Assembly (NCBI GenBank): GCA_903844815.1
Contig: CAIMVD010000156.1
Coordinates: 1 to 64,000, forward strand
Reading direction: 5' to 3'
DNA: 64,000 nucleotides
DNA from: an uncultured Bacteroidota bacterium
GTDB lineage: Bacteria > Bacteroidota > Bacteroidia > Bacteroidales > VadinHA17
Shown: in pieces, positions 1 through 64,000 of the stretch
Layout of the letters: each line of letters begins with the position of its first letter
Position numbering within the stretch: position 1 is the stretch's first letter
The notes under the pieces: generated by a model
What the model saw: the letters and a program-made list of their open reading frames with translations, nothing else
Told to the model about the DNA's origin: nothing
Database searches by the model: none
Made by a program: the position numbers and the translations under genes

Positions 1-97
1 CCACTCCCAGGGCAAATCAAGCAGTAAGAAAACTATGCTCCTTTTTAAACCAAACAGAAACCTGCTTCCCTTTTACAGATTTAAGATTGATTTATGA

Positions 98-379
98 AAC
101 AGTCGCGGTTTAGTTTGCGGCAGTCTCGGATGTCTGATATTAGCAATTCATCTGGCAAACAGGCGCAACAACCTGAATTTTCCCTATACGGTATATAAGA
201 TTTTCGTCGAATGTGAACTTTCCGAAATCAGCTTTATGGAAAATACTGAAACTCTGGAAGCTGTCTTTTATGGACCGGATAAACTTCCCTCCCTTTCATC
301 AAACCGGAACACGGCCGAACAGATTAAAATGTGTTTTGAGGCTAAGGAGCAGAAGCATTTTGAGGCGATCTTTGACTAA
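98..379 (+). pseudogene. Nudix hydrolase remnant (C-terminal part)
   Basis: Frame 2 is open from just after a TGA at 95-97 to a TAA at 377-379. It encodes NLNFPYTVYKIFVECEL, ETLEAVFYGPDKLPSLS and TAEQIKMCFE, which resemble the C-terminal third of Nudix hydrolases of the type with an N-terminal extension. No Nudix box lies upstream in any frame and residues before about position 130 look degenerate, so I read it as a decayed or truncated gene. The first annotated-looking start in this stretch (GTG at 213) belongs to a different frame and is a shadow. Family assignment is by eye from a short segment. Confidence 0.4.
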
Positions 380-499
380 TATGAAAGTGACAAAATAATC
401 ACTTAATATCAGTCGGCCTTAAGTGTGCCCCGGGTATAATTAAAGCACTCAATAAATTATTTGGGTAAAACGAGATCCCCTATTTAGCAATCAGATAAA
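380..499. other. Intergenic, no recognised signal
   Basis: I see no gene, hairpin or promoter element here. It separates the Nudix remnant from a minus-strand hypothetical gene. Confidence 0.4.
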
Positions 500-841
500 T
501 TACCATTTCCCTTGCTCAAAGTAATTAATCAATTCGTCATCTATTACGGAAACTGCTGGTTCTTCTTCATCTTCTGAATTTTCATCACTCCATTTCTCAA
601 TAAGCATGTTCAGCAATTTCACTCCGTCGTGATCTTCATTAACTTGATAAACAGCAGATATAATTCCTTCTTCATCAAGTTGTAAACCAACAGAATGACC
701 ATTAATATTCAGCATTTTATGCCGAAATTTGTATTTTGAATCTTTAATTTCAATATGAAAATATGTTCTTTCACCTTTTACAGTAGCTTCCAGTAAATCA
801 TTTATAGAAGGCGCATTCCCAAACACAAAATAGGTTGCCAT
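500..841 (-). CDS. Small acidic hypothetical protein (113 aa)
   Basis: Complete ORF with an ATG start and TAA stop. The product begins MATYFVFGNAP, is probably cytosolic (no signal peptide or membrane segment) and is strongly acidic near its C-terminus (ENSEDEEE, residues about 88-95). I do not recognise the family. The mixed alpha/beta character and low-complexity-free N-terminus make a real gene likely. No clear promoter is visible; a possible 41-aa membrane peptide lies just upstream on the same strand. Confidence 0.55.
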   Translation of the reverse strand: MATYFVFGNAPSINDLLEATVKGERTYFHIEIKDSKYKFRHKMLNINGHSVGLQLDEEGIISAVYQVNEDHDGVKLLNMLIEKWSDENSEDEEEPAVSVIDDELINYFEQGKW

Positions 842-878
842 TTTTTATCGTATTAGATTATATTTAATATTTCTCATG

Positions 879-1004
879 TTAAAAAAGGATCCGGCCACAA
901 ATAAATAATAATCCCAGCATATAAATAAATGCAAGAATCTCTAAAAAGATATCTTCAATCTTCGTTCCTGATTCTCCTCCTTTTCCTATAGTCTCTTTTT
1001 CCAT
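879..1004 (-). CDS. Putative 41-aa single-pass membrane peptide
   Basis: Short ORF read directly from the minus strand: ATG at 1004, TAA at 879-881. A charged Gly/Lys/Glu-rich N-terminus (MEKETIGKGGESG) is followed by KIEDIFLEILAF and a hydrophobic stretch ending in LLFICGRILF, about 20 residues long and fit for one membrane span. It ends 38 bases before the ATG of the downstream acidic protein gene. Family unknown. Short length and lack of a clear promoter or Shine-Dalgarno leave real doubt, though such sites are usually weak in Bacteroidota. Confidence 0.35.
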   Translation of the reverse strand: MEKETIGKGGESGTKIEDIFLEILAFIYMLGLLFICGRILF

Positions 1005-1092
1005 ATTGAACTTTGTTTCTCATGTAAAGATGATCAGGCATTGTTACAAAGCTGAGTCAGTGTAATTAAAATTGTATTAAATAATTCTAAAT

Positions 1093-2913
1093 TTACCCGA
1101 TGAGTGCCGGTGTTGTTTTGTAACGATCAATAATCTGGCTTTCATCAAGGTTTTTACTTAAATTTTCCAACAGTCTTACCGGAATGTCACTTATTTTCAC
1201 AATTATCAAGGCATCAAGGCAGTTTTTAAAATCCTGATCCACATTAAACCCGATAACTTTCCCATTCATTTGAAGATACTTCTTGAGCAGTACCGGAACG
1301 GAATGCAATTTCTCTATATCGTTGATATACAAATCTATTGCCTGTAAACTATTTTCAATTCCCGATATAATAATATTATTAGACAGGTACATCTTTGCGG
1401 GAATTTTGAACTTTTTTCTAGGTCTGCACAAGGCAGAAAATGTACTGTCAAAGTGATTTCTTTCAATATATTGTACTATTATACTTTTTGATTTGGATGA
1501 ATAATCATCGCTGATGCTCACCGGACCTATTAAGTATTGGTAAGAGGGGAATTTGTTCAGAAGAATGAAAATACCTTTCCACAGAAGCGCTAATGATAAA
1601 GGCAGGCGTTGATATTCCTTAACTATAAATGATCTCCCAAGTTCAAGTGATTCCCTCAGAACAGGATCCAGGTCTTTCTTTATTTTAAATAAAGTACTGA
1701 TATAGAATCCCTTTCCTCCGAAATTGTCCAAAATATCACTCCCTTTGCCAATTCGGTATGAACCAGCTAATTGTTGTTTATTGTTATCCCAAAGTAAAAG
1801 ATGATTGTAATGCAGATCAAATTTGTCAATATCCAGGCTTTTATTTGTGCCCTCACCAATTTCCCTGAAAGTAATCTCCCTTAACCGCCCAATCTCATTT
1901 ATTAAATTAGGGATATCTTGAAATGTGACACAAAAAACGGAAAAGCCTCCTTGCGAAAAAAGTATTTTATCCTTGCTTAACTTTTTTATATCACTCTTTA
2001 AAAGGGAGATCTCGACCCGATCTATTATTTCTTCAGGAGGATAGATTTTAGTATAAGGTTTTGATTTGAAGATTTTCTCAATTATTGTTCCATCCGAAGG
2101 TGTGTAAGTCTTGGCTCGTAAATAATGAGTCAAACTTGAAACTGATGTGAATTTTTTTATAATTTTTGGAGATATGGGCTTTCTGATTTCAATCTTTAAT
2201 TTTTTATGACTTTTATTCAGAATTTCTGAAGGAAGCTTTGCAGTTCTCAGCAAGGGATGAATACCACCCAAAAAATGGAAGGCGGAACTATTATAACCTT
2301 TAAGGTAAACCGGTATGACAGGGACACCTGCTTTTTGAATAAATTTTATTGATGACTTTTGCCACTGCCTGTCGGTGATTTTAAAATCCCTCAACCTAAA
2401 AGAAGACACTTCTCCCGCCGGAAAGATACCAAGACATTTACCTTCACTTAAATGTTCAAAAGACTGCTTCAATCCTGTATAAGACGACTTTGCTGATTTG
2501 AATCTTTCAAATGGATTTACCGGTATAATATACTCCTCTATTGGTTTAATCTGATGAAGCAGAAAACTGCCCTGAAACTTGAAGTCAGGTCTTATTTCAC
2601 AAATCAGCTTTAATAATACCATGCCTTCTACGCCTCCCCAGGGATGGTTTGCAACAATTATAAACGGACCTGATTTTGGAATTAATCTATCGAAGTCTTC
2701 ATCCGTACTATATTTAATTTTTAATCTTTTAAGTACCGAATCAATAAAGTCAAGGCCGTTGATTGAAGTTATTTCACTGTAAATCCGGTTAATATTGTTT
2801 ATTTTCGGAATTCGTTTTACAGGAGGAATTAACCATTTTTCTGCTTCCTTATTAATTTTTAATATCTTGATGAGATCTGAATCATCTATTAAACTCTTTG
2901 GCTGTTGTGTCAT
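1093..2913 (-). CDS. olsF: Bifunctional acyltransferase, OlsF-type amino-acid lipid synthase
   Basis: 606 aa fusion. The N-terminal half is a PlsC/lysophospholipid acyltransferase domain: the catalytic block NHPWGGVEG has His90 and an acidic residue at 96 (Glu where relatives often have Asp), and FPAGEVS at about 164-170 is the second acyltransferase motif. The C-terminal half (about 310-560) is a GNAT domain like the N-acyltransferases that load 3-hydroxyacyl-ACP onto an amino acid. In OlsF proteins the GNAT half makes the lyso-lipid and the PlsC half adds the second acyl chain; in Bacteroides the same two steps (GlsB, GlsA) make glycine lipids. Which head group is used here (ornithine, glycine or other) cannot be told. 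It probably acts at the inner membrane. Monocistronic as far as visible; ATG start. Confidence 0.7.
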   Translation of the reverse strand: MTQQPKSLIDDSDLIKILKINKEAEKWLIPPVKRIPKINNINRIYSEITSINGLDFIDSVLKRLKIKYSTDEDFDRLIPKSGPFIIVANHPWGGVEGMVLLKLICEIRPDFKFQGSFLLHQIKPIEEYIIPVNPFERFKSAKSSYTGLKQSFEHLSEGKCLGIFPAGEVSSFRLRDFKITDRQWQKSSIKFIQKAGVPVIPVYLKGYNSSAFHFLGGIHPLLRTAKLPSEILNKSHKKLKIEIRKPISPKIIKKFTSVSSLTHYLRAKTYTPSDGTIIEKIFKSKPYTKIYPPEEIIDRVEISLLKSDIKKLSKDKILFSQGGFSVFCVTFQDIPNLINEIGRLREITFREIGEGTNKSLDIDKFDLHYNHLLLWDNNKQQLAGSYRIGKGSDILDNFGGKGFYISTLFKIKKDLDPVLRESLELGRSFIVKEYQRLPLSLALLWKGIFILLNKFPSYQYLIGPVSISDDYSSKSKSIIVQYIERNHFDSTFSALCRPRKKFKIPAKMYLSNNIIISGIENSLQAIDLYINDIEKLHSVPVLLKKYLQMNGKVIGFNVDQDFKNCLDALIIVKISDIPVRLLENLSKNLDESQIIDRYKTTPALIG

Positions 2914-3010
2914 ACCTGCTATTGCGTAATTAAAGTTTTTAGTAATATCCCTATTTAAAACAGGATAAGAGACTGGCCTTTTACTTTTCCAATTCTGTCA
3001 AATGGTAATT

Positions 3011-3622
3011 TCAATTTAAAGAAACCAGTATTACAATAGCGATACAAATAAGTCCGATGGTTGTAAAGCTCATTAATTTATGCTTTATTTTTTCAAAAGC
3101 AGTATGACCCAGTTTTGCTGCTATAAATGTCACACCATAAAATTTAACTGACTGGGTTAATATGGTTACAAATAGAAAATTGATAAAATTGATTTTGAAT
3201 ATTCCTGACGTAATAGCTACCAATCCATACGGTATCGGAGCAACAGATGTTGAAAGCAGTACCCACAAATTCATCTCAGAAAACTGATTCTGTATTCTTA
3301 GGTAGGCGTTTTCCGAGAATCCCGGGATCCATTTTAAAAGGATTCTAAAAAATACAGAAGCCTCACTGGTAGAGCTTAGTGTTGTGAGCCAGCCTAAAAA
3401 GTATCCGGCTAAACCGCCGGTAACCGCACCGATAAAACAAACTGTTAAGTATTTTACAGTACGTGCCGGATAAGTAAAAATCACTAAAAGTAAAAATGCC
3501 TGTGCCGGAAGGGGTAGCAGGGATGCATCGGAAAAGTTTATAATAAACAACATTCCTGTAATCCACTTTGTGTTTTCCAATTCAAGGCTTAACCCCATCA
3601 ACCTTTTCCTAATTCTACCCAT
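3011..3622 (-). CDS. VTT-domain (DedA/YqaA-like) inner-membrane protein
   Basis: About 203 aa from an ATG at 3622; a TTG at 3661 could extend it by 13 residues but is less likely. Several hydrophobic segments are visible, with the re-entrant motif region FSDASLLPLPAQAFLLL near the N-terminus and GAVTGGLAGYFLGW in the first third, typical of VTT/SNARE-associated proteins of the YqaA type. VTT proteins are implicated in lipid scrambling or undecaprenyl phosphate recycling; the substrate here is unknown. It follows the acyltransferase gene upstream of it on the same strand, 98 bases apart, so co-expression is possible. Confidence 0.65.
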   Translation of the reverse strand: MGRIRKRLMGLSLELENTKWITGMLFIINFSDASLLPLPAQAFLLLVIFTYPARTVKYLTVCFIGAVTGGLAGYFLGWLTTLSSTSEASVFFRILLKWIPGFSENAYLRIQNQFSEMNLWVLLSTSVAPIPYGLVAITSGIFKINFINFLFVTILTQSVKFYGVTFIAAKLGHTAFEKIKHKLMSFTTIGLICIAIVILVSLN

Positions 3623-3957
3623 TACTGTATCGTAAATTTCTAAGGCATAACAATTATGCAAAGATCATTTCACGAGTGATAAAATCTGTTTAAATCCTGT
3701 TAAATAGTTATTAATTAATTGATACATATCAATTAGAAGGGTTTTTACCAATAAATGGCATCAAAATCACAAGCGGATCATGGAATAATCGGGCAATGAA
3801 AGAAAATCTATGCCTTAAATCATGTTAAGTTAAAGTTAATAAATGCTTACGAATTGATTAATAATATATTAATTATCATATTGTTAAGTATAAGCAGAAG
3901 TATTAACCGCGAACCTTGCTAATAAAGAGAGAAGAGTTTAATACTTTTTTATTAAAT
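3623..3957. other. AT-rich intergenic region with two dyads
   Basis: No gene is visible. It holds two AT-rich inverted repeats: AATTGATA-CA-TATCAATT (arms extended to 9 bp, 3716-3735) and ATTAATA-ATA-TATTAAT (3857-3873). They could be operator sites for the divergent VTT gene or for the broken DedA gene. No TAnnTTTG element is obvious. Confidence 0.4.
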
Positions 3958-4134
3958 ATGCCTGATGAAATTGCATATTATGTAACAAATTACGGGTACC
4001 TGGCTGTTTCCATTCTGGTTTTTCTCCAGGAGTCAGGGATACCAAATCCAATACCAAATGAGATTCTACTAATATTCTCAGGTTATATGTGCTATTCGGG
4101 GCGTTGGACAGTTGATAGGAAGAAAGGGGGTTGA
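3958..4134 (+). pseudogene. Truncated DedA-family membrane protein
   Basis: The ORF from ATG 3958 begins MPDEIAYYVTNYGYLAVSIL and continues FLQESGIPNPIPNEILLIFSGYM, the characteristic first re-entrant region of DedA/VTT proteins. DedA proteins usually run to about 200 aa, but homology stops after about 48 residues (CYSG) and the frame closes after RWTVDRKKGG. The rest of the gene has been lost, apparently by a deletion near 4100 that joined it to unrelated sequence. It was probably once a relative of the neighbouring VTT protein. Confidence 0.55.
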
Positions 4135-4315
4135 GGATTTTATCAATATTTCCGAAAATGATGGATTAAGGATTTCAGAAGAATTGTTGAACCAGTTTGA
4201 TAAGGAAGCAATAAGGAAGAAAATGATGACTTTATATGCCGATCTGATTAAGAATTCGCAGCCTGCCCTAAGTCCAACTCTGTTCCCAAAAGAAATTTCC
4301 TGGGAAGTATCCTAA
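4112..4315 (+). pseudogene. Unrecognised gene fragment joined to the DedA remnant
   Basis: A second frame overlaps the end of the DedA remnant and runs about 67 codons (IGRKGVEDFINISENDG..., ending in ISWEVS). It has protein-like composition but no start or family I recognise. It looks like the 3' end of another gene fused to the DedA remnant by a deletion with breakpoint near 4100. It could also be a real small ORF; there is no promoter evidence. Confidence 0.3.
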
Positions 4316-4336
4316 ATTTACTCTGGTCTTCCGACC

Positions 4337-5458
4337 TTACCCCTTCAATCCCCTGAGATAACAGTCGGGAAAACAAATTTCCTTTGCCACTTCCGGATCG
4401 ACCATTTTTTTACACTCATCTGGATTACAGCATGTTACGCAGTTTCGCTTTATCGCTATAAACGATTTTAGCTGTACATCTGTTGACAAAAAACCACTTT
4501 TGACCGGTTCTTTTTTCATTAATCCTGTGGTTAGGTATTTCTTATTATCATCGGGAAAAACCGTTACGATATTTGCGTCCGGACCCAGTTCTTCAAGTTT
4601 TTTCAGAGCGCCAAGAAAATTTGCACCTGATGATATTCCTACCGCAATTCCAAGCTCACCTGCGAGTTTCTGTGCCATGATTATGGAATCTCCGTCGTCG
4701 GTATTCACTATCTCATCAAGTTCATCCAACTTAATTATGGCAGGAATAAATTCATCAGAGATCCCCTGTATGCGATGAGTCCCTACCTTGTACCCGGTCG
4801 ACATCGTTGGTGAATTGGAAGGTTCAAGCGGATAAAGCTTTACCTGGGGATTCATCTCTTTCAGAAACCGACCTGTTCCCATAATTGTTCCTCCCGTACC
4901 AACTCCGGCAATAAAGGCATCTACTTTTTTGCCAGACATTCTCATCTGCCACCATATCTCGGGTCCTGTTGTTGTATAATGAGCCATTGCGTTGTCACCA
5001 TTTTCAAACTGGCTTGGGAGAAAAGTCTCTTTGCCACCTGCCGCCATCTCAATAGTCCTTTCAATACTCCCCACGAATCCTCCCTCCTCTTTGCTTACAA
5101 GAACAACATCGGCTCCAAGGCTACGGATGATATTTCTACGTTCCTCGCTCATCCAGTCGGGCATGAAAATAGTCACTGGATGGCCAAGCGCACGGCATAC
5201 AGCAGAAATTGAAATTCCAGTGTTCCCGCTTGTTGCTTCAATTACCCTGTAACCACTTTTCAGAAGTCCTTTTCCATAAGCCTCCTTAATTATATAATAA
5301 GCCATCCTGTCCTTTATGCTACCTGTCAGGTTGAGATTTTCGGCCTTCGCATAAATTTTATATGTCCTTCCTTTATAAAGAAGTTCAATCTCATAAAGAG
5401 GCGTATTCCCGATAAGGCTTGAAATACCGTTAATACTTCTGCTGATTGAGTTCTCCAT
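4337..5458 (-). CDS. Cysteine synthase-like PLP enzyme with Cys-rich C-terminal tail
   Basis: About 373 aa. The body (to about residue 310) is a beta-family PLP enzyme of the O-acetylserine sulfhydrylase type: LIGNTPL, NLTGSIKDRMA with the PLP lysine, EATSGNTGIS for substrate binding, and GVGTGGTIMGTGRFLKE for phosphate binding. It is about 60 residues longer than typical CysK/CysM; the extra tail contains RNCVTCCNPDECKKM and ICFPDCY, a Cys-rich and possibly metal-binding module. ATG 5458 is favoured; a TTG at 5473 would give a 4-base overlap with the selD stop. It sits directly downstream of selD and yedF, so a role in selenide as well as sulfide assimilation is plausible (inference). A cystathionine beta-synthase-like activity cannot be excluded. 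Confidence 0.7.
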   Translation of the reverse strand: MENSISRSINGISSLIGNTPLYEIELLYKGRTYKIYAKAENLNLTGSIKDRMAYYIIKEAYGKGLLKSGYRVIEATSGNTGISISAVCRALGHPVTIFMPDWMSEERRNIIRSLGADVVLVSKEEGGFVGSIERTIEMAAGGKETFLPSQFENGDNAMAHYTTTGPEIWWQMRMSGKKVDAFIAGVGTGGTIMGTGRFLKEMNPQVKLYPLEPSNSPTMSTGYKVGTHRIQGISDEFIPAIIKLDELDEIVNTDDGDSIIMAQKLAGELGIAVGISSGANFLGALKKLEELGPDANIVTVFPDDNKKYLTTGLMKKEPVKSGFLSTDVQLKSFIAIKRNCVTCCNPDECKKMVDPEVAKEICFPDCYLRGLKG

Positions 5459-5469
5459 ATCTCTTAAAA

Positions 5470-6510
5470 TCAATTTGATAAATTCAGATGTTTCTCTTCT
5501 TTTACTATCACTTTCCCTATTATGGAGGCCGTTGTTAATCCTTCAGATATTAGTTTGGCAAGAAGTTCCTGAGCTTTGTCTTCCTTAATACAAATCAGAA
5601 GTCCTCCTGAAGTCTGTGCATCGAAAGCTGCCATTTTCAGGCTGGGATCGAGATCCTGAGCAAAGGTTGTATCCTTTTCGGCATAGTCGAGGTTACGGAA
5701 AGAGGCCCCCGGAATACAACCATCATCAATAAGGCTATAGGTTTTCCCGATGAGCGGCACTGATTTCAGATTAAGGGTAATTGTAACCTTGCTGGCCTTA
5801 GCCATCTTAAGACAGTGGCCCGCAAGTCCGAAACCGGTGATATCGGTGGCCCCCTTTACGTTGAACTTCTTCATGACCTCTGCCCCGCTTTTATTCAGGA
5901 GTTTCATAAGCCGTTTGGCCTCGGTAATGTCTTCCTCATCGGCCATCCCCATCCTTTGGGCTGCCATAATTACACCGGTACCCACAGGCTTTGTAAGAAT
6001 CAGCAGATCGCCCGGTTTTGCACCTGCATTAGTTATTACTTTCTGAGGATGAACATATCCTACAACTGCCAGTCCGTATTTCGGCGGAGTATCATCAATT
6101 GTATGGCCTCCTATTATTCTGGTTCCTGCCTCGGTAGCCTTGTCGAAACCTCCCCTGAGAATTTCGGCATAAGCTTCCATTGGAAGTGTGGATGCCGGGA
6201 ACATCATTATATTAAGAGCCAGCACGGGGCTTCCACCCATTGCATAAACATCGCTTATCGAGTTTGCTGCGGCAATCTGACCGAATTCATAGGGATCGCT
6301 GCAAACAGGAGGAAAAAAGTCTGTAGTGAAAACCAGTGCGAGGTCATCATTGACCCTGTAAACACCTGCGTCATCATGAGTATCGATATCAACAAGGATA
6401 TTGGGATCATGAGGAAGGGGAAGAAAACTCAAAATTTCTTCAAGCTGTTTAGGCGAAATTTTTGCCGAGCATCCGCCTTGTTCAACCATCTTCAGAAGAT
6501 CGGTCTGCAT
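5470..6510 (-). CDS. selD: Selenide, water dikinase (selenophosphate synthetase)
   Basis: 346 aa, full family length. It makes selenophosphate from selenide and ATP. The glycine-rich N-terminus contains GGCSAKISP, with Cys14 and Lys17 matching the catalytic Cys and Lys of SelD; the second Cys of the E. coli CGC motif is Ala. The AIR-synthase-like metal-binding stretch DIDTHDDAGVY and TTDFFPPVCSDPYEFG follow, then AAANSISDVYAMGG. The catalytic position is Cys, with no in-frame TGA, so this SelD is not itself a selenoprotein. It is 8 bases downstream of yedF and closely followed by the cysteine-synthase-like gene, forming one operon. No selA, selB or tRNA-Sec lies in the window. Confidence 0.93.
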   Translation of the reverse strand: MQTDLLKMVEQGGCSAKISPKQLEEILSFLPLPHDPNILVDIDTHDDAGVYRVNDDLALVFTTDFFPPVCSDPYEFGQIAAANSISDVYAMGGSPVLALNIMMFPASTLPMEAYAEILRGGFDKATEAGTRIIGGHTIDDTPPKYGLAVVGYVHPQKVITNAGAKPGDLLILTKPVGTGVIMAAQRMGMADEEDITEAKRLMKLLNKSGAEVMKKFNVKGATDITGFGLAGHCLKMAKASKVTITLNLKSVPLIGKTYSLIDDGCIPGASFRNLDYAEKDTTFAQDLDPSLKMAAFDAQTSGGLLICIKEDKAQELLAKLISEGLTTASIIGKVIVKEEKHLNLSN

Positions 6511-6518
6511 CAGGTTTT

Positions 6519-7133
6519 TCAGGGTTTAATTATATGACCAGCTGAAGCCATTGCCTGGGCAATGACAAACATATTGCTGATAAATCCTACTCTGACTTTA
6601 TCAGCCAGGTTATAGAAATTTACACAGGTGGCACAAAGATGGATCTCTACTCCCATTTTCTGAAGATCATCGAGTTGATCAATGACTTTCGAATCAGTAG
6701 TGGCCAGCATAACTCCCTTATTATAAAAAAGTATTTTGGAGGGCAGTGTATCCAGATCCTTGAGTGCCTTTATGAAATTAGTAATTAGTAAATGACCTAG
6801 TTCCGGGTCGCCATCACCCATTTTATCGGATGATACGGCAACAATAAAATCACCCTTCTCAAAATGTGTCACGGCTGTTTCACAGTATTCTTCTGCAGGT
6901 TTGTCGGGAGAAGTAAGAGACGTTCTGGTAATAGTCATTTTCCATACCCCTTCTTCCTCAACCGAACTGAAGATAGCCTTATTATCCCTCATGAACCGGG
7001 TTAAATTGTCAAAAGACGTTCGGTTATCGGTCAGAACAACAAACGAATCCCCTTCTGCGGTCTCTTTAAGCGCGCGCTTGGCAGCTATCAGCGGAGCCGG
7101 ACAGAGCTGCCCTTTAGTATCGACTATTCTCAT
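6519..7133 (-). CDS. yedF: YedF-like selenium metabolism protein (TusA + DsrE-like domains)
   Basis: 204 aa. Residues 1-70 are a TusA/SirA sulfur-carrier domain with the signature LCPAPL (Cys11). The C-terminal part (about 90-204) is DsrE/F-like, with HLCATCVNFYNL near the end supplying two Cys. This two-domain layout is that of the selenium metabolism protein YedF, which tends to accompany selD in selenium-using genomes and probably carries persulfide or selenide. It is the first gene of the yedF-selD-cysK-like operon; a -7 element lies 24 bases upstream. Confidence 0.85.
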   Translation of the reverse strand: MRIVDTKGQLCPAPLIAAKRALKETAEGDSFVVLTDNRTSFDNLTRFMRDNKAIFSSVEEEGVWKMTITRTSLTSPDKPAEEYCETAVTHFEKGDFIVAVSSDKMGDGDPELGHLLITNFIKALKDLDTLPSKILFYNKGVMLATTDSKVIDQLDDLQKMGVEIHLCATCVNFYNLADKVRVGFISNMFVIAQAMASAGHIIKP

Positions 7134-7156
7134 ATTAATTACTGAATTTTGAATCT

Positions 7157-7164
7157 CAAAAGTA
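7157..7164 (-). promoter_or_regulatory. -7 element (TACTTTTG) for yedF-selD operon
   Basis: Plus-strand CAAAAGTA is TACTTTTG on the minus strand, matching the Bacteroidota -7 consensus TAnnTTTG. It lies 24 bases upstream of the yedF ATG. I do not see a convincing -33 TTG at the right spacing. Confidence 0.45.
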
Positions 7165-7259
7165 CAAAAGAAAAATGTGATTTTCTACCAGATCCAGATA
7201 TCGTGATAACTGCCCAACCTTTCCCTATGCAAACTCAGCTTTTTTCCCGGTGTTTTTGA

Positions 7260-7267
7260 TATCTTTG
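7260..7267 (+). promoter_or_regulatory. -7 element (TATCTTTG) for alpha/beta hydrolase gene
   Basis: Exact TAnnTTTG match 21 bases before the ATG at 7289. A transcription start just downstream would exclude the longer ORF beginning at 7250 and so supports the ATG at 7289. Confidence 0.5.
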
Positions 7268-7288
7268 GCAGACTCTAACCGCTTTAAC

Positions 7289-8707
7289 ATGAAAAAATCT
7301 GCAATAATTACGCTTATAAGTCTCATGCTGATATTATCAAATTCATTATCAGCTCAGAATCTTACTGACAAGAATTCAATTACAGGTTCGTTGCTTGGAA
7401 AGATTAATACAGGTGCAATCGAACTGAGGATCGTTTTTAACCTCTCTATAGTCGGAAAAGACAGCCTGGTGGCCACACTCGACAGTCCCGATCAGGGTGC
7501 AAAGGGAATTAAACTCGGACCTGTAACCTTTAATGGAGAGACTATCAAAATTTCAGCCGGAGGTTTACTTGCAGAATATAACGGAACTTTAAAAAGTGAT
7601 ACCCTTTTTGAAGGAATATGGAAGCAGGCAGGCAACACCCTTCCGCTTAACCTCTCGAAATTAAAAACAGCCTTTACTCTCAGGAGACCCCAGGAACCGG
7701 TACCTCCTTTTCCATACAAGGCCGAGGATGTAACCTTTACAAATGACAAGTTCAACATTAAACTGGCAGGAACACTTACAATCCCCTCGGGAAAAGGTCC
7801 TTTCCCTGCAGTAGTAATGATAACCGGATCGGGAGCCCAGAACAGGAATGAAGAGCTGATGGGACACAAACCCTTCATGGTAATAGCTGACTATCTGTCG
7901 CGCAACGGGATCGCAGTCCTCAGGTACGACGACAGGGGCGTCGGAAAGTCGCAGGGCAACTATGTTGCGGCAACATCAGCTGATCTTGCTACCGATGCTG
8001 AAGCCGCCTTTAATTTCCTTAAAAATAATCCCGAAATAGATCAGAAGAAAATAGGCCTCGCAGGCCACAGTGAAGGTGGTCTGATAGCACCGATTGTTGC
8101 TTCATCAAACAGCGATATTGCCTTTATCGTTTCTCTGGCAGGTCCGGGTGTTTCGGGTGAGGAAATAATAAACACTCAGTCGGCTGATATAAGCAGGGCC
8201 TCAGGCGTTGATGAGAAGATTATAAAAGAGGCCGCTTCAATAAATAAAAAAATCTTTTCGATACTTAAGAAAGAGCCCGACAACAAAATCGCATTCGATA
8301 AAATGAGCACTGAATATAAAAAGATCCTTGAAAAGAAGAAACTGACTAAAGAGGAGTCAGAAAAGGAACTGAAACAATTTCAGGCTCAAATTAATCCTCT
8401 TGGTTTGACATGGATGAGATACTTCATTTCAACCAATCCCTCTGATTTCTGGGTGAAAGTAAAATGCCCGGTTCTGGCAATTAATGGTTCAAAGGATCTT
8501 CAGGTTGCGGCAGACATTAACCTCCCTGCCATTGAAGAAGCAATAGAATCATCCGGTAATACACGTGTTAAAACTATTAAACTTAAGGATCTTAACCACC
8601 TTTTCCAGCATAGTAAAACCGGAACACCGGCTGAATACGGAAATATTGAAGAGACATTTTCACCGGAAGTTCTCAAGATGATGACCGACTTTATCAACGG
8701 GCTTTAG
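7289..8707 (+). CDS. Secreted alpha/beta hydrolase (esterase/peptidase-like)
   Basis: 472 aa from ATG 7289, chosen because it opens a clean signal peptide (MKKSAIITLISLMLILS...LSAQ) and the promoter lies between it and the longer start. A beta-rich N-terminal domain (about 25-135) precedes an alpha/beta hydrolase fold with the oxyanion region ITGSGAQNRNEE, RYDDRGVGKS and the nucleophile elbow GHSEGG (Ser about 261). A plausible Asp is in NGSKDLQV and the His in LNHLFQH. Such exported proteins are annotated as esterases or S9-like hydrolases; the substrate is unknown. Its 3' end overlaps the convergent Nudix gene by 14 bases. Confidence 0.8.
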   Translation: MKKSAIITLISLMLILSNSLSAQNLTDKNSITGSLLGKINTGAIELRIVFNLSIVGKDSLVATLDSPDQGAKGIKLGPVTFNGETIKISAGGLLAEYNGTLKSDTLFEGIWKQAGNTLPLNLSKLKTAFTLRRPQEPVPPFPYKAEDVTFTNDKFNIKLAGTLTIPSGKGPFPAVVMITGSGAQNRNEELMGHKPFMVIADYLSRNGIAVLRYDDRGVGKSQGNYVAATSADLATDAEAAFNFLKNNPEIDQKKIGLAGHSEGGLIAPIVASSNSDIAFIVSLAGPGVSGEEIINTQSADISRASGVDEKIIKEAASINKKIFSILKKEPDNKIAFDKMSTEYKKILEKKKLTKEESEKELKQFQAQINPLGLTWMRYFISTNPSDFWVKVKCPVLAINGSKDLQVAADINLPAIEEAIESSGNTRVKTIKLKDLNHLFQHSKTGTPAEYGNIEETFSPEVLKMMTDFINGL

Positions 8708-9677
8708 CCAGAGCTGCCAGTTTATTAAGTATTATCCTGCTTCTTGAAAGAATCCCGCCTGAGGCCTCATGCTGTAGTAAACTCAAAGTGGCTGCGAGCT
8801 CATTTGCCAGCTCGGGATAGATAACAGTCAGTTTATAAAGTATTTCCATCGAATATGCCTTGATGGCTATCGCTGAAAAACCAGAGCGAAGCGCATTGAA
8901 GCAATGGTCAGTAAGTTTTCCGTGATATCTTTTCTCCAGTTTACCTATATCACTGAGCGATATTATCCTGAGAAATGAACGCTCCGCACTCTCATTATCC
9001 AGTTTATTGAGTGACTCTGTTATCATCCCCAGGTGAGGAATGATAAGATCAGGATACTTGTCACATACTTTTGTAAGTGTCCATGAAGAGTGAAAAGCAA
9101 GTTTCCTGTCGGAAGAAAAGGAGAACCCGATCAGTTTACTGAAAATCGCAGGGTTCTCGCCAGCCGATGCAGCGACCCATTCCACCTCCTTCATGCTGAT
9201 CATCCTGTTGACCATTTCCTGCAATTCGAGGTCGGACCCGGGATCTTTGGCGGATAGCACCGTTTCAGCCTGAATTATTGAACCTCCTCGATGAATAGTG
9301 TCGAGATAGCTTTTTGCCACAGTGACATCGGCCTCCGAAAAATTTACAGAGCCAAGATCAGATGCTATTAGCCACCTGTAAGCGATATGTTCCGACAGAA
9401 CCGGCAATTCATCGAGGGTGTCGCACACAAAGGGGATGAGCCTTATGTGTTTATGTCCGTAATCATGCTCAACGGAAGGAAGCTGAGCAACAATGACTAT
9501 GTCCATCGACAATTCCTCACCGATCTCCCTGATAATGCAATCAGTCTCTTTCTCCCCTGGATTAATCTTACCCCCGGGGAACTCCCATTTCAAGGGATGA
9601 TCGGTTAATTCCCCGCGCTGAACGACAAGAACCTCATCGTCTTCATTCCTGATTATTGCACATGTAACATTTATCAT
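8694..9677 (-). CDS. MutT-like Nudix hydrolase fused to a helical-repeat domain
   Basis: About 327 aa. Residues 1-130 form a MutT-type Nudix domain: FPGGKINPGEKE followed by REIGEEL is the Nudix box (the usual final Gly is Ser), and the domain ends with the typical YRWL near residue 100. This part would hydrolyse an oxidised nucleotide such as 8-oxo-dGTP. The remaining about 200 residues are all-alpha, with repeated helices (NPAIFSKLIGFSFSSDRKLAFHSSW, PDLIIPHLGMITE, YPELANELAATL) like HEAT/ARM repeats. MutT proteins are normally about 130-150 aa, so this is an unusual fusion. GTG at 9680 precedes the ATG used here. It lies 9 bases after the HSDR_N gene, same strand. Confidence 0.75.
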   Translation of the reverse strand: MINVTCAIIRNEDDEVLVVQRGELTDHPLKWEFPGGKINPGEKETDCIIREIGEELSMDIVIVAQLPSVEHDYGHKHIRLIPFVCDTLDELPVLSEHIAYRWLIASDLGSVNFSEADVTVAKSYLDTIHRGGSIIQAETVLSAKDPGSDLELQEMVNRMISMKEVEWVAASAGENPAIFSKLIGFSFSSDRKLAFHSSWTLTKVCDKYPDLIIPHLGMITESLNKLDNESAERSFLRIISLSDIGKLEKRYHGKLTDHCFNALRSGFSAIAIKAYSMEILYKLTVIYPELANELAATLSLLQHEASGGILSRSRIILNKLAALAKAR

Positions 9678-9686
9678 CACCGAAAA

Positions 9687-10145
9687 TCAGATTAACAAAT
9701 CCTCATAAAGAGGTATATAATTAAGATATTTATAGTTCTTGCCGGGTTCTGCCCTGAAGGCATAGTGATTCAGCCCGTTTGTAAGAACAATAAACGGAAC
9801 ACCGTATTCAAGATTATAACGTACTATCTGATCGAAAACTTCCAGATTATCGTCGAGGACAATATCCGGGCTCTTACATTCCACGATCATTACAGGCTCA
9901 CCGGCGCGGTTATGTACTAGAATATCAGTCCTCCTCTTCAGTTTATTTTGCCTGAAAAGCTTTTCGATTCCAAGAAGTCCGGGAGGATATTTTCCCCTGT
10001 CGATCAGGTATCTGATAAAATTCTGCCTCACCCACTCTTCGGGAGTCAGCCTCACCCATTTCCTGCGTATTGTGTCGAGGATCAACTCCTCTCCCTCTTT
10101 ACCGGATATTTTAAATGAATATTCAGGGAGATTTAACTGTTTCAA
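9687..10145 (-). CDS. HSDR_N_2-type nuclease-fold protein (stand-alone)
   Basis: 152 aa matching the type I restriction R-subunit N-terminal domain family found as a stand-alone protein across Bacteroidota. PD-(D/E)XK-like residues are visible: RRTDILVHN (Asp) and MIVECKSP (Glu-x-Lys). There is no helicase domain and no hsdM/hsdS nearby, so it is not a restriction system by itself. The start is TTG: the frame has no ATG before an upstream stop and the N-terminus MKQLNLPEY is typical of the family. First gene of a two-gene operon with the Nudix fusion. Confidence 0.75.
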   Translation of the reverse strand: MKQLNLPEYSFKISGKEGEELILDTIRRKWVRLTPEEWVRQNFIRYLIDRGKYPPGLLGIEKLFRQNKLKRRTDILVHNRAGEPVMIVECKSPDIVLDDNLEVFDQIVRYNLEYGVPFIVLTNGLNHYAFRAEPGKNYKYLNYIPLYEDLLI

Positions 10146-10155
10146 CTTAGTTTTG

Positions 10156-10163
10156 TATTTTTG
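10156..10163 (+). promoter_or_regulatory. -7 element (TATTTTTG), possible amn promoter
   Basis: Exact TAnnTTTG match about 107 bases upstream of the AMP nucleosidase ATG. No clear -33 partner; T-rich sequence makes chance matches possible. Confidence 0.3.
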
Positions 10164-10232
10164 TTGCTGTGAATGATAAAATCAGCCTTCCTGTTAAACC
10201 ATTTGCAATTATTACTGTTTTCTTATCCAATA

Positions 10233-10240
10233 CAAATATA
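10233..10240 (-). promoter_or_regulatory. -7 element (TATATTTG), possible HSDR_N/Nudix promoter
   Basis: Plus-strand CAAATATA, TATATTTG on the minus strand, about 88 bases upstream of the TTG start of the HSDR_N-like gene. Chance match is possible in this AT-rich region. Confidence 0.3.
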
Positions 10241-10269
10241 TTGAGATAAATAATAACTAAAATGACCTT

Positions 10270-11040
10270 ATGAAAACCAAAGAAGAAATTGTTAATAACT
10301 GGCTCCCGCGTTATACAGGCAAATCAATTGATTCATTCGGAAAGTATTTCCTTCTCACAAACTACAATCTGTATGTTGATCTCTTCGCAAAATGGAATAA
10401 TGTAGAGGTTGAAGGAAGGGACAAAAATATGCCGAGCGCCACGGCCGACGGAATCACTATTATCAATTTCGGAATGGGCAGTCCCAATGCCGCAACTATT
10501 ATGGATCTCCTGAGTGCTGTAAGCCCCAATGCGGTATTGTTCCTTGGCAAATGCGGAGGTCTCAAGAAGAAGAATACCCTGGGCGACCTTATTCTCCCCA
10601 TTGCAGCAATACGAAGCGACGGAACTTCAAATGACTATCTTCCAAATGAAGTGCCTGCTCTGCCTGCCTTCAGGCTTCAGGCTGCGATTTCGGCAACAAT
10701 AATAAAATTTAAGAAAGAATACTGGACAGGCACTGTATACACAACAAACAGAAGGGTATGGGAATATGACGACAGGTTTAAGAAATACCTGGTGAAGACA
10801 AGGGCAATGGCTATCGACATGGAGACTGCAACAATATTCACTGTCGGATTTGCAAACGAAATACCTACAGGGGCCCTTCTGCTTGTATCAGACCAACCCA
10901 TGATCTCGACAGGGATAAAGACGGAGGCCAGCGATCATAAGGTCACAAGCAATTTTGTTGAAGAACACCTGAAAATAGGTATTGAAGCCTTAAGGGAGAT
11001 AAAAGAAAACGGCGTTTCGGTAAAGCATCTTAGATTCTGA
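10270..11040 (+). CDS. amn: AMP nucleosidase
   Basis: 256 aa, the short form found in Bacteroidota, equivalent to the catalytic PNP/UDP-fold half of E. coli Amn. It hydrolyses AMP to adenine and ribose 5-phosphate. Visible signatures are NFGMGSPNAATIMDLL, FLGKCGGLKKK and the substrate-binding block AIDMETATIFTVGFANE, ending with LLVSDQPM. It is followed by holA with one base between them, so both are probably co-transcribed. Confidence 0.85.
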   Translation: MKTKEEIVNNWLPRYTGKSIDSFGKYFLLTNYNLYVDLFAKWNNVEVEGRDKNMPSATADGITIINFGMGSPNAATIMDLLSAVSPNAVLFLGKCGGLKKKNTLGDLILPIAAIRSDGTSNDYLPNEVPALPAFRLQAAISATIIKFKKEYWTGTVYTTNRRVWEYDDRFKKYLVKTRAMAIDMETATIFTVGFANEIPTGALLLVSDQPMISTGIKTEASDHKVTSNFVEEHLKIGIEALREIKENGVSVKHLRF

Positions 11041-11041
11041 T

Positions 11042-12052
11042 ATGGCAGTCACCTATGAGGAGATAATGTCCGATCTGAAACGACGGATCTACAAGCCGGT
11101 GTATTTCCTCACTGGCGAGGAGCCATATTATATTGACCTTATTGTCAATTACATAGAAGATAATGTTCTGAACGAATCGGAAAAGGCATTTAACCAGATC
11201 ATCGTTTATGGCGACGACACCAGCATTTCGGCAATAATCGACACCGCCAAACGCTTCCCCATGATGTCGAGCCATCAGGTAGTCATTGTAAAGGAGGCTC
11301 AGACGCTTAAAAAGCTCGATGAACTTTTAATTTACCTCGAAAAACCGCTCGTTTCAACAATTCTTGTATTTTGCTATAAGTACAAGACAATTGACAAGAG
11401 AACCAAACTATATAAAGTACTGGGAACAAATTCAGCCTTCCTCGAATCTCCAAGGCTACGTGATTACCAGACACCTGCCTGGATTGAACGTTACCTGATG
11501 ACCAAAGGCATTAAGACAGATCCTTCCGCCAGTGCAATGCTCACCGAATACCTGGGCACCGATCTGCACAAGATCGTCAACGAGCTCGACAAGCTTATTA
11601 TGATGCTTCCGAAAGGCAAGCCTGTTGTCACTTCGGCCCTGATAGAGCAAAACATTGGTATAAGCAAGGATTATAATAATTTTGAATTGCAGAAAGCAGT
11701 TGGAGATAAGGATATACTCAAGGCAAACATGATTGTGAATTATTTTGCCGACAATCCAAAGGACAATCCGATTGTGCTAACAATCACCTCTCTTTTTACG
11801 CATTTCAGCAAGATTCTTACGTATCACTATCTGCCCGATAAGTCGAAGAATAATGTTGCCGCTGCACTGAAGACAAATCCTTATTTTGTAAAGGATTATG
11901 AAATGGCGGCAAGGAAATACAATATTGCAAAAACGGTTCAGTCAATAGCCCTTCTCCGTACTTATGATATGCGATCAAAAGGATTTGGAGATGCAGGCAC
12001 CGATCAGGGAGAACTATTAAAGGAACTCGTGTATAAGATTTTGCATCTCTAA
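11042..12052 (+). CDS. holA: DNA polymerase III subunit delta
   Basis: 336 aa, usual family length. HolA is the clamp-loader delta subunit that opens the beta sliding clamp. The N-terminal AAA+-like fold begins with PVYFLTGEEPYYIDLI, and the middle has AQTLKKLDELLIYLEKP and DLHKIVNELDKLIMML, typical of delta. It follows amn directly, and the stop overlaps the convergent YqgE gene by 4 bases. Confidence 0.9.
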   Translation: MAVTYEEIMSDLKRRIYKPVYFLTGEEPYYIDLIVNYIEDNVLNESEKAFNQIIVYGDDTSISAIIDTAKRFPMMSSHQVVIVKEAQTLKKLDELLIYLEKPLVSTILVFCYKYKTIDKRTKLYKVLGTNSAFLESPRLRDYQTPAWIERYLMTKGIKTDPSASAMLTEYLGTDLHKIVNELDKLIMMLPKGKPVVTSALIEQNIGISKDYNNFELQKAVGDKDILKANMIVNYFADNPKDNPIVLTITSLFTHFSKILTYHYLPDKSKNNVAAALKTNPYFVKDYEMAARKYNIAKTVQSIALLRTYDMRSKGFGDAGTDQGELLKELVYKILHL

Positions 12053-12639
12053 TTCATTTCAGGGGAATCGGGAAAATCGGCCCATATCCGATACTTGCTC
12101 TTTAAGCCACGAAGTACTTTCTTCCATGTATCCTCGCTTCTGTTGTCAAGGATAATGTCTGATTTCACCCTGGCAATTACCCATGAATTTTCCTGAAGCT
12201 CCTTTTCAAGCTGACCTGCCCCCCATCCTGAATAACCTAGGAAAAACCTTATTTGAGAATGGTTCAGTCTGCCTTCGCGAATAAGTTTTCTAATCGTGTC
12301 GATATCTCCACCCCAAAAGATATTTTCGCCAATGTAAATACTGCCGGGAATCATATCGCCTTGATTATGAAGATAATGCAAAGTATCAGGTGCTACAGGT
12401 CCTCCCATATTCAGGGTTTCACTCCATCCCGAAAAACCGGCAATGGCTGAACTAACTTCCATATCAAGCTTCTTGTTAAGTATAAAACCTACAGAACCTT
12501 CCGGCGTATGATCGGTAAGATAAACAATGCTCCTGTTAAAGAATGTGTCCGGCAAGAATGGTTCCGAAATAAGTATCTTGCCTTTCTCAGGGATCTTATC
12601 TTCAGGAAGTATGGCAAATAGATCAATTTCCGGCTGCAT
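12049..12639 (-). CDS. YqgE/AlgH family protein
   Basis: 196 aa. Family signatures include ISEPFLPDTFFNRSIVYLTDH, GSVGFILNKK, NMGGPVAPDTLHYLH and GYSGWGAGQLEKEL. The molecular function is not firmly established; AlgH was first described as a regulator of alginate synthesis in Pseudomonas. It is monocistronic with its own promoter and is divergent from the PEPCK-fold gene. Confidence 0.88.
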   Translation of the reverse strand: MQPEIDLFAILPEDKIPEKGKILISEPFLPDTFFNRSIVYLTDHTPEGSVGFILNKKLDMEVSSAIAGFSGWSETLNMGGPVAPDTLHYLHNQGDMIPGSIYIGENIFWGGDIDTIRKLIREGRLNHSQIRFFLGYSGWGAGQLEKELQENSWVIARVKSDIILDNRSEDTWKKVLRGLKSKYRIWADFPDSPEMN

Positions 12640-12671
12640 GGTTATTTTCTATAAGTGATTAATCCTTATTG

Positions 12672-12702
12672 CAAAAATAATTAAGTAAAAGCTAATTTTC
12701 AA
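12672..12702 (-). promoter_or_regulatory. Promoter for YqgE gene (TTG - 20 bp - TATTTTTG)
   Basis: On the minus strand, TTG (12700-12702), a 20-base spacer, then TATTTTTG (12672-12679) match the Bacteroidota -33/-7 pattern. The -7 lies 32 bases from the ATG. The adjacent plus-strand promoter at 12716 forms a compact divergent pair. Confidence 0.6.
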
Positions 12703-12715
12703 TTAAATATTATCA

Positions 12716-12723
12716 TATTTTTG
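12716..12723 (+). promoter_or_regulatory. -7 element (TATTTTTG) for the PEPCK-fold gene
   Basis: Exact TAnnTTTG match. Transcription would start near 12730, downstream of the TTG at 12721, which favours ATG 12745 as the true start. Confidence 0.5.
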
Positions 12724-12744
12724 CCTGAATTGTTAAATAATCAT

Positions 12745-14505
12745 ATGCAGAAAAGTACATTAAGAATAATAGGGAACAAAGCAGTACTGAATATACGTGA
12801 GAGGATGTGCGAAACCGCTGAGGAGCTATTGTTGAGCCAGAAATTCCGTTCAGTTCTCGAACATGCCCTTGAAAACCTGAAAGCTAAGGACTCTCCTTTG
12901 CTTGGAATTTTCGGTGATAATGGCTATGACGAAAATTCAATAAACGATCTTCTTAACACGCTGTCATATCTTGTTAAATATGAAGGTAAGGTTGTTCCTC
13001 ACATTTTTGAAAACTCAAAGGTTTTTCTAAAGGACACCGAAAGGCTAACCAATTTTGTGGAATATCTTTATGATTACTGGCGTCATTTCGACCGTTTTAT
13101 TATAAATGATTCAGAAGGTGACCGACTCGATAAGAGGCCATACCGAACATTCAATGAGACAATTGAACAGCTTACCCACCTCATCAGGACAGTCTACAGG
13201 CATGTACAGGAGAACATAACAGGAAGTCATCCGAATGTATACAGGCAGGTTCCTGCCGGTGCAGAAATGGCAGTAATCTCCCTGCCTAAAAAAATAGCAT
13301 ACAACGGGGCTAAATACAAGAAACTCGATGCTGTTCCTGTTATACGGCAGATGCTTATTTATCCCCCTCTGGTGATCCAGCAGCCGATGAATAAAAGAAC
13401 AGGACAATTTAAAAGAATCCAGCAGAATCCTCTCGACCTCGTTGAATTAAATCCGGGAGAATGGCTATGTTACCCTGCCAAAGTAGGCAAATTGCTGATA
13501 ATGGTATATTTCCATCTTGAGTTTTTCGAACTTGGCTTTTCAATGTGTAACCTCTTCCAGCTGGCTGACGACAAGGACCTTGAAGAGAAACCTGATGCAC
13601 TCTTTATTTATGGTGTCCCCGGAAATGCAATTGATGGCCTGTCGAAATATTCCACCGTATTTTTCGACGACGCAGAGAATGGCATCTTCGTAGGCGCTAT
13701 ACCTAACAGACCTGAATTCGGGTATTTCGGATACCTTAAAAAGATGGTTCTTACCCTTCATAATGCCATTGTCATGAAATTGGGCAATATGCCGTTCCAT
13801 GGGGCCATGGTTAAAATCCTCCTCCAGGGCGGAAAAGAAGCAACAATACTGATGATGGGAGATACAGGTGCCGGGAAATCGGAAACGCTTGAAGCTTTCA
13901 GGGTTCTGGCCGAGAAACATATAAGGGAGTTGACTATCATAGCTGACGACATGGGTTCCATAGAGCTTGATGAAAATGGTTGCCCCATAGGTTATGGAAC
14001 TGAAATCGGAGCTTTTCTTCGTCTCGATGATCTTCAGCCCGGGTATGCTTACGGTCATCTCGACAGGTCAATAATAATGAATCCGAGCCAGGTTAATGCC
14101 CGGATTGTTTTCCCCGTTACGAGTTTCGAAACTGTAATTCGCGGACATCAGATAGATTATATCCTGTACGCCAATAACTACGAAGAGATCGACAATGAGC
14201 ATACAGTTATCGAACGGTTTGAGTCAGTAGAATGGGCTCTCGACATTTTTCGTGAAGGTGCAGTAATGAGTAAGGGCACAACCACATCAAGCGGACTCGT
14301 ACACTCCTACTTTGCCAATATTTTCGGACCTCCGGAATATAAGTGTGAACATGAACTGATCACGGCAAAATTCTTTGAGGCTTTCTTTAAAAAGAATGTC
14401 TATGTAGGACAGATGAGGACCCGTCTTGGCATACCTGGTTATGAAGCCAGCGGACCACGCGAAGCAGCACTGGAATTGCTTAAGATAATAGGGGTAACGG
14501 AATAA
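12745..14505 (+). CDS. Orphan P-loop protein of PEPCK/HPr-kinase fold
   Basis: 586 aa from ATG 12745. The C-terminal half carries a Walker A motif MMGDTGAGKSETLEAF (about 370-385) and a nearby metal-binding pair TIIADDMGSIELD (about 397-409), as in PEP carboxykinases and HPr kinases. NPSQVNARIVFPV and DYILYANNYEEI resemble later PEPCK-fold strands. Classic PEPCK substrate motifs are missing, so PEP carboxykinase activity is doubtful. The N-terminal half (about 1-250) is largely helical and unrecognised. It could be a protein kinase or nucleotide-dependent sensor. It stands alone, convergent with the E1 gene 3 bases away. Confidence 0.6.
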   Translation: MQKSTLRIIGNKAVLNIRERMCETAEELLLSQKFRSVLEHALENLKAKDSPLLGIFGDNGYDENSINDLLNTLSYLVKYEGKVVPHIFENSKVFLKDTERLTNFVEYLYDYWRHFDRFIINDSEGDRLDKRPYRTFNETIEQLTHLIRTVYRHVQENITGSHPNVYRQVPAGAEMAVISLPKKIAYNGAKYKKLDAVPVIRQMLIYPPLVIQQPMNKRTGQFKRIQQNPLDLVELNPGEWLCYPAKVGKLLIMVYFHLEFFELGFSMCNLFQLADDKDLEEKPDALFIYGVPGNAIDGLSKYSTVFFDDAENGIFVGAIPNRPEFGYFGYLKKMVLTLHNAIVMKLGNMPFHGAMVKILLQGGKEATILMMGDTGAGKSETLEAFRVLAEKHIRELTIIADDMGSIELDENGCPIGYGTEIGAFLRLDDLQPGYAYGHLDRSIIMNPSQVNARIVFPVTSFETVIRGHQIDYILYANNYEEIDNEHTVIERFESVEWALDIFREGAVMSKGTTTSSGLVHSYFANIFGPPEYKCEHELITAKFFEAFFKKNVYVGQMRTRLGIPGYEASGPREAALELLKIIGVTE

Positions 14506-14507
14506 TA

Positions 14508-16919
14508 CTAATATTTTTCCGGCTCAGCCTCCTTCATCATTGCGTATATTACATCAAAGATATCTTCGGCGCTTGGCTTTGAAAAATAGTCGCCGTCAGT
14601 TGTATAGGCAGGCCTGTGTTCTTTCCCGGTCAGAGTCTTTGGAGGACTATCGAGGTATTGCCACCCACCCTGTTTTTCAATTACTTCCTGCATCATGAAT
14701 GCGGTTGTTCCGCCCGGCACATCTTCATCAAGAAAGAGTATCCTGTTTGTCTTCTTAAGTGACTCAAGGATCATTCTGTTCTTGTCGAAGGGAACAAGTG
14801 TCTGGGCATCAATCAACTCAGCGTGAATATCATGCATAGCAAGCTGACTTACAGCTTCCATGGCAATCTTAACAGTAGCCCCGTAGGTAACAATGGTAAG
14901 ATCGGTTCCCGTGCTTATAATTTCGGGAACGCCTATAGGAAGCCGGAATTCTCCAATATTGTCGGGCATTTTTTCCTTCAGCCTGTAACCATTTAGTGGT
15001 TCAATTACTACGGCAGGGTCGTTCCCCTCCAGAAGAGTATTATAAAAACCCGCTGCCCTGGTCATATCGCGGGGGGCGCAAACATAAACGCCTCTTACTG
15101 AATTAATAAGCATGCTCATTGGTGAACCTGAGTGCCATATTCCTTCAAGCCGGTGTCCGCGGGTGCTTATTATCAGCGGGGCCACCATCCTGCCTGCCGT
15201 ACGGTAATGAGTAGTTGCAAGATCGTCACTCAAAAGCTGGAGGGCGTACATAAGGTAATCGAGGTACTGAATTTCGGCTATGGGTCGCATTCCCCTGAGC
15301 GAAAGCCCGATACCCTGGCCGAGAATTGTGGCTTCCCTGATCCCTGTATCGGTGATACGCAATTCACCAAACTTTTTTTGCAATCCTTCAAGTGACTGGT
15401 TCACCCCTCCTATTCCTCCTGTGTCTTCTCCGAAGGTTACCAAAAGAGGGTATTTTGTAAAAAGCCTGTCGTAGTTTTCGCGAAGGATCTGTCTTCCGGG
15501 AACCTCCGGTGAACTCTCAGAATAAACCGGGACAACCGTTTTTACATTAAGTACAGAGGTAGAAGTTTCATTATACAGAAATGAGTCATAACTCGTTGCT
15601 GCATCTTTGTAATTTCTTATAAGCCAGCCATTAAGTTCTTCTTTCAGGTTATCGGCTTTTTTGCATGAACCGCAAACATTCCGAAGGATTCTTCGTGCTG
15701 CAACAAAATTATCCTTTCTGATAGGAGCGAGTACCTTCTCAAGGTTATCCGTGAAAATATCTACAGAGTCCTCCTTTACCTTTTCGCTGCAATGACAACT
15801 ACGATCCCTGATAATTTTAACAAGGGCATCCCTTTCTGTTTTCATTGGCTTCTGATACATCTCCCATGCTTTCCTTCGGGCTAACTTTACCTCTTCTTCG
15901 GCGCTGGAAGCCAATGCGTCAAGTTCTTCTCCAGATGCTATTCCCGTGGAAGTAATCCATTCCCTCATTTTCCTTAAAGGGTCGTATTCCTCTTCCCACC
16001 TTAGCCTCTCTTCGTTCTTATATCGTTCATGCGACCCGGAGGTTGAGTGACCCTGTGGCTGAGAAACTTCCTCAACATGAAATAAAACAGGTGTATGCTC
16101 TTCCCTGCAGATTGCAATACCTTTTTCATAAATTTCAACCAGCTCCTTGTAATCCCAGCCTTTTCCCTTAAAGATCCTGATACCCTTCTTATCCTTATCG
16201 GTCTCGAAACCCTTCAGGATCTCCGAGATACTCTCCTTGGTTGTCTGGTATTTTTTCGGAACAGATATTCCATAGCCATCGTCATAAACCGAAACTGCCA
16301 TTGGCACCTGCAGTACACCTGCTGCGTTGATAGTTTCCCAGAAATGGCCTTCAGATGTGCTTGCGTCACCTATTGACCCGAAAGCTACCTCATTCCCTTT
16401 GTTTGAAAGAGTCGTATAACCATGAAGTTCACTGTTCTGCCTGAAGAGCTTCGAGGCATAAGCCAGTCCGAGCAGACGAGGCATCTGGCCTGCAGTAGGC
16501 GAAATGTCAGCCGACGAGTTCTTCTGTTTTGTAAGGTCGAGCCACGAGCCATCGGCATTTATATTAGGCACTGAAAAATGGTTATTGAAGACCCTTCCTC
16601 CACTGCCAGGATTTATCTCCCTGTCGGTATTGCCGTAAAGCTGATGAAAAAACTCAAGCGGATTATACAGACTCATCGCCATCATCCATGTCTGATCCCT
16701 GTAGTATCCCGAACGCCAGTCTCCGTTCCTGAACTGCTTAGCCATGGCGATCTGGATTAATTCTTTGCCATCGCCGAAGATTCCGAATTTTGCCTTCCCT
16801 GAAAGAACTTCACGACGGCCTGAAATACTCAGGCTTCTGCTAAGACTGGCAAGCCGGAAGTCGGCGAGTATCTCTTCCTTTTTCAGCTTAATACCTGAAA
16901 TATTGATTTTGGTATTCAT
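14508..16919 (-). CDS. 2-oxoacid dehydrogenase E1, fused alpha and beta subunits
   Basis: 803 aa. The N-terminal alpha part includes FGDGKELIQIAMAK, YYRDQTWMMAM, the TPP/Mg block GSIGDASTSEGHFWETINAAG and YDDGYGISVPKK. The C-terminal beta part includes FGEDTGGIGGVN, GIGLSLRGMRPIAEIQYLDYL and FLDEDVPGGTTAF. This fusion is common in Bacteroidota and is usually assigned to branched-chain 2-oxoacid oxidation (E1 of BCKDH, using TPP and passing acyl groups to lipoyl-E2). Between the two parts (about 370-450) a linker carries CHC and CGSC motifs. No E2 or E3 gene is nearby. Substrate specificity cannot be read from sequence. Confidence 0.85.
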   Translation of the reverse strand: MNTKINISGIKLKKEEILADFRLASLSRSLSISGRREVLSGKAKFGIFGDGKELIQIAMAKQFRNGDWRSGYYRDQTWMMAMSLYNPLEFFHQLYGNTDREINPGSGGRVFNNHFSVPNINADGSWLDLTKQKNSSADISPTAGQMPRLLGLAYASKLFRQNSELHGYTTLSNKGNEVAFGSIGDASTSEGHFWETINAAGVLQVPMAVSVYDDGYGISVPKKYQTTKESISEILKGFETDKDKKGIRIFKGKGWDYKELVEIYEKGIAICREEHTPVLFHVEEVSQPQGHSTSGSHERYKNEERLRWEEEYDPLRKMREWITSTGIASGEELDALASSAEEEVKLARRKAWEMYQKPMKTERDALVKIIRDRSCHCSEKVKEDSVDIFTDNLEKVLAPIRKDNFVAARRILRNVCGSCKKADNLKEELNGWLIRNYKDAATSYDSFLYNETSTSVLNVKTVVPVYSESSPEVPGRQILRENYDRLFTKYPLLVTFGEDTGGIGGVNQSLEGLQKKFGELRITDTGIREATILGQGIGLSLRGMRPIAEIQYLDYLMYALQLLSDDLATTHYRTAGRMVAPLIISTRGHRLEGIWHSGSPMSMLINSVRGVYVCAPRDMTRAAGFYNTLLEGNDPAVVIEPLNGYRLKEKMPDNIGEFRLPIGVPEIISTGTDLTIVTYGATVKIAMEAVSQLAMHDIHAELIDAQTLVPFDKNRMILESLKKTNRILFLDEDVPGGTTAFMMQEVIEKQGGWQYLDSPPKTLTGKEHRPAYTTDGDYFSKPSAEDIFDVIYAMMKEAEPEKY

Positions 16920-17009
16920 TTTCTTTAAATAAATGGAAATTATCCGCCCCTCTAGTCACTAAACAAATTAATTTAATGGTTGTTTAAATACAGGAGAATA
17001 AATGATAAC

Positions 17010-17017
17010 TATCTTTG
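17010..17017 (+). promoter_or_regulatory. -7 element (TATCTTTG) for the small Cys-rich membrane gene
   Basis: Exact TAnnTTTG match 69 bases upstream of the ATG at 17087. A TTG lies upstream but at non-standard spacing (27 bases). Confidence 0.4.
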
Positions 17018-17086
17018 CGGCTGTGATACTTTAAGAATTCATTTAGTCTTCATAAAGTTACGAAATAACTGAAAGGATAAACCAAA

Positions 17087-17326
17087 ATGTTTTTAAAACT
17101 GCTGATTTTAAGTTCAATCTTTCTTGCAATAGCTGCTCTTGGGTTCGGGATAAGAATCCTGCTCATAAAACAGGGTCAGTTTCCCGACACACACGTAAGC
17201 CACAATAAAGAGATGAGAAAAAGGGGGATAACCTGTGCTCAGCAGACTGACACAGGCTGTCATTCAACCGATGGATTTCCCGGATGTGCTTCCTGCAGCG
17301 GAAACGGGCTTGTGCCTGACAGGTGA
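17087..17326 (+). CDS. Small membrane-anchored Cys-rich protein (possible NQR maturation factor)
   Basis: 79 aa. One N-terminal membrane segment (LKLLILSSIFLAIAALGFGI) is followed by KQGQFPDTHVSHNKEMRKRG and a Cys-rich tail with ITCAQQ, DTGCHS and GCASCSGN (five Cys). Similar small proteins recur in Bacteroidota. The single span plus Cys cluster recalls NqrM, which helps install iron in NQR, and it lies convergent to apbE, another NQR maturation gene, 15 bases away. That link is inference from layout; sequence identity to NqrM is not obvious to me. Confidence 0.55.
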   Translation: MFLKLLILSSIFLAIAALGFGIRILLIKQGQFPDTHVSHNKEMRKRGITCAQQTDTGCHSTDGFPGCASCSGNGLVPDR

Positions 17327-17341
17327 CTTAGAAAAGTCCTT

Positions 17342-18364
17342 TCACTCGATACCTGTTTCTGAAATCTGGCCTTCCATACTGGGTGAAAACCATGTTTCAT
17401 AATTTCCCTTATCATTCGAAAAAATAAGATAGGCCCTGAATTGATGGTTGTTATTCAGAAATTCAATAGATTTGTCTTTACCCATTACCATGCATGCCGT
17501 GGCAATTCCGTCTGCCATGGCACAATCGTCTGCAATAATGGTTGCACTGAGAAGTGTGTTTTTTGCCGGATAACCTGTGAGCGGATCAATTGTATGAGAG
17601 TACTTTACTCCGTTTTCAATATAAAATTTCCTGTAATTTCCTGAGGTGGCAAGCGCTTTGTCGGTTATCCTTATAATTGCCTCAAGATCCTCTCCCGGGG
17701 ACATACTATTATCAGTTGGCCTGTCAATTCCTATTCTCCAGAGATTACCGTCCCTTTTTCCTTTTGCCCTTACCTCACCACCAATTTCAACAAGGTAATT
17801 CCCTATCCCTAGCTTGTCAAAATATCTGCAGATTACATCAACAGAGAAGCCCTGAGCAATGGCGTTCACATCGAGTTTTATCCCGGGATCTGATTTTACA
17901 AGCCTGCCGTTCACCAGAGAGACCTTGTCCATTCCGATAAATTCCATCAGGCTGTCGCGTTTTGACTCGGAAAAGGTCTTATGTGCGTCGGGGCCAAATC
18001 CCCATGCCTCAACAAGCGGACCAACCGTAATGTCGAAATAACCTCCGGTAATACCTGAGACTATTGCCGATTTTCTAAAAACCTCTGTAAAGAATGAATC
18101 AGGAACTGCATTTTCATTCCTGTTTATCCGTGAAATTATTGATGAATCTTTGTAGAGGCTAAGGGACATGTCGAACTTTGCAAAAATCACTTCGACGCTG
18201 GCTTTCAGCACTTCTGGTGTGATATTCCTTTTACTCTGGTAGACAATACTGTAAGTGGTTCCCTGGGTATAACCCGAGAAACTATCGAAAACAGCTGGTT
18301 CATGTCTGCACCCGCAAGCAGAAAAAAGAAAAAGGAGATACAGTAACAAAAATTTTCTCTTCAT
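17342..18364 (-). CDS. apbE: FAD:protein FMN transferase (lipoprotein)
   Basis: 340 aa. ApbE attaches FMN covalently to Thr in NqrB and NqrC using FAD. The N-terminus is a lipoprotein signal with lipobox LFSAC, so it is anchored on the periplasmic side. Motifs include YTQGTTYSIVYQS, GGYFDITVGPLVEAWGFGP, KLDVNAIAQGFSVD, YLVEIGGEVRAKG and the metal site YSHTIDPLTGYPA. It follows nqrF after about 106 bases with a terminator between, so it may need its own promoter or read-through. Confidence 0.92.
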   Translation of the reverse strand: MKRKFLLLYLLFLFSACGCRHEPAVFDSFSGYTQGTTYSIVYQSKRNITPEVLKASVEVIFAKFDMSLSLYKDSSIISRINRNENAVPDSFFTEVFRKSAIVSGITGGYFDITVGPLVEAWGFGPDAHKTFSESKRDSLMEFIGMDKVSLVNGRLVKSDPGIKLDVNAIAQGFSVDVICRYFDKLGIGNYLVEIGGEVRAKGKRDGNLWRIGIDRPTDNSMSPGEDLEAIIRITDKALATSGNYRKFYIENGVKYSHTIDPLTGYPAKNTLLSATIIADDCAMADGIATACMVMGKDKSIEFLNNNHQFRAYLIFSNDKGNYETWFSPSMEGQISETGIE

Positions 18365-18435
18365 TTATTTCAATCTGTTAGCCAAAACACCATACAATGA
18401 TAATCCATTTGGGGGAAAGAACAAATGCGGCCAGT

Positions 18436-18460
18436 AAAAAAGGGCTGTCACCAGCCCTTT
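18436..18460 (-). terminator. Intrinsic terminator after nqrF
   Basis: Perfect 9-bp stem AAAGGGCTG / CAGCCCTTT with a 4-base loop. On the minus strand it is followed by a run of T (complement of 18436-18441). It lies 10 bases past the nqrF stop and would end the nqr operon before apbE. Confidence 0.8.
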
Positions 18461-18470
18461 AAAAATCAGT

Positions 18471-19724
18471 TTATATTCCAAAATCATCAAAAGCAATATT
18501 CTCTTTTGGAACTCCCAATCCGTCGAGTGTATTAACCACGGCACTATTCATTTGCGGAGGGCCGCAAAAATAGTACTCGATATCCTCGGGCTCCTCATGA
18601 TTGCACAGGTAGTTTTGAAGGATAACCTGGTGAATGAATCCGGTATATCCTGTCCAGTTATCTTCCGGTAGTGGTTCTGATAATGCCAGGTTGAAAGTGA
18701 AATTCGGAAATTCCTTCTCAATAGCCCTGAATTCTTCCTCATAGAATACTTCTCTCAGTGACCTTGCCCCATACCAGTAAGAGACTTTCCGTTCAGTTCT
18801 TAATGTCTTGAAGAGGTGGAAAATATGTGACCTGAGGGGAGCCATACCCGCTCCACCTCCGATGTAAATCATTTCGCTGTCAGTATCCTTTATGTGGAAT
18901 TCTCCGTAAGGCCCTGAAATTACAACCTTGTCGCCTGTTTTCCTCGAAAAGATATAGGAGGAACAGAGACCGGGAGGAACACTCATGAACTGTTTTTTTA
19001 CATTATCCCATGGTGGTGTTGCAATCCTTATATTGAGTTTTATAAGGTTTTTCTCGGCAGGATAGTTGGCCATTGAATAAGCCCTGAATGTCTCTTCATT
19101 GTTTTTCAGTTTCAGATCCCACATTTTAAACTTATTCCAGTCACCCTTGAACTGATCCTCAATTACAAAATCACTGAAAGAGGTTTCATACTTTGGAACG
19201 TCAATTTGAATATATCCTCCTGGCAGAAAGTCAAGGGCCGCGCCATCCGGCAACCTTACAACAAACTCCTTAATAAATGTTGCTACATTCATGTTCGATA
19301 CTACTTCGCACTCCCATTTTTTTATTCCCATTACCGATTCCGGGACTTTAATGGTCAGGTCCTCCCGTATTTTAACCTGACAACCTAGCCTCCAGTGATT
19401 ATGCTGTTCCTTCCTGGTAAAGAATCCTGTTTCCGTAGGCAGAATTGTTCCGCCTCCTTCTACGATCTGGCATTTGCACATACCGCAGGTTCCGCCCCCG
19501 CCGCAGGCTGAGGGCAGGTAGATCTCGCTGCCTGAAAGGGTTGAGAGAAGGTTTGATCCTGGTGAGACCTCAATAATACGGTCGTTAATATTAAGTTTGA
19601 CATGTCCCTTCGGAGCAAGTTTATCGCGTGCAAAAAGGAGAATACTTACTAGTGAAAGAATGACAAGTAAAAAAACTATTATGCTGTATAATATTGTGCC
19701 TCCGGTTGAAAGAGCTAAAATCAT
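18471..19724 (-). CDS. nqrF: Na+-translocating NADH:quinone reductase subunit F
   Basis: 417 aa, full length. This is the NADH-oxidising entry subunit. One N-terminal membrane anchor (about 8-30) precedes a 2Fe-2S ferredoxin domain (PSACGGGGTCGMCKC plus a later Cys in GCQVKI), then an FAD domain (RAYSMANYP) and an NADH-binding domain (GGGAGMAPLRSHIF, YFCGPPQMN). The aromatic C-terminus DDFGI is typical. Last gene of nqrABCDEF. Confidence 0.96.
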   Translation of the reverse strand: MILALSTGGTILYSIIVFLLVILSLVSILLFARDKLAPKGHVKLNINDRIIEVSPGSNLLSTLSGSEIYLPSACGGGGTCGMCKCQIVEGGGTILPTETGFFTRKEQHNHWRLGCQVKIREDLTIKVPESVMGIKKWECEVVSNMNVATFIKEFVVRLPDGAALDFLPGGYIQIDVPKYETSFSDFVIEDQFKGDWNKFKMWDLKLKNNEETFRAYSMANYPAEKNLIKLNIRIATPPWDNVKKQFMSVPPGLCSSYIFSRKTGDKVVISGPYGEFHIKDTDSEMIYIGGGAGMAPLRSHIFHLFKTLRTERKVSYWYGARSLREVFYEEEFRAIEKEFPNFTFNLALSEPLPEDNWTGYTGFIHQVILQNYLCNHEEPEDIEYYFCGPPQMNSAVVNTLDGLGVPKENIAFDDFGI

Positions 19725-19740
19725 AATTCAATTATTTCAG

Positions 19741-20358
19741 TTAGAGTTTAATTCCCATAAATCCCATGAATGCAATAGCCATCAGACCTGTAAGTATAAA
19801 TGTAATTCCAAGTCCCTTAAGCGGATCAGGCACATTGCTGTATTTCAGTTTCTCGCGTATGGCAGCTATGCTTACAATGGCAAGCATCCATCCTACTCCT
19901 GAACCGACACCGAACACAGTTGCTTCGGCAACAGTCTGATATTCACGTTCCTGCATAAACAGTGCAGCTCCCAGTATGGCGCAATTAACAGCAATCAAAG
20001 GCAGGAAAATTCCGAGGGAATTATAGAGTGAAGGGCTGAATTTTTCAATTACCATTTCAACAAGCTGTACTATAGCTGCGATTACGGCAATGAATACCAT
20101 GAAGGTAAGGAAACTCAGATCAACATCGGCAAAGTTCTCCCCTAGCCATGAAAGTGCACCCTTCTTAAGCACATAATGCTCAACAAGGAAGTTCACCGGT
20201 GTTGTAATGAGCAGAACAAACACAACGGCCACCCCAAGACCGATTGATGTCTTAACAGTCTTCGACACAGCCAGGAATGAACACATCCCGAGGAAGAATG
20301 CGAAGATCATGTTGTCGATAAAAATCGACTTAATGAAAATATTTAATAAATGTTCCAT
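19741..20358 (-). CDS. nqrE: NQR subunit E
   Basis: 205 aa polytopic membrane protein of the NqrD/E (RnfA/E) family with about six spans. [15 protein letters not shown] near the N-terminus and [11 protein letters not shown] in the middle contain the Cys residues that, in NqrD/E pairs, ligate the intramembrane 2Fe-2S centre. It follows nqrD by 11 bases. Confidence 0.95.
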
Positions 20359-20369
20359 AAATAATATCT

Positions 20370-21023
20370 TTACTTTTTCTCAATAAGACTCCTGTCCCTG
20401 CTGCGTTGTATCCAGATGATGACACCAACACTTATGAGTGCCATCGGAGGAAGTATCATCATACCATTATTTTCATATCCCGAAGTATATATGCCCAGTT
20501 TTGCCAGCACCGGATAACCGTATATTGTTCCGGATCCGAGAAGTTCCCTGAAAAAGGCAACAACAATTAGGATGAACCCGTAACCAGCTCCGTTGCCAAG
20601 GCCGTCAATGAAGGAGGGCCATGGTTTGTTTGCCATTGCAAAAGCTTCAAGCCTTCCCATCAGAATGCAGTTGGTAATGATCAGCCCAACGAAGACTGAA
20701 AGCTGCTTGCTTACATCGAAGGCAAAAGCTTTAAGGAACTGGTCGACCAGAATTACCATTGTTGCAATGACTACAAGCTGCACAATAATCCTTATCCTGT
20801 CGGGAATGGATTTGCGCATTGCTGCTATCACCAGATTTGAAACGGCAGTAACAATTGTCACTGATAAAGCCATAACTATTGCAGGTTCGAGCTTCACTGT
20901 AACAGCCAGGGCAGAACAGATTCCAAGAACCTGTACGGTAATTGGGTTATCCCTTCCAAGGGGAGTAGTAAACAACTTCAGGTTTTTAGCCGAAAACAAC
21001 GGCTCTTTTTCACGAGTGCTCAT
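20370..21023 (-). CDS. nqrD: NQR subunit D
   Basis: 217 aa, six predicted spans, homologous to Nqr[19 protein letters not shown] and [20 protein letters not shown] hold the conserved Cys residues. A long shadow frame on the opposite strand here is not a gene. Three bases separate it from nqrC. Confidence 0.95.
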
Positions 21024-21026
21024 ATC

Positions 21027-21728
21027 TTAATTTCTGTTTTTTAGAAGGTAATCATTGTACTTTACGATGCAGTCGAGCAGCATTTTCTCGAGTCCCTTAC
21101 TTGTAATAGTACCTCCCGAAATGGCATCTACATTGTGGGAATCATCTGGTTTTGCCCCTCCCTTAATAACTCCCAAGGAGACAAATTTACCCTCCTCAAA
21201 GAGTTTTTTTCCTGAGAACATCCCTTCAAATTCCGATGTATTTATCTCCGCTCCCAGACCGGGAGTTTCTCCCTTGTGATCGAAGGTAACACCATAAACA
21301 GTGTTCATATCCGACTCAAGTGAAACGTAACCGAATATTGGTCCCCATAATCCCTTTCCTTCGACCGGAATTATAATTACATTCTTCCCATCATCCGGAG
21401 TAGCATTAAAAACAGGCAGGTATTGCTGATCAAGAGGTTTCTTCTGTTCAATGTTCAAGACAACTTTGAAAGCATCAACACCCTCTACTGCCTCACCCTT
21501 AGAATTGAGAACAAAACTTCTATTTATGTACTTGTCATATAATGATTCTGTTGTCTCATTGGTTGAAGCTATCCTGATTGATTCAAGCATGCTCTTCTTT
21601 TTTTCTATTTCAAGGTTTTTAAGCTGACGCGGTTGAAGCAAAGTGGCCGCCAGTGAAAGCAATGTCGCCACGGCAATAACCATTACAGCTGAAAAGATGA
21701 AAATATATCTGTTGCTGAATTCTTTCAT
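21027..21728 (-). CDS. nqrC: NQR subunit C (FMN-binding)
   Basis: 233 aa with one N-terminal membrane span and a periplasmic FMN-binding domain. The flavinylation site reads DAISGGTITSKGL; relatives usually have SGAT before the FMN-bearing Thr, so here Gly replaces Ala while the Thr is kept. GAEINTSEFEGMFSGK is also typical. ApbE encoded nearby would add the FMN. Confidence 0.94.
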   Translation of the reverse strand: MKEFSNRYIFIFSAVMVIAVATLLSLAATLLQPRQLKNLEIEKKKSMLESIRIASTNETTESLYDKYINRSFVLNSKGEAVEGVDAFKVVLNIEQKKPLDQQYLPVFNATPDDGKNVIIIPVEGKGLWGPIFGYVSLESDMNTVYGVTFDHKGETPGLGAEINTSEFEGMFSGKKLFEEGKFVSLGVIKGGAKPDDSHNVDAISGGTITSKGLEKMLLDCIVKYNDYLLKNRN

Positions 21729-21733
21729 TTTTT

Positions 21734-22900
21734 TTAATTTTTTGATGCGACCTTAGCTCTTTTAAGCCTCTTGTTAATACTCGACTGTATGACAAAATAA
21801 TCAATCAGCGGTGCGAAAAGGTTCATCAGTAGTATTGCCAGCATGACACCTTCGGGATAGGCCGGATTGATAACACGTATCATAATCGACAATACGCCTA
21901 TCAGGAACCCGTAGATCCATTTTCCCTTTTCGGTCTGGGCTCCTGAAACAGGATCTGTGGCCATAAATACTGCTCCAAAAGCAAACCCGCCCATGGCAAT
22001 ATGATAATAAGCCGGCAATTCCATATAAGGATTTACTGCAAAGGCATTAAGTAACAACCCCATAGAAAGCCCGCCTGCAAATACACTAAGAATAATTTTC
22101 CAGCTTCCGATACCGGTAATTATGAGGATAATAGCCCCTATCAGAATAGCCAGTGTTGATGTTTCACCTATTGAACCTGGTATTGTACCAATGAACATCT
22201 CCATAAAAGAAGGAATGTGGGTGGTATCTCCTGCCGCAAGGAGAGCCAGTGGAGTAGCACCCGAAAAACCATCGACAATATTTTGGCCTTTGGTTAACCC
22301 TTCAATCCAGACCTTATCGCCGGTCATCCAGGCAGGGTAGCTGAAAAACAGGAAAGCACGCGCAATCAGTGCCGGATTGAAAACGTTCATACCGGTTCCG
22401 CCAAAGACCTCTTTACCTATAATAACAGCAAAAGCTGTAGCCAGGGCAAGCATCCATAGAGGAATATCGATCGGCATGATAAGCGGGATCAACAATCCGG
22501 ATACAAGGAAGCCTTCATTAATCTCGTGCCCTCTGATCTGTGCTGCAATAAACTCAATGCCCAGTCCCACAACATAACTTACAACAATAAGTGGTAATAT
22601 TTTAAGGAAGCCAAACCAGAACATCTGAAATAAACCTGCTTCAGCTCCGGAGGATCTGAAATGCTGGAGGCCGACATTATATGCACCAAAGACCAGAGCC
22701 GGCAGCAGGGCTACGATAACCACCGTCATTGTTCTCTTCAGGTCGATACTGTCGCGTACATGAGATCCTTTGTAGGTAACCTTGTCGGGTACAAACATAA
22801 AAGTCTCAAATCCTTCAAATACCGAACGGAACTTCCCAAACCTTCCACCTTCTGTGAAATGGGGCTTGATACTATCAATCTTCTTTCTTAAGAAATTCAT
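21734..22900 (-). CDS. nqrB: NQR subunit B (FMN-binding, ion channel)
   Basis: 388 aa polytopic protein. VDGFSGATPLALL contains the flavinylated Thr of the SGAT motif. IGKEVFGGTGMNVFNPALIARAFLFFSYP is the conserved quinone/riboflavin region. NqrB forms the Na+ path. It lies 26 bases downstream of nqrA and 5 upstream of nqrC. Confidence 0.95.
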   Translation of the reverse strand: MNFLRKKIDSIKPHFTEGGRFGKFRSVFEGFETFMFVPDKVTYKGSHVRDSIDLKRTMTVVIVALLPALVFGAYNVGLQHFRSSGAEAGLFQMFWFGFLKILPLIVVSYVVGLGIEFIAAQIRGHEINEGFLVSGLLIPLIMPIDIPLWMLALATAFAVIIGKEVFGGTGMNVFNPALIARAFLFFSYPAWMTGDKVWIEGLTKGQNIVDGFSGATPLALLAAGDTTHIPSFMEMFIGTIPGSIGETSTLAILIGAIILIITGIGSWKIILSVFAGGLSMGLLLNAFAVNPYMELPAYYHIAMGGFAFGAVFMATDPVSGAQTEKGKWIYGFLIGVLSIMIRVINPAYPEGVMLAILLMNLFAPLIDYFVIQSSINKRLKRAKVASKN

Positions 22901-22926
22901 TATAAAAATATTATTAATATCCCATG

Positions 22927-24282
22927 TTATGAATGCATCTCCTTTATCATAAGATTCAATCCTTTACGCACAATCGACTGTATCTCAATCTTCGACGGAC
23001 AAATAAATTCACAAAGAGCAAAATCCTCTTCTGCTATCTCATAGATTCCAAGGTTTTCCATCATATCAATATCCTCGGCCAGAATTGCCTTTAATAGCTG
23101 CATCGGGTATAGGTCCATAGGAACAACTTTTTCATAAAGACCTGTCATCACGAAGGCGCGCTCACCTCCATGAAGGTTCGTGTCGAGCACATAGGTCTTC
23201 TTAGGGATAAGCCTGGAAGCGAATGTCTTTGTAAAACTGAACTTATTTATTCCGGGTGATGCCCAGCCAAAGAACTCAAAATGATCTCCCTCAGGTAAAA
23301 CAGTAACCTGCGAATCGTAAAAACCCAGATAACCATCAGATTCAATACGACTGCCTGTCAGTGCATTGCCGCTTATAAATCTCAAATGACCTTCCTTTAA
23401 ATTATCCTTCACAACAGGTCCGACTGAAATTCCTGAACGTACTCTGAAATACCGGGGCACAATAACTTCCGATCCGGTTAGTGCGATGATCCTCTCATTC
23501 ATGTAAACACCTTTACTGAAAAATGTACCTAATGTCACCACATCCTGCAGATTTACAAACCATACAACCTCTCCCTTGTTCAGAGGATCGAGGTGATGAA
23601 TATGAACCCCTACATTTCCTGAAGGATGCGGCCCTGAAAAATATGATATCACAACTCCCGACGTATTCTTCAGTAACTCAGAGGAGTTTCCTTTTCCATT
23701 AAGTACCAGGTTTACCTTCCCGTCAGTTAGCTTTTTCAGGGCAGTTATGCCAGTCTGAAAAAGTTCCTGAGATGAATTGTCCATAATGAAGTTGTAATCG
23801 GGGGCGAGAGGAGATGAATCAAATCCTGAAATAAAAATGGCTTTAGGAACATCAGATGGACGAGCAATGATATGAAAGGGCCTCTGCCTGATAACAGGCC
23901 ATAATCCAGATGCCAGCAAGGCCTCCTTTATCTTTTCCCTGCTAAGAACCGAAGGATCTGACTTACCGAAATCAATAAAACTATCTCCCTCCTTCTCAAC
24001 AACAACCTCAAGCATTTTACGACGCTCTCCCCTGGTAACCGACAAGACCTTCCCGCTTACAGGTGATGTAAAAACTATCTCCGGATGTATCTTATCGTGA
24101 AACAATGGAGTACCAGCCTGCACGGTGTCGCCCTGTTTTACATTCAGCTTTGGAATAAGTCCCGGAAAATCTTCTGGCTTAACTGCATACAGGTCAGAAC
24201 CAATACCCTGAACAACTTGCTTTTCAGCAATTCCCCTTATCCTGATATCAAAACCTTTTTTAATTTTAACTGATGTTGACAT
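22927..24282 (-). CDS. nqrA: NQR subunit A
   Basis: 451 aa soluble subunit, typical length, first gene of the operon. Conserved features include the N-terminal biotinyl/lipoyl-like fold (FTSPVSGKVLSVTRGERRK), YFSGPHPSGNVGVHIHHLDP, and the C-terminal GERAFVMTGLYEKVVPMD. A well-formed promoter lies 68 bases upstream. Confidence 0.95.
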   Translation of the reverse strand: MSTSVKIKKGFDIRIRGIAEKQVVQGIGSDLYAVKPEDFPGLIPKLNVKQGDTVQAGTPLFHDKIHPEIVFTSPVSGKVLSVTRGERRKMLEVVVEKEGDSFIDFGKSDPSVLSREKIKEALLASGLWPVIRQRPFHIIARPSDVPKAIFISGFDSSPLAPDYNFIMDNSSQELFQTGITALKKLTDGKVNLVLNGKGNSSELLKNTSGVVISYFSGPHPSGNVGVHIHHLDPLNKGEVVWFVNLQDVVTLGTFFSKGVYMNERIIALTGSEVIVPRYFRVRSGISVGPVVKDNLKEGHLRFISGNALTGSRIESDGYLGFYDSQVTVLPEGDHFEFFGWASPGINKFSFTKTFASRLIPKKTYVLDTNLHGGERAFVMTGLYEKVVPMDLYPMQLLKAILAEDIDMMENLGIYEIAEEDFALCEFICPSKIEIQSIVRKGLNLMIKEMHS

Positions 24283-24349
24283 TGTAAATGATATAATTTA
24301 TAGAATTCCCGTTTATCGCAAGTACTGTTAATAACTTAACAAAGGTCCG

Positions 24350-24382
24350 CAAAAATACTCTTAAAATAGGTTTAAAAACAAA
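24350..24382 (-). promoter_or_regulatory. Promoter of the nqr operon (TTTG - 21 bp - TATTTTTG)
   Basis: Minus-strand TTTG (24379-24382), a 21-base spacer and TATTTTTG (24350-24357) match the Bacteroidota -33/-7 pattern. Transcription would start near 24343, giving a 60-base leader before nqrA. Confidence 0.65.
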
Positions 24383-24448
24383 ATGTGCTGAATATGATAT
24401 AATATTTTAATATTTTTAAGGTTTGTAGAATGCTGATCCAGATTTTTT

Positions 24449-25738
24449 ATGAGACTATTTCTGATTATCGCCTTTTCATTAATTATTATTTCTCTCTCCG
24501 GACAACAAAGTTCAACAGATTCTGTTCTCTGGTCAAACCATATTTTTAATCCAAATATCAAAACCGTTCAGCTTTATAAGGAGGGATGGAATCTTTCATA
24601 TCCGGTAATTAAACTGAATGGCAATGAGAAGCTGATACTTCATTTCGATCTGCTCGAAGAGCGACCGGAATCATACGACTACGCCATTATTCATTGTGAT
24701 AAGGACTGGAATAAATCAGATATTTTTTACACTGATTACCTTGACGGGTTCCCCGAGAATCCGCTGGAAGATTATAAGGCATCTTTCAATACCACTGTCA
24801 GTTACTTTCACTACAGCGTTTCGTTTCCAAATGAACGTGTTAAAATTAAAATATCAGGCAATTATATCCTGCTTGTCTTTCCTTCAGGGAAACCCGATCA
24901 GCCTTCTGTTTCAAGAAGATTCATAGTTACTGAAGATGCTGCCGGAATATCAGTCAGCACCCACAGGCCAATGATGACAAAAAGCAACAACACCCATCAG
25001 CAGGTCGATTTTACTGTAAACTACAAAGGCCTTTCCATAACCGATCCTGTCAGGGAAGTCTTTGCCTTCATTCTGCAGAATGGCAGATGGGACAATGCCA
25101 AAAGAAACCTGAAACCTGAATTTTACGGGAACGGCGAACTTAAATATAATTCCTTATCCGATAAGAACATATTCGCAGGCGGTAATGAATTTCGCTATTT
25201 TGATATAAAAAGTATCCGGTACCAGACTGAATATGTCGCTAAAATCGAATATCTGTTTCCCAGCTACAACGTCAGGCTTGTAACATCGGGGAGCAGAGAA
25301 TTTAAACCCTACTTCTACTGGCAGGATTTTAACGGGAAGTATTATGTGGCCATACAGGAAGGCAGAAAGCCTGAGACAGATGCAGATTATGTCTATGTTT
25401 ATTTCAGCCTGAAGTCGGCAGAGCCGGTTGCAGGCGGGAATATGTATGTGTCGGGCGCACTGAACGATTGGTTATACGATAAGAATAACCTGATGACTTA
25501 TAATCAGGCAATAGGAGAATATGAATGTACCATGCTCCTGAAACAGGGCTGGTATAATTACGAGTATATTTTTTTGAAGAACGGAGAAAGGAGTGCCCCT
25601 CCGACCGAAATGGAAGGCAGCCATTATGAGACCGAAAATGACTACCTGGTGCTGATCTACTTCAGGAGTTCACGTGGCCGTTACGACAGGGTTGTTGGAT
25701 CGGTCATTCACAACACACTGAATAAGATGGTAAATTAA
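24449..25738 (+). CDS. DUF5103 protein, type IX secretion plug
   Basis: 429 aa with a signal peptide (MRLFLIIAFSLIIISLSGQ). The sequence matches DUF5103: LWSNHIFNPNIKTVQLYKEGW, NEKLILHFDLLEERPESYDYAIIHCDKDW, then a C-terminal beta-rich part (AGGNEFRYFDIKS, VYFSLKSAEPVAGGNMYVSGALNDW). In Flavobacterium this protein is the Plug that closes the SprA translocon of the T9SS when it is not bound to PorV. Its presence implies an active T9SS elsewhere in the genome. Its stop overlaps the convergent moaB gene by 4 bases. Confidence 0.85.
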   Translation: MRLFLIIAFSLIIISLSGQQSSTDSVLWSNHIFNPNIKTVQLYKEGWNLSYPVIKLNGNEKLILHFDLLEERPESYDYAIIHCDKDWNKSDIFYTDYLDGFPENPLEDYKASFNTTVSYFHYSVSFPNERVKIKISGNYILLVFPSGKPDQPSVSRRFIVTEDAAGISVSTHRPMMTKSNNTHQQVDFTVNYKGLSITDPVREVFAFILQNGRWDNAKRNLKPEFYGNGELKYNSLSDKNIFAGGNEFRYFDIKSIRYQTEYVAKIEYLFPSYNVRLVTSGSREFKPYFYWQDFNGKYYVAIQEGRKPETDADYVYVYFSLKSAEPVAGGNMYVSGALNDWLYDKNNLMTYNQAIGEYECTMLLKQGWYNYEYIFLKNGERSAPPTEMEGSHYETENDYLVLIYFRSSRGRYDRVVGSVIHNTLNKMVN

Positions 25739-26247
25739 TGCTTATCATGTGTGTCGATTCCATACTGCATATAAATGGTATGGTTCAGGGTCTTAAGAAT
25801 TTCGGTCATATATTCAGCAACAGCTTTTACCGATCCGGGAAGAGTGTAAATCAACGACTTTCCGATAATGCCGGCAACCCCTCTGCTTAACAGCGCATTT
25901 GGTTTTTCGGTACCGTATTTGATCCTTATGAATTCCATAATGCCTGGAATCTCTTTTGAAAGTAACGGGGCAACAGTCTCAATCGTTATATCGCGCGGTC
26001 CTATCCCTGTGCCACCTGTGGTGAAAATAATATTATAGGTGAGGGCGGCACTTCTTATCAGTTCCCCAAGCATCGTTGCATCATCGGGCAACAGTTTGAA
26101 ATCAACGCTATAATCCCAGCCGGTTGAATGGAAGAATTCCGACAGGAGTTCATTTACCTTCGGACCGCTCAGGTCGGCATATTCACCCCTGTAAGCCCTG
26201 TCGCTGAGAGTGATTATCAATACTTCTATTTTTTCAGGAAGGTTCAT
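25735..26247 (-). CDS. moaB: Molybdopterin adenylyltransferase, MoaB/MogA family
   Basis: 170 aa. FTTGGTGIGPRDITIE is the MPT-binding signature; ALLSRGVAGIIGKSLIYTLPGS is the later conserved block. MogA/MoaB adenylates molybdopterin before metal insertion by MoeA. It overlaps the moaC stop with an ATGA junction, so the two are translationally coupled. Closest to Mog by function; MoaB paralogues look alike. Confidence 0.88.
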   Translation of the reverse strand: MNLPEKIEVLIITLSDRAYRGEYADLSGPKVNELLSEFFHSTGWDYSVDFKLLPDDATMLGELIRSAALTYNIIFTTGGTGIGPRDITIETVAPLLSKEIPGIMEFIRIKYGTEKPNALLSRGVAGIIGKSLIYTLPGSVKAVAEYMTEILKTLNHTIYMQYGIDTHDKH

Positions 26248-26690
26248 TTCTTGATTTTTTCAATAAGTCTGATACTGCTGATCACCATGTTCTTATCGAC
26301 TGCTTTGCACATATCGTAAACCGTAAGCAGTGCAACTGATACTGCCGTCAATGCTTCCATTTCCACACCCGTTTTCCCTGTACTTCGAACCTCGCTCTCA
26401 GCTATAACACCGTTCTCATCAGTTCTAAGATCAACCCTTACATTTTCAATGAAAATATTGTGGCACAACGGAATCAGAGCCGACGTCTGTTTTGCTGCAT
26501 TTATTCCTGCAAGCTGAGCCACTGTTAAAACATCACCCTTCTTAAGCTGATTCTCTTTCAGAAGATTAAGAGTATCAGGAGAAAGGGAAATTTGACCGGC
26601 TGCTTTCGCAATACGAATCTGTTCAATCTTATCGCCTACGTCTACCATGACGGCCTTTCCGGCATTATCGGTATGAGAAAGTTTCTTCAT
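26244..26690 (-). CDS. moaC: Cyclic pyranopterin monophosphate synthase
   Basis: About 148 aa from ATG 26690 (a TTG one codon upstream is less likely). Signatures are LSHTDNAGKAVMVDVGDK, AKQTSALIPLCHNI and GVEMEALTAVSVALLTVYDMCKA. MoaC converts the MoaA product to cPMP. It is 5 bases downstream of moaA. Confidence 0.93.
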   Translation of the reverse strand: MKKLSHTDNAGKAVMVDVGDKIEQIRIAKAAGQISLSPDTLNLLKENQLKKGDVLTVAQLAGINAAKQTSALIPLCHNIFIENVRVDLRTDENGVIAESEVRSTGKTGVEMEALTAVSVALLTVYDMCKAVDKNMVISSIRLIEKIKK

Positions 26691-26695
26691 CAATT

Positions 26696-27496
26696 CTACC
26701 CTCCAATATTATAAAATTCACCAGTATTGTTTACTGTTCCGCATTGAGGCTTAAGTTCAACGGCAAGTTGAATAGCCCTTTCGAAACCCAGTTCCCTTAT
26801 ATCAAATTCAACATTGCTGAAAAGACAGGGCTTTAGCTTTCCGTTCGATGTAAGCCGAAGTCTGTTGCATAACATACAATCGCCTCCTGTGCCTCCATCT
26901 ACCGCTGAGAAATGACCACTAACAAGGTCCATTTGTTTTATATACCTTATTTCAAGATCATTCCTGCGACAGAACTTAGCTACTTCTCTTGCTGCAGCCT
27001 CCTCTTTAGAGACCCTGATTACACAGTTTATCTTCACAGGAAGCAATCCTGCTCTTTTTGCCGCAAAAATGCCTTCAATAACATTTGCTACATTGCCATT
27101 CCTTGTAATAGAGGCAAACTTTTCAGGATTGGTAGTATCGAGACTGATGTTGACCCGGTGCAGGCCCGCAGCCTTCAGATCGTCAGCATAATTAGCGAGC
27201 AGAACACCATTTGTTGTCATGGACAGATCAGTTATCCCTGCAATTCCGGAGAGCATCTCCACAAGTGCGACTATACCCTTTCTGACAAGGGGCTCGCCGC
27301 CGGTTATCCTGACTTTTGTAACACCATGTTTTACTGCTTCCCGGGTAAATCCCGCAATTTCATCGTAGGTGAGGATTTCATTATGCGACAACTTTTTAAT
27401 TCCCGATACAGGCATACAGTAGGTGCATCTCAGGTTACAGCGATCGGTAACCGAGATCCTCAGATAATTAATATTTCTGTTATATCTGTCGTACAC
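26696..27496 (-). CDS. moaA: GTP 3',8-cyclase, compact form
   Basis: 266 aa radical-SAM enzyme, about 60 residues shorter than the usual 325-330. Both cluster motifs are present: CNLRCTYCMP for the SAM cluster and CMLCNRLRLTSNGKLKPC for the C-terminal cluster; the required diglycine ends the protein (NIGG). The missing stretch is between the barrel and the second cluster (around KQMDLVSGHF). Compact MoaA forms occur in some Bacteroidota and clostridia, as I recall. Starts with GTG, overlapping the moeA stop by 17 bases. Confidence 0.88.
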   Translation of the reverse strand: MYDRYNRNINYLRISVTDRCNLRCTYCMPVSGIKKLSHNEILTYDEIAGFTREAVKHGVTKVRITGGEPLVRKGIVALVEMLSGIAGITDLSMTTNGVLLANYADDLKAAGLHRVNISLDTTNPEKFASITRNGNVANVIEGIFAAKRAGLLPVKINCVIRVSKEEAAAREVAKFCRRNDLEIRYIKQMDLVSGHFSAVDGGTGGDCMLCNRLRLTSNGKLKPCLFSNVEFDIRELGFERAIQLAVELKPQCGTVNNTGEFYNIGG

Positions 27497-28655
27497 TTAC
27501 GATCTCTCCTTTCTCAACTCTCAGTTGACCTGACGGAATTGAAATAATGCCGTCGGCGGGAATCAAAGCTGAAATATGTGCCGAACCGTGATATTCAACA
27601 GGAGTTACCATTCCGTCATCGGAAATCATTACCGGGACCAGAGCCTGCCGGTCGGCCGATCTCCTGACATATGTATCCTTCATCGGTAATAACAAAGTAA
27701 GTGGCTTCCACGAACAATTCATCATTCGGTATATCAGAGGCTTAACCAGCATTTCAAACTGAAGGAAGGCCGATACGGGATTTCCCGGAAGGCCAAATAC
27801 GAGGGCATCGGGGTGAACACCAAATGTAGTAGGCTTTCCGGGTTGAATTTTAATCTTTGAGAACTTAATTCTCACCCCTGCCCTTTCCAATACCTCCGGA
27901 ACAAAATCAAAGTCACCCATTGATACTCCGCCCGTAATTAATACAATATCGCTTTTTGATATCGCGGTCTTAACCAAATCATACGTTGCATCTTCATCGT
28001 CCCTGGCAATTCCAAGATAGGTTCCCACTGCACCGGTATGAGTAATCTGTTCAAGAAGCTGGTAGGCATTAGAATTCCTGATCTGAGATTGGCCGGGGAC
28101 TTCAAATGGCTCAACGAGCTCATCTCCGGTGCTCACCACCGATACCCGGGGCATCCTGCTTACTGTCAATGAAGTACAGCCTACTGAAGCCATTACGGAA
28201 ATATCCTGCGGCTTAATCAGTCTGCCTTGTTTCAGAACAGTATCGCCAGTCCTTACATCCTCTCCTTTTACGCTTATATTGTCTTTTGAAAACGAACCTG
28301 TGAATCTGACCTTGCCTGAATGAAGAACTTCGGAATCTTCAACCATGAACACCATGTTGCAACCTTCAGGAACAGCAGCTCCTGTCATAATTCGCGAACA
28401 CTGACCCTTGTTTACCGGTAAGGAAGGCATACGGCCGGCAGCAATGGTCTCCATAATTTCAAAATCAGAGCCAAGACCGTCCCGGTGGCAGACAAAACCG
28501 TCGACTGTTGACTTATTGAATGGTGGCAAATCCATATCGCTTATAATGTCACCTGCAAGCACCCGGCCTGTTGACCCAGTAAATGAAATAACCTCGGTAC
28601 CTGTATCAAAGGCAGAATTCATTACTGTTTCATAAGCTTCACTAAACTCTATCAT
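27480..28655 (-). CDS. moeA: Molybdopterin molybdenumtransferase
   Basis: 391 aa, normal length. MoeA inserts molybdate (or tungstate) into adenylylated MPT. Visible motifs include DMDLPPFNKSTVDGF, RIMTGAAVPEGCN, TGDELVEP, ITGGVSMGDFDFVPEVL and FGLPGNPVSAFLQF. First gene of the moeA-moaA-moaC-moaB operon, with a -7 element 29 bases upstream. Confidence 0.94.
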   Translation of the reverse strand: MIEFSEAYETVMNSAFDTGTEVISFTGSTGRVLAGDIISDMDLPPFNKSTVDGFVCHRDGLGSDFEIMETIAAGRMPSLPVNKGQCSRIMTGAAVPEGCNMVFMVEDSEVLHSGKVRFTGSFSKDNISVKGEDVRTGDTVLKQGRLIKPQDISVMASVGCTSLTVSRMPRVSVVSTGDELVEPFEVPGQSQIRNSNAYQLLEQITHTGAVGTYLGIARDDEDATYDLVKTAISKSDIVLITGGVSMGDFDFVPEVLERAGVRIKFSKIKIQPGKPTTFGVHPDALVFGLPGNPVSAFLQFEMLVKPLIYRMMNCSWKPLTLLLPMKDTYVRRSADRQALVPVMISDDGMVTPVEYHGSAHISALIPADGIISIPSGQLRVEKGEIVSVRQI

Positions 28656-28683
28656 AGCTTTAATTTACAAGTTCTTTGGTTCT

Positions 28684-28691
28684 CAAAAGTA
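28684..28691 (-). promoter_or_regulatory. -7 element (TACTTTTG) for the moeA operon
   Basis: Plus-strand CAAAAGTA, TACTTTTG on the minus strand, matching TAnnTTTG. It lies between moeA and the 7-bp repeat array. No obvious -33 TTG. Confidence 0.45.
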
Positions 28692-28705
28692 GTAAAAAGT
28701 CTGAA

Positions 28706-28754
28706 GCCCGACGCCCGAAGCCCGTAGCCTGACGCCCGATGCCTGACGCCTCAG
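28706..28754. repeat. Seven degenerate 7-bp tandem repeats (GCCYGAN)
   Basis: Units in order: GCCCGAC, GCCCGAA, GCCCGTA, GCCTGAC, GCCCGAT, GCCTGAC, GCCTCAG. The G+C-rich block sits in the short gap between the ABC ATPase stop and the moeA promoter. A second intergenic 7-bp array exists at 44331. I see no strong hairpin here. Confidence 0.75.
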
Positions 28755-28756
28755 GT

Positions 28757-29821
28757 TCAATCCAGTTTCTTCTCATGTAATACAATACATGCTTCCCGCG
28801 GAAAACTAATCCATATTTCGGAATGTTCGCTAAAGGGATTTTGCCTGAAAGTATCCGCAGAGACATCAACATAAAAGGTTACTCCTGTATCGACAGATAC
28901 TTCCATACCATATTCCGATGGAAGAATATCTGTAACTTTTCCCCTGAAACAATTTTCTGAACAGGGTCTGTCGATGCCGGATGAAATTCTGATATCGTCG
29001 CTTCTGACAAGCAGAAGCCCCTCGCCGGGGAAGGAATTTCCCCCAAGGGAGAAGATTAGATTACCATTGCATAGGGCTTTCCACTCTCCTGCTAACTCCA
29101 TGAATTTTACCCTGAAGAAGTTCCTGATCCCTGAATATCTTGCAACAAACCTGTTAACAGGCTTTCTGAAGACTTCATCGGGGGTGCCTTCCTGAATAAT
29201 CCTGCCTCCATGAATTACGCCTACCCGAGACGCCAGGCTTACGGCTTCACGGTAATCGTGAGTAACGTGGATTATCGTCAGACCTTCGCGGTTAAGCCTG
29301 CGAAATAACCTTTTTATGTCATCCTTCAGGCTTGCATCTATTGAAGCCATTGGCTCATCGAGGAGCAGAAGCCGGGGCGATTTGATGAGAGTACGTGCCA
29401 GGGCTACCCTCTGCAATTCCCCGCCTGAAAGATGTTTTGTGTCGCGGTCGAGAAGGTGGGCAATATTAAGCTCCGAAGATATATTAAACACTTTTCCCTT
29501 TACAAAATTTCTACTTTTTCTGCCTGAGCTTATTGAATAGGCAATATTTTCAAAAACAGTCATATTCGGAAAAACGGCATAATCCTGGAAGACAAGCCCT
29601 ATATTTCTGTCCTGTATTCTTTGCGATGTCAGGTTTTCGCTGCCCAGCCAGATTTCCCCGGTATCCGGACGGCTTAATCCTGCAATAAGTTCAAGAAGCT
29701 GTGTTTTACCAGAACCTGACCTCCCGAGCAGAACATAATAAGTTCCGGCAGGTATCGCTATGCTGATATCGCTCAGATTAAAGTTTCCCAGCTTTTTGGA
29801 TATGTTTTTAAGCGTCAGCAT
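28757..29821 (-). CDS. wtpC: Tungstate/molybdate ABC transporter ATP-binding protein
   Basis: 354 aa from ATG 29821; an upstream ORF extension to 29956 is rejected because it lies inside the permease gene and gives a hydrophobic tail out of place. Walker A is LLGRSGSGKTQLLELIAG, Q-loop GLVFQDYAVFPNMT, signature LSGGELQRVALARTL, Walker B RLLLLDEPMASID, and the H-loop IHVTHDY. A C-terminal TOBE-like domain (about 260-354) probably senses or binds oxyanion. It overlaps the permease gene by 14 bases. Confidence 0.82.
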   Translation of the reverse strand: MLTLKNISKKLGNFNLSDISIAIPAGTYYVLLGRSGSGKTQLLELIAGLSRPDTGEIWLGSENLTSQRIQDRNIGLVFQDYAVFPNMTVFENIAYSISSGRKSRNFVKGKVFNISSELNIAHLLDRDTKHLSGGELQRVALARTLIKSPRLLLLDEPMASIDASLKDDIKRLFRRLNREGLTIIHVTHDYREAVSLASRVGVIHGGRIIQEGTPDEVFRKPVNRFVARYSGIRNFFRVKFMELAGEWKALCNGNLIFSLGGNSFPGEGLLLVRSDDIRISSGIDRPCSENCFRGKVTDILPSEYGMEVSVDTGVTFYVDVSADTFRQNPFSEHSEIWISFPREACIVLHEKKLD

Positions 29822-30617
29822 TTTCTTCTTTAAAAATTGCAGTTTCCCTTCTTCCCGAAAGCAGCCTGAGCAGGGTGAATACAACCAAAGCGACCAGAAT
29901 AAACAGAACAGCAGCAGGCCTTGCATATGTGAGCCCGAAGGAACTAAACCGGTCATAAATAAGCACGGGTGCGATCATTGGGTGGTATGCTATAATAACT
30001 ACTGCGCCAAACTCACTCATTCCCCTGGCAAACATCATTACAAATCCGGTGACAATGCTTCTGCGTGCCAGCGGAAGTGAGATTGTAAAAAAGACCCGTG
30101 AGGGAGATGCTCCCAGGTTAAGTCCTGCTTTTTCAAGACGCTCCGGAACAGCTGCAAACCCATCACGCGCTGCGTTTATGAGAAAAGGGAGACTAACGAA
30201 TGCCATAGCAATCGCTATTCCTGCCGGGTTATTTACCAGGTTAAGTCCGACAGCGGATGCAGCTTTGCCGAGGACGCCCTCCCTGGAGATAAAGCCCAAA
30301 AGTGCAATTCCTGCTGCCGTGTGAGGTAAAACAACAGGAAGATCGATGATTCCCTGGACAAGACTCTTCCCGGGAAACGATTTGCGGGCAAGTATCCAGG
30401 CAAAGGGTACGGCAGCAACTGAAAACAGTAAAGTGGATGCAAATGAAACCCAAATTGTCAGCCAGATACTGGCCCTTACTTCCTTGTCAGCAGCTGTAGC
30501 AAAAAACTCTCCCGGCCCTGTTTTTATGAACATCGACAGAAGTGGTGCTATAAGAAAAAGAAGTATCAACGATGATAAAAGCAGCAGAATCCAGTTAAAA
30601 GGTCCGTATCGGTTCAT
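29808..30617 (-). CDS. wtpB: Tungstate/molybdate ABC transporter permease
   Basis: 269 aa with about six membrane spans and the EAA-like cytoplasmic loop LEKAGLNLGASPSRVFFTISLPLARRS. The family is ModB/WtpB/CysT. The neighbouring WtpA-type binding protein points to tungstate or molybdate rather than sulfate. It is 8 bases downstream of the binding-protein gene. Confidence 0.85.
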   Translation of the reverse strand: MNRYGPFNWILLLLSSLILLFLIAPLLSMFIKTGPGEFFATAADKEVRASIWLTIWVSFASTLLFSVAAVPFAWILARKSFPGKSLVQGIIDLPVVLPHTAAGIALLGFISREGVLGKAASAVGLNLVNNPAGIAIAMAFVSLPFLINAARDGFAAVPERLEKAGLNLGASPSRVFFTISLPLARRSIVTGFVMMFARGMSEFGAVVIIAYHPMIAPVLIYDRFSSFGLTYARPAAVLFILVALVVFTLLRLLSGRRETAIFKEENADA

Positions 30618-30625
30618 CTTATACT

Positions 30626-31579
30626 TTATTGCCGCGGCAGGTATTGCCTGAGTTTCTCCGGAACCATGCCGGGCTGATCTGATACAAGCGGATAAAGCGG
30701 ATTCTGACCATTTTTCATGAAGATCTCCTTTCCCTTCTCTCCAAGAATAAACGCAATAAAGTCAATAGCCTCATCCCTTTGGGGTGCTTTATCGAGTACT
30801 GAAATACTGTAATTGATGAAGTCGCCCGAAACTGTTATAGTTGTCCCTGGCTTACTTCCTTTAACACTTGCAGAGACAGTTTTGTATTCCTCTTTTCGGG
30901 AGGGATCGGAAAGATTTATCTCATCAGGAAGCTCAATATATTTAAATCCGTGCTGTACGGCGACCGACTTGTATTGGAGCATATAATCAATTGCATTTGC
31001 TTCAAGGAGGGCAACCAGATCCACCTCTTTGGGACGGATGAAATCCCTGTTCTTTTCTGAAAGAAGGGCTGCGAGGTCATTCCTTTTATAATATTTTTCA
31101 GCAAGCATAAATGTGAATACTGTCCGGTATCCGCAGGGGTCCTGATCAGGATCGGAGCGGGAATAAATAACATCATTTTTCTGAAGCACATCCATCCAGT
31201 TTGACGAATTTATTTCAGCTGAGTATTTCGATTTCTCATTGTAAGCTACAACTATTTCATTTGTCGCAAAACGAATACTCCATCCGGTATAACCGGGAAT
31301 AAGCATTTCGTTTATCACAAAATAATCGGCAGAGGCGATTATGTCACATGGTTTTTTCAGTTCGGTTATTTTCCGTGCACAGACAAGGCTGCCTGCCGAT
31401 TCAAGAAGAATATTTACATCGGGATGCAGTTTTTCGTATTCGCCTTTAAGCTGGCTGAAAGGTACTGAAAGGCTGCCGGCATGAAATACAATAATCTCCT
31501 TCTTTGCAGTACTTCCTGAATTATTGCAGCTGTAGAATATAAATGATGAAAAAATAAATAAAATAACAAACTGTCTCAT
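30626..31579 (-). CDS. wtpA: Tungstate/molybdate-binding lipoprotein, WtpA type
   Basis: 317 aa. The N-terminus is a lipoprotein signal (MRQFVILFIFSSFIFYSCNN). The mature protein opens IIVFHAGSLSVPFSQL and ESAGSLVCARKITEL, with IIASADYFVINEM, typical of WtpA/ModA proteins that bind tungstate or molybdate. WtpA types often prefer tungstate, which would suit the tungsten enzyme encoded 3 kb away; specificity is inferred, not shown. First gene of a wtpABC operon on the minus strand. Confidence 0.85.
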   Translation of the reverse strand: MRQFVILFIFSSFIFYSCNNSGSTAKKEIIVFHAGSLSVPFSQLKGEYEKLHPDVNILLESAGSLVCARKITELKKPCDIIASADYFVINEMLIPGYTGWSIRFATNEIVVAYNEKSKYSAEINSSNWMDVLQKNDVIYSRSDPDQDPCGYRTVFTFMLAEKYYKRNDLAALLSEKNRDFIRPKEVDLVALLEANAIDYMLQYKSVAVQHGFKYIELPDEINLSDPSRKEEYKTVSASVKGSKPGTTITVSGDFINYSISVLDKAPQRDEAIDFIAFILGEKGKEIFMKNGQNPLYPLVSDQPGMVPEKLRQYLPRQ

Positions 31580-31648
31580 AATTAAAACTTCTTATTTAAG
31601 TTTTTTTGTAAGCTAAAAAGTTTTTCAGTTTAATAGCATCCCGAATAC

Positions 31649-31759
31649 TTATATCGCCTCTGACATCAATAAACAAAAAAGTTTTTTGTCTTTATCATTT
31701 ATTCCTTTTACACCATAAAAAGCTTTACAACCGTGGTTTTTTATTTTCCTGATTCTCAT
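31649..31759 (-). CDS. Putative 36-aa ORF coupled to the Abi gene
   Basis: ATG overlaps the Abi stop in an ATGA junction (31756-31759). It reads MRIRKIKNHGCKAFYGVKG and continues basic to a TAA at 31649. A different frame beginning inside an A/T homopolymer reads on as TFLFIDVRGDISIRDAIKLK to a stop at 31596, which suggests a possible frameshift so that the original protein would be about 53 aa. Unrecognised. It may be a small accessory or regulatory partner of the Abi protein, or a chance ORF. Confidence 0.3.
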   Translation of the reverse strand: MRIRKIKNHGCKAFYGVKGINDKDKKLFCLLMSEAI

Positions 31760-32682
31760 TTCCAAAGAGTTTCGTTTTGCCATGTTGCAGGAAAGCCCAT
31801 TGCATGTGGGTCAATATTCGGGTACTTTGCCAATAATGCCTTGAATTTGCTTTGAATGCCATGTTTCGGGTTAATCGTATTCATCAGGTAAATCACCATT
31901 GAGAGAATAAAATAGGCTTTGTTATTCAATGGCAACGACTGACCTGTTTCGGGACAAACATAGCTTGTTTGGTTAATAAATGTATGGTGCGGATTAAGTG
32001 GAATAATGGGTTGTATTTGCATTTCACGGTTCCATAAACGGGCATGGTGGGCACAAACATTTCGTAAATACACTATGCTATGCAGCCATGATGAAAGTAC
32101 TTTATCTGCCAATCCAAAATATTTTGCAATATAACGTTTGTCTTTTGTGGGTTGTAAATAGCTGTAAAGGCTCGAAAGAGTGCCAAAAGAAGATACTTCC
32201 AGCATCATCCAACTGGGTGGCATGGGGTCGGAATACTTGTGTTTAAATGCCTGTACAAACTCCTCATCACTACGGGAATATTCATTGCCGATTTTCGAAA
32301 GCGTATCGGCATGTTTTACAGGATTGGAAAAGTTAGCCGAATCGAGATACCAAAAGGATCCAAGGCTGTGCGATAACACATAAATCATTTTAGCACGAAC
32401 AGCTACTTCAATTTTTTCAAGTTCCCTTAATACAAGCAATCGAAACTCCCTGTCGAATTTGTAAATGCTAAAAGCTGTTTCGAAAGTAGCGGCGGGCTTA
32501 AAATGGTGGTTTTGTTTATCAGCTAAAAGCGGATACCAATAGCCGCTTAGACGGTAATAGCTTATAACCTCTAGCAAGTGCAATGCTTTTGGCTCATCTT
32601 CGATGGTTAAGCCACGGGTTTTAAGTTGCTGAAGCTGGTCGGCATACGAAAGGGCCGTTTTGTTGTAAGGCACCTTGTTCAC
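31756..32682 (-). CDS. Abi family protein (AbiD/AbiF-like, HEPN-type)
   Basis: 308 aa matching the Abi_2 family linked to abortive phage infection. Typical stretches: LLEVISYYRLSGYWYPL near the N-terminus, FDREFRLLVLRELEKIEVAVRAK, and YLRNVCAHHARLWNR, which carries the R-N-x3-H-like catalytic motif of HEPN ribonucleases. GTG start. Its gene composition differs a little from neighbours and it sits with remnants, so it is probably horizontally acquired. Defence activity is inferred from the family. Confidence 0.82.
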   Translation of the reverse strand: MNKVPYNKTALSYADQLQQLKTRGLTIEDEPKALHLLEVISYYRLSGYWYPLLADKQNHHFKPAATFETAFSIYKFDREFRLLVLRELEKIEVAVRAKMIYVLSHSLGSFWYLDSANFSNPVKHADTLSKIGNEYSRSDEEFVQAFKHKYSDPMPPSWMMLEVSSFGTLSSLYSYLQPTKDKRYIAKYFGLADKVLSSWLHSIVYLRNVCAHHARLWNREMQIQPIIPLNPHHTFINQTSYVCPETGQSLPLNNKAYFILSMVIYLMNTINPKHGIQSKFKALLAKYPNIDPHAMGFPATWQNETLWK

Positions 32683-33114
32683 TGGTATATAAATAAAAAG
32701 CTCACCCTGAGCGCGCTGTTCTTATGGGAAGCGGGGTAAGCATGTTGTTGCAAATGTAGGTCAACTTTTTTCATAATCAAAAAGTTTCTAACAATTTATT
32801 TTAGTGCTTCCTTAATTATCCGCACTTCCTCAATGCTATCCAGCGTTTCCAAATTATTGGGTACAGTATGGTTGGGGTCGTACAAACGCTCAAACTCACT
32901 CAGTATTACAGCCAGCTCATCTTCCCTTCATTTTCTAATATATTCTCCAAATGTTTTCATTTTGACACAATCAATTTGACAAATTTATCCAAATGTACTG
33001 AACTATTCAATATCGCATGTTTGCGGAGCGAAAAATCAGGTCCTCTGAAAATCATGGTTGTATGTGGGCTTGTGCGATTTTTTAATTTCTACTTCTTCCA
33101 ATTCTCGCAAAGCG
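32683..33114. other. Degraded accessory region, no intact gene
   Basis: 432 bases between the Abi gene and a Zn-ribbon gene. It contains one regulator-like remnant (32796-32960). A further short minus-strand ORF just upstream of 33118 (MTNALRELEEVEIKKSHK...) stops after about 28 codons and may be another remnant. No promoter is evident. Confidence 0.4.
32796..32960 (-). pseudogene. Remnant of an XRE-type regulator with in-frame TGA
   Basis: ATG at 32960 reads MKTFGEYIRK then TGA (32928-32930), and the same frame continues REDELAVILSEFERLYDP and EEVRIIKEALK to a TAA. The N-terminus resembles the start of helix-turn-helix regulators (MKTFGEYIRxLRE). The rest looks like the end of some other or later part, so an internal deletion has probably removed the middle. 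Family guess rests on ten residues. Confidence 0.35.
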
Positions 33115-33456
33115 TTAGTCATAAAATCCTTCCATCAAAAAACCCAAGGTGAACTGATGACACTTTGGACAGAAATACCCGTCGTTGAACAGCCTGTAAT
33201 TGCACCATTCAATTGACGCTTCATCGTGCTGGAGATTTTTTCTTGACATCGATTCCTCATCGTAAAAAAAAGAATCAGGATTATCTCTCTTTACATCTTC
33301 CCTGGCAAGGATATTCTCTGCCAGGATAGTACTATTTTTCCTGTCGAGAACCGGAAAACCACAATGTTCTGTAAAGTTACTGAATCCCCCGCCGAAAAGA
33401 AGGCTTTGGCCGGCAAAACTGCAGTGGTTACATTTCGCTTTTATTATAAGTCCCAT
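33115..33456 (-). CDS. Hypothetical Zn-ribbon-like protein
   Basis: 113 aa, complete, ATG start. Two Cys pairs flank the protein: KCNHCSF at about 8-12 and YFCPKCHQF at about 95-100, which would form a zinc ribbon. I do not recognise the middle. Probably cytosolic; function unknown. Confidence 0.5.
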   Translation of the reverse strand: MGLIIKAKCNHCSFAGQSLLFGGGFSNFTEHCGFPVLDRKNSTILAENILAREDVKRDNPDSFFYDEESMSRKNLQHDEASIEWCNYRLFNDGYFCPKCHQFTLGFLMEGFYD

Positions 33457-33571
33457 ATTTCCAGGGTTAGATTATCAATAGGAATCAATAAATATAATTA
33501 AATCATTCTTATCTGCTCTTAAAGTTCTATGGATTTTCCCTTATTTTGTACAATTAACTACAAAATAAACG

Positions 33572-33988
33572 ATGAAAAAAATCCTGATCATATTTGCTTT
33601 GTTTTTTATCTGCCTCTCAGGTAATTCACAATATAAGAAAGAAATTCTCATTGAACAGATATTAAAGACTGATACGACAACAATTGGCCAGAAAATCACC
33701 TATCCCAATTTCAGTGATAATGAGGTAACTATGTTGAAAATCACCATTCCTCCGGGAGCTTCTACCGGCTGGCACAAACATGAAGTACCAGTTTTTGCAT
33801 ATGTTGTGGAGGGATCAATTACAGTTGAATATGAAAATCACAAGCCGGTTGTCTTCACTAAAAACTCATCAATAGCAGAGGTTAAAGGGACCTACCACAA
33901 CGGGACTAACAAGGGAATTGAAAATGCAGTTTTGATTGCTATTTATCTCGGAGAGAAAGGGAAAATAAATTCAATTAAGAAGGAATAG
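33572..33988 (+). CDS. Secreted cupin-domain protein
   Basis: 138 aa. Signal peptide MKKILIIFALFFICLSGNS, then one cupin barrel with IPPGASTGWHKHEVPVFAYVVEG (metal His residues) and ENHKPVVFTKNSSIAEVKGTYHNG. Small single-domain cupins of this kind bind a metal and their reactions vary. A weak TTATTTTG element at 33537-33544 is a possible -7 with one mismatch. Convergent with the DUF1697 gene. Confidence 0.75.
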   Translation: MKKILIIFALFFICLSGNSQYKKEILIEQILKTDTTTIGQKITYPNFSDNEVTMLKITIPPGASTGWHKHEVPVFAYVVEGSITVEYENHKPVVFTKNSSIAEVKGTYHNGTNKGIENAVLIAIYLGEKGKINSIKKE

Positions 33989-33999
33989 GAAATCAAGAA

Positions 34000-34554
34000 T
34001 CAGGCCTGAATCTTAACAGCCATATCCAGAATTGTCAGTACAGTATTCCAGTTCCTGGCAGTTCCTGTAACACCCATTTTTTTCTCAAAAAAGTTGGTAT
34101 AAAGTTTCGTTTTCCCGAACCCATTGGGACAAAAGATGAAAATCTCACTCCCTGAAACTGTAAACTTGTCGGGAGGATAATCAACGTTAATTACTCTCCC
34201 GGTTTGTTCTTCCGAAACCTTTTCAGGAAGAAAAACCACAGCCATTCTGGAAGGCACAAAATTTTCTTCCATCAGGTAGGGATTGACAAGAATTAAATTT
34301 TTTAATTCTTCTACCGACCTGATCATTACAGGCACAACATAGCCGAACCTTTCAAGGATAGCCTTTTCAAGCTTTTTTGAAAGCTCCGGAACTGAATATT
34401 TAACCTCTGAGCTGAAAACAACGTTTCCGCTTTGTATAAGAGCAACTGCATCATTGAAACCAAGGTTATGATACAGTGCTGTCAGGTCGGCCATTTTCAT
34501 TTTATTATGCCCGGTCATATTTACACCTCGCAGAAATGAGATATAAACCGGCAT
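34000..34554 (-). CDS. DUF1697 family protein
   Basis: 184 aa starting MPVYISFLRGVNMTGHNKMKM, the signature start of DUF1697; FNDAVALIQSGNVVFSS and the C-terminal TARNWNTV are also characteristic. Function unknown. Its start lies one base after the AOR stop, so it is likely read through from the AOR transcript, though a functional link is unproven. Confidence 0.85.
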   Translation of the reverse strand: MPVYISFLRGVNMTGHNKMKMADLTALYHNLGFNDAVALIQSGNVVFSSEVKYSVPELSKKLEKAILERFGYVVPVMIRSVEELKNLILVNPYLMEENFVPSRMAVVFLPEKVSEEQTGRVINVDYPPDKFTVSGSEIFIFCPNGFGKTKLYTNFFEKKMGVTGTARNWNTVLTILDMAVKIQA

Positions 34555-34555
34555 A

Positions 34556-36709
34556 CTACTGGAAGTCTTTTACTACATCAATAACTTCCGGCAGATCCAT
34601 TCCTATCTTTCTGAGAAAATCGATCTTCGGAACACCATTATTGTTCCAGCCCCGTCTGAGATAAACAGCATCGCAAAGGCTTTCATATTGTGCTTCCCGG
34701 TATTTCCGCAGGACAGCCATCTTTTCTGTTGTCGATTTCCCTTCAGGGTCATAGCCAATTTTTTCTTTTAGCTGCTTATCATAACGCTCTGCCCGGGATT
34801 CATATTCTTCCATCGTTACCGGACCTGCTGCACGGTAAGGTTGCCTGTCGTGCACCCTGGTGCCATAACCACGCCGAAGGTTAAATACCCTCTGGAAATT
34901 ATAGACCCTTTCCGAGTCCTCGATAAGTCTTTTTTTATCAAATTCTCTCCCTGTTACTGCCTTATAAATTGTTACATAATTATCCACATGCTCGGGCACC
35001 TTTGCAGGCTCGTCGGTGAGGGCATTGGTTTCAGGTTCCACATCATTCCACGGAAGCTTGCACAATCCCACCAACCCGAACCATGTACGGAACATTGGAA
35101 AATAATGAAGGGCTTCTGCCTTATTTTCAAAAGTAGGGATCTGGTTGTTTACCATATCCATGAAGATGAGCCATGCCTCATCGTGTTGGGGTCCTTTGTT
35201 TGTCAAGGCAAATCCTCCCTGCTGGGCAAGAGATTCCTTCGGCATGTACTGGGAGTATTCGAGTCCTTTGTTCTCCATTCCGATGTCGTTGAGGAAGCCA
35301 GCTTCTCCCCACCCGTTGCTGATGAAAACTTCTTTCATCTTCCGGATGCCTGTTCCTGCTATTTTCCCGAATCCTTCTCCCCTGGCAAGCTGATGAAGCA
35401 TTTCAAGGGCTGCTTCGGCGTTCCCGAAACTAAGGTCGAGCCCTCCCGTTCTTTCAAGGTTTAATATACCGTTCTGGTAACACTCCATTATGAAGGCAGT
35501 TGAAGTACTCCATGTTATGGTGCAGATGCCGTAGGTATCGCAGTAGAAATTTGTTTCAATAATATACCCCGGATCGAATATTGCACAATTCGATCCAAGT
35601 CCGGCCGCATTTTCATATTCTGGTCCGTCAACACTCACAGTACGGCCTTTATAAGGGCCCGTTCTTACTACATAATCATCTACAGCTTTGCTGCACGACA
35701 TGTTGCATCCTATCCAGCATCCGTCAGGAACATTCTGGGTGAAATGGCTTTTCCAAACCGATGAATCAATCTTGAAAGCATCAGCATGGTTTCCAAATTT
35801 ATAATTCATCACCGGGAGCAGGTCGTGATCATTCATTATCTCCATCAGATGGGCTGTGCCGGTCTGTCGCATCTGGCATTGCTTATCATCGAGTTCGCGC
35901 ATTTCCCTGTTAAACCTCCGCCCTCTTTCCATTACCGCGTTAAGATCGACAACATTATTCAGGTTTCCTTTTACCCCCGGGATTTTACACACCAATGCTT
36001 TAATCCTCTTATTGCGAAAAACGGTGCCTATTCCACCCCTGCCGGCCTGTTTCAGACGAACCTTCTTCCGCTTGGGGTCATAGAAGCTGAAGTTAAGCAT
36101 CCCTATCAGAGAATGTTCTGCTGCTGAACCTGTTGAAACAACTCCTATTAACTTCTTTTCACTTTCATTATCAGAAAACATTTCGGTTAGCTGTTCTGCC
36201 AGAATATGGCTGTCAATTGCTTCGGCAGGGGCCTCAAAAATCTCAACGCTATGGTTTATACCGTCAATAAAAACGATTACGTCGCTGGTTGCTTTTCCCT
36301 GAAGTTCAAGGGCATCATACCCTGAAAACTTAAGGAAAGGACCGAAAAATCCTCCCACATTACTGTCAATCACCGAGTTTGTTTGCGGGGAAATGCTTAC
36401 AACCAGAGATTTGCCGCTACCGGAATACTGAGTTATGCCTCCGATGGGCCCCGATGAAATTATTATCTCATTTTCGGGATCATCCCATTTGGTTGACGGG
36501 GTTGTGGCATCCCAGAGAAGTCTAAGCCCATACCCCTTGCCTCCTATGAATTTTTCCTTCATTACGGGGGGAACATCTTTTTCCCTGACCTCTGTGGTTC
36601 CAACATTGATGTATAGAATCTTGTCGGTGTATCCCTTGTCGAGCGGGGTCCATTTATAATCCCATTTCTTCAGAAGCCTGTGCTGGTCTCTTATAATATT
36701 TGAATCCAT
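34556..36709 (-). CDS. aor: Aldehyde:ferredoxin oxidoreductase family, tungstopterin enzyme
   Basis: 717 aa, longer than the about 605-620 typical of AOR. It oxidises aldehydes to acids (or the reverse) with ferredoxin. The N-terminal domain has FIGGKGYGLRLLWD and SGPIGGITQYSGSGKS. The 4Fe-4S cluster is formed by Cys331, Cys335 and Cys339 (GCWIGCNMSC) and Cys550 in GLVGLCKLPW. The N-terminus (about 30 residues) and C-terminus are extended. Substrate is unknown; there is no electron-partner gene adjacent. Divergent from a ThiF/ThiS-like pair and near cofactor and transporter genes. A strong promoter lies 44 bases upstream. Confidence 0.88.
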   Translation of the reverse strand: MDSNIIRDQHRLLKKWDYKWTPLDKGYTDKILYINVGTTEVREKDVPPVMKEKFIGGKGYGLRLLWDATTPSTKWDDPENEIIISSGPIGGITQYSGSGKSLVVSISPQTNSVIDSNVGGFFGPFLKFSGYDALELQGKATSDVIVFIDGINHSVEIFEAPAEAIDSHILAEQLTEMFSDNESEKKLIGVVSTGSAAEHSLIGMLNFSFYDPKRKKVRLKQAGRGGIGTVFRNKRIKALVCKIPGVKGNLNNVVDLNAVMERGRRFNREMRELDDKQCQMRQTGTAHLMEIMNDHDLLPVMNYKFGNHADAFKIDSSVWKSHFTQNVPDGCWIGCNMSCSKAVDDYVVRTGPYKGRTVSVDGPEYENAAGLGSNCAIFDPGYIIETNFYCDTYGICTITWSTSTAFIMECYQNGILNLERTGGLDLSFGNAEAALEMLHQLARGEGFGKIAGTGIRKMKEVFISNGWGEAGFLNDIGMENKGLEYSQYMPKESLAQQGGFALTNKGPQHDEAWLIFMDMVNNQIPTFENKAEALHYFPMFRTWFGLVGLCKLPWNDVEPETNALTDEPAKVPEHVDNYVTIYKAVTGREFDKKRLIEDSERVYNFQRVFNLRRGYGTRVHDRQPYRAAGPVTMEEYESRAERYDKQLKEKIGYDPEGKSTTEKMAVLRKYREAQYESLCDAVYLRRGWNNNGVPKIDFLRKIGMDLPEVIDVVKDFQ

Positions 36710-36752
36710 TGATGAAATATATTTCGTTGTCCGGAAACCTGATGATTCTATT

Positions 36753-36781
36753 CAAAGTTAAGAAATAAAATATTGACCAAA
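36753..36781 (-). promoter_or_regulatory. Promoter of AOR gene (TTTG - 17 bp - TAACTTTG)
   Basis: Minus-strand TTTG (36778-36781), a 17-base spacer and TAACTTTG (36753-36760) match the Bacteroidota promoter pattern. Confidence 0.6.
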
Positions 36782-36854
36782 TATGATATTAATCAATACG
36801 ATAATAATTTACCTTAATAACAGTAACTAGCTGATAAATGCAAAATGGCATTTT

Positions 36855-36886
36855 TTTGCATAAAGCTGAAAAGCTTAGTATCTTTC
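36855..36886 (+). promoter_or_regulatory. Promoter of thiF-thiS pair (TTTG - 20 bp - TATCTTTC)
   Basis: TTTG at 36855-36858, a 20-base spacer and TATCTTTC at 36879-36886 (one mismatch from TAnnTTTG). It faces away from the AOR promoter about 74 bases off; the gap between could hold a shared regulator site. Confidence 0.5.
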
Positions 36887-36940
36887 GGTCATAATGATCA
36901 GGTTATTCTGTTGTGCCGGAATTATAGAGGGTAAACGTTA

Positions 36941-37528
36941 ATGAAATTATCAGATATAAGAACTCATCTTTCGAAATTCAGGGTAGGAATAGCAGGTGCA
37001 GGAGGACTTGGCTCCAACTGTGCCGTAGCCCTTGCAAGAAGCGGAGTTGGTACTCTGGTCATTTGCGATTTCGATATTGTTGAGGAGGAAAATCTTACCA
37101 GACAGTACTTTTTCACCAGTCAGATTGGAATGATGAAAACTGAAGCCCTCAGGGAAAACATTTCCCGTATCAATCCTGAAACCATTTTAATAACCCATCA
37201 GAGAAAGATAGGTTCAGCTGATGTTCCTGAAATATTTGGAGGATGCCATGTAATAGTTGAAGCATTCGACAGTGCCGAAATGAAAGAAATGCTGATTTAT
37301 TCTGTTTTTAATACAATGCCCGGTGTACCTTTAATTGTCGGATCGGGTCTGTCAGGATGGGGCAATAGCAGTGGAATCAAATACAGAAGAATTGATGATT
37401 CACTCTATATTTGCGGAGATGAATCGACTGAAGCCGTCGAAAACAATCCCCCTCTGGCACCCAGGGTAGGCATTGTTGCCAATATGCAGGCTAACGTGGT
37501 GCTGGAACTTTTGATGAAAATGAGCTGA
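36941..37528 (+). CDS. ThiF/MoeB-type sulfur-carrier adenylyltransferase
   Basis: 195 aa, a compact E1-like protein. FRVGIAGAGGLGSNCAVALARSG is the nucleotide loop and DFDIVEEENLTRQYFF carries the conserved Asp and Arg. It adenylates the C-terminal Gly of a ThiS/MoaD-like carrier, encoded immediately downstream. Short ThiF forms like this serve thiamine synthesis in some anaerobes; placement opposite AOR and near moa genes makes a tungstopterin role equally likely. Confidence 0.82.
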   Translation: MKLSDIRTHLSKFRVGIAGAGGLGSNCAVALARSGVGTLVICDFDIVEEENLTRQYFFTSQIGMMKTEALRENISRINPETILITHQRKIGSADVPEIFGGCHVIVEAFDSAEMKEMLIYSVFNTMPGVPLIVGSGLSGWGNSSGIKYRRIDDSLYICGDESTEAVENNPPLAPRVGIVANMQANVVLELLMKMS

Positions 37529-37546
37529 AATAAATTCTACTTAAGA

Positions 37547-37750
37547 ATGAAGATTTTACTTAATGACAGGGCAGAAGAATTCGCTGCAGATTCAATAAGT
37601 GTTACAGAAATGCTTATTCTTAAAAAATTCTCATATAAAATGAGGATAATCAAAATTAATGGTGCACTGATATCTAAGGAGTTATACGATTCAACCGCGA
37701 TAAATGAAGGTGATATTGTCCATATGCTCTATCTGATGAGCGGGGGATAA
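37547..37750 (+). CDS. ThiS/MoaD-like sulfur carrier
   Basis: 67 aa ubiquitin-like protein ending LMSGG, the diglycine needed for thiocarboxylate formation. ALISKELYDSTAINEGDIVHMLYL is the typical final strand region. Partner of the ThiF-like enzyme 18 bases upstream. Could supply sulfur for pterin dithiolene or thiamine. Confidence 0.82.
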   Translation: MKILLNDRAEEFAADSISVTEMLILKKFSYKMRIIKINGALISKELYDSTAINEGDIVHMLYLMSGG

Positions 37751-37760
37751 AAAAAAGTTG

Positions 37761-37768
37761 TAGGTTTG
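37761..37768 (+). promoter_or_regulatory. -7-like element (TAGGTTTG) before the FtsB-like gene
   Basis: Exact TAnnTTTG match only 8 bases before the ATG at 37776. If used, the mRNA would be nearly leaderless. No good -33. Confidence 0.25.
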
Positions 37769-37775
37769 CATAATT

Positions 37776-38117
37776 ATGATCCGTTTTAAATTCATAGACA
37801 AAATTCCTCCGTTCCTGAGGAACAGATACCTTCTCACGGCTATCATCTTTTTCATCTGGCTGTCACTTCTTGATTCCAATAATCTAATCTCCCGGTTCAG
37901 AGAAATGAAAGAGCTGAACAAACTTAAAAACGACAGGGAGTATTATACTGAAAGGATAGAGATCGATAAGAAGAAGATACATGAATTAAAAACCGACAAC
38001 GACAACCTCGAAAAATTTGCCAGGGAACAATACAGGATGAAAAAAGCCGACGAAGATATTTTTATAGTCCTTACACCCAGGGAGGACAGACAAATTACCC
38101 GAAACAATAACAAGTAA
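37776..38117 (+). CDS. FtsB/DivIC-like septum formation initiator
   Basis: 113 aa. An N-terminal membrane span (YLLTAIIFFIWLSLLDS) is followed by a heptad coiled coil (REMKELNKLKNDREYYTERIEID...) and the family end NLEKFAREQYRMKKADEDIFIV. FtsB/DivIC connects to FtsL and FtsQ in the divisome. Same strand as the ThiS-like gene, 25 bases downstream. Confidence 0.85.
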   Translation: MIRFKFIDKIPPFLRNRYLLTAIIFFIWLSLLDSNNLISRFREMKELNKLKNDREYYTERIEIDKKKIHELKTDNDNLEKFAREQYRMKKADEDIFIVLTPREDRQITRNNNK

Positions 38118-38137
38118 ATTCTTACTGTCTTCTTATT

Positions 38138-39430
38138 TCAGTCAGCGTCTGAACAAAAACTCAATAAACCATCTGATTTCTCAAGCGACCTGTAAATCTC
38201 CAGGAGTTCCCGTACTTCTTTAGGATTATTATTGCAACCCATTATTGCAAGCAACTCTGAGGCGGATTTTTCAACCGGAATTTTTTCAAAAAAACCGTTA
38301 TGCACATGGTTCAGGTATTTAACTATTCTGAACAGGTTGAACCATCCGAAGAACCTTTTACTGAATGCCTCCTGTGATGAGGTATTGTTACTGATCTCAC
38401 TAATCCTTGCCGACCAGTCATCTGCATCCATAAAAGATCTCAATCCTTCGGGCAAAGTTCCATATAAAGAAGCTACTTCATTCTCATTAAGTTGATATAA
38501 CTGTTTGGTCAGGCTGAATAATTTTCTAAGCTCCTCAAAGGCTTTTATGTTATATGAGAGGAGGACCGGCTCATTGCCGGAGGTCAGTTTTCCTATTGAT
38601 GCCCCGGTTCCGAAGGGAACCCTTGAAGATATTCTCGGAGATGGAAATACCGTTGTGGCAGTAAGGCTGAAATATCCTCCGGCACCAACAAGTTTCTGAA
38701 TAAAGTAAAAATCCTCGCCCGCCTGCTTTCTGTTCATTCCACCTTCCCTGACATACTGTAATGCCCTGACAGCCATTGAGGAACCGACGGTATGGTATGC
38801 ATCGGGATAGCCCGCATAGATATGAGCCCTCAGATAATACCTGAGATGCAGTTCATAAAGTGAAATATACCTGAAAACAGATTCACTATAATCATCCCCT
38901 TCAAGAGGGTGTTCAAAATAGATCGAGCAGGCTTTCCGGTCTTTTTTGATGTAGAATTCCTCAAAAATAGCAGTAAAATAGTTTTTATCCACACGGCAAT
39001 CAGCATCCAGGCATACTATTACTCCTTCCGGGTTTCCAATATTGCTGAATCGTCGTACCGCCTCATCCATGCCGGTCTTACGTGCCATGCCTACTCCCCA
39101 TTTTGAGAACCGGGCAGTATCGGCAGTAACATAAAAAAGCCGGAAGAAACAATCCTTGTGTTGTCTCTTCCAGCTTTCAATTTTTATTTCAGAATCGTCG
39201 TTACCCTTGCTTTTTTCAACTTCTTTATCAGCAGGAGTGTTGATAACAATTATCACCTCCGTTTTGCACCGTGGTGCATTGCATTGGTACAGTGAATCAA
39301 GAAGTTCCGTTATGCCGGGTTCATCAAAGGCTGGTACAGCAATGATTATTCCGGTATTCCTGTCAGGAGCCTCATTAATTAATTCAGGGAACAATGCCCT
39401 TTCATCGAGCCAGGCAGAGGCAAAACCCAT
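38138..39430 (-). CDS. Glycosyltransferase family 2 protein
   Basis: 430 aa cytosolic GT-A enzyme. IIIAVPAFDEPGITELLDSLY opens the nucleotide-sugar fold, CLDADCRVDKNYF holds the DxD-like metal site, and AGEDFYFIQKLV matches the ED acceptor motif. C-terminal helical region about 300-430, no membrane span. The acceptor is unknown. It lies 6 bases after the ompH-like gene. Confidence 0.82.
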   Translation of the reverse strand: MGFASAWLDERALFPELINEAPDRNTGIIIAVPAFDEPGITELLDSLYQCNAPRCKTEVIIVINTPADKEVEKSKGNDDSEIKIESWKRQHKDCFFRLFYVTADTARFSKWGVGMARKTGMDEAVRRFSNIGNPEGVIVCLDADCRVDKNYFTAIFEEFYIKKDRKACSIYFEHPLEGDDYSESVFRYISLYELHLRYYLRAHIYAGYPDAYHTVGSSMAVRALQYVREGGMNRKQAGEDFYFIQKLVGAGGYFSLTATTVFPSPRISSRVPFGTGASIGKLTSGNEPVLLSYNIKAFEELRKLFSLTKQLYQLNENEVASLYGTLPEGLRSFMDADDWSARISEISNNTSSQEAFSKRFFGWFNLFRIVKYLNHVHNGFFEKIPVEKSASELLAIMGCNNNPKEVRELLEIYRSLEKSDGLLSFCSDAD

Positions 39431-39436
39431 CGGAAT

Positions 39437-40027
39437 TTATTTTTTCTCCGACCTGTACTTCAGGTTAATTCCGTCAACGACTTTCGGTGTAATGTCGGCT
39501 GAATTATCGCTGTAAAGGACAACACTTCCGAAACTTTTACCAAGGATATACTGGTAATTGTACTCCGATTTATGCTCTTCGAGGAATTTGGTAATATACT
39601 CGAGTACCTGGCGGTTCATAACCTGTTCTTCTTCAACCAGTCCTGCCTGCAAATTACTTTGAAGATTCTGCAGTTCCTGCTGCTGTTGCATAAGGGCTTG
39701 TTCCATCTGTGCTGCGGTAGCTCTTGTAACAAGGCCTTTGTTAACCTTATCCTGATAGTCCTTTGCACCTTTTTCAAACTGAGTTCCCTTTGAATTGAGT
39801 TCAGCTTCAGCGCTCTTTTGCTTATCAAGCAGTTCCTTGCGCCTGTCGGAAAACATATCAAACTTAAATATTACCGTATCGATATTAACGTAGGCAATTC
39901 CATGACCGGAGCCTCCCTGGGCAGAAACTGGCAAGCTGCTTTTCTTGTTACCGGTAAAATGCAGGATATAAAGACCTGCTATGGCTAAGAACAGGACAGC
40001 AAACAGAGCGATAGAAACTTTCTTCAT
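39437..40027 (-). CDS. OmpH/Skp-family periplasmic chaperone-like protein
   Basis: 196 aa with an N-terminal signal or anchor (VSIALFAVLFLAIAGLYIL). The typical AYVNIDTVIFKFDMF opens the Skp domain, followed by a long Gln/Glu-rich coiled coil (about 80-150) and the C-terminal LGKSFGSVVLYSDNSADIT. Third OmpH-like gene of the window; probably binds unfolded outer-membrane or surface proteins. Confidence 0.82.
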   Translation of the reverse strand: MKKVSIALFAVLFLAIAGLYILHFTGNKKSSLPVSAQGGSGHGIAYVNIDTVIFKFDMFSDRRKELLDKQKSAEAELNSKGTQFEKGAKDYQDKVNKGLVTRATAAQMEQALMQQQQELQNLQSNLQAGLVEEEQVMNRQVLEYITKFLEEHKSEYNYQYILGKSFGSVVLYSDNSADITPKVVDGINLKYRSEKK

Positions 40028-40060
40028 TTCAACTTTAATTTTTATTAAACATTAGGGAGG

Positions 40061-40068
40061 CAAATATA
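40061..40068 (-). promoter_or_regulatory. -7 element (TATATTTG) for the ompH-like gene at 39437
   Basis: Plus-strand CAAATATA is TATATTTG on the minus strand, 33 bases upstream of the ATG. Confidence 0.4.
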
Positions 40069-40135
40069 AACAAATAAATAAATTGGATCACTTCCTGAAA
40101 ATAATTTTGGGTATGATGATGGACAAAGTTAGGCA

Positions 40136-41125
40136 TCAGAATTCGGGACAAGGAATTGCTTTCATTCGTTTGCGCGACTGGTTTACCGACATTGCGTTGA
40201 ACTCATATACAAATGATATCTCATGGGCACCTTTAGTAGCACTTATAAGATTGGAAACTGTAAAGTCGTAACTATATCCAATGTGAATCTGGTCGGACTT
40301 GAACCCAATAAGCCCGATGATAGCGTCGCCTGCCTGAGTAGTAACAAAGGGAATGCCCCTGTACCATACACCCAGAATAAGAGGTTTAATATAGTAATAT
40401 ATCCCAATGTCAGACTGGTAAAACTTACCCTGTTTCTGGAAATTAATTGCTACTGAAAGTATCTCAGGTACCTTTTGTATTAATCTCGTCCTTTTAAGAA
40501 CCTGCATACCTCCATAGAAATTGAACTTGACAGGAACGAAAGCATCATCGCCGTAGAATGAAGTTTTCGGTACAAGAAGGTGGTCGATAGTAGCGCCGAA
40601 CCAGGTTCTGTCGCTATATACAAGGGCGGAGGTGGCAAAGTCAACATCGGCCACTTTATCGAAAGGTGGCGGATTTATGGAGCTTGTTGTTCCGCTGCCT
40701 GTTATCTGGCTGCTGAAGATAAGTTTGTTTATATCCAGACCGAGATAGTAAAACTTAAAATTGACTCCCGGCCTGATATGCCATTTTTTATTTATGTTAA
40801 AATCATAGGAATACAGAAGACCGATGTTGGTCGTGCTTAAATTACCCGAGCCGGCAACATCATAAGTAGCAATTACTCCAATCCCGGAATTAAAGTTAGG
40901 CATAGCCTTGTCGAACGAAACACTGTAAGTATGAAAAACACCAGGGACAGCAGGCCATTGATCCCGGTAGTTCATCGACAGCCGGTAATCTGCTGTAGCG
41001 CCTGCAAATGACGGGGAGAGGTATAATGCATTGGCATAAAACTGGGAGAATGTAGGATCCTGGCCAAAACTATCAGATATAATGAAGAATGACAGTAGAA
41101 TTAAATATGTAGCACTCTTCCCCAA
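40136..41125 (-). CDS. PorP/SprF family outer-membrane protein
   Basis: 329 aa. Signal peptide LILLSFFIISDSFGQ, then PTFSQFYANALYLSPSFAGA, the signature of PorP/SprF beta-barrel proteins associated with the type IX secretion and gliding machinery. The start is TTG at 41125; no ATG lies in frame upstream. A near-consensus -7 (41152-41159, minus CAGE-like TATTTTCG) is possible. It follows the sigma/PKD genes on the same strand. Confidence 0.88.
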   Translation of the reverse strand: MGKSATYLILLSFFIISDSFGQDPTFSQFYANALYLSPSFAGATADYRLSMNYRDQWPAVPGVFHTYSVSFDKAMPNFNSGIGVIATYDVAGSGNLSTTNIGLLYSYDFNINKKWHIRPGVNFKFYYLGLDINKLIFSSQITGSGTTSSINPPPFDKVADVDFATSALVYSDRTWFGATIDHLLVPKTSFYGDDAFVPVKFNFYGGMQVLKRTRLIQKVPEILSVAINFQKQGKFYQSDIGIYYYIKPLILGVWYRGIPFVTTQAGDAIIGLIGFKSDQIHIGYSYDFTVSNLISATKGAHEISFVYEFNAMSVNQSRKRMKAIPCPEF

Positions 41126-41299
41126 AATTAGTACCCATTGGTTTACATTTACGAAAATAGATAATTGTAATCAATAATCCTTGTTTTTTGAGAAATTAAT
41201 GCATCTGATTGCCATTGTATACAAGTTTTCGGAATAAGTCGGGGTTCATAATCAATCGTAAACGGTTCCCGAAAGTAGATTTTTTTGACAAATTCCTGC

Positions 41300-42643
41300 C
41301 TAATTTTGTACAGCCTTAATTAGAGTAACATCTCCCATCCTAATAAAGGACTCCCCATTTCTGAATTTCCCCCTGACCTTCCAGATATAAACGCCGGCAG
41401 AACTCAGAACTCCGTCAACATATCCGTCCCAACCTATATTTACATCGTTACTTTCAAATATCATAATACCCATTTTGCTGAAAATCCTCAGCTGGTAATC
41501 AGTAACTCCGGAAAAAACGGGATGAAATACAACTGATGACTCATCGGTTCGTGCAGAATAATATCCTCCTGAAGGCCCCAGTTGATTTGGAATAAAGGCA
41601 TTAGGAAATCGTATGTAATACTCTGATCCTGAAAGTACATTATCGATTTTCACAGAATCGCTGCAACCATTATCCGATATAGCTATAAGACTGACATTAT
41701 ACTTTCCTGGCTTGCCATACGAATGTATTGGCTCAAAGGTGTCAGATTCTCTTCCATCACCGAAATTCCATTTGAATACAGAAGCACCTGAAGAAAAGTT
41801 CAGGAATGTCACCGGCTCGCCGGGAATTGCCGGATTTTCGGGAGTAATCTCAAACCTTGCTAAGGGGCGAGGATATACATTTATTAAAATAAAGGATTTC
41901 TCAGGTGGCTTTTGAGGGCAAAAAACAGTCAGTTCCACCTTATATTCTCCTTCTGTATCAAAAATCCACTCCGGATCACTTTCTGATGAGTGTCCTCCGT
42001 CACCAAATGTCCAACGGCACGAATCGCATAAAGCGGGGATTTTATGAAACTTCAGTTTCAACGGTGAACATCCATTAGTTGCGGATGCTTCAAAAAGTGC
42101 TCCCTCCCGGTAAAGGACTTTTTCAGACATGCTGTTTTCATTCTTCTGATATTCAATTAATCCGTCTTTTGATGCAGCTTCAGAAACAGTATTCTGGGTA
42201 ATTGTCCTTTCCTTAATATCCGCGGAATTTTCAATAATTGTATTGTCCGGAGTCTTTGATATTACAGGTTTCACAGTACTGGCTGGTAAAGAGCGCAGAT
42301 TATTTGAAGCGGCTGGGTGGAGGATTGCAGGTTGTTTGTTTATTATTATTTCAGTCCCTGTCTTTACAGCAACTTCAGGAACTTGCTCCTGCTGTGGTTC
42401 ACCTGAAATAAGAAGCAATAATCCGGTTATCAGGCCAGCTGTTATCAATGCAAGGTACCATATATTGAAGCGAAAGAGGTTGAAATGCATAAACTCCTGT
42501 AATTCAAGTTTGCGCATGAGTTTCTTCTTCACTGAACCATCAGGAACTATCTCATAACCTTCAAGCTTCTGCCTGAACAGTTCACTTACCTTGATTTCTG
42601 TCTTCTTAGTTTTCAATCTCTGTTCATTATTATTATGAACCAT
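41300..42643 (-). CDS. Single-pass membrane PKD protein, candidate anti-sigma factor
   Basis: 447 aa. About 60 cytosolic residues (VSELFRQKLEGYEIVPDGS...) precede one membrane span (61-80), a low-complexity stretch, two PKD domains (WTFGDGGHS about 210; KWNFGDGRES about 290) and a C-terminal gliding-motility-type domain (RFPNAFIPN ... LRIFSKMGIMIFES ... GWDGYVDG ... GVYIWKVRG). Layout inside-to-periplasm fits a sensor whose cytosolic tail holds the sigma factor encoded upstream, with an 11-base gene overlap. The anti-sigma role is inference from topology and context. Confidence 0.7.
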   Translation of the reverse strand: MVHNNNEQRLKTKKTEIKVSELFRQKLEGYEIVPDGSVKKKLMRKLELQEFMHFNLFRFNIWYLALITAGLITGLLLLISGEPQQEQVPEVAVKTGTEIIINKQPAILHPAASNNLRSLPASTVKPVISKTPDNTIIENSADIKERTITQNTVSEAASKDGLIEYQKNENSMSEKVLYREGALFEASATNGCSPLKLKFHKIPALCDSCRWTFGDGGHSSESDPEWIFDTEGEYKVELTVFCPQKPPEKSFILINVYPRPLARFEITPENPAIPGEPVTFLNFSSGASVFKWNFGDGRESDTFEPIHSYGKPGKYNVSLIAISDNGCSDSVKIDNVLSGSEYYIRFPNAFIPNQLGPSGGYYSARTDESSVVFHPVFSGVTDYQLRIFSKMGIMIFESNDVNIGWDGYVDGVLSSAGVYIWKVRGKFRNGESFIRMGDVTLIKAVQN

Positions 42644-43199
42644 CCGCAGAATAACTTCCCTTTAATTTCCTGAGCACTCCGAGTTTTGTCCTTATGCTGT
42701 CCTTTGCCCTGCTGTACTGCGATTTGGAAGTATTAACGTCAATATTCAGTATTTCCGCTATCTCCTTATGCTTGTACCCTTCAACAGCATAAAGATTAAA
42801 TACCATCCTGTATCCCGCAGGCAACTCATTCATTACAAGATATAATTCCTCTGATGAAAACAGGTTTTCTTCAAAGCTTGTTCCTTCAGTCTCAGTTGAC
42901 ACAAAGTCGTCAATATCAACATAGTGCCTGAATTTCTTGTTTGCATGATAATGAGTTATTGCCGTATTTACGACAATTTTACGCAACCAGCCTGTGAAAG
43001 AACCCTTTTCTGAAAATTCATCTATATTGGAGAAGATCCTCAGGAAACTATCCTGTAAAATATCCTCAGCTTCATCCCTGTTACCGGCATACCGCAGGCT
43101 TATTCCAAGCAAAAGAGATGAATACTTGTCGTAAAGCATTTGCTGCGACTTCCTCTTATGTCCGGAGCATCCTTCAATTATTTGCCGATCGCTCAACAT
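42633..43199 (-). CDS. ECF-type RNA polymerase sigma factor
   Basis: 188 aa. Sigma region 2: RYAGNRDEAEDILQDSFLRIF and GWLRKIVVNTAITH; region 4: GYKHKEIAEILNIDVNTSKSQYSRAK (helix-turn-helix). Typical ECF sigma of Bacteroidota. The PKD membrane-protein gene follows with overlap. Target genes are unknown; PorP/SprF and the PKD gene are first candidates. Confidence 0.92.
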   Translation of the reverse strand: MLSDRQIIEGCSGHKRKSQQMLYDKYSSLLLGISLRYAGNRDEAEDILQDSFLRIFSNIDEFSEKGSFTGWLRKIVVNTAITHYHANKKFRHYVDIDDFVSTETEGTSFEENLFSSEELYLVMNELPAGYRMVFNLYAVEGYKHKEIAEILNIDVNTSKSQYSRAKDSIRTKLGVLRKLKGSYSADGS

Positions 43200-43385
43200 A
43201 CCCCTTTACAATTTTAAGACCTAACATTAAGAAAAATGGTTGCACCCTTCTTGAAATTTCTTTAAAAATAAATAATTCCAGTAAGTTACTTTAATTATAA
43301 TGACAAAGGTCATTAAAAAATTTAACCGGATACCTTTCCTTAGCGCTCTGTCTTTAAATAAGTGAATTTTAAATAAAATCATACC

Positions 43386-44297
43386 ATGTTTAACAGATTC
43401 ATTGCAGCAATATTGCCCTATTTCCCGAAGAAGTTCATCTGGATCTTTTCAAGGCCTTACATCTCTGGTGAGACAATAGAAGATGCAATGCGGGTATCCA
43501 AAGAGCTTAACAGCAAGAACATGAAAGTTACTCTTGATGTTCTGGGGGAATTTATTAACACACTCGCCGAAGCTGAGGAGAATAAGAAGGAATATCTTAA
43601 TCTCATCGAGGTTACTAATAAAAGCGGAATCGACGGAAACTTTTCGGTAAAACCAACCAGTTTCGGATTGCTCATTGACGAGGAAGCTTGTTATACCTAT
43701 GTGCGCGAAATAGTCGCAAAGGCGGCTTCCGTTAATGGATTCATCAGGATTGATATGGAAGACTCACCATGCACAACTTCAGAAATTGAGCTTTTCAGGA
43801 GATTGCATTCCGAATTTCCTGCTAATGTCGGTCTTGTTGTTCAGGCTTACATGCGAAGAACAATGGAGGATTTAATTGGGATGACTGATATGAACCAACC
43901 AGAGATTCCGTTGAGTTACAGGCTGTGCAAAGGAATTTACGTTGAACCTGAAGCGATTGCATTCAAGAAGTATGAAGAGATAAACAAGCATTATCTTGAA
44001 GATCTTGAATTTATGTTTAAAAATAAAATCTATGTCGGAATCGCTACCCACGACAAGCCCCTGATTGATGGTGCCTATAAACTTATCGCAAAATACCAGG
44101 TTCAAAAAACCATGTATGAATTCCAGATGCTTTATGGAGTGACACCTAAACTGCGCGAGAGCATTGTTAAGGATGGTCATGTCATGCGAGTCTATGTTCC
44201 TTTCGGTAAGAAGTGGTTTGGTTATTCAACCCGTCGGCTCAAGGAGAACCCGAAGATGGCAAGTCATATTATGAAAGCAATATTCTATAAAGGATAA
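43386..44297 (+). CDS. Proline dehydrogenase
   Basis: 303 aa, the short monofunctional PRODH. It oxidises proline to pyrroline-5-carboxylate with FAD. Visible barrel motifs: VTLDVLGEFI, SVKPTSFGL, RIDMEDSPC, VVQAYMRRT, YRLCKGIYVEPE and, near the end, WFGYSTRRLKENP. The usual P5C dehydrogenase partner is not nearby. Confidence 0.88.
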   Translation: MFNRFIAAILPYFPKKFIWIFSRPYISGETIEDAMRVSKELNSKNMKVTLDVLGEFINTLAEAEENKKEYLNLIEVTNKSGIDGNFSVKPTSFGLLIDEEACYTYVREIVAKAASVNGFIRIDMEDSPCTTSEIELFRRLHSEFPANVGLVVQAYMRRTMEDLIGMTDMNQPEIPLSYRLCKGIYVEPEAIAFKKYEEINKHYLEDLEFMFKNKIYVGIATHDKPLIDGAYKLIAKYQVQKTMYEFQMLYGVTPKLRESIVKDGHVMRVYVPFGKKWFGYSTRRLKENPKMASHIMKAIFYKG

Positions 44298-44330
44298 AAT
44301 TGTTTATAAGTAATCTATGAATAAGTGATG

Positions 44331-44388
44331 AGCGTAGAGCGTAGAGCGTAGAGCGTAGAGAGTCTTTACGCTCTACGCTCTACGCTTA
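44331..44388. terminator. Inverted 7-bp repeat hairpin, bidirectional terminator candidate
   Basis: Four copies of GAGCGTA (44331-44358), a short loop region, then TACGCTC, TACGCTC, TACGCTT (44368-44388). Right units are the reverse complement of left units, giving a long stem. It lies between two convergent genes, so a terminator for both is plausible. Confidence 0.65.
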
Positions 44389-44392
44389 TCTC

Positions 44393-45115
44393 TTATTTCC
44401 TTTTCCTGAGTATTTCGAAATATGCCTGATTGATCTGATCGATCTCGCCGTCGGAAAGGGTTTGTTTATATGAAGAAGGTTTTTCAGGCATACCTTTTAA
44501 CAACAATATACCTGCCGGTATTAAAACAAAAGGATTCAATGCAACGGTATTTTCCGATGGAATTCCGCCGCGTTCGTAAGAATTAATTTTCTGCTTCTGA
44601 TTTAAGACCGCATAATTATCCCCCGGAGTACCGAGTGTGCCTGTGGATGTTTTTCCCTGGTAGGCTGAAACGGCAACATTATACTTAGCGTTTTCAAAAG
44701 TAGAAGGTGTCTTGCTGGGGGAATTGAGAATTTCGGATTTCAGGTTAACATTTCGCGGTACAATAACGACTTCTCCTATTGACATAGTATCCTTCTGAAG
44801 GTAGATGCCGACAATAAATTCTACAGCAGTAAGCGAATCGCTCACCCTCAGAGTTTCCGGTTTATACCCCAGACTCCTGAATACTACCGTATCCTTCCGG
44901 TTTGCATAAAAGGAAAAAGATCCATCATCGACACTAACTGATGAAAAAACCTTGTTAATCATGATCTGTGTATTTGGAACAGGTGTCAGTTCTGAGGCAT
45001 CCAGCACCATTCCCCGATACAGAATTCTCATTCCTGTCGTTTCCTTTTGCTGGCTGAAACCGGAAAAGGGAATGAAAACCAATAAAACTAAAAGTACACA
45101 GGTCCTGAACTTCAT
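44393..45115 (-). CDS. Secreted carboxypeptidase-regulatory-like domain protein
   Basis: 240 aa with a signal peptide (CVLLVLLVFIPFSGFSQ). Residues about 30-110 resemble the beta-sandwich CarboxypepD_reg-like domain (RGMVLDASELTPVPNTQIMI, DDGSFSFYANRKDTVVFRSLGY). Rest unrecognised, with no TonB plug. Exported protein of unknown function. Confidence 0.7.
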   Translation of the reverse strand: MKFRTCVLLVLLVFIPFSGFSQQKETTGMRILYRGMVLDASELTPVPNTQIMINKVFSSVSVDDGSFSFYANRKDTVVFRSLGYKPETLRVSDSLTAVEFIVGIYLQKDTMSIGEVVIVPRNVNLKSEILNSPSKTPSTFENAKYNVAVSAYQGKTSTGTLGTPGDNYAVLNQKQKINSYERGGIPSENTVALNPFVLIPAGILLLKGMPEKPSSYKQTLSDGEIDQINQAYFEILRKRK

Positions 45116-45123
45116 ATAAATGT

Positions 45124-45696
45124 CTAGATTTTAAGTATCAGATCATCAAGATTCCTTTTGGGAACGTGATGATTATTTTCTTTATCTCTCCAGTATTTAA
45201 TGTTGTTGTCCTTTATTTCGTCAATAATAACTGTTTCTGCAGGTTGGCCAAGCGCAAGAACAAGGAGTATTTCAAAGTTGTCAGGTATATTAAGATCAGA
45301 AGCCACAGCTTCTCTTTTAAGAGATGCAATGATACAGCCACCCAGGCCTGCTTCTGTAGCTCCAAGCATTATGCTTTGGGCTGCTATTCCATGGTCAACC
45401 CCGAATACTTCAGCTATCGATTTGTCTCCCAGGATAATAATATACCCGGAGGGCCTTTCTCCTTTAGCAGGACCTGCCCAATCAGTCAGGTAGGCGGCCC
45501 ATGCCAGTTTCGGAAATATTTTTTCACAATCCTCAGGTTTATTGTACAGGAGAAACCTGAGAGGCTGTCTGTTTCCGCCAGAGGGGGATAATCTTGCAAG
45601 GTCTACCAGTTGTTCAAGCACATTATAATCAATTTTTTTCGATTCATCGAATCTTCTGTATGTCCTGGTTTTTGCAACAAGATCCTTTAAGTTCAT
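45124..45696 (-). CDS. Nitroreductase family FMN oxidoreductase
   Basis: 190 aa from ATG 45696, which opens MNLKDLVAKTRTYRRFDES, the typical family start; an upstream extension to 45774 is hydrophobic and unlikely. FMN-binding residues: RLSPSGGNRQPLRF and the C-terminal VLALGQPAET. AEVFGVDHGIAAQSIMLGATEAGLGGC is the dimer core. NAD(P)H-dependent reductase; substrate unknown. Confidence 0.85.
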   Translation of the reverse strand: MNLKDLVAKTRTYRRFDESKKIDYNVLEQLVDLARLSPSGGNRQPLRFLLYNKPEDCEKIFPKLAWAAYLTDWAGPAKGERPSGYIIILGDKSIAEVFGVDHGIAAQSIMLGATEAGLGGCIIASLKREAVASDLNIPDNFEILLVLALGQPAETVIIDEIKDNNIKYWRDKENNHHVPKRNLDDLILKI

Positions 45697-45791
45697 TTGT
45701 CCGGGATTATTTAGGTTATGTAAAATTACGAAAAAAGATGAATCAGGAATAATAAAAAACAGTTCCTCCGGCATTAATTAATAAAGAAAAT

Positions 45792-45826
45792 AAAAGGCTG
45801 AATCTTGTAATCAAGAAACAGCCCTT
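45792..45826 (-). terminator. Terminator after superoxide dismutase gene
   Basis: Stem GGCTG/CAGCC (45796-45800 with 45819-45823), with inner CTTG/CAAG pairing, and a minus-strand T-rich tail. It lies 27 bases past the sod stop. Confidence 0.55.
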
Positions 45827-45852
45827 TCCAAATACTAATGATTTCTGAGAAA

Positions 45853-46428
45853 TCAGAAACGGCTGGCTGCAATATCCCAGTCAAGAAGCTCCCAGAAAGA
45901 TTTAATATAATCGGGGCGCTTGTTTCTGTAGTCAATATAATAGGCATGTTCCCAAACATCACAAGTAATTATTGGTTTAAGGCCTTTACGGAGAGGGTTA
46001 CCTGCATTTGACTCCTGAACGATCTGCAGTGTACCGTCGTCTTTTTTGGCAAGCCAGGCCCAGCCTGCTCCGAATAGGGTTGCCCCTGCCTTATTAAACT
46101 GTTCCTTGAATGCATCGAATGATCCGAACGAACCGTTTATGGCGTCAGCGAGATCTCCGGCAGGAACTTTCCTTCCGGTTTTAGAGAATGCCTCAAAATA
46201 GAAGGTATGATTCCACACCTGGGCTGCATTGTTAAAAATCCCCCCTTCGGCTTTTTTTATTATTGTCTCCAGGTCTGAGTTTTCAAATTCGGTGCCCGGG
46301 ACAAGGCCGTTAAGATTGGTAACATAGGTCTGATGATGCTTGCCATAGTGGTATTCAAGCGTTTCTTCACTAATGTAGGGAACAAGTGCATCCAGCTTGT
46401 ACGGTAATTTTGGTAATTCAAATGCCAT
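45853..46428 (-). CDS. sodB: Superoxide dismutase, Fe/Mn type
   Basis: 191 aa. Metal ligands fit HYGKHHQTYV and QVWNHTFY at the N-terminus, and DVWEHAYYIDYRNKRPDYI at the C-terminus. Fe or Mn cannot be separated by eye. Protects against superoxide; fits an anaerobe that meets oxygen. Has its own terminator downstream. Confidence 0.95.
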   Translation of the reverse strand: MAFELPKLPYKLDALVPYISEETLEYHYGKHHQTYVTNLNGLVPGTEFENSDLETIIKKAEGGIFNNAAQVWNHTFYFEAFSKTGRKVPAGDLADAINGSFGSFDAFKEQFNKAGATLFGAGWAWLAKKDDGTLQIVQESNAGNPLRKGLKPIITCDVWEHAYYIDYRNKRPDYIKSFWELLDWDIAASRF

Positions 46429-46517
46429 GATTGATACTTTTTGGATTAATAATTATAGTTACTAAACAAAGCAGAATTTTCAATGTTCAAGCTCAAAGTG
46501 CAAAAATGTTATTGAAA

Positions 46518-47354
46518 CTAAAGCGATGTAAGAAAAATTCGTTCAGGAATAACAGGTATTACACTATTCTGGCCGGCAATGGTTAAAAAACTGGTTACGG
46601 CTTCCCTTCCTTTTCTTCCAAGATTGAGCGAATAATCAGTTACATAAAGCTTAATATGACTGTTCATCACTGTACTGTCCATCTCTCTGGCATTTTCTGC
46701 AACAAAATCAAATGAGGCACTTGAATCGTTATAGGCGTATTCCAGACTTCTCCTTAAGATCCTGTTCACTTTGAGAGCAACTTCTTCCGGGATCTTCCTG
46801 TTTATAACTATTGCGCCAAGAGGCATGGGCAAACCTGTCAGCTTTTCCCAATACTCACCCATATCGGCAATTTTCAAAAGGCTTTTCAGGAAATAAGTAA
46901 ACCGCGATTCATGTATTATAAGCCCGGCGTCAACCTCTTCATTCAACAAGGCATCTTCAATATCAGAAAAGAGATATTCAACCTTATTTACCGCCTTAGG
47001 CCATGCAATGCTGAAAAGAAGGTTTGCAGTCGTATATTTCCCGGGGATGGCAATCTTCATGGAATCCATCTCAGCCGGATCGATGAGCCGTTTACTTATA
47101 AGCAGTGGCCCGTTCTTGTGCCCAAGGGCACTGCCGGCATCCAGTATCAGGTAGTTATGTGCCGCATAAGCGTAGGCATGATATGAAATTTTTAATATAT
47201 CGCCATCCGATGCCAATGCCCTCCTGTTAAGTTCCTCAACATCCTTGAGAAAAAAATCAAACTCCAGTCCTTCCGTATCAATCCGGTGATGAACCATTGC
47301 ATCAAAAATAAATGTATCGTTAGGACATTGTGAAAACCCTAGTGTAAGCTTCAT
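46518..47354 (-). CDS. mqnD: 1,4-dihydroxy-6-naphthoate synthase
   Basis: 278 aa. It acts late in the futalosine route to menaquinone. The periplasmic-binding-protein-like fold opens LTLGFSQCPNDTFIFDAMVH and continues with LDAGSALGHKNGPLLIS and VDAGLIIHESRFTY, all MqnD signatures. Neighbour of mqnB on the same strand; together they show that menaquinone is made through futalosine. Confidence 0.92.
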   Translation of the reverse strand: MKLTLGFSQCPNDTFIFDAMVHHRIDTEGLEFDFFLKDVEELNRRALASDGDILKISYHAYAYAAHNYLILDAGSALGHKNGPLLISKRLIDPAEMDSMKIAIPGKYTTANLLFSIAWPKAVNKVEYLFSDIEDALLNEEVDAGLIIHESRFTYFLKSLLKIADMGEYWEKLTGLPMPLGAIVINRKIPEEVALKVNRILRRSLEYAYNDSSASFDFVAENAREMDSTVMNSHIKLYVTDYSLNLGRKGREAVTSFLTIAGQNSVIPVIPERIFLTSL

Positions 47355-47429
47355 AAGAAAAGAAATTTATTGCAATAAAACCGGAACACATAAATAAATA
47401 GTTAGCCGTCAGGTAACTGCTCATTTTAT

Positions 47430-48107
47430 TTAAAAAGTCAGCAAAATATCATTTACCTTCTCCACCAGGTTATCAAGGGCTAAACCAATGTTCCAATTGT
47501 CTCTGTTCCTTGGCTCAACTTTGTTTGAAATTGCCCGCAACGCAAGAAAAGGGATGCCCTCCCTGGCACAAATATAAAAAAAAGTTGCACCTTCCATAGT
47601 TTCAATATCAGGATCATATTTCCTGATCAGTTTATTAATTGTAGGTGCGGAACCTGAAGCCCTATTAACTGTTACAGCCGAAACAGGCATTACAAGGTTT
47701 TTAACCTTCCCGGCATAAGGGCTGTCGGCGCACAACAGCCCATTCCTGTAGGGAAATTCATTTGCATCTTCGAGTCCAGCTTCAGAAAGGGTAAGAAAAT
47801 TATCGCCGTCTTCGATACCCGAATCAGCAAAGCAATCGGTTACCGGCATAACAACTGCCCCCTTAACTATATAATCCTTAAAGCTTCCGGCTATCCCGGC
47901 ATTTATTGCAAGATCGGGGCGTTCATTCTGTGCGATCCATTTAGTCATAAACCAGGCCGTCGACATACCTCCCACACCTGCTATAAGCAGGCTTAAGTCA
48001 ATGTTGTCCGAACGGTAACCGCCAGGATATTTCCTGAAGCCCTTAAGCCGGTCAAGAGCTTTCGCTTCGGCTGCTGTTGATGTTACGTATAAAATTCTAA
48101 ATGACAT
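47430..48107 (-). CDS. mqnB: Futalosine hydrolase
   Basis: 225 aa nucleoside phosphorylase fold. Motifs: LLIAGVGGMSTAWFMTKW, AINAGIAGSFKD, the purine site DIETMEGATFFYICAREGIPFLALRAISN. MqnB cleaves futalosine to dehypoxanthine futalosine. Lies upstream of mqnD after a 75-base gap. Confidence 0.9.
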   Translation of the reverse strand: MSFRILYVTSTAAEAKALDRLKGFRKYPGGYRSDNIDLSLLIAGVGGMSTAWFMTKWIAQNERPDLAINAGIAGSFKDYIVKGAVVMPVTDCFADSGIEDGDNFLTLSEAGLEDANEFPYRNGLLCADSPYAGKVKNLVMPVSAVTVNRASGSAPTINKLIRKYDPDIETMEGATFFYICAREGIPFLALRAISNKVEPRNRDNWNIGLALDNLVEKVNDILLTF

Positions 48108-48213
48108 GGATAAGCTTCAAACTCTATTAGATAAGCAGGTGTAAATATATTGAATTTACAGGGTTAAAAGATTAAAATAATTGGTTAATATTGCAGCAGT
48201 AAAATCTAACTTG

Positions 48214-48624
48214 ATGATTTATCTCACACGCAGAGAGAGGTTTTGTTCGGCACACAGGATGTTCAGGGAAGATTGGTCCGACGAAGAGAACTTCAGGGTA
48301 TATGGTAAATGCTCAAATCCGAACTGGCATGGCCACAACTATATTCTCTGGGTAACGGTTAAAGGAGATCAATCACCGGATAACGGGTTCGTAATAAATA
48401 TCAACATCCTTAAGGAGATTATTCTCAGAAACGTGATCAGCAAGCTTGACCATAAAAACATCAATCTTGAGGTTGATTTCATGAAAGGGAAGGTGGCTAC
48501 AACCGAGAATCTGGCAATTGCTATCTGGAATAAGCTTAAGCAACCAGTTGAAAAAGAAGGTGCTACGCTTCACTGCATCAAAATTGAAGAAACAGAAAAT
48601 AATTCAATTGAATATTATGGCTAA
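48214..48624 (+). CDS. queD: 6-pyruvoyl tetrahydropterin synthase/QueD family
   Basis: 136 aa from ATG 48214. Zinc His residues are in FCSAHRMF and [12 protein letters not shown]; the catalytic Cys is in YGKCSNPNW. It makes 6-carboxytetrahydropterin for queuosine, or pyruvoyl tetrahydropterin; the folE gene overlapping by 8 bases supplies its substrate. Likely queD in a bacterium. Confidence 0.85.
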
Positions 48625-49264
48625 AAGAATCGAAAAAATTGAAGGCGGCTCCGGAGAAGAGAGTACTGGCTATACAAAGATCGAAACATGGGATGCCGCT
48701 ACAATAGAAGAACTTTCAACAATTTATTACAGGGTCCTTCAGCTTATCGGTGAAGATCCCGAGCGAGAAGGGCTGAAGAACACTCCATCAAGGGTTGCCA
48801 AATCTCTTAGTTTTCTTACAAGGGGTTATGAACAGGATCCCTGTGCAATTCTAAACTCGGCAAAATTCAAGGAAGAATACAGGCAAATGGTCCTTGTAAA
48901 GGATATCGATATTTACTCAATGTGCGAACATCATATGCTCCCCTTTTTCGGGAAAGCTCATGTAGCCTATATTCCAAACGGTTACATAACAGGTCTGAGC
49001 AAGGTTGCAAGGGTTGTTGAGGCCTTCAGCAGAAGACTCCAGGTACAGGAAAGACTTACCACTCAGATCAGAAATTGCATCCAGGAGTGCCTCAATCCGA
49101 TGGGCGTTGCAGTTGTAATCGAGGCTCAGCACATGTGTATGCAGATAAGGGGCGTTCAAAAGCAAAATTCCGTCACAACAACCTCGGCATTTACCGGAGT
49201 TTTCCTCGAAAAACTGAATACCCGCGAAGAATTCATCCATCTTATAGGAACAAAACTTCACTAG
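48617..49264 (+). CDS. folE: GTP cyclohydrolase I
   Basis: 215 aa from ATG 48617; the longer upstream frame overlaps queD and lacks homology. Zinc ligands: [19 protein letters not shown] and [12 protein letters not shown]. Makes 7,8-dihydroneopterin triphosphate from GTP for folate and for QueD. Translationally coupled to queD. Confidence 0.93.
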
Positions 49265-49329
49265 GCTGTTACCTGAATAATAGGTCTTGTATATTTAAGA
49301 ATAAAACAATAAGAGTAAACAATTTAAAA

Positions 49330-50214
49330 ATGAAAGCATACGTTTTTCCCGGACAGGGTGCACAATTCATTGGAATGGGCAAGGATCTCTACGATAATTC
49401 TGCCCTCGCAAAAGAGATGTTTGAAAAAGCAAACTCCTTGCTTGGTTTCCCGATCACCGACCTGATGTTTTCAGGAACAGATGAAGACCTCAAACAGACA
49501 AAAGTCACTCAACCTGCTATATTTCTGCATTCAACCATACTTGCCGCAGTTCTCGGCGATTCATTCAGACCCGATATGGTAGCTGGCCACTCCCTTGGCG
49601 AATTCTCAGCCCTGGTAGCAAATAAAACGCTGTCGTTCGAAGATGCCCTTATACTGGTATCAAAAAGGGCATTGGCAATGCAGAAGGCCTGCGAACTCGC
49701 ACCTTCAACGATGGCCGCGATACTGGGGCTCGACGATAAAATTGTCGAAGAAGTATGTGCTTCTCTAAATGAGGTTGTTGTACCGGCAAATTATAACAGC
49801 CCGGGCCAGATAGTCATTTCAGGCTCAAATGCCGGAATTGATCTGGCTATCGAAGCTTTGAAGGAGAAAGGTGCAAAGAGAGCTCTTAAACTTGCAGTAG
49901 GCGGAGCCTTTCACTCTCCTTTGATGGAACCTGCACGTATTGAGCTTGAATTGGCAATAAACTCAACTAATTTCAGCAAACCGGTCTGCCCTGTTTATCA
50001 AAATGTAAATGCCAGACCCTCGGTCGATCCTGATCAGATAAAATCAAACCTTGTATCGCAGCTAACATCTCCGGTACGCTGGACACAAAGCATTCTAAAC
50101 ATGATCGCCGACGGAGCCTCTTCATTTACTGAAGTCGGCCCCGGGAATGTACTGCAGGGACTTATCAAAAAAATAAACAAGGAAGCTGTCACGCAGGGAG
50201 CTAAACTACAGTAA
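49330..50214 (+). CDS. fabD: Malonyl-CoA-ACP transacylase
   Basis: 294 aa from ATG 49330 (MKAYVFPGQGAQFIGMGKDLY); an upstream frame running through folE is a shadow. Nucleophile elbow VAGHSLGEFSALV (Ser88) and the catalytic His in GGAFHSPLM. It loads malonyl groups on ACP for fatty acid synthesis. No other fab genes adjacent. Confidence 0.95.
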   Translation: MKAYVFPGQGAQFIGMGKDLYDNSALAKEMFEKANSLLGFPITDLMFSGTDEDLKQTKVTQPAIFLHSTILAAVLGDSFRPDMVAGHSLGEFSALVANKTLSFEDALILVSKRALAMQKACELAPSTMAAILGLDDKIVEEVCASLNEVVVPANYNSPGQIVISGSNAGIDLAIEALKEKGAKRALKLAVGGAFHSPLMEPARIELELAINSTNFSKPVCPVYQNVNARPSVDPDQIKSNLVSQLTSPVRWTQSILNMIADGASSFTEVGPGNVLQGLIKKINKEAVTQGAKLQ

Positions 50215-50218
50215 CAGG

Positions 50219-53191
50219 TCAAGCAGGCTTGATGATTACGCCTTTGTGTTTTTTTCCGTCGATCATTATTTCCAGAGGCGCGGCAAAGTTCACATGTCGG
50301 ATGTAACCGTCTTCATATACGGGATTTAGCCCGTTAAGAAAGTCAACATTATAAAATCCCTCGTTTATAAAGGGGTTTATTGTAAAATACCCTACCCTGA
50401 AAGAGGTGAGGTTCTGGAAAAAATGTGTTCCCTGGCTTGGGTCGATCCTGTAGTTTTTGAGTCCTGATTCTATTATTATCCTTGCAGCCGATATCTGGGG
50501 CCATTTTACCGGAATGCCAAGCCATGGATCGGCAGAGCCCCATCTTCCGGGTCCGATAAGTATGTATCCTTTCCCCTGCTTTACAAACTTTAAGTTTATT
50601 TTCTCTATTTCAATTGCAACGGCTTTATTATTTGCGGCATTAAATGATTCCGGTTTAACATATACGATGTCGTGGATACCCCGGAAGACTCCGTTGCCCA
50701 AAGCTGAGTCGGACGAAATAATAGTATCCTCTTTTCGTATCATGTCAAGGTTTAAATTATGCGTCTCCTCGGTATGTACTATCGGACGTATCTGAAGGAA
50801 GCTGAATATCTTAGGTGTTCCGGGAGGAGTTTCAAGATTTGCTGCAAATTCGATTTCGATCGGATTATTCATTTCGCGCTGTCCTATCTCGAGTAGTGTA
50901 GTGAGAATTTCGGCAAGCGGGAACATCTTGTGCTGAAGAATATTAGAGAAAGTTATTATCCGTTTGCCCGGATGCATTATTCCATCGCGAAGCATGTTGT
51001 TATTCCTGTCGTATGTTGATACCACATATTTAGCAGCTGCATCATTATTCATATCCTTAGTGTCGATCCTCAGAATATTTACACCGTCGTCAGTAGAAGG
51101 AACGAAACTGTCAATATTAAGATCGAGTGCGTAAAACTCCTTTTGAGTATCACGCAGGGCGGCTTCTGGAGATGAAAGCTGGAGTATTTTTTTGGGATGC
51201 TTCGGGGAAAACCTTAAAGATAATCCGCCTTCAACTATCAGCTTACCGAGCCCGAAAGCAACATTCACGATCCCGTCCTCTGCTTTTTCAGAACCGATAG
51301 GATAATAATTTATTGACCGGGCGACACCTGAAAAGGTAGGATAAAATATACCCCCATGCTGGTTTCCGCAAACTTCCTGCAAAATTATCCCCATCTTTTC
51401 CTCATCGATAACATTTGCTGTTGCCGTCATATATGCCTTGCTGTCCTTATAATAAACCGAGGCATACACCTCCTTAATAGCATCCGACAACAATTTAACC
51501 ATCATCTTATTATCAGGATGGCGCGGTATCATATAGGTGGAATAAATCCCGGCAAAGGGCTGATAATGCGAATCTTCCAGCTTGCTTGAAGAACGTACGG
51601 CTATCGGTACATTCTTGGAGACGGACAGGAAAGCGTAGAAATCCTGGTAAACATTGCCCGGAAGCTCTGCATTAATGAACCTGTTCAGGATCTCATCGTC
51701 GGAAAGATCGGACAGGGCTACAGAATAAAGATTATTCTGGTCCATGAACTCATCAAATACATCGGTGCTAAGCACAACAGTCCTTGGAATTGTAATAAGA
51801 ACATCGGGAAACTTATTAAAAAGTTTGTTCGTTTTAATCGTGCTGTTTATAAAAGCAAGCCCCCGGGCCTTTCCTCCAATCGAACCTTCGCCAATCCTCG
51901 AAAATGTCTGGTACTCATCGAAGCTTGTCTTGTCGAACTTTGCTATTATTCCCCTGCCCTTTCCGAGCCTGAAACTGGATATTGCCACATAGAGGAATTT
52001 CCTCATCTCATCCATCGAATCGAAATCTTCCTTACCTATATACTTAAACATTTGGGCTACTGGAAACAGAGCTCTAGCGTTCAGCCATTTCGAAAAATGA
52101 TTCCGTGTTGCGTGGTATTCCAGGGTATTGTCAGGAATGGTAAGCAGTTTCTGCTGAAGGCTTTGGAGGTCAGTGGCAATGGCAATAGGCTCGAGTGTCT
52201 CAGGGTTACGGAAAACGAAAGGCCCGAATGCAAGGTTCTGGATGATGAAGTTTCGTAATTCGAGCGATAACGACTTGGAATACTTATTTATAAATCCGGC
52301 ACCAAGCTCTTCTGCAATTTTCTTATGTTTTGTACTGGACGACTGGATGAGGAAAGGAACCTTGTCATCGTCGGCCATTACAACCTTGCAAAGTTCGATA
52401 CCGGCATTCTCATCAGTAACGTTATCGCGCTTATAGCTTATATCGGATATTACACCAAGGACATTGTATTTATACTTATTATAGAGGATGACAGCATCGT
52501 TGAAATTATTTGCCAGGAGAATCTTCGGTCGGCCTCTCATTTTAAGCATCCTCTGGTGCTCATTCAGAGCTTCCCGTTGAAAATCGAGTGACTGCAGCAG
52601 GACAATCCTGTAAATATTTGGCAGGTACGACGAGATATACCGGATTGAATTCTCAACGAGGATAATTGCCTGTACCCCGATATTCTCTATATCAAAATCG
52701 GCATTCATTTTATCCTCAATAAGTTTTATAATAGCAAGGATAAGCGAGGTATCGCCAAGCCAGCAGAAAACGTAATCTATGCCACTAAGGTCCTCCCCCT
52801 CAAGCCGTAATGAAACTTCCCTCGAAAAATATGTAAGAACCACTATGGGAACATTCTCATACTTTGCCTTGATCCGTTTTGCCAGGGCAAAGACATCGGT
52901 ACCCTTGAGACTAAGCATTGAAATTACAAGGTCAATATTTCCTTCCTTAAGTATTCTGAAAGCGTCCTCGGCATTGTCGGTCTGCACAAAAGTAGGCGGA
53001 TACCTGAGGTTAAGCGAAGCATATTCATTGAAAATCTGTTCATCAATCCTGCCATCCTCCTCCAGCATATAGTTATCATAATTGCTGCAAATGATCAGCA
53101 CCCTATGAATTCGCTTCTGCATCAGAAGATTAAAGGACGTATCTGTAAAATCATATTTCTGAAGATCGTGTATTCCTTCGATAAAGGTCAT
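50219..53191 (-). CDS. Two receiver-like domains fused to a PEP-synthase ATP-grasp domain (paralogue 2)
   Basis: 990 aa. Residues about 29-160 and 173-315 look like response-regulator receivers; the second keeps Asp250 (VISD) and a Lys in INKYS but has VENS where the acidic pair is usual. Then a linker (EYHATRNHFSKWLNARA), a PPDK_N/PEP-synthase ATP-grasp domain (IGEGSIGGKARGLAF, IAVRSSSKLEDSHYQPFAGIYSTY, GIILQEVCGN, and IEIEFAANL further on). A C-terminal domain has GPGRWGSADPWLGIPV and GTHFFQNLTS. The phosphohistidine and PEP-binding TIM-barrel domains of PEP synthase are absent, so PEP synthesis is unlikely. Paralogue of the gene 11 bases upstream. Function unknown. Confidence 0.75.
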   Translation of the reverse strand: MTFIEGIHDLQKYDFTDTSFNLLMQKRIHRVLIICSNYDNYMLEEDGRIDEQIFNEYASLNLRYPPTFVQTDNAEDAFRILKEGNIDLVISMLSLKGTDVFALAKRIKAKYENVPIVVLTYFSREVSLRLEGEDLSGIDYVFCWLGDTSLILAIIKLIEDKMNADFDIENIGVQAIILVENSIRYISSYLPNIYRIVLLQSLDFQREALNEHQRMLKMRGRPKILLANNFNDAVILYNKYKYNVLGVISDISYKRDNVTDENAGIELCKVVMADDDKVPFLIQSSSTKHKKIAEELGAGFINKYSKSLSLELRNFIIQNLAFGPFVFRNPETLEPIAIATDLQSLQQKLLTIPDNTLEYHATRNHFSKWLNARALFPVAQMFKYIGKEDFDSMDEMRKFLYVAISSFRLGKGRGIIAKFDKTSFDEYQTFSRIGEGSIGGKARGLAFINSTIKTNKLFNKFPDVLITIPRTVVLSTDVFDEFMDQNNLYSVALSDLSDDEILNRFINAELPGNVYQDFYAFLSVSKNVPIAVRSSSKLEDSHYQPFAGIYSTYMIPRHPDNKMMVKLLSDAIKEVYASVYYKDSKAYMTATANVIDEEKMGIILQEVCGNQHGGIFYPTFSGVARSINYYPIGSEKAEDGIVNVAFGLGKLIVEGGLSLRFSPKHPKKILQLSSPEAALRDTQKEFYALDLNIDSFVPSTDDGVNILRIDTKDMNNDAAAKYVVSTYDRNNNMLRDGIMHPGKRIITFSNILQHKMFPLAEILTTLLEIGQREMNNPIEIEFAANLETPPGTPKIFSFLQIRPIVHTEETHNLNLDMIRKEDTIISSDSALGNGVFRGIHDIVYVKPESFNAANNKAVAIEIEKINLKFVKQGKGYILIGPGRWGSADPWLGIPVKWPQISAARIIIESGLKNYRIDPSQGTHFFQNLTSFRVGYFTINPFINEGFYNVDFLNGLNPVYEDGYIRHVNFAAPLEIMIDGKKHKGVIIKPA

Positions 53192-53202
53192 AAATAAAAT
53201 AT

Positions 53203-56200
53203 TTAATTATTGATTGATATTACGGCCATCCCTCTTTTGCCGTCCATTCTGATAAGCAGTGGCTTTTTGAACCTTATATGCCTGAAAAACCTGCCCTGCT
53301 CAATAATATCCTGTTTTTCGAGTTTCTCCCAAATTAAAGTATTTCCGAAAACACCCTGACTGACTGAAAAATACCCTACGTTCATCGATGTTACATTATG
53401 AAAGAAATGAGAACCAAGTGAAGCATCTACATGAAAATCAGGCAGGTTTACTTCTACAATTACTTTTGCATTCGAAATCTGCGGCCATACAACCGGAATG
53501 CCAAGGAATCTGTCTTTAGTCCCCCATCTTCCGGGGCCGATAAGAACATACTTTCTGTTTTCCTTCATCATCTTCTGATTCATCCGGTCAATTTCGGCTG
53601 CCATCTCAATAGTTAACAGATTAGTGAATTTTCGTGGTTCAACATATATTATATCTGCAATATCGTCAATAACTCCATTTCCCATGCTTTTTTTGGTTAC
53701 AAGTATCAGGTCGTCATTGCAGATAGTATCAGGGTCAATCGAATAACCCGCTCCGCTGCCTACAAGAGGCTTGATCTGAAGCAGATAAAATGAGGACTTC
53801 CCAGTTGCATCTCTGGTAAGGTCAACAGCAAATTCGATCTCGACAGGAGTACCAAAAGCTTCTTTTACAACATCGAGTACTATACGAATAGTTGCCGCAA
53901 GCGGCACATATTCATATTTCAGGATATCTGCAAAATTAATAACCCTCGGTCCCTGTGAATCGAGTCCCGGGATTATTACATCATTATCAACGTTGAGAAC
54001 TGAAGCAGAATGGGTTAGTGTTCCGTGTTTTTCAGCTTCGCTTATATCGAGAACGACAAGGCCGGCTTCTTCGCCTTCAAGGAGATCAGGATCAGGCTTG
54101 GCCATATCAACAGCATAAAACTGAACCTGCGAGTTTTTGTACAGATCTTTATGTGAGGTGAAATCGAGCGACGGGTATGCCGGTGAGAATCTGTAAGCGT
54201 TGTTTCCCTCAACAACATATTGGCCAAGCCCTACGGCCATAACCGCAAATCCATCCTGCGGGGTTGAATGCGACACCGGGTAATAGTTGAATGATTGTGC
54301 AGTACCGCTTATATGCGGATAAAAAGCATCCCCGAATCTGTTTCCAACCACCTCCTGAATGACTATTGCCATCTTTTCCTGTTCTATTTTGTAATTAATG
54401 GCTTCAAAATATATTCGGGAATTTTCGGAGTAAATTGACGAAAACACCAACTTGATTGCATCAGACAACTGCCTGAGCCTCACCTCAGGATCAGGATTTA
54501 TATTTGGAAGAATATAGGTGCCGAAGATTCCCGAGAAAGGCTGGCTCATAGAATCTTCAAACAAACTCGATGATCTCACAGCAATCGGTTTGACTATCTG
54601 TTTAATGAAAGCCCGGAGATTCTTTTCAAGTGTGTAACTCAGGTTCCCGTTCAGAAATTTATCCTTAATTACGGAGTACTCCTTTTCTTTTGTTACCACC
54701 TCCCAAAGATGATTCCGTTCCATGAACATGTCAAATTCATCGGTCCCAATGATCGTTGTAACCGGGGTTTTGATATTTATTCCCGGTATCAGGCGCCCAA
54801 GTTCAAAACTATATATTAAAGTATTGGCAAATGCCAGTCCCCGTCCTTTTCCTCCCAGAGATCCTGCGGAAAAACTAACTACGTTGGTCTCATTAATGAT
54901 AGCCGATTCTTCAAAGTTAACAACCTTCCCCTTGTTTGACTCCACTCGTCTTGTCCGGATCAAATCAATGAGGAACTCCCGCATCTCTTTAAGGCTTTTG
55001 AAATCAGATACTTTCATGGGAGTTATCTTCTTAGCAATAATAACCTCTCCCCTGGCCATAAGCCATAGGGAAAAATGATTTTTCATAGCATGATAGGCCA
55101 GTGAATCTTCGGGGACTGTCTGAAGGTAAGCCTCGAATTCCTTCATCGATTTTGCAACTGCAATCTGCTGTCCCCGCGTATCCCTGTAAATAAAATGACC
55201 AAATCCCAGGTAATAATTAATGAAAAGTTTAAGATCCTGCAGGAGGCTTTCGGAGTTTTTGTTAATAAAGTTCGATTTAAGTTTATAGGCAAACCTGGCG
55301 TTTTCAGGATCTGATGACTGGAGAACGGTAGGCAGATTCGGGAGTTCGTTTTTTACATGCTGTATCAGGTCAAATCCTGCTGTATCATTGAGGACTCCAT
55401 TTTTGGGGAATCTCATATCGGAGATTACACAAAGGAGTTTGTCCTTGTATTTATTATATGTAATCAGGGAATCCTCATAATCGGAGGCCAGGATAATTTT
55501 GGGCCGGGCCCTTAGCTTCAGAACTTTATATAGTTCATCAGTTGAAACATCCTCGATCAGGTTCCTTGTCTGTTCCATTACCAGGGTGTAAAGCATCGGA
55601 AGATACCTGGAATAATACTCGGCAGAATCCTCCACTATAAGTATTACCCTTGTCAGGCCTTTTTGAGTATCATTCTCCACATTAACCCTGTCTTCGAGCA
55701 GGGTTACCATTGCAAAAAAAACTTTAGACTCTCCGGTCCAGACAAAGTAGTTATCAAATGGAATGCCAAGGCTTTTTTGCTTTTTAACGTAGGGTATGTC
55801 TCCCTGGTTATTGAGCAAAAGAAAGGTAGGAATATAGGGATATTTCTTCTTAATTTTCATGCAGAGGTCCATCGGGCTCTCCTTATCGACACCTATCATA
55901 ATAATGATCATGTCGTAGTGCCTTGCTTTAAGACGCAGGAAAGCCTCTTCCTCGCCTGAAACTCCTGTAACCCTCGGGATAGATGTCAAACTCAACTGAT
56001 AGTATTCACCGAGGATGTGGTCTGAAAAACGTCCTTCTCCTTCAATTGAATAGGCATCATAGAGGTTTGCAACCAGTAAGATCTCCCTGACTTTAAAAGG
56101 CATCAGGTCATGAAAAACATCCCGCTCGGCATTATGACGATCAAGGAATTTCTGGAGCAATTTTCTGCTTGAAATATTTTGAAGTTCCTCGTCATCCTTG

Positions 56201-56649
56201 GTAGGCGGCTGGGTCTGACGGATAAGATCCCTTGCCTTGTAACTGTTGATAAATCCGGTTAACATTCCTCCGATGTTCTGGATGAGGTCGCGCTCCTCCT
56301 TTAAAAACGGGCCCTCTTTTTCAGAATTGAATTCAGAGGTGTAAAATATTTCAACTGATCCCTTTTCTCCATCAATAGTAGAAAATTCCTGAATCATTTT
56401 CCACTTTGTCTCATTGAACCCCGCCGATTCAAATTTTTTTGTCATAAATTTTATGCGGGCAACAGTAAATTCAGGATATTGCCACCCTGCCGGAAGAATG
56501 AGAACTACTTCCTGAAGTGTCTCTTCAACTGTTTTTCCCTGCTTAAGAATTGCCGTGGTCTGGTTAATGCATGCCAGTTCTTTCAAACGTTCATGCTGAT
56601 CATGCAGTAACCGTCTGTACTGAGGATTAATCTGACCTAAATCGTCCAT
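53203..56649 (-). CDS. GAF-like/receiver/PEP-synthase ATP-grasp protein (paralogue 1)
   Basis: 1148 aa from ATG 56649 (TTG at 56658 precedes). Residues 1-145 resemble a GAF sensor. Two receiver-like domains (about 188-320 and 333-478) follow; the second has VEDS and Asp in VISDMRF. Then NHFSLWLMARGE, the ATP-grasp domain (SAGSLGGKGRGLAF, IAVRSSSLFEDSMSQPFSG, AIVIQEVVGN, VEIEFAVDL) and a C-terminal domain (GPGRWGTKDRFLGIPV, GSHFFHNVTS). Like its paralogue it lacks the phosphohistidine and PEP domains. It could be a phosphotransfer or ATP-dependent ligase/kinase under two-component-type control (inference). Confidence 0.75.
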   Translation of the reverse strand: MDDLGQINPQYRRLLHDQHERLKELACINQTTAILKQGKTVEETLQEVVLILPAGWQYPEFTVARIKFMTKKFESAGFNETKWKMIQEFSTIDGEKGSVEIFYTSEFNSEKEGPFLKEERDLIQNIGGMLTGFINSYKARDLIRQTQPPTKDDEELQNISSRKLLQKFLDRHNAERDVFHDLMPFKVREILLVANLYDAYSIEGEGRFSDHILGEYYQLSLTSIPRVTGVSGEEEAFLRLKARHYDMIIIMIGVDKESPMDLCMKIKKKYPYIPTFLLLNNQGDIPYVKKQKSLGIPFDNYFVWTGESKVFFAMVTLLEDRVNVENDTQKGLTRVILIVEDSAEYYSRYLPMLYTLVMEQTRNLIEDVSTDELYKVLKLRARPKIILASDYEDSLITYNKYKDKLLCVISDMRFPKNGVLNDTAGFDLIQHVKNELPNLPTVLQSSDPENARFAYKLKSNFINKNSESLLQDLKLFINYYLGFGHFIYRDTRGQQIAVAKSMKEFEAYLQTVPEDSLAYHAMKNHFSLWLMARGEVIIAKKITPMKVSDFKSLKEMREFLIDLIRTRRVESNKGKVVNFEESAIINETNVVSFSAGSLGGKGRGLAFANTLIYSFELGRLIPGINIKTPVTTIIGTDEFDMFMERNHLWEVVTKEKEYSVIKDKFLNGNLSYTLEKNLRAFIKQIVKPIAVRSSSLFEDSMSQPFSGIFGTYILPNINPDPEVRLRQLSDAIKLVFSSIYSENSRIYFEAINYKIEQEKMAIVIQEVVGNRFGDAFYPHISGTAQSFNYYPVSHSTPQDGFAVMAVGLGQYVVEGNNAYRFSPAYPSLDFTSHKDLYKNSQVQFYAVDMAKPDPDLLEGEEAGLVVLDISEAEKHGTLTHSASVLNVDNDVIIPGLDSQGPRVINFADILKYEYVPLAATIRIVLDVVKEAFGTPVEIEFAVDLTRDATGKSSFYLLQIKPLVGSGAGYSIDPDTICNDDLILVTKKSMGNGVIDDIADIIYVEPRKFTNLLTIEMAAEIDRMNQKMMKENRKYVLIGPGRWGTKDRFLGIPVVWPQISNAKVIVEVNLPDFHVDASLGSHFFHNVTSMNVGYFSVSQGVFGNTLIWEKLEKQDIIEQGRFFRHIRFKKPLLIRMDGKRGMAVISINN

Positions 56650-56683
56650 AGCCGGCAATACAGTTTAATCAAGACTTAAAATT

Positions 56684-56731
56684 ACAAAAAAAATAACCGC
56701 AATGAGCCAATTGTTAAGGCTCCATGCGGTT
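56684..56731 (-). terminator. Intrinsic terminator after korB
   Basis: Bulged stem AACCGCA..GGAGCC / GGCTC..TGCGGTT (56695-56731) followed on the minus strand by a long T run (complement of 56684-56693). Lies between korB and the ATP-grasp gene. Confidence 0.7.
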
Positions 56732-56753
56732 AGTATTCGTTTGGATAAGATCT

Positions 56754-57776
56754 TTATTCGACGACCCAGGTTGATCCGCTCATAAGAAGATCGTCCATGC
56801 ATTTGATTTTTGATTGTGACTTTACTGATTCAATCTGTTCATGAACAGCAGCATCATAGGTAATTCCCGGAACTGACCTGATAACACCCAGGGCAACAGG
56901 ATATTCCGGATAATCCATATTGGCGAGCATATAATGTATTCCGGGATTTGCTTCAACGGCATCATGCACCAAAAGATCCTTTTCGGTGACCCCATTTTCG
57001 CCAATCTTAATCACTTTCAGCTTCAAGCCGTCAAGAACTAGGCCCTTGTCATTATTCTTTCCAAAAATCATCGGTTGTCCGTGCTTAAGAATAATGGTAC
57101 GGTCATCACGAACCTCCTTTCCTACAACAACATCATGAATAGCATCATTGAAGATGACACAATTCTGAAGCACTTCCACTACAGAAGTCCCCTTATGCTT
57201 TGCGGCTTCAATATAAACCTGAGTCGACAGGGCAAGATTTGCATCGACTGTCCGCGCAAAAAATTTGCCTCTTGCACCAATCACCAGATCGCCGACTGAA
57301 AATGGTTCCTCAACAGTCCCAAAGGGCGATGTTTTCGTAACCAGTCCCTTAGATGAAGTAGGTGAATATTGCCCTTTTGTAAGGCCATATATTTCGTTAT
57401 TGAAAAGCAGGATATTTATATCGATGTTTCGGCGAACAGCATGAATAAAATGGTTTCCTCCGATCGCGAGGGCATCCCCGTCACCTGTTATCTGCCAGAC
57501 CGACAGATCCGGATTAGCTGTTTTTACGCCGGTTGCAATTGCAGAGGCACGTCCGTGAATACTGTGAAAACCATAGGTATCCATATAATACGGAAACCTT
57601 GAGGAGCATCCGATTCCCGATATGAAAGCGAATTTTTCCTTTGGTATTCCCAACTCTGCAACCGCTCTCTGCACAGCATTAAGAACTGCATGATCGCCGC
57701 ATCCCGGACACCATCTGATCTCCTGATCGCTCTTAAAATCCTTTGGAGTAAGTTTATTTACGAGTATCTCAGCCAT
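56754..57776 (-). CDS. korB: 2-oxoacid:ferredoxin oxidoreductase beta subunit
   Basis: 340 aa. TPP-binding beta subunit: IRWCPGCGDHAVLNAVQRAV, then ITGDGDALAIGGNHFIHAVRRNIDI and FNNEIYGLTKGQYSPTS. With KorA it oxidises a 2-oxoacid (probably 2-oxoglutarate) to acyl-CoA and reduces ferredoxin. One base separates it from the korA stop. Confidence 0.93.
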   Translation of the reverse strand: MAEILVNKLTPKDFKSDQEIRWCPGCGDHAVLNAVQRAVAELGIPKEKFAFISGIGCSSRFPYYMDTYGFHSIHGRASAIATGVKTANPDLSVWQITGDGDALAIGGNHFIHAVRRNIDINILLFNNEIYGLTKGQYSPTSSKGLVTKTSPFGTVEEPFSVGDLVIGARGKFFARTVDANLALSTQVYIEAAKHKGTSVVEVLQNCVIFNDAIHDVVVGKEVRDDRTIILKHGQPMIFGKNNDKGLVLDGLKLKVIKIGENGVTEKDLLVHDAVEANPGIHYMLANMDYPEYPVALGVIRSVPGITYDAAVHEQIESVKSQSKIKCMDDLLMSGSTWVVE

Positions 57777-57777
57777 C

Positions 57778-59622
57778 TTATTTGTCCTCCAGTATTTTAA
57801 TGCATTTTTCTTTAATATCTCTAATAGTAAACGGAAGTCCCTGAACCTTGTTTAGTTGCTCGTAGGCAAACTCCTGATGCTCCATCCTGAGATAACCGGC
57901 AAACTGACCTAGGTTAAGTTCGCAAACGAGAATATTTTTAAACCTGCTGAAGACATCCTTAACATTTCGCGGGAGAGGGTTGATATAGTTGAAGTTTACC
58001 AGGCTTACGCTACGGCCTTCGGCCTGCAATTCGCGCACAGCAGTTATCAGGTAGCCATACGATCCTCCCCAGCCCACAACCAGAAGATCACCTTCCTGTT
58101 TGCCATAAACATCAATATCGGGGATGAAATTTGCAACACGCTTAACTTTTTCGTCCCTTATATTCACCATATGTTCGTGGTTTTCAGGAACATACGAAAC
58201 GGTTCCCTTCGTTGTCTTTTCAAGTCCGCCTATCCTGTGTTCCAAACCCTTAGTACCGGGAATAGCCCAGTAACGTGACAGTTTTTCACAATCGCGCTTA
58301 TAGGGATGAAAGGGAACTGATCCGCTTTCAGCGATTGGAGGGTTAATGGCAGGAAGGTCCTTCATTTCTGGTATCCTCCATGGTTCCGTTCCATTGGCAA
58401 GGTAGCTGTCAGAAAGAAGTATCACGGGTGTCATATGCTCAACGGCTATTTTTGCGGCTTCATAGGCAAATTTAAAACAGTCTGAAGGGGTACTTGCAGC
58501 TATAACTACCACAGGACATTCTCCATTCCGTCCGAAAAGTGCCTGAAAGAGGTCAGCCTGTTCTGTTTTTGTAGGCAACCCTGTGGAGGGTCCTCCCCTC
58601 TGAACATCGACTATAACAATTGGAAGCTCTGTCATCACTGCAAGACCAATGGCTTCCGATTTAAGTGCAAGGCCCGGACCTGATGTTGTTGTTATGGCAA
58701 GTTTCCCGGCAAAGCTGGCGCCAAGAGCCGTGCAGATTCCTGCTATTTCATCTTCAGCCTGTACACTTATAACGCCCAAATCCTTATGTGCAGCCAGCTC
58801 CTCGAGTATTCCAGTTGCGGGGGTTATGGGATAAGAACCTATAAAGATCTGAAGATTGGCTTTTTCTGCGGCAGCCATGAAACCCCATGCAGCAGCGGAA
58901 TTTCCTGCGATGTTGCGGTAAGTTCCTTTAGCTATAGGCGCCGGAAGAATTTTATACACCGGCCTCAGAGCTTCTATAGTCTCTCCATAATAGTATCCAG
59001 CCCGCAACGCGACCTTATTGGCTTCAGCTATTCCGGGTTTGTTGTGGAATTTTTTTTCAAAATATTTCTCAGTATAATCGAGCTTACGGTCAAAGAGCCA
59101 GTAAACCATGCCAAGAGCGAACATATTCTTAGTCCTGAGGGCCGATTTAGGATCGAGACCGAAATCCTTAAGTGCCTCTTTTACCATTGAGGATATTGGA
59201 GCATCAATAATATTATATCCGTCAAGCTTCTCCTCGGCAATAGGGTCCTTCTCGTATCCTGCCTTTTCAATATTCTTCTCGGTGAAATTATCCTTGTCAA
59301 AAATAATTGTTCCACCATCCTTCACCCATTTGATGTTTGCTTTGATTGCGGCGGGGTTCATTGCCACAAGAACGTCAGAGAAATCACCGGGAGTGTTTAT
59401 TTCAGAATGTCCCAGGTGAACCTGGAAACCTGAAACTCCTCCCACCGTTCCCTGAGGAGCCCGTATCTCAGCAGGATAATCGGGAAATGTTGATAAATCG
59501 TTACCGAACAGGGCAGCAGTATCGGAAAATAATGTCCCGGTAAGCTGCATTCCATCGCCCGAATCGCCTGAGAATCGGATAACGACCTCTTCTTTTTCGA
59601 TAACCTGTGATCTTTTAATCAT
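57778..59622 (-). CDS. korA: 2-oxoacid:ferredoxin oxidoreductase alpha subunit (gamma fused)
   Basis: 614 aa. Residues about 1-190 are the gamma domain (RFSGDSGDGMQLTGTLFS, AEIRAPQGTVGGVSGFQVH). The alpha domain follows (GSYPITPATGILEELAAH, QAEDEIAGICTALGASFAG, TTTSGPGLALKSEAIGLA, DVQRGGPSTGLPTKTEQADL). A 2-oxoglutarate role is favoured by the KorAB form, but other 2-oxoacids are possible. Confidence 0.93.
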   Translation of the reverse strand: MIKRSQVIEKEEVVIRFSGDSGDGMQLTGTLFSDTAALFGNDLSTFPDYPAEIRAPQGTVGGVSGFQVHLGHSEINTPGDFSDVLVAMNPAAIKANIKWVKDGGTIIFDKDNFTEKNIEKAGYEKDPIAEEKLDGYNIIDAPISSMVKEALKDFGLDPKSALRTKNMFALGMVYWLFDRKLDYTEKYFEKKFHNKPGIAEANKVALRAGYYYGETIEALRPVYKILPAPIAKGTYRNIAGNSAAAWGFMAAAEKANLQIFIGSYPITPATGILEELAAHKDLGVISVQAEDEIAGICTALGASFAGKLAITTTSGPGLALKSEAIGLAVMTELPIVIVDVQRGGPSTGLPTKTEQADLFQALFGRNGECPVVVIAASTPSDCFKFAYEAAKIAVEHMTPVILLSDSYLANGTEPWRIPEMKDLPAINPPIAESGSVPFHPYKRDCEKLSRYWAIPGTKGLEHRIGGLEKTTKGTVSYVPENHEHMVNIRDEKVKRVANFIPDIDVYGKQEGDLLVVGWGGSYGYLITAVRELQAEGRSVSLVNFNYINPLPRNVKDVFSRFKNILVCELNLGQFAGYLRMEHQEFAYEQLNKVQGLPFTIRDIKEKCIKILEDK

Positions 59623-59680
59623 AATATCTAATAATTAATTGCGGAATATACAAATTTGAAATTCGCGCATGCAACATATA

Positions 59681-59688
59681 CAAATTTA
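59681..59688 (-). promoter_or_regulatory. -7 element (TAAATTTG) for korAB
   Basis: Plus-strand CAAATTTA is TAAATTTG on the minus strand, 59 bases upstream of korA. The surrounding ATATACAAATTT is repeated at 59646-59657 and 59676-59687. No clear -33. Confidence 0.45.
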
Positions 59689-59819
59689 ACTTTAAAGTGT
59701 TCAAAAAATGAACTTAATTAACGTTTTACATGATGATAATGATCATCTTTTTTGCCTCAACAAAATCCCGGATCCGGAATTAATGCTGAGTTTTAAAAGA
59801 AAGTAACAAAAAAAGCAGG

Positions 59820-60620
59820 TTAACTCCAGATATCTGCCTTTTGCAGATTTATTTCACCCTCAAAAAACATCTTTGCTATCTTCCCAAAATAAGGGGTATA
59901 ATCGGAAATAAAGAACATGTCACGGGAATTTCCCGAATCATTAAGCAGGTTTTTTTGCTCCAGGATGTTACGCAAGATAATTGAAACCAGCCTTGCAGAA
60001 TCAATAACCTCCACATTGAAGTTGAAGATTTTGCTTATCTGGTTCTTGATAATGGGATAGTGAGTACAGCCAAGTATAAGGGCTTCGATTCCCCCGAGCG
60101 ATTCATTGGAGAGGTAAGCCCTTATAATTGCATTGCTTATATCATCGAAAATAAAACCCTCCTCTATCATTGGTACAAGCAATGGTGTTGTCAGCGATAC
60201 AACGGCTGATTCAGGTGATTTTTCACTTATCTTCCGCTCATAAGTACCGGAGCTGATGGTTCTCTTAGTTCCGATTATACCTATTTTTTTAAAGTTTTTT
60301 GTGCCAATATAGTCAACGACAGGGTCGATTACGTCGATAAGAATGGTCTTGTCCCTGAACTCCTCTTTCAGGTAATCAAATGCAGATGCCGAGGCTGAAT
60401 TACACGCCACAAGTACAACTTTAGCGTCATGGTCGAGCAGAAACTGGGTTATGCGATGAGAATAATATCGTATCGATTCTGCAGATTTATCACCGTATGG
60501 AAGGTGTGCGGTATCACCAAAATAGATCAGGCTCTCACCCGGAAGTATCTGCTTAATAGCGTGAGCCACTGTTAAGCCTCCCACACCTGAATCAAAGATC
60601 CCGATTGGTTTTTTTTTCAC
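59820..60620 (-). CDS. murI: Glutamate racemase
   Basis: 266 aa. Provides D-glutamate for peptidoglycan. GIFDSGVGGLTVAHAI opens the fold; VLVACNSASASAFD holds the first catalytic Cys and LILGCTHYPIIK the second. GTG start. Same order as in many Bacteroidota: bamA, ompH, ompH, murI. Confidence 0.95.
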   Translation of the reverse strand: MKKKPIGIFDSGVGGLTVAHAIKQILPGESLIYFGDTAHLPYGDKSAESIRYYSHRITQFLLDHDAKVVLVACNSASASAFDYLKEEFRDKTILIDVIDPVVDYIGTKNFKKIGIIGTKRTISSGTYERKISEKSPESAVVSLTTPLLVPMIEEGFIFDDISNAIIRAYLSNESLGGIEALILGCTHYPIIKNQISKIFNFNVEVIDSARLVSIILRNILEQKNLLNDSGNSRDMFFISDYTPYFGKIAKMFFEGEINLQKADIWS

Positions 60621-60634
60621 TTCGTACCTATATT

Positions 60635-60665
60635 AAAAAAATGACCATTCCGTAATGGAATGGTC
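60635..60665 (-). terminator. Intrinsic terminator after ompH at 60686
   Basis: Perfect 9-bp stem GACCATTCC/GGAATGGTC with a 5-base loop and, on the minus strand, a following T run (complement of 60635-60641). It lies just upstream of the murI GTG start, so murI may depend on read-through. Confidence 0.8.
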
Positions 60666-60685
60666 AAATATACAATATTAAACTA

Positions 60686-61207
60686 CTACTTAAGGCCGAG
60701 TTTCGCTTTGGCCAGAGGAAGAACGTTTGTGCTTTTTGTTTCGTCAAAATAAAGGAGTGATCCTTTAGATACATCGAACACATAAATGAATCCATTTTCT
60801 TTTCCAACCTCTTTGATAGCCTTGTCAACTTTCCCATAGACGGGCTGAAAAAATTCAACATTTTTTTCCTGCATCTGGGTTTGTGCATTAGTCTGGAATT
60901 CCTGGATTCTCCTGTTCATATCAGTAAGTTCCTGTTCTTTGGTCTGCCTAACTATCTCAGTATAGTTTTTACTTTCCTTTTCATAAGCCGCATTCTTGTT
61001 GTTTAATTCAACCGACATCAATTCAAGTGCATTGATGAGTTCCTTGCGGAATTTTTCAAGTTTAACGTTTGCTGTATCGAATTCAGGCAATGCCTGTATG
61101 AGTTCTTCACTGTTAACATGTCCGAATTTTAATGTTTGAGCGTTGGCATTCAGTCCCGCCATGGTGAAGAAAATTCCAAGAGCAACTATTCCAATAAGTC
61201 TTTTCAT
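60686..61207 (-). CDS. OmpH/Skp-family periplasmic chaperone
   Basis: 173 aa. Signal peptide MKRLIGIVALGIFFTMAGLNANAQ, then KFGHVNSEELIQALPEFD, a long coiled coil (about 50-120) and a C-terminal FIYVFDVSKGSLLYFDETKST. Probably holds unfolded outer-membrane proteins for BamA. Confidence 0.9.
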   Translation of the reverse strand: MKRLIGIVALGIFFTMAGLNANAQTLKFGHVNSEELIQALPEFDTANVKLEKFRKELINALELMSVELNNKNAAYEKESKNYTEIVRQTKEQELTDMNRRIQEFQTNAQTQMQEKNVEFFQPVYGKVDKAIKEVGKENGFIYVFDVSKGSLLYFDETKSTNVLPLAKAKLGLK

Positions 61208-61230
61208 TTCAATAATTTTGTTAATAAATG

Positions 61231-61238
61231 CAAAAGTA
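61231..61238 (-). promoter_or_regulatory. -7 element (TACTTTTG) for ompH at 60686
   Basis: Plus-strand CAAAAGTA is TACTTTTG on the minus strand, in the 36-base gap between the two ompH genes and 23 bases from the ATG. This would give the second ompH its own promoter. Confidence 0.4.
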
Positions 61239-61243
61239 ATTAA

Positions 61244-61759
61244 TTAATTTTTATAACCTAATTTTTCAAGTATCTGATCACTAATGTCAAATTTAGGATT
61301 GGCAAACAGAATATTGCCTCCTGCAGCAGTATCAAAAATAACGGCATAACTTCCATCAACGGCTATTTCCTTTATGGCTTTAAGTATTTCATCCTGGATA
61401 GGCTTGACCAGTTCTTCACGTTTCTTAAAAAGATCACCCTCCATGCCAAAATATTTATTCTGAAGGTCTTTCATAGACTTTTCCTTAGCAATAATGGCCT
61501 CTTCCCTTTTTGTTTTCATGTCCTGCGATAGAAGAACTGCCTCATTCTGATATGATTTATACATTTGCTCTACGACAGCATAGCCATCAGAGACCTCCTT
61601 TTCCCATTGTTTTGAAAGTTTATCGAGCTGTTCCTGTGCCGTTGTAAAGGCAGGGATATTTTTTCGAATATATTCAGAATCAACAAATGCATATTTCTGA
61701 GCTGTAGCAAGAGCCGAGGTCAGAAGAAGCAATCCCAACAAAAAAAACATTTTTTTCAT
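61244..61759 (-). CDS. OmpH/Skp-family periplasmic chaperone
   Basis: 171 aa from ATG 61759 (a TTG at 61783 is less likely since the ATG opens the signal peptide MKKMFFLLGLLLLTSALATAQ). Mature start KYAFVDSEYIRKNIPAFT, coiled coil, and DGSYAVIFDTAAGGNILFAN at the end. Paralogue of the next gene; bamA lies directly upstream. Confidence 0.9.
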   Translation of the reverse strand: MKKMFFLLGLLLLTSALATAQKYAFVDSEYIRKNIPAFTTAQEQLDKLSKQWEKEVSDGYAVVEQMYKSYQNEAVLLSQDMKTKREEAIIAKEKSMKDLQNKYFGMEGDLFKKREELVKPIQDEILKAIKEIAVDGSYAVIFDTAAGGNILFANPKFDISDQILEKLGYKN

Positions 61760-61783
61760 GACAATAATTTTAAAATTAATCAA

Positions 61784-64000
61784 TTAAAACTGCTGACCGA
61801 TTACAAAATGGAATTGAGATTTATTCGCGTTAGGATACATCGCAGGGTTTGGAACAGGGTCGAATCCATACCCCCAGTCGATACCAAGTAACCCGAACAT
61901 TGGCAGGTTTGCCCTGAGGCCTATACCGGCCGATCTATTCATTTTAAACGGGTTATATTCATTAAGCTTGTACCAGGCCCTTCCCGCCTCAAGAAATGTA
62001 AGTGCGTAAATGGTTGCCTGCGGATTGAGGGAAATAGGGTATCTTAACTCAAAGGTGATCTTCGAATAAACGTTACCCGACGAAACGCCAGTATTAGGAT
62101 CGCTTGGCGTGAGAGAACCATTAATGTAGCCCCTGAGAGCAATGACTTCACGTCCATAGAAACTGTATCCGGTCATACCGTCGCCGCCAATGTAATAGTT
62201 CTCGAAAGGTGATGGCCCTATGTCATTATTATAGTGCCCAAGATAGCCGAAAGCAAAACGGGTATTAAGCACAAGCTTATCATTCTTTGTAACGGGATAG
62301 TAATAATCTGACTTGAAAGTCCATTTGTGAAATTCGATCCACTTGTACTTGACCTGATCAGTAACATTCGACATATCCTGACCGCTTATGAGAGAATATG
62401 GAGGAGTTGCCTGCAGGGAAAGGGTAAATGAGGATCCGCTTCTGGGATAAATCAGGTTGGGACTGGTAGAGAACCGTGTAAGTTTTGTTGTGAAGCTTAA
62501 CAGATGCGATTGTCCATTATCAAAGAGAAATCTGTATACTGTATAATTATTCAGGTCATACTTCTGGAAACTGACTTCTTCATAGATCGAAAAATAGTCA
62601 TCAGGCCATGCCAGTCTTTTGCCAAGTCCTAGGCTGGCTCCGTCAATGATCATTGACTGCCTTCCATCCTGTCCCTTCTTCTTTCCATTGGTCATAAGCG
62701 ACCGATAGATCGAGACAGTAAAAGTATTCGGATTTTTCCCGCCCAGCCATGGTTCACTGAAAGAGATATTATAGGAAGAATAGATTTTCCCGTTCGACTG
62801 AGCCCTGATACTGAGCGACTGTCCATCTCCCGAAGGATAAGGTTTCCACTCCTTCAGTTTAAAGAAATTACGCATCGCGAAATTATTGAACCTAACTCCA
62901 ACAGTTCCTACAAGCATTCCGGCACCCCAGCCTCCGGAAATTTCAAACTGGTCATTTGCCTTTTCTTCAAGCTTGTACAGTAGGTCAACAGTTCCATTGG
63001 TAACATCAGGAAGCGGAGTAGGGTTGATCTTCTCCGGATCAAAATGCCCGAGTACGCCAAGCTGCCGGATCGATCTCATAATCTTATCCTTGCTGAAGAG
63101 ATCTCCGGGCATAGTGTAGAGTTCCCGGCGGGCTATATGTTCATTTGTCCTGGTGTTGCCTTCAATAAAAACATTATTGAGGTAGGCCTGATCGCCTTCA
63201 TATATTCTTATTTCCAGGTCAATGGAGTCATTATCGAATTTCTTTTCAACAGGAGTGAGCCTTGAAAACAGGTAACCGAAATCCTGGTAGAGCGAACTTA
63301 CGGCATCCTGAGCTCCGGCTGAGCCATTTAACCTGTCATTAATAAGAGACTGGTTATAAACAGTTCCCTTCTCAACGTTGAATACCTTTGAAAGGTCTTC
63401 CTTCCTGTAAACACTGTTACCTACCCAGTCTACATTTCTGAGGAAGTACTGATTCCCTTCGTCTATTCTTATCTTAAGACCCACGCGGTCATCAGAGATC
63501 CTGTAAAGCGAATCGGAGAGTATTGTAAAGTCTTTAAACCCGTTATCGTTATAGAAAGTCGCCAATTTTCCCTTGTCTTCCTCGAATTTTTCACCGATAT
63601 ATTTTGATGCCCTGAAGATGTTAAGGTTCTTTACCTTGGTCCCCTTCATCTGCTTCTTAAGCTTGTTGGCCTCGAAAAATTCGTTTCCTACGAAGGTGAT
63701 ATCTCCAATCTTAACTTTTTCCTTCTTAACTACATCAACAGTGAGGATTACATTATTAGGTGAATCAGGATCCTCTTTCTGAATAAAATCGACTGAGGTG
63801 TTAAGATAGCCCTTTTCAACGAAATGATCGATAAGTATTTTTTTGGCAGTATTTAACAGATAAGCAGTTACCTGAGAACCAACCGGAAGGTTAATTTTAG
63901 CGACGAGATCCTGTGTTTCTGATTTTTTCAGGCCATTATATTGTACTGAAGATATTCTAGGGCGTTCCTGAAGGAAGATATCAAGGAAAACTGTATCAGC
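61784..64000 (-). CDS. bamA: BamA outer-membrane assembly factor (5' end beyond the window)
   Basis: The frame stays open to base 64000, so the gene is partial; an internal ATG at 63649 is not the start. At least 738 codons are present. Several POTRA domains are visible (NLPVGSQVTAYLLNTAKK, GDITFVGNEFF, NVFIEGNTRTNEHIARREL), then a 16-strand-type barrel with the C-terminal SQFHFVIGQQF ending in Phe. The BamA motif region GGDGMTGYSFYGREVIALRGY is present. It inserts outer-membrane beta barrels. Followed by two ompH genes. Confidence 0.92.
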   Translation of the reverse strand, partial: ADTVFLDIFLQERPRISSVQYNGLKKSETQDLVAKINLPVGSQVTAYLLNTAKKILIDHFVEKGYLNTSVDFIQKEDPDSPNNVILTVDVVKKEKVKIGDITFVGNEFFEANKLKKQMKGTKVKNLNIFRASKYIGEKFEEDKGKLATFYNDNGFKDFTILSDSLYRISDDRVGLKIRIDEGNQYFLRNVDWVGNSVYRKEDLSKVFNVEKGTVYNQSLINDRLNGSAGAQDAVSSLYQDFGYLFSRLTPVEKKFDNDSIDLEIRIYEGDQAYLNNVFIEGNTRTNEHIARRELYTMPGDLFSKDKIMRSIRQLGVLGHFDPEKINPTPLPDVTNGTVDLLYKLEEKANDQFEISGGWGAGMLVGTVGVRFNNFAMRNFFKLKEWKPYPSGDGQSLSIRAQSNGKIYSSYNISFSEPWLGGKNPNTFTVSIYRSLMTNGKKKGQDGRQSMIIDGASLGLGKRLAWPDDYFSIYEEVSFQKYDLNNYTVYRFLFDNGQSHLLSFTTKLTRFSTSPNLIYPRSGSSFTLSLQATPPYSLISGQDMSNVTDQVKYKWIEFHKWTFKSDYYYPVTKNDKLVLNTRFAFGYLGHYNNDIGPSPFENYYIGGDGMTGYSFYGREVIALRGYINGSLTPSDPNTGVSSGNVYSKITFELRYPISLNPQATIYALTFLEAGRAWYKLNEYNPFKMNRSAGIGLRANLPMFGLLGIDWGYGFDPVPNPAMYPNANKSQFHFVIGQQF

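Follow-up and report, generated by a model that had tools for sequence, protein, structure and literature searches.

What might two large, neighbouring proteins do that place receiver domains in front of an ATP-grasp domain of the phosphoenolpyruvate (PEP) synthase type but carry no recognised catalytic partner for it? The question is raised by a tandem gene pair in the window, the whole stretch of 64,000 nucleotides of DNA from an uncultured Bacteroidota bacterium that was analysed (Table 1). The ORF coordinates bear out the initial annotation of two adjacent paralogues on one strand, 11 bases apart in window coordinates; the length of 1148 residues that it gave for protein A holds from the in-frame ATG, the ORF from TTG being slightly longer. 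Proteins A and B are 35% identical, and no further copy was found when B was searched against the genome that the window comes from (6.37 Mb, 97.8% complete). On the same strand, 95 bases upstream of A, lies a 2-oxoacid:ferredoxin oxidoreductase beta subunit-like gene, with 1 base between it and the alpha subunit gene.

Table 1. Features of the tandem pair and of its upstream neighbours in the window
Feature	Window coordinates	Strand	Residues	Remarks
Protein B (P0001)	50219..53191	minus	990, from ATG	ORF list, Pfam, model
B, receiver 1			about 28-165	no acceptor Asp; limits read off structure model
B, receiver 2			about 172-320	Asp250/Ser284/Lys303; Asn181; limits read off structure model
B, linker				between receiver 2 and PPDK_N
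B, PPDK_N ATP-grasp			437-816
B, C-terminal stretch	50222..50776	minus	806-990	GPGRWG and GTHFF (His923)
B, C-terminal domain			about 820-990
Protein A (P0002)	53203..56658	minus	1151 from TTG; 1148 from ATG at 56649	ORF, Pfam; order: N-terminal sensor-like domain, two receivers, weak DUF5752 match (502-585), PPDK_N, C-terminal domain
A, PPDK_N			600-966	equivalent of Arg802 is Lys963
A, C-terminal stretch	53206..53760	minus	967-1151	GPGRWG and GSHFF (His1084)
2-oxoacid:ferredoxin oxidoreductase beta subunit-like gene	56754..57776	minus		match below curated cut-offs
2-oxoacid:acceptor oxidoreductase alpha subunit	57778..59622	minus		TIGR03710 over cut-off

Both proteins are members of a PPDK_N family, as yet without a name, that is linked to glutamate dehydrogenase (GDH) and is patchily distributed through the phylum. 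Besides A- and B-like proteins, the family includes a C type, which consists of the core only and is found paired with D beside GDH, and a D type, which ends in a PF01909-type nucleotidyltransferase domain not found in the window's pair. A gene of a metallophosphoesterase cluster (assigned as a cluster, with Pfam run on two members) adjoins D in 8 of the 9 regions that hold C and D, region L069 being the exception, and separates A from B in L138. Four points go beyond the initial annotation: the link to GDH, the neighbouring metallophosphoesterase, the core-only type and the type that ends in a nucleotidyltransferase. Histidine kinase and LuxR-type genes follow the gdh-family cassette in L032, L054, L062 and L068, with Pfam run for L032; the kinase in L032-type regions is a HisKA_3 kinase. 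Of 119 genomes in the genus of G262, 116 carry the family and all have GDH. Outside the phylum, the search covered a plasmid collection, in which the three full-length B matches were all from Bacteroidota.

Two receiver-like domains had been described in each protein, which agrees with the Pfam Response_reg match in B (E 3e-8; in A, E 0.006, below its cut-off) and with the recovery of tandem receivers by a fold search with the model of B (PleD, E 1.6e-6). Receiver 2 carries the response-regulator set of acceptor Asp, Ser/Thr and Lys: in the alignment, Asp250 and Lys303 are present in all 164 B rows (B counts here and below include own and duplicate copies) and all 42 A rows, and Ser284 in every A row and in 163 of 164 B rows, the remaining one having Thr. 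Receiver 1 lacks this set: where our own alignment of the strand puts the acceptor Asp, the residue is Met, Thr or, in one case, Trp. The extra N-terminal domain of A is present as described; the GAF identity given to it has no firm sequence match, since no Pfam match was obtained at E<=5 and the single PDB sequence match had an E of 0.46. The same domain heads the D-type relatives (E 1e-10 to 1e-18). Judged by eye, it seems to be repeated about three times in L145, L149 and L157.

A heteromer of the two paralogues had been suggested from a single difference in receiver 2, VENS versus VEDS. Of the 164 B rows, 17 have the Asn, all from the window's genus except one (G442, L074). It is also found in two genomes of this genus, G564 and G562 (L162 and L163), where no A was detected and korB is followed directly by B; conversely, six B rows with Asp adjoin an A gene. 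Since VENS is a lineage marker that is present also without the partner, the argument is weak, and we rejected VENS/VEDS as a ground for a heteromer.

Pfam PPDK_N was matched in both proteins (E 8e-38 and 1e-34), and the model of B has the ATP-grasp fold of rifampin phosphotransferase-like dikinases (5hv1, E 2e-11 by fold search; 5hv6_B, E 1.2e-9, TM 0.67 by target length, by Foldseek). When the core was compared by hhalign, two PEP synthases gave 99.2%, with residues 435 to 845 of B aligned, as against only 0.9% for 18 PPDK sequences and 7.8% for a mixed PTS-type set of six. The IAVRSSS and QEV motifs are present as claimed. Lys441, Arg533, Glu781 and Gln800 are invariant where aligned, and Arg802 is invariant in B, C and D; a consistent difference between A and B is the replacement of Arg802 by Lys in 42 of 42 A rows. 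This Lys, Arg, Glu, Gln, Arg set, which we equate with the catalytic residues of PEP synthase and PPDK, is kept in B, and ATP-grasp catalytic residues are intact in nearly all aligned rows. Both proteins have a PPDK_N ATP-grasp domain with catalytic residues of the PEP synthase/PPDK kind, one Arg being Lys in A.

The C-terminal domain with GPGRWG and G(S/T)HFF is common to both proteins, as had been noted. Across this region 224 rows align, the window's two proteins included, so the similarity is beyond chance; GRWG and G(S/T)HFF hardly vary, and the His is found in all 222 rows with a letter there. In agreement with the initial annotation, neither a PEP/pyruvate barrel nor a phosphohistidine domain (PF00391) gave a Pfam match at E<=1; the GGxTS/CHAA motif is absent from B, and only about 185 residues follow the ATP-grasp domain. 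A hidden phosphohistidine domain was nevertheless considered, because residues 822-945 occupy the position of the His domain in PEP synthase and a helix begins at His923 in the model of the C-terminal stretch alone (pTM 0.85). The swivel motif T/SXXGGXXXH (PMC12167813) is absent, the residues before His923 being YRIDPSQGT. The hhalign comparison of the C-terminus with 26 PEP-utilizer sequences gave a probability of 0.2%, the alignment of the core with the two PEP synthases stops short of His923, and a forced end-to-end alignment did not place His923 on their catalytic His. Foldseek with the C-terminal model found no PDB match below E 0.1, and a viral structure library gave nothing significant; an aconitase-X small subunit (TM 0.40 by target) and a protease-associated domain, both of which we take to be swivelling folds, stood at ranks 9 and 11. 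No fold was thus recognised for the C-terminal domain, which may still be a very divergent swivelling His domain. With the ATP-grasp residues intact in nearly all rows, no barrel or phosphohistidine domain recognised and the C-terminal His invariant, the earlier proposal of a signal-controlled kinase or phosphotransferase is a reasonable prediction from sequence; this part of the initial interpretation is supported, and the heteromer argument is not.

The surroundings of the relatives point to a process in which the pair may act. In the phylum search, GDH was the commonest neighbour, in 33 of 40 regions (31 genomes), the next commonest gene being found in 14 of 40. It lay within 1 kb in 31 of the 40, against a rough chance of 0.1-0.4%, and in these 31 cases GDH and the family gene were co-directional. 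GDH was within 1 kb in 13 of 40 hand-chosen class/relative regions and in 19 of 80 named Bacteroidaceae loci, and missing from the fetched stretch in 24 and 42, respectively, some of these stretches being short. The order was divergent in 17 of the 19 close Bacteroidaceae cases and convergent in L126, L127 and L258. In Parabacteroides distasonis, gdhA is divergent from the family gene and a second NADP-GDH lies about 3.5 kb on; the order korA-korB-A-B-gdh occurs in L151, L152 and L153, from three other families of the order. Among 50 close pairs, 36 join an NADP-type GDH to A/B-like genes, 12 join a GDH type of 428-479 aa to C or D genes, and 2 (L060, L071) have a third GDH type beside a B-like gene. 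The linkage is seen again and again whichever way the genes face (co-directional, divergent or convergent), and the GDHs concerned differ deeply.

The window's pair itself sits downstream of 2-oxoacid:ferredoxin oxidoreductase genes, not GDH; the two GDH genes found in its genome lie on another contig with no family gene nearby. No GDH was present in the stretches from the window's genus (L142-L144, L146-L148, L162, L163) or in those of many Prevotella loci. In a class sample, 6 of 56 GDH-bearing genomes carry the family and have two GDH genes, and the 50 in which it was not found have one. Co-evolution of family and GDH was set aside. The species tree confounds the correlation of their distances (r 0.49, n 50), and the paralogues matched in 6 of 10 comparisons; L060 took part in each of the four that failed. 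A single column specific to family-linked GDHs passed our cut (Met385); since Met is not a usual modified residue, no modification site is proposed.

Because relatives so often lie beside GDH genes, the pair is a good candidate for a missing switch of ammonia/glutamate metabolism. We give an even chance to the reading that it acts on GDH, at the junction of 2-oxoglutarate and glutamate, as a signal-gated ATP-dependent phosphotransferase or regulator. Receiver 2 would take up the signal once a histidine kinase or small phosphodonor phosphorylates it, with further input in A through its sensor-like domain. The ATP-grasp domain would bind ATP and, if the analogy with rifampin phosphotransferase and PEP synthase holds, pass a phosphoryl group to the C-terminal domain, with His923 as the candidate acceptor; from there it would reach GDH or a GDH-bound ligand and alter GDH activity. 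We infer GDH as the target, phosphorylation as the means and His923 as the carrier, together with the direction of the effect. A second target, in the window's genus, may be the 2-oxoacid:ferredoxin oxidoreductase encoded next to the pair. More tentatively, and with rather low confidence, we suggest an unrecognised post-translational control of GDH in Bacteroidota, in which a new kind of phosphocarrier domain (GRWG / G(S/T)HFF) would let PPDK_N proteins with receiver and sensor domains phosphorylate GDH or a ligand bound to it, with nucleotidyltransferase and metallophosphoesterase partners in some lineages and coupling to 2-oxoacid:ferredoxin oxidoreductase in the window's genus.

The same gene linkage would fit equally well if the proteins were allosteric or assembly partners of GDH, binding ATP (or AMP) as an energy signal and, without phosphate transfer, activating or sheltering the GDH hexamer through a signal-driven conformational change. 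The lack of a recognisable phosphohistidine domain or second-substrate barrel and the Lys that replaces a catalytic Arg in every one of the 42 A rows are consistent with such a role. However, the catalytic set is retained in B, C and D with a strictness that mere ATP binding would not require, and some types repeatedly have phosphoesterase and nucleotidyltransferase genes beside them; we regard this explanation as unlikely.

Transfer to a small molecule is another reading. The closest matches are the ATP-grasp domains of PEP synthase, rifampin phosphotransferase and prodigiosin ligase, and a dikinase like rifampin phosphotransferase or HpeHI acting on a metabolite near glutamate/2-oxoglutarate would suit the linkage to GDH and 2-oxoacid oxidoreductase genes, GDH then being a pathway neighbour and not the target. 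No substrate-binding domain was recognised, however, and the receivers, the sensor-like domains and the core-only C paired with D beside GDH look regulatory; we regard this reading, too, as unlikely, slightly more so than the last. Loci without GDH in the stretch, as in the window's genus and at many Prevotella loci, would agree with linkage that is inherited synteny, the proteins serving another signalling path; yet the recurrence of linkage in several orientations, with different GDH types and in distant taxa, leaves this explanation very little probability.

Trans-acting gene(s) downstream of Bacteroides thetaiotaomicron gdhA are reported to affect GDH activity (Baggio and Morrison 1996), and the PPDK_N family is a candidate for this factor; with a candidate named next to gdh genes, the identity of the 1996 genes could be tested. 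The locus BT_1971 is described as a catalase (PMC4595636, PMC12596196). GDH is fundamental in nitrogen assimilation in Bacteroides fragilis, whose two GDHs respond in opposite ways to organic nitrogen (PMC4539542), and two GDHs have been described in Prevotella ruminicola (PMC5552732). Among the open-licence papers listed, no title or abstract start names this PPDK_N family or its link to GDH. If the proposal is true, a PEP-synthase-type ATP-grasp domain has been put to regulatory use.

Among known systems, PEP synthase (PpsA) and PPDK share with the pair the PPDK_N ATP-grasp domain, with the catalytic set kept in B. Unlike these enzymes, the pair has receivers in front, GDH-linked relatives and neither a PEP barrel nor a recognisable phosphohistidine domain. 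Rifampin phosphotransferase, HpeHI, CreHI and PpsAB resemble it in their ATP-grasp fold (5hv1, 5hv6), and in HpeHI the ATP-grasp and His parts are separate proteins (PMC12167813). The pair differs from this group in having signal domains, no T/SXXGGXXXH motif and no recognised substrate domain. GlnE and GlnD, to turn to nitrogen control, are nucleotidyltransferases of glutamine synthetase and PII, and the D type likewise places a nucleotidyltransferase domain beside a nitrogen-assimilation enzyme; that domain is PF01909-type, however, and missing from the window's pair. In Actinobacteria, PknG-GarA/OdhI control 2-oxoglutarate dehydrogenase and GDH post-translationally (PMC5448819). With no FHA or Ser/Thr kinase Pfam match in the window's pair, this system is a possible functional analogue and not a relative: the pair would control the same metabolic node post-translationally.

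An initial annotation had placed two adjacent open reading frames (ORFs), 11 bases apart, on the minus strand, and both were found there: P0001 (B) and P0002 (A). Upstream of A on the same strand, after a gap of 95 bases, lie beta-like and alpha genes of 2-oxoacid:ferredoxin oxidoreductase (kor); these two genes, A and B look like one transcription unit. When the window's own genome was searched with B, A and B were the only family members to turn up. A fabD-like gene, recognized by eye, converges on B and ends 4 bases from its stop codon. The longest ORF there has 379 aa, where relatives have about 293, and runs into the preceding gene, so the true start of the fabD-like gene probably lies further in.

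Coordinates of the paralogous pair and of related or neighboring genes (L numbers, fetched genomic regions)
Feature	Region	Position	Strand	Basis
B (P0001), 990 aa	window	50219-53191	minus	ORF
A (P0002), 1151 aa from TTG or 1148 from ATG	window	53203-56658	minus	ORF
fabD-like gene	window	49075-50218	plus	by eye
D-type gene	L041	6765-9947		PF01909 found
D-type gene	L047	7641-10808		PF01909 found
Free 282-283-aa protein, between A and B	L138	10173-11024		sensor-like domain by eye
Free 282-283-aa protein, between A and B	L139	10649-11497		sensor-like domain by eye

Pfam searches detected PPDK_N in both proteins (E 8e-38 and 1e-34); B also matched a receiver (E 3e-8), and A had weak matches to a receiver and to DUF5752. 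The AlphaFold model of B (mean pLDDT 75, pTM 0.48) matched rifampin phosphotransferase (5hv1, E 2e-11; 5hv6_B, TM 0.67 by target) and the tandem receivers of PleD (E 1.6e-6). By hhalign, the core scored 99.2% against two PEP synthases, spanning P0001 435-845. A set of 18 PPDK gave 0.9%, and six mixed PTS-type sequences 7.8%. The claim that a PEP barrel is missing held: Pfam and profile comparison of A and B revealed neither a barrel nor a PEP-utilizer domain. The C-terminal 185 residues, modelled alone, reached a pTM of 0.85, and this model had no significant match in the PDB or a viral library.

Conservation was examined by aligning the family's unique ORFs across the loci, as 164 B-like, 42 A-like, 9 C and 16 D rows that include the window's own copies, several per genome, and fragments. 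Since types were assigned by BLAST scores to P0001 and P0002, "B-like" takes in relatives from other classes that are merely nearer B. Lys441, Arg533, Glu781 and Gln800 (P0001 numbering) were invariant where aligned; Arg802 was invariant in B, C and D and was Lys in 42/42 A rows. We take these five residues to be the equivalents of the PPDK catalytic set. Gly880, Gly882, Arg883, Trp884, Gly885, Glu908, Ser919, Gly921 and His923 were invariant in all four types, and the His of GSHFF, originally put forward as a candidate acceptor, was thus present in every row with a letter at that position (156 B, 41 A, 9 C and 16 D). In receiver 2, every A and B row had Asp250 and Lys303, and a single B row lacked Ser284; the acceptor place of receiver 1 was Met, Thr or once Trp. 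Asn181 of B occurred in 17/164 rows, all but one of them from the window's genus, both with and without an A partner.

A match at E<=0.001 was found in 80/198 genomes of the phylum sample; by our count 34 fell below 1e-30, and the remainder were receiver-only matches, none better than 6e-8. The family was found in 18/395 genomes of the class sample and in 116/119 genomes of the genus of G262, a genome of the window's order, where glutamate dehydrogenase (GDH) was found in 119/119. A G262 protein has an 87% match to Bacteroides oleiciplenus and B. timonensis, which suggests that the window's order is the one within Bacteroidota that includes Bacteroides. A search with A gave matches in 54/60 relatives. 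Among the 36 same-genus genomes (own included), we counted 29 with at least two matches (in fragments in one), three with one and four with none. Type C is the core only (about 580 aa, 9 rows). Type D, mostly about 1060 aa, has a sensor-like N-terminus, PPDK_N and the C-terminal domain; NTP_transf_2 (PF01909) ended both ~1060-aa proteins tested, from L041 and L047, and was absent from one tested 778-aa D protein. Further ~1060-aa D-type genes occur in L036, L038-L040, L042-L044 and L048, and those of L036, L038-L044, L047 and L048 adjoin GDH, except in L038, where the contig ends first. By eye, some D-type genes adjoin histidine-biosynthesis-like genes, and A-type relatives of 1397-1550 aa (L145, L149 and L157) seemingly carry about three repeats of the N-terminal sensor-like domain. 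One Parabacteroides member is annotated as "PEP/pyruvate-binding domain-containing protein".

GDH was the commonest neighbor in a first set of 40 regions from 31 genomes of the phylum search (L052 being of the window's class); the places in genomes G062 and G196, and a single place in G176, are outside this set. GDH was found in 33/40 regions, the next gene in 14/40, and in 31/40 it lay <1 kb away, always co-directional. In a second set, 40 regions of 37 genomes hand-chosen from the class and relatives searches, GDH lay within 1 kb in 13 and anywhere in the stretch in 16. Among the 80 best loci from a scan of named genomes that gave at least 483 relatives, these counts were 19 (17 divergent) and 38; within these 80, the B. 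oleiciplenus and B. timonensis stretches and many of those from Prevotella contained no GDH. In the window's genome, both GDH genes lie on contig C70, without a family gene. Genes for kor precede the family gene in 12 regions, window included, and regions from three other families of its order (L151, L152 and L153) read korA-korB-A-B-gdh, which ties the window's kor-A-B arrangement to GDH.

In Bacteroides-like genomes, two GDH genes either flank the family gene or lie to one side of it, in convergent or divergent orientation, and one of them is sometimes tens of kilobases away. Baggio and Morrison (1996) reportedly restored GDH activity in E. coli with a 3-kb downstream segment. One arrangement, in L252, runs from gdh through a catalase-like gene (by eye) and the family gene to a second gdh. 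None of the 80 loci from named genomes comes from a B. thetaiotaomicron record; because BT_1971 of that species is a catalase (PMC4595636, PMC12596196), our guess is that BT_1972 is its family gene. L262 (NZ_OY725790.1), a 278-kb Parabacteroides distasonis "plasmid" with gdhA, ruvC and rapZ, looks like a piece of chromosome.

Fifty pairs of family and GDH genes lay less than 1.5 kb apart. By our reading of the tree, 36 of them joined an NADP-type GDH to an A/B-like gene, and 12 joined a C or D gene to a GDH type of 428-479 aa that is close to those of archaea and to NAD-specific ones (one member tested); in the other two (L060 and L071) a B-like gene adjoined a third type. In a class search, 56 genomes had an NADP-type GDH (E<=1e-100). 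With family status taken from the phylum and class searches, all six family-bearing genomes had two and all 50 others one (p 3e-8, uncorrected for phylogeny; a single order supplies five of the six). A metallophosphoesterase-cluster gene adjoins D in 8/9 C+D regions and lies between A and B in L138, together with a free sensor-like protein carrying PF01909 (tested there only; that of L139 is similar). In L032 (by Pfam), L054, L062 and L068, genes for a histidine kinase and a LuxR-type regulator come after a gdh-family cassette.

The proposal that the pair is a signal-controlled kinase or phosphotransferase is partly supported, and is redirected to GDH. The domain parts of A and B suggest that receiver 2 and the N-terminal domain would receive the signal, that the ATP-grasp domain would bind ATP and transfer a phosphoryl group, and that the output would be on GDH. 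In our judgement, some action of the family on GDH is probable, and there is about an even chance that it proceeds by phosphoryl transfer. His923 is a candidate phosphoryl carrier, although a rather doubtful one. Three readings are kept: a phosphocarrier domain of a new kind, a domain that binds the substrate while transfer is direct, and a non-catalytic ATP sensor.

In rifampin phosphotransferase and HpeHI, the ATP-grasp domain phosphorylates a swivel-domain His, which in HpeHI sits on a separate protein (PMC12167813). The family's C-terminal domain differs in lacking the swivel motif as published there, but it occupies the swivel-domain position and has an invariant His after Ser or Thr. Joint control over GDH and 2-oxoglutarate oxidation has its known case in PknG-GarA (PMC5448819).
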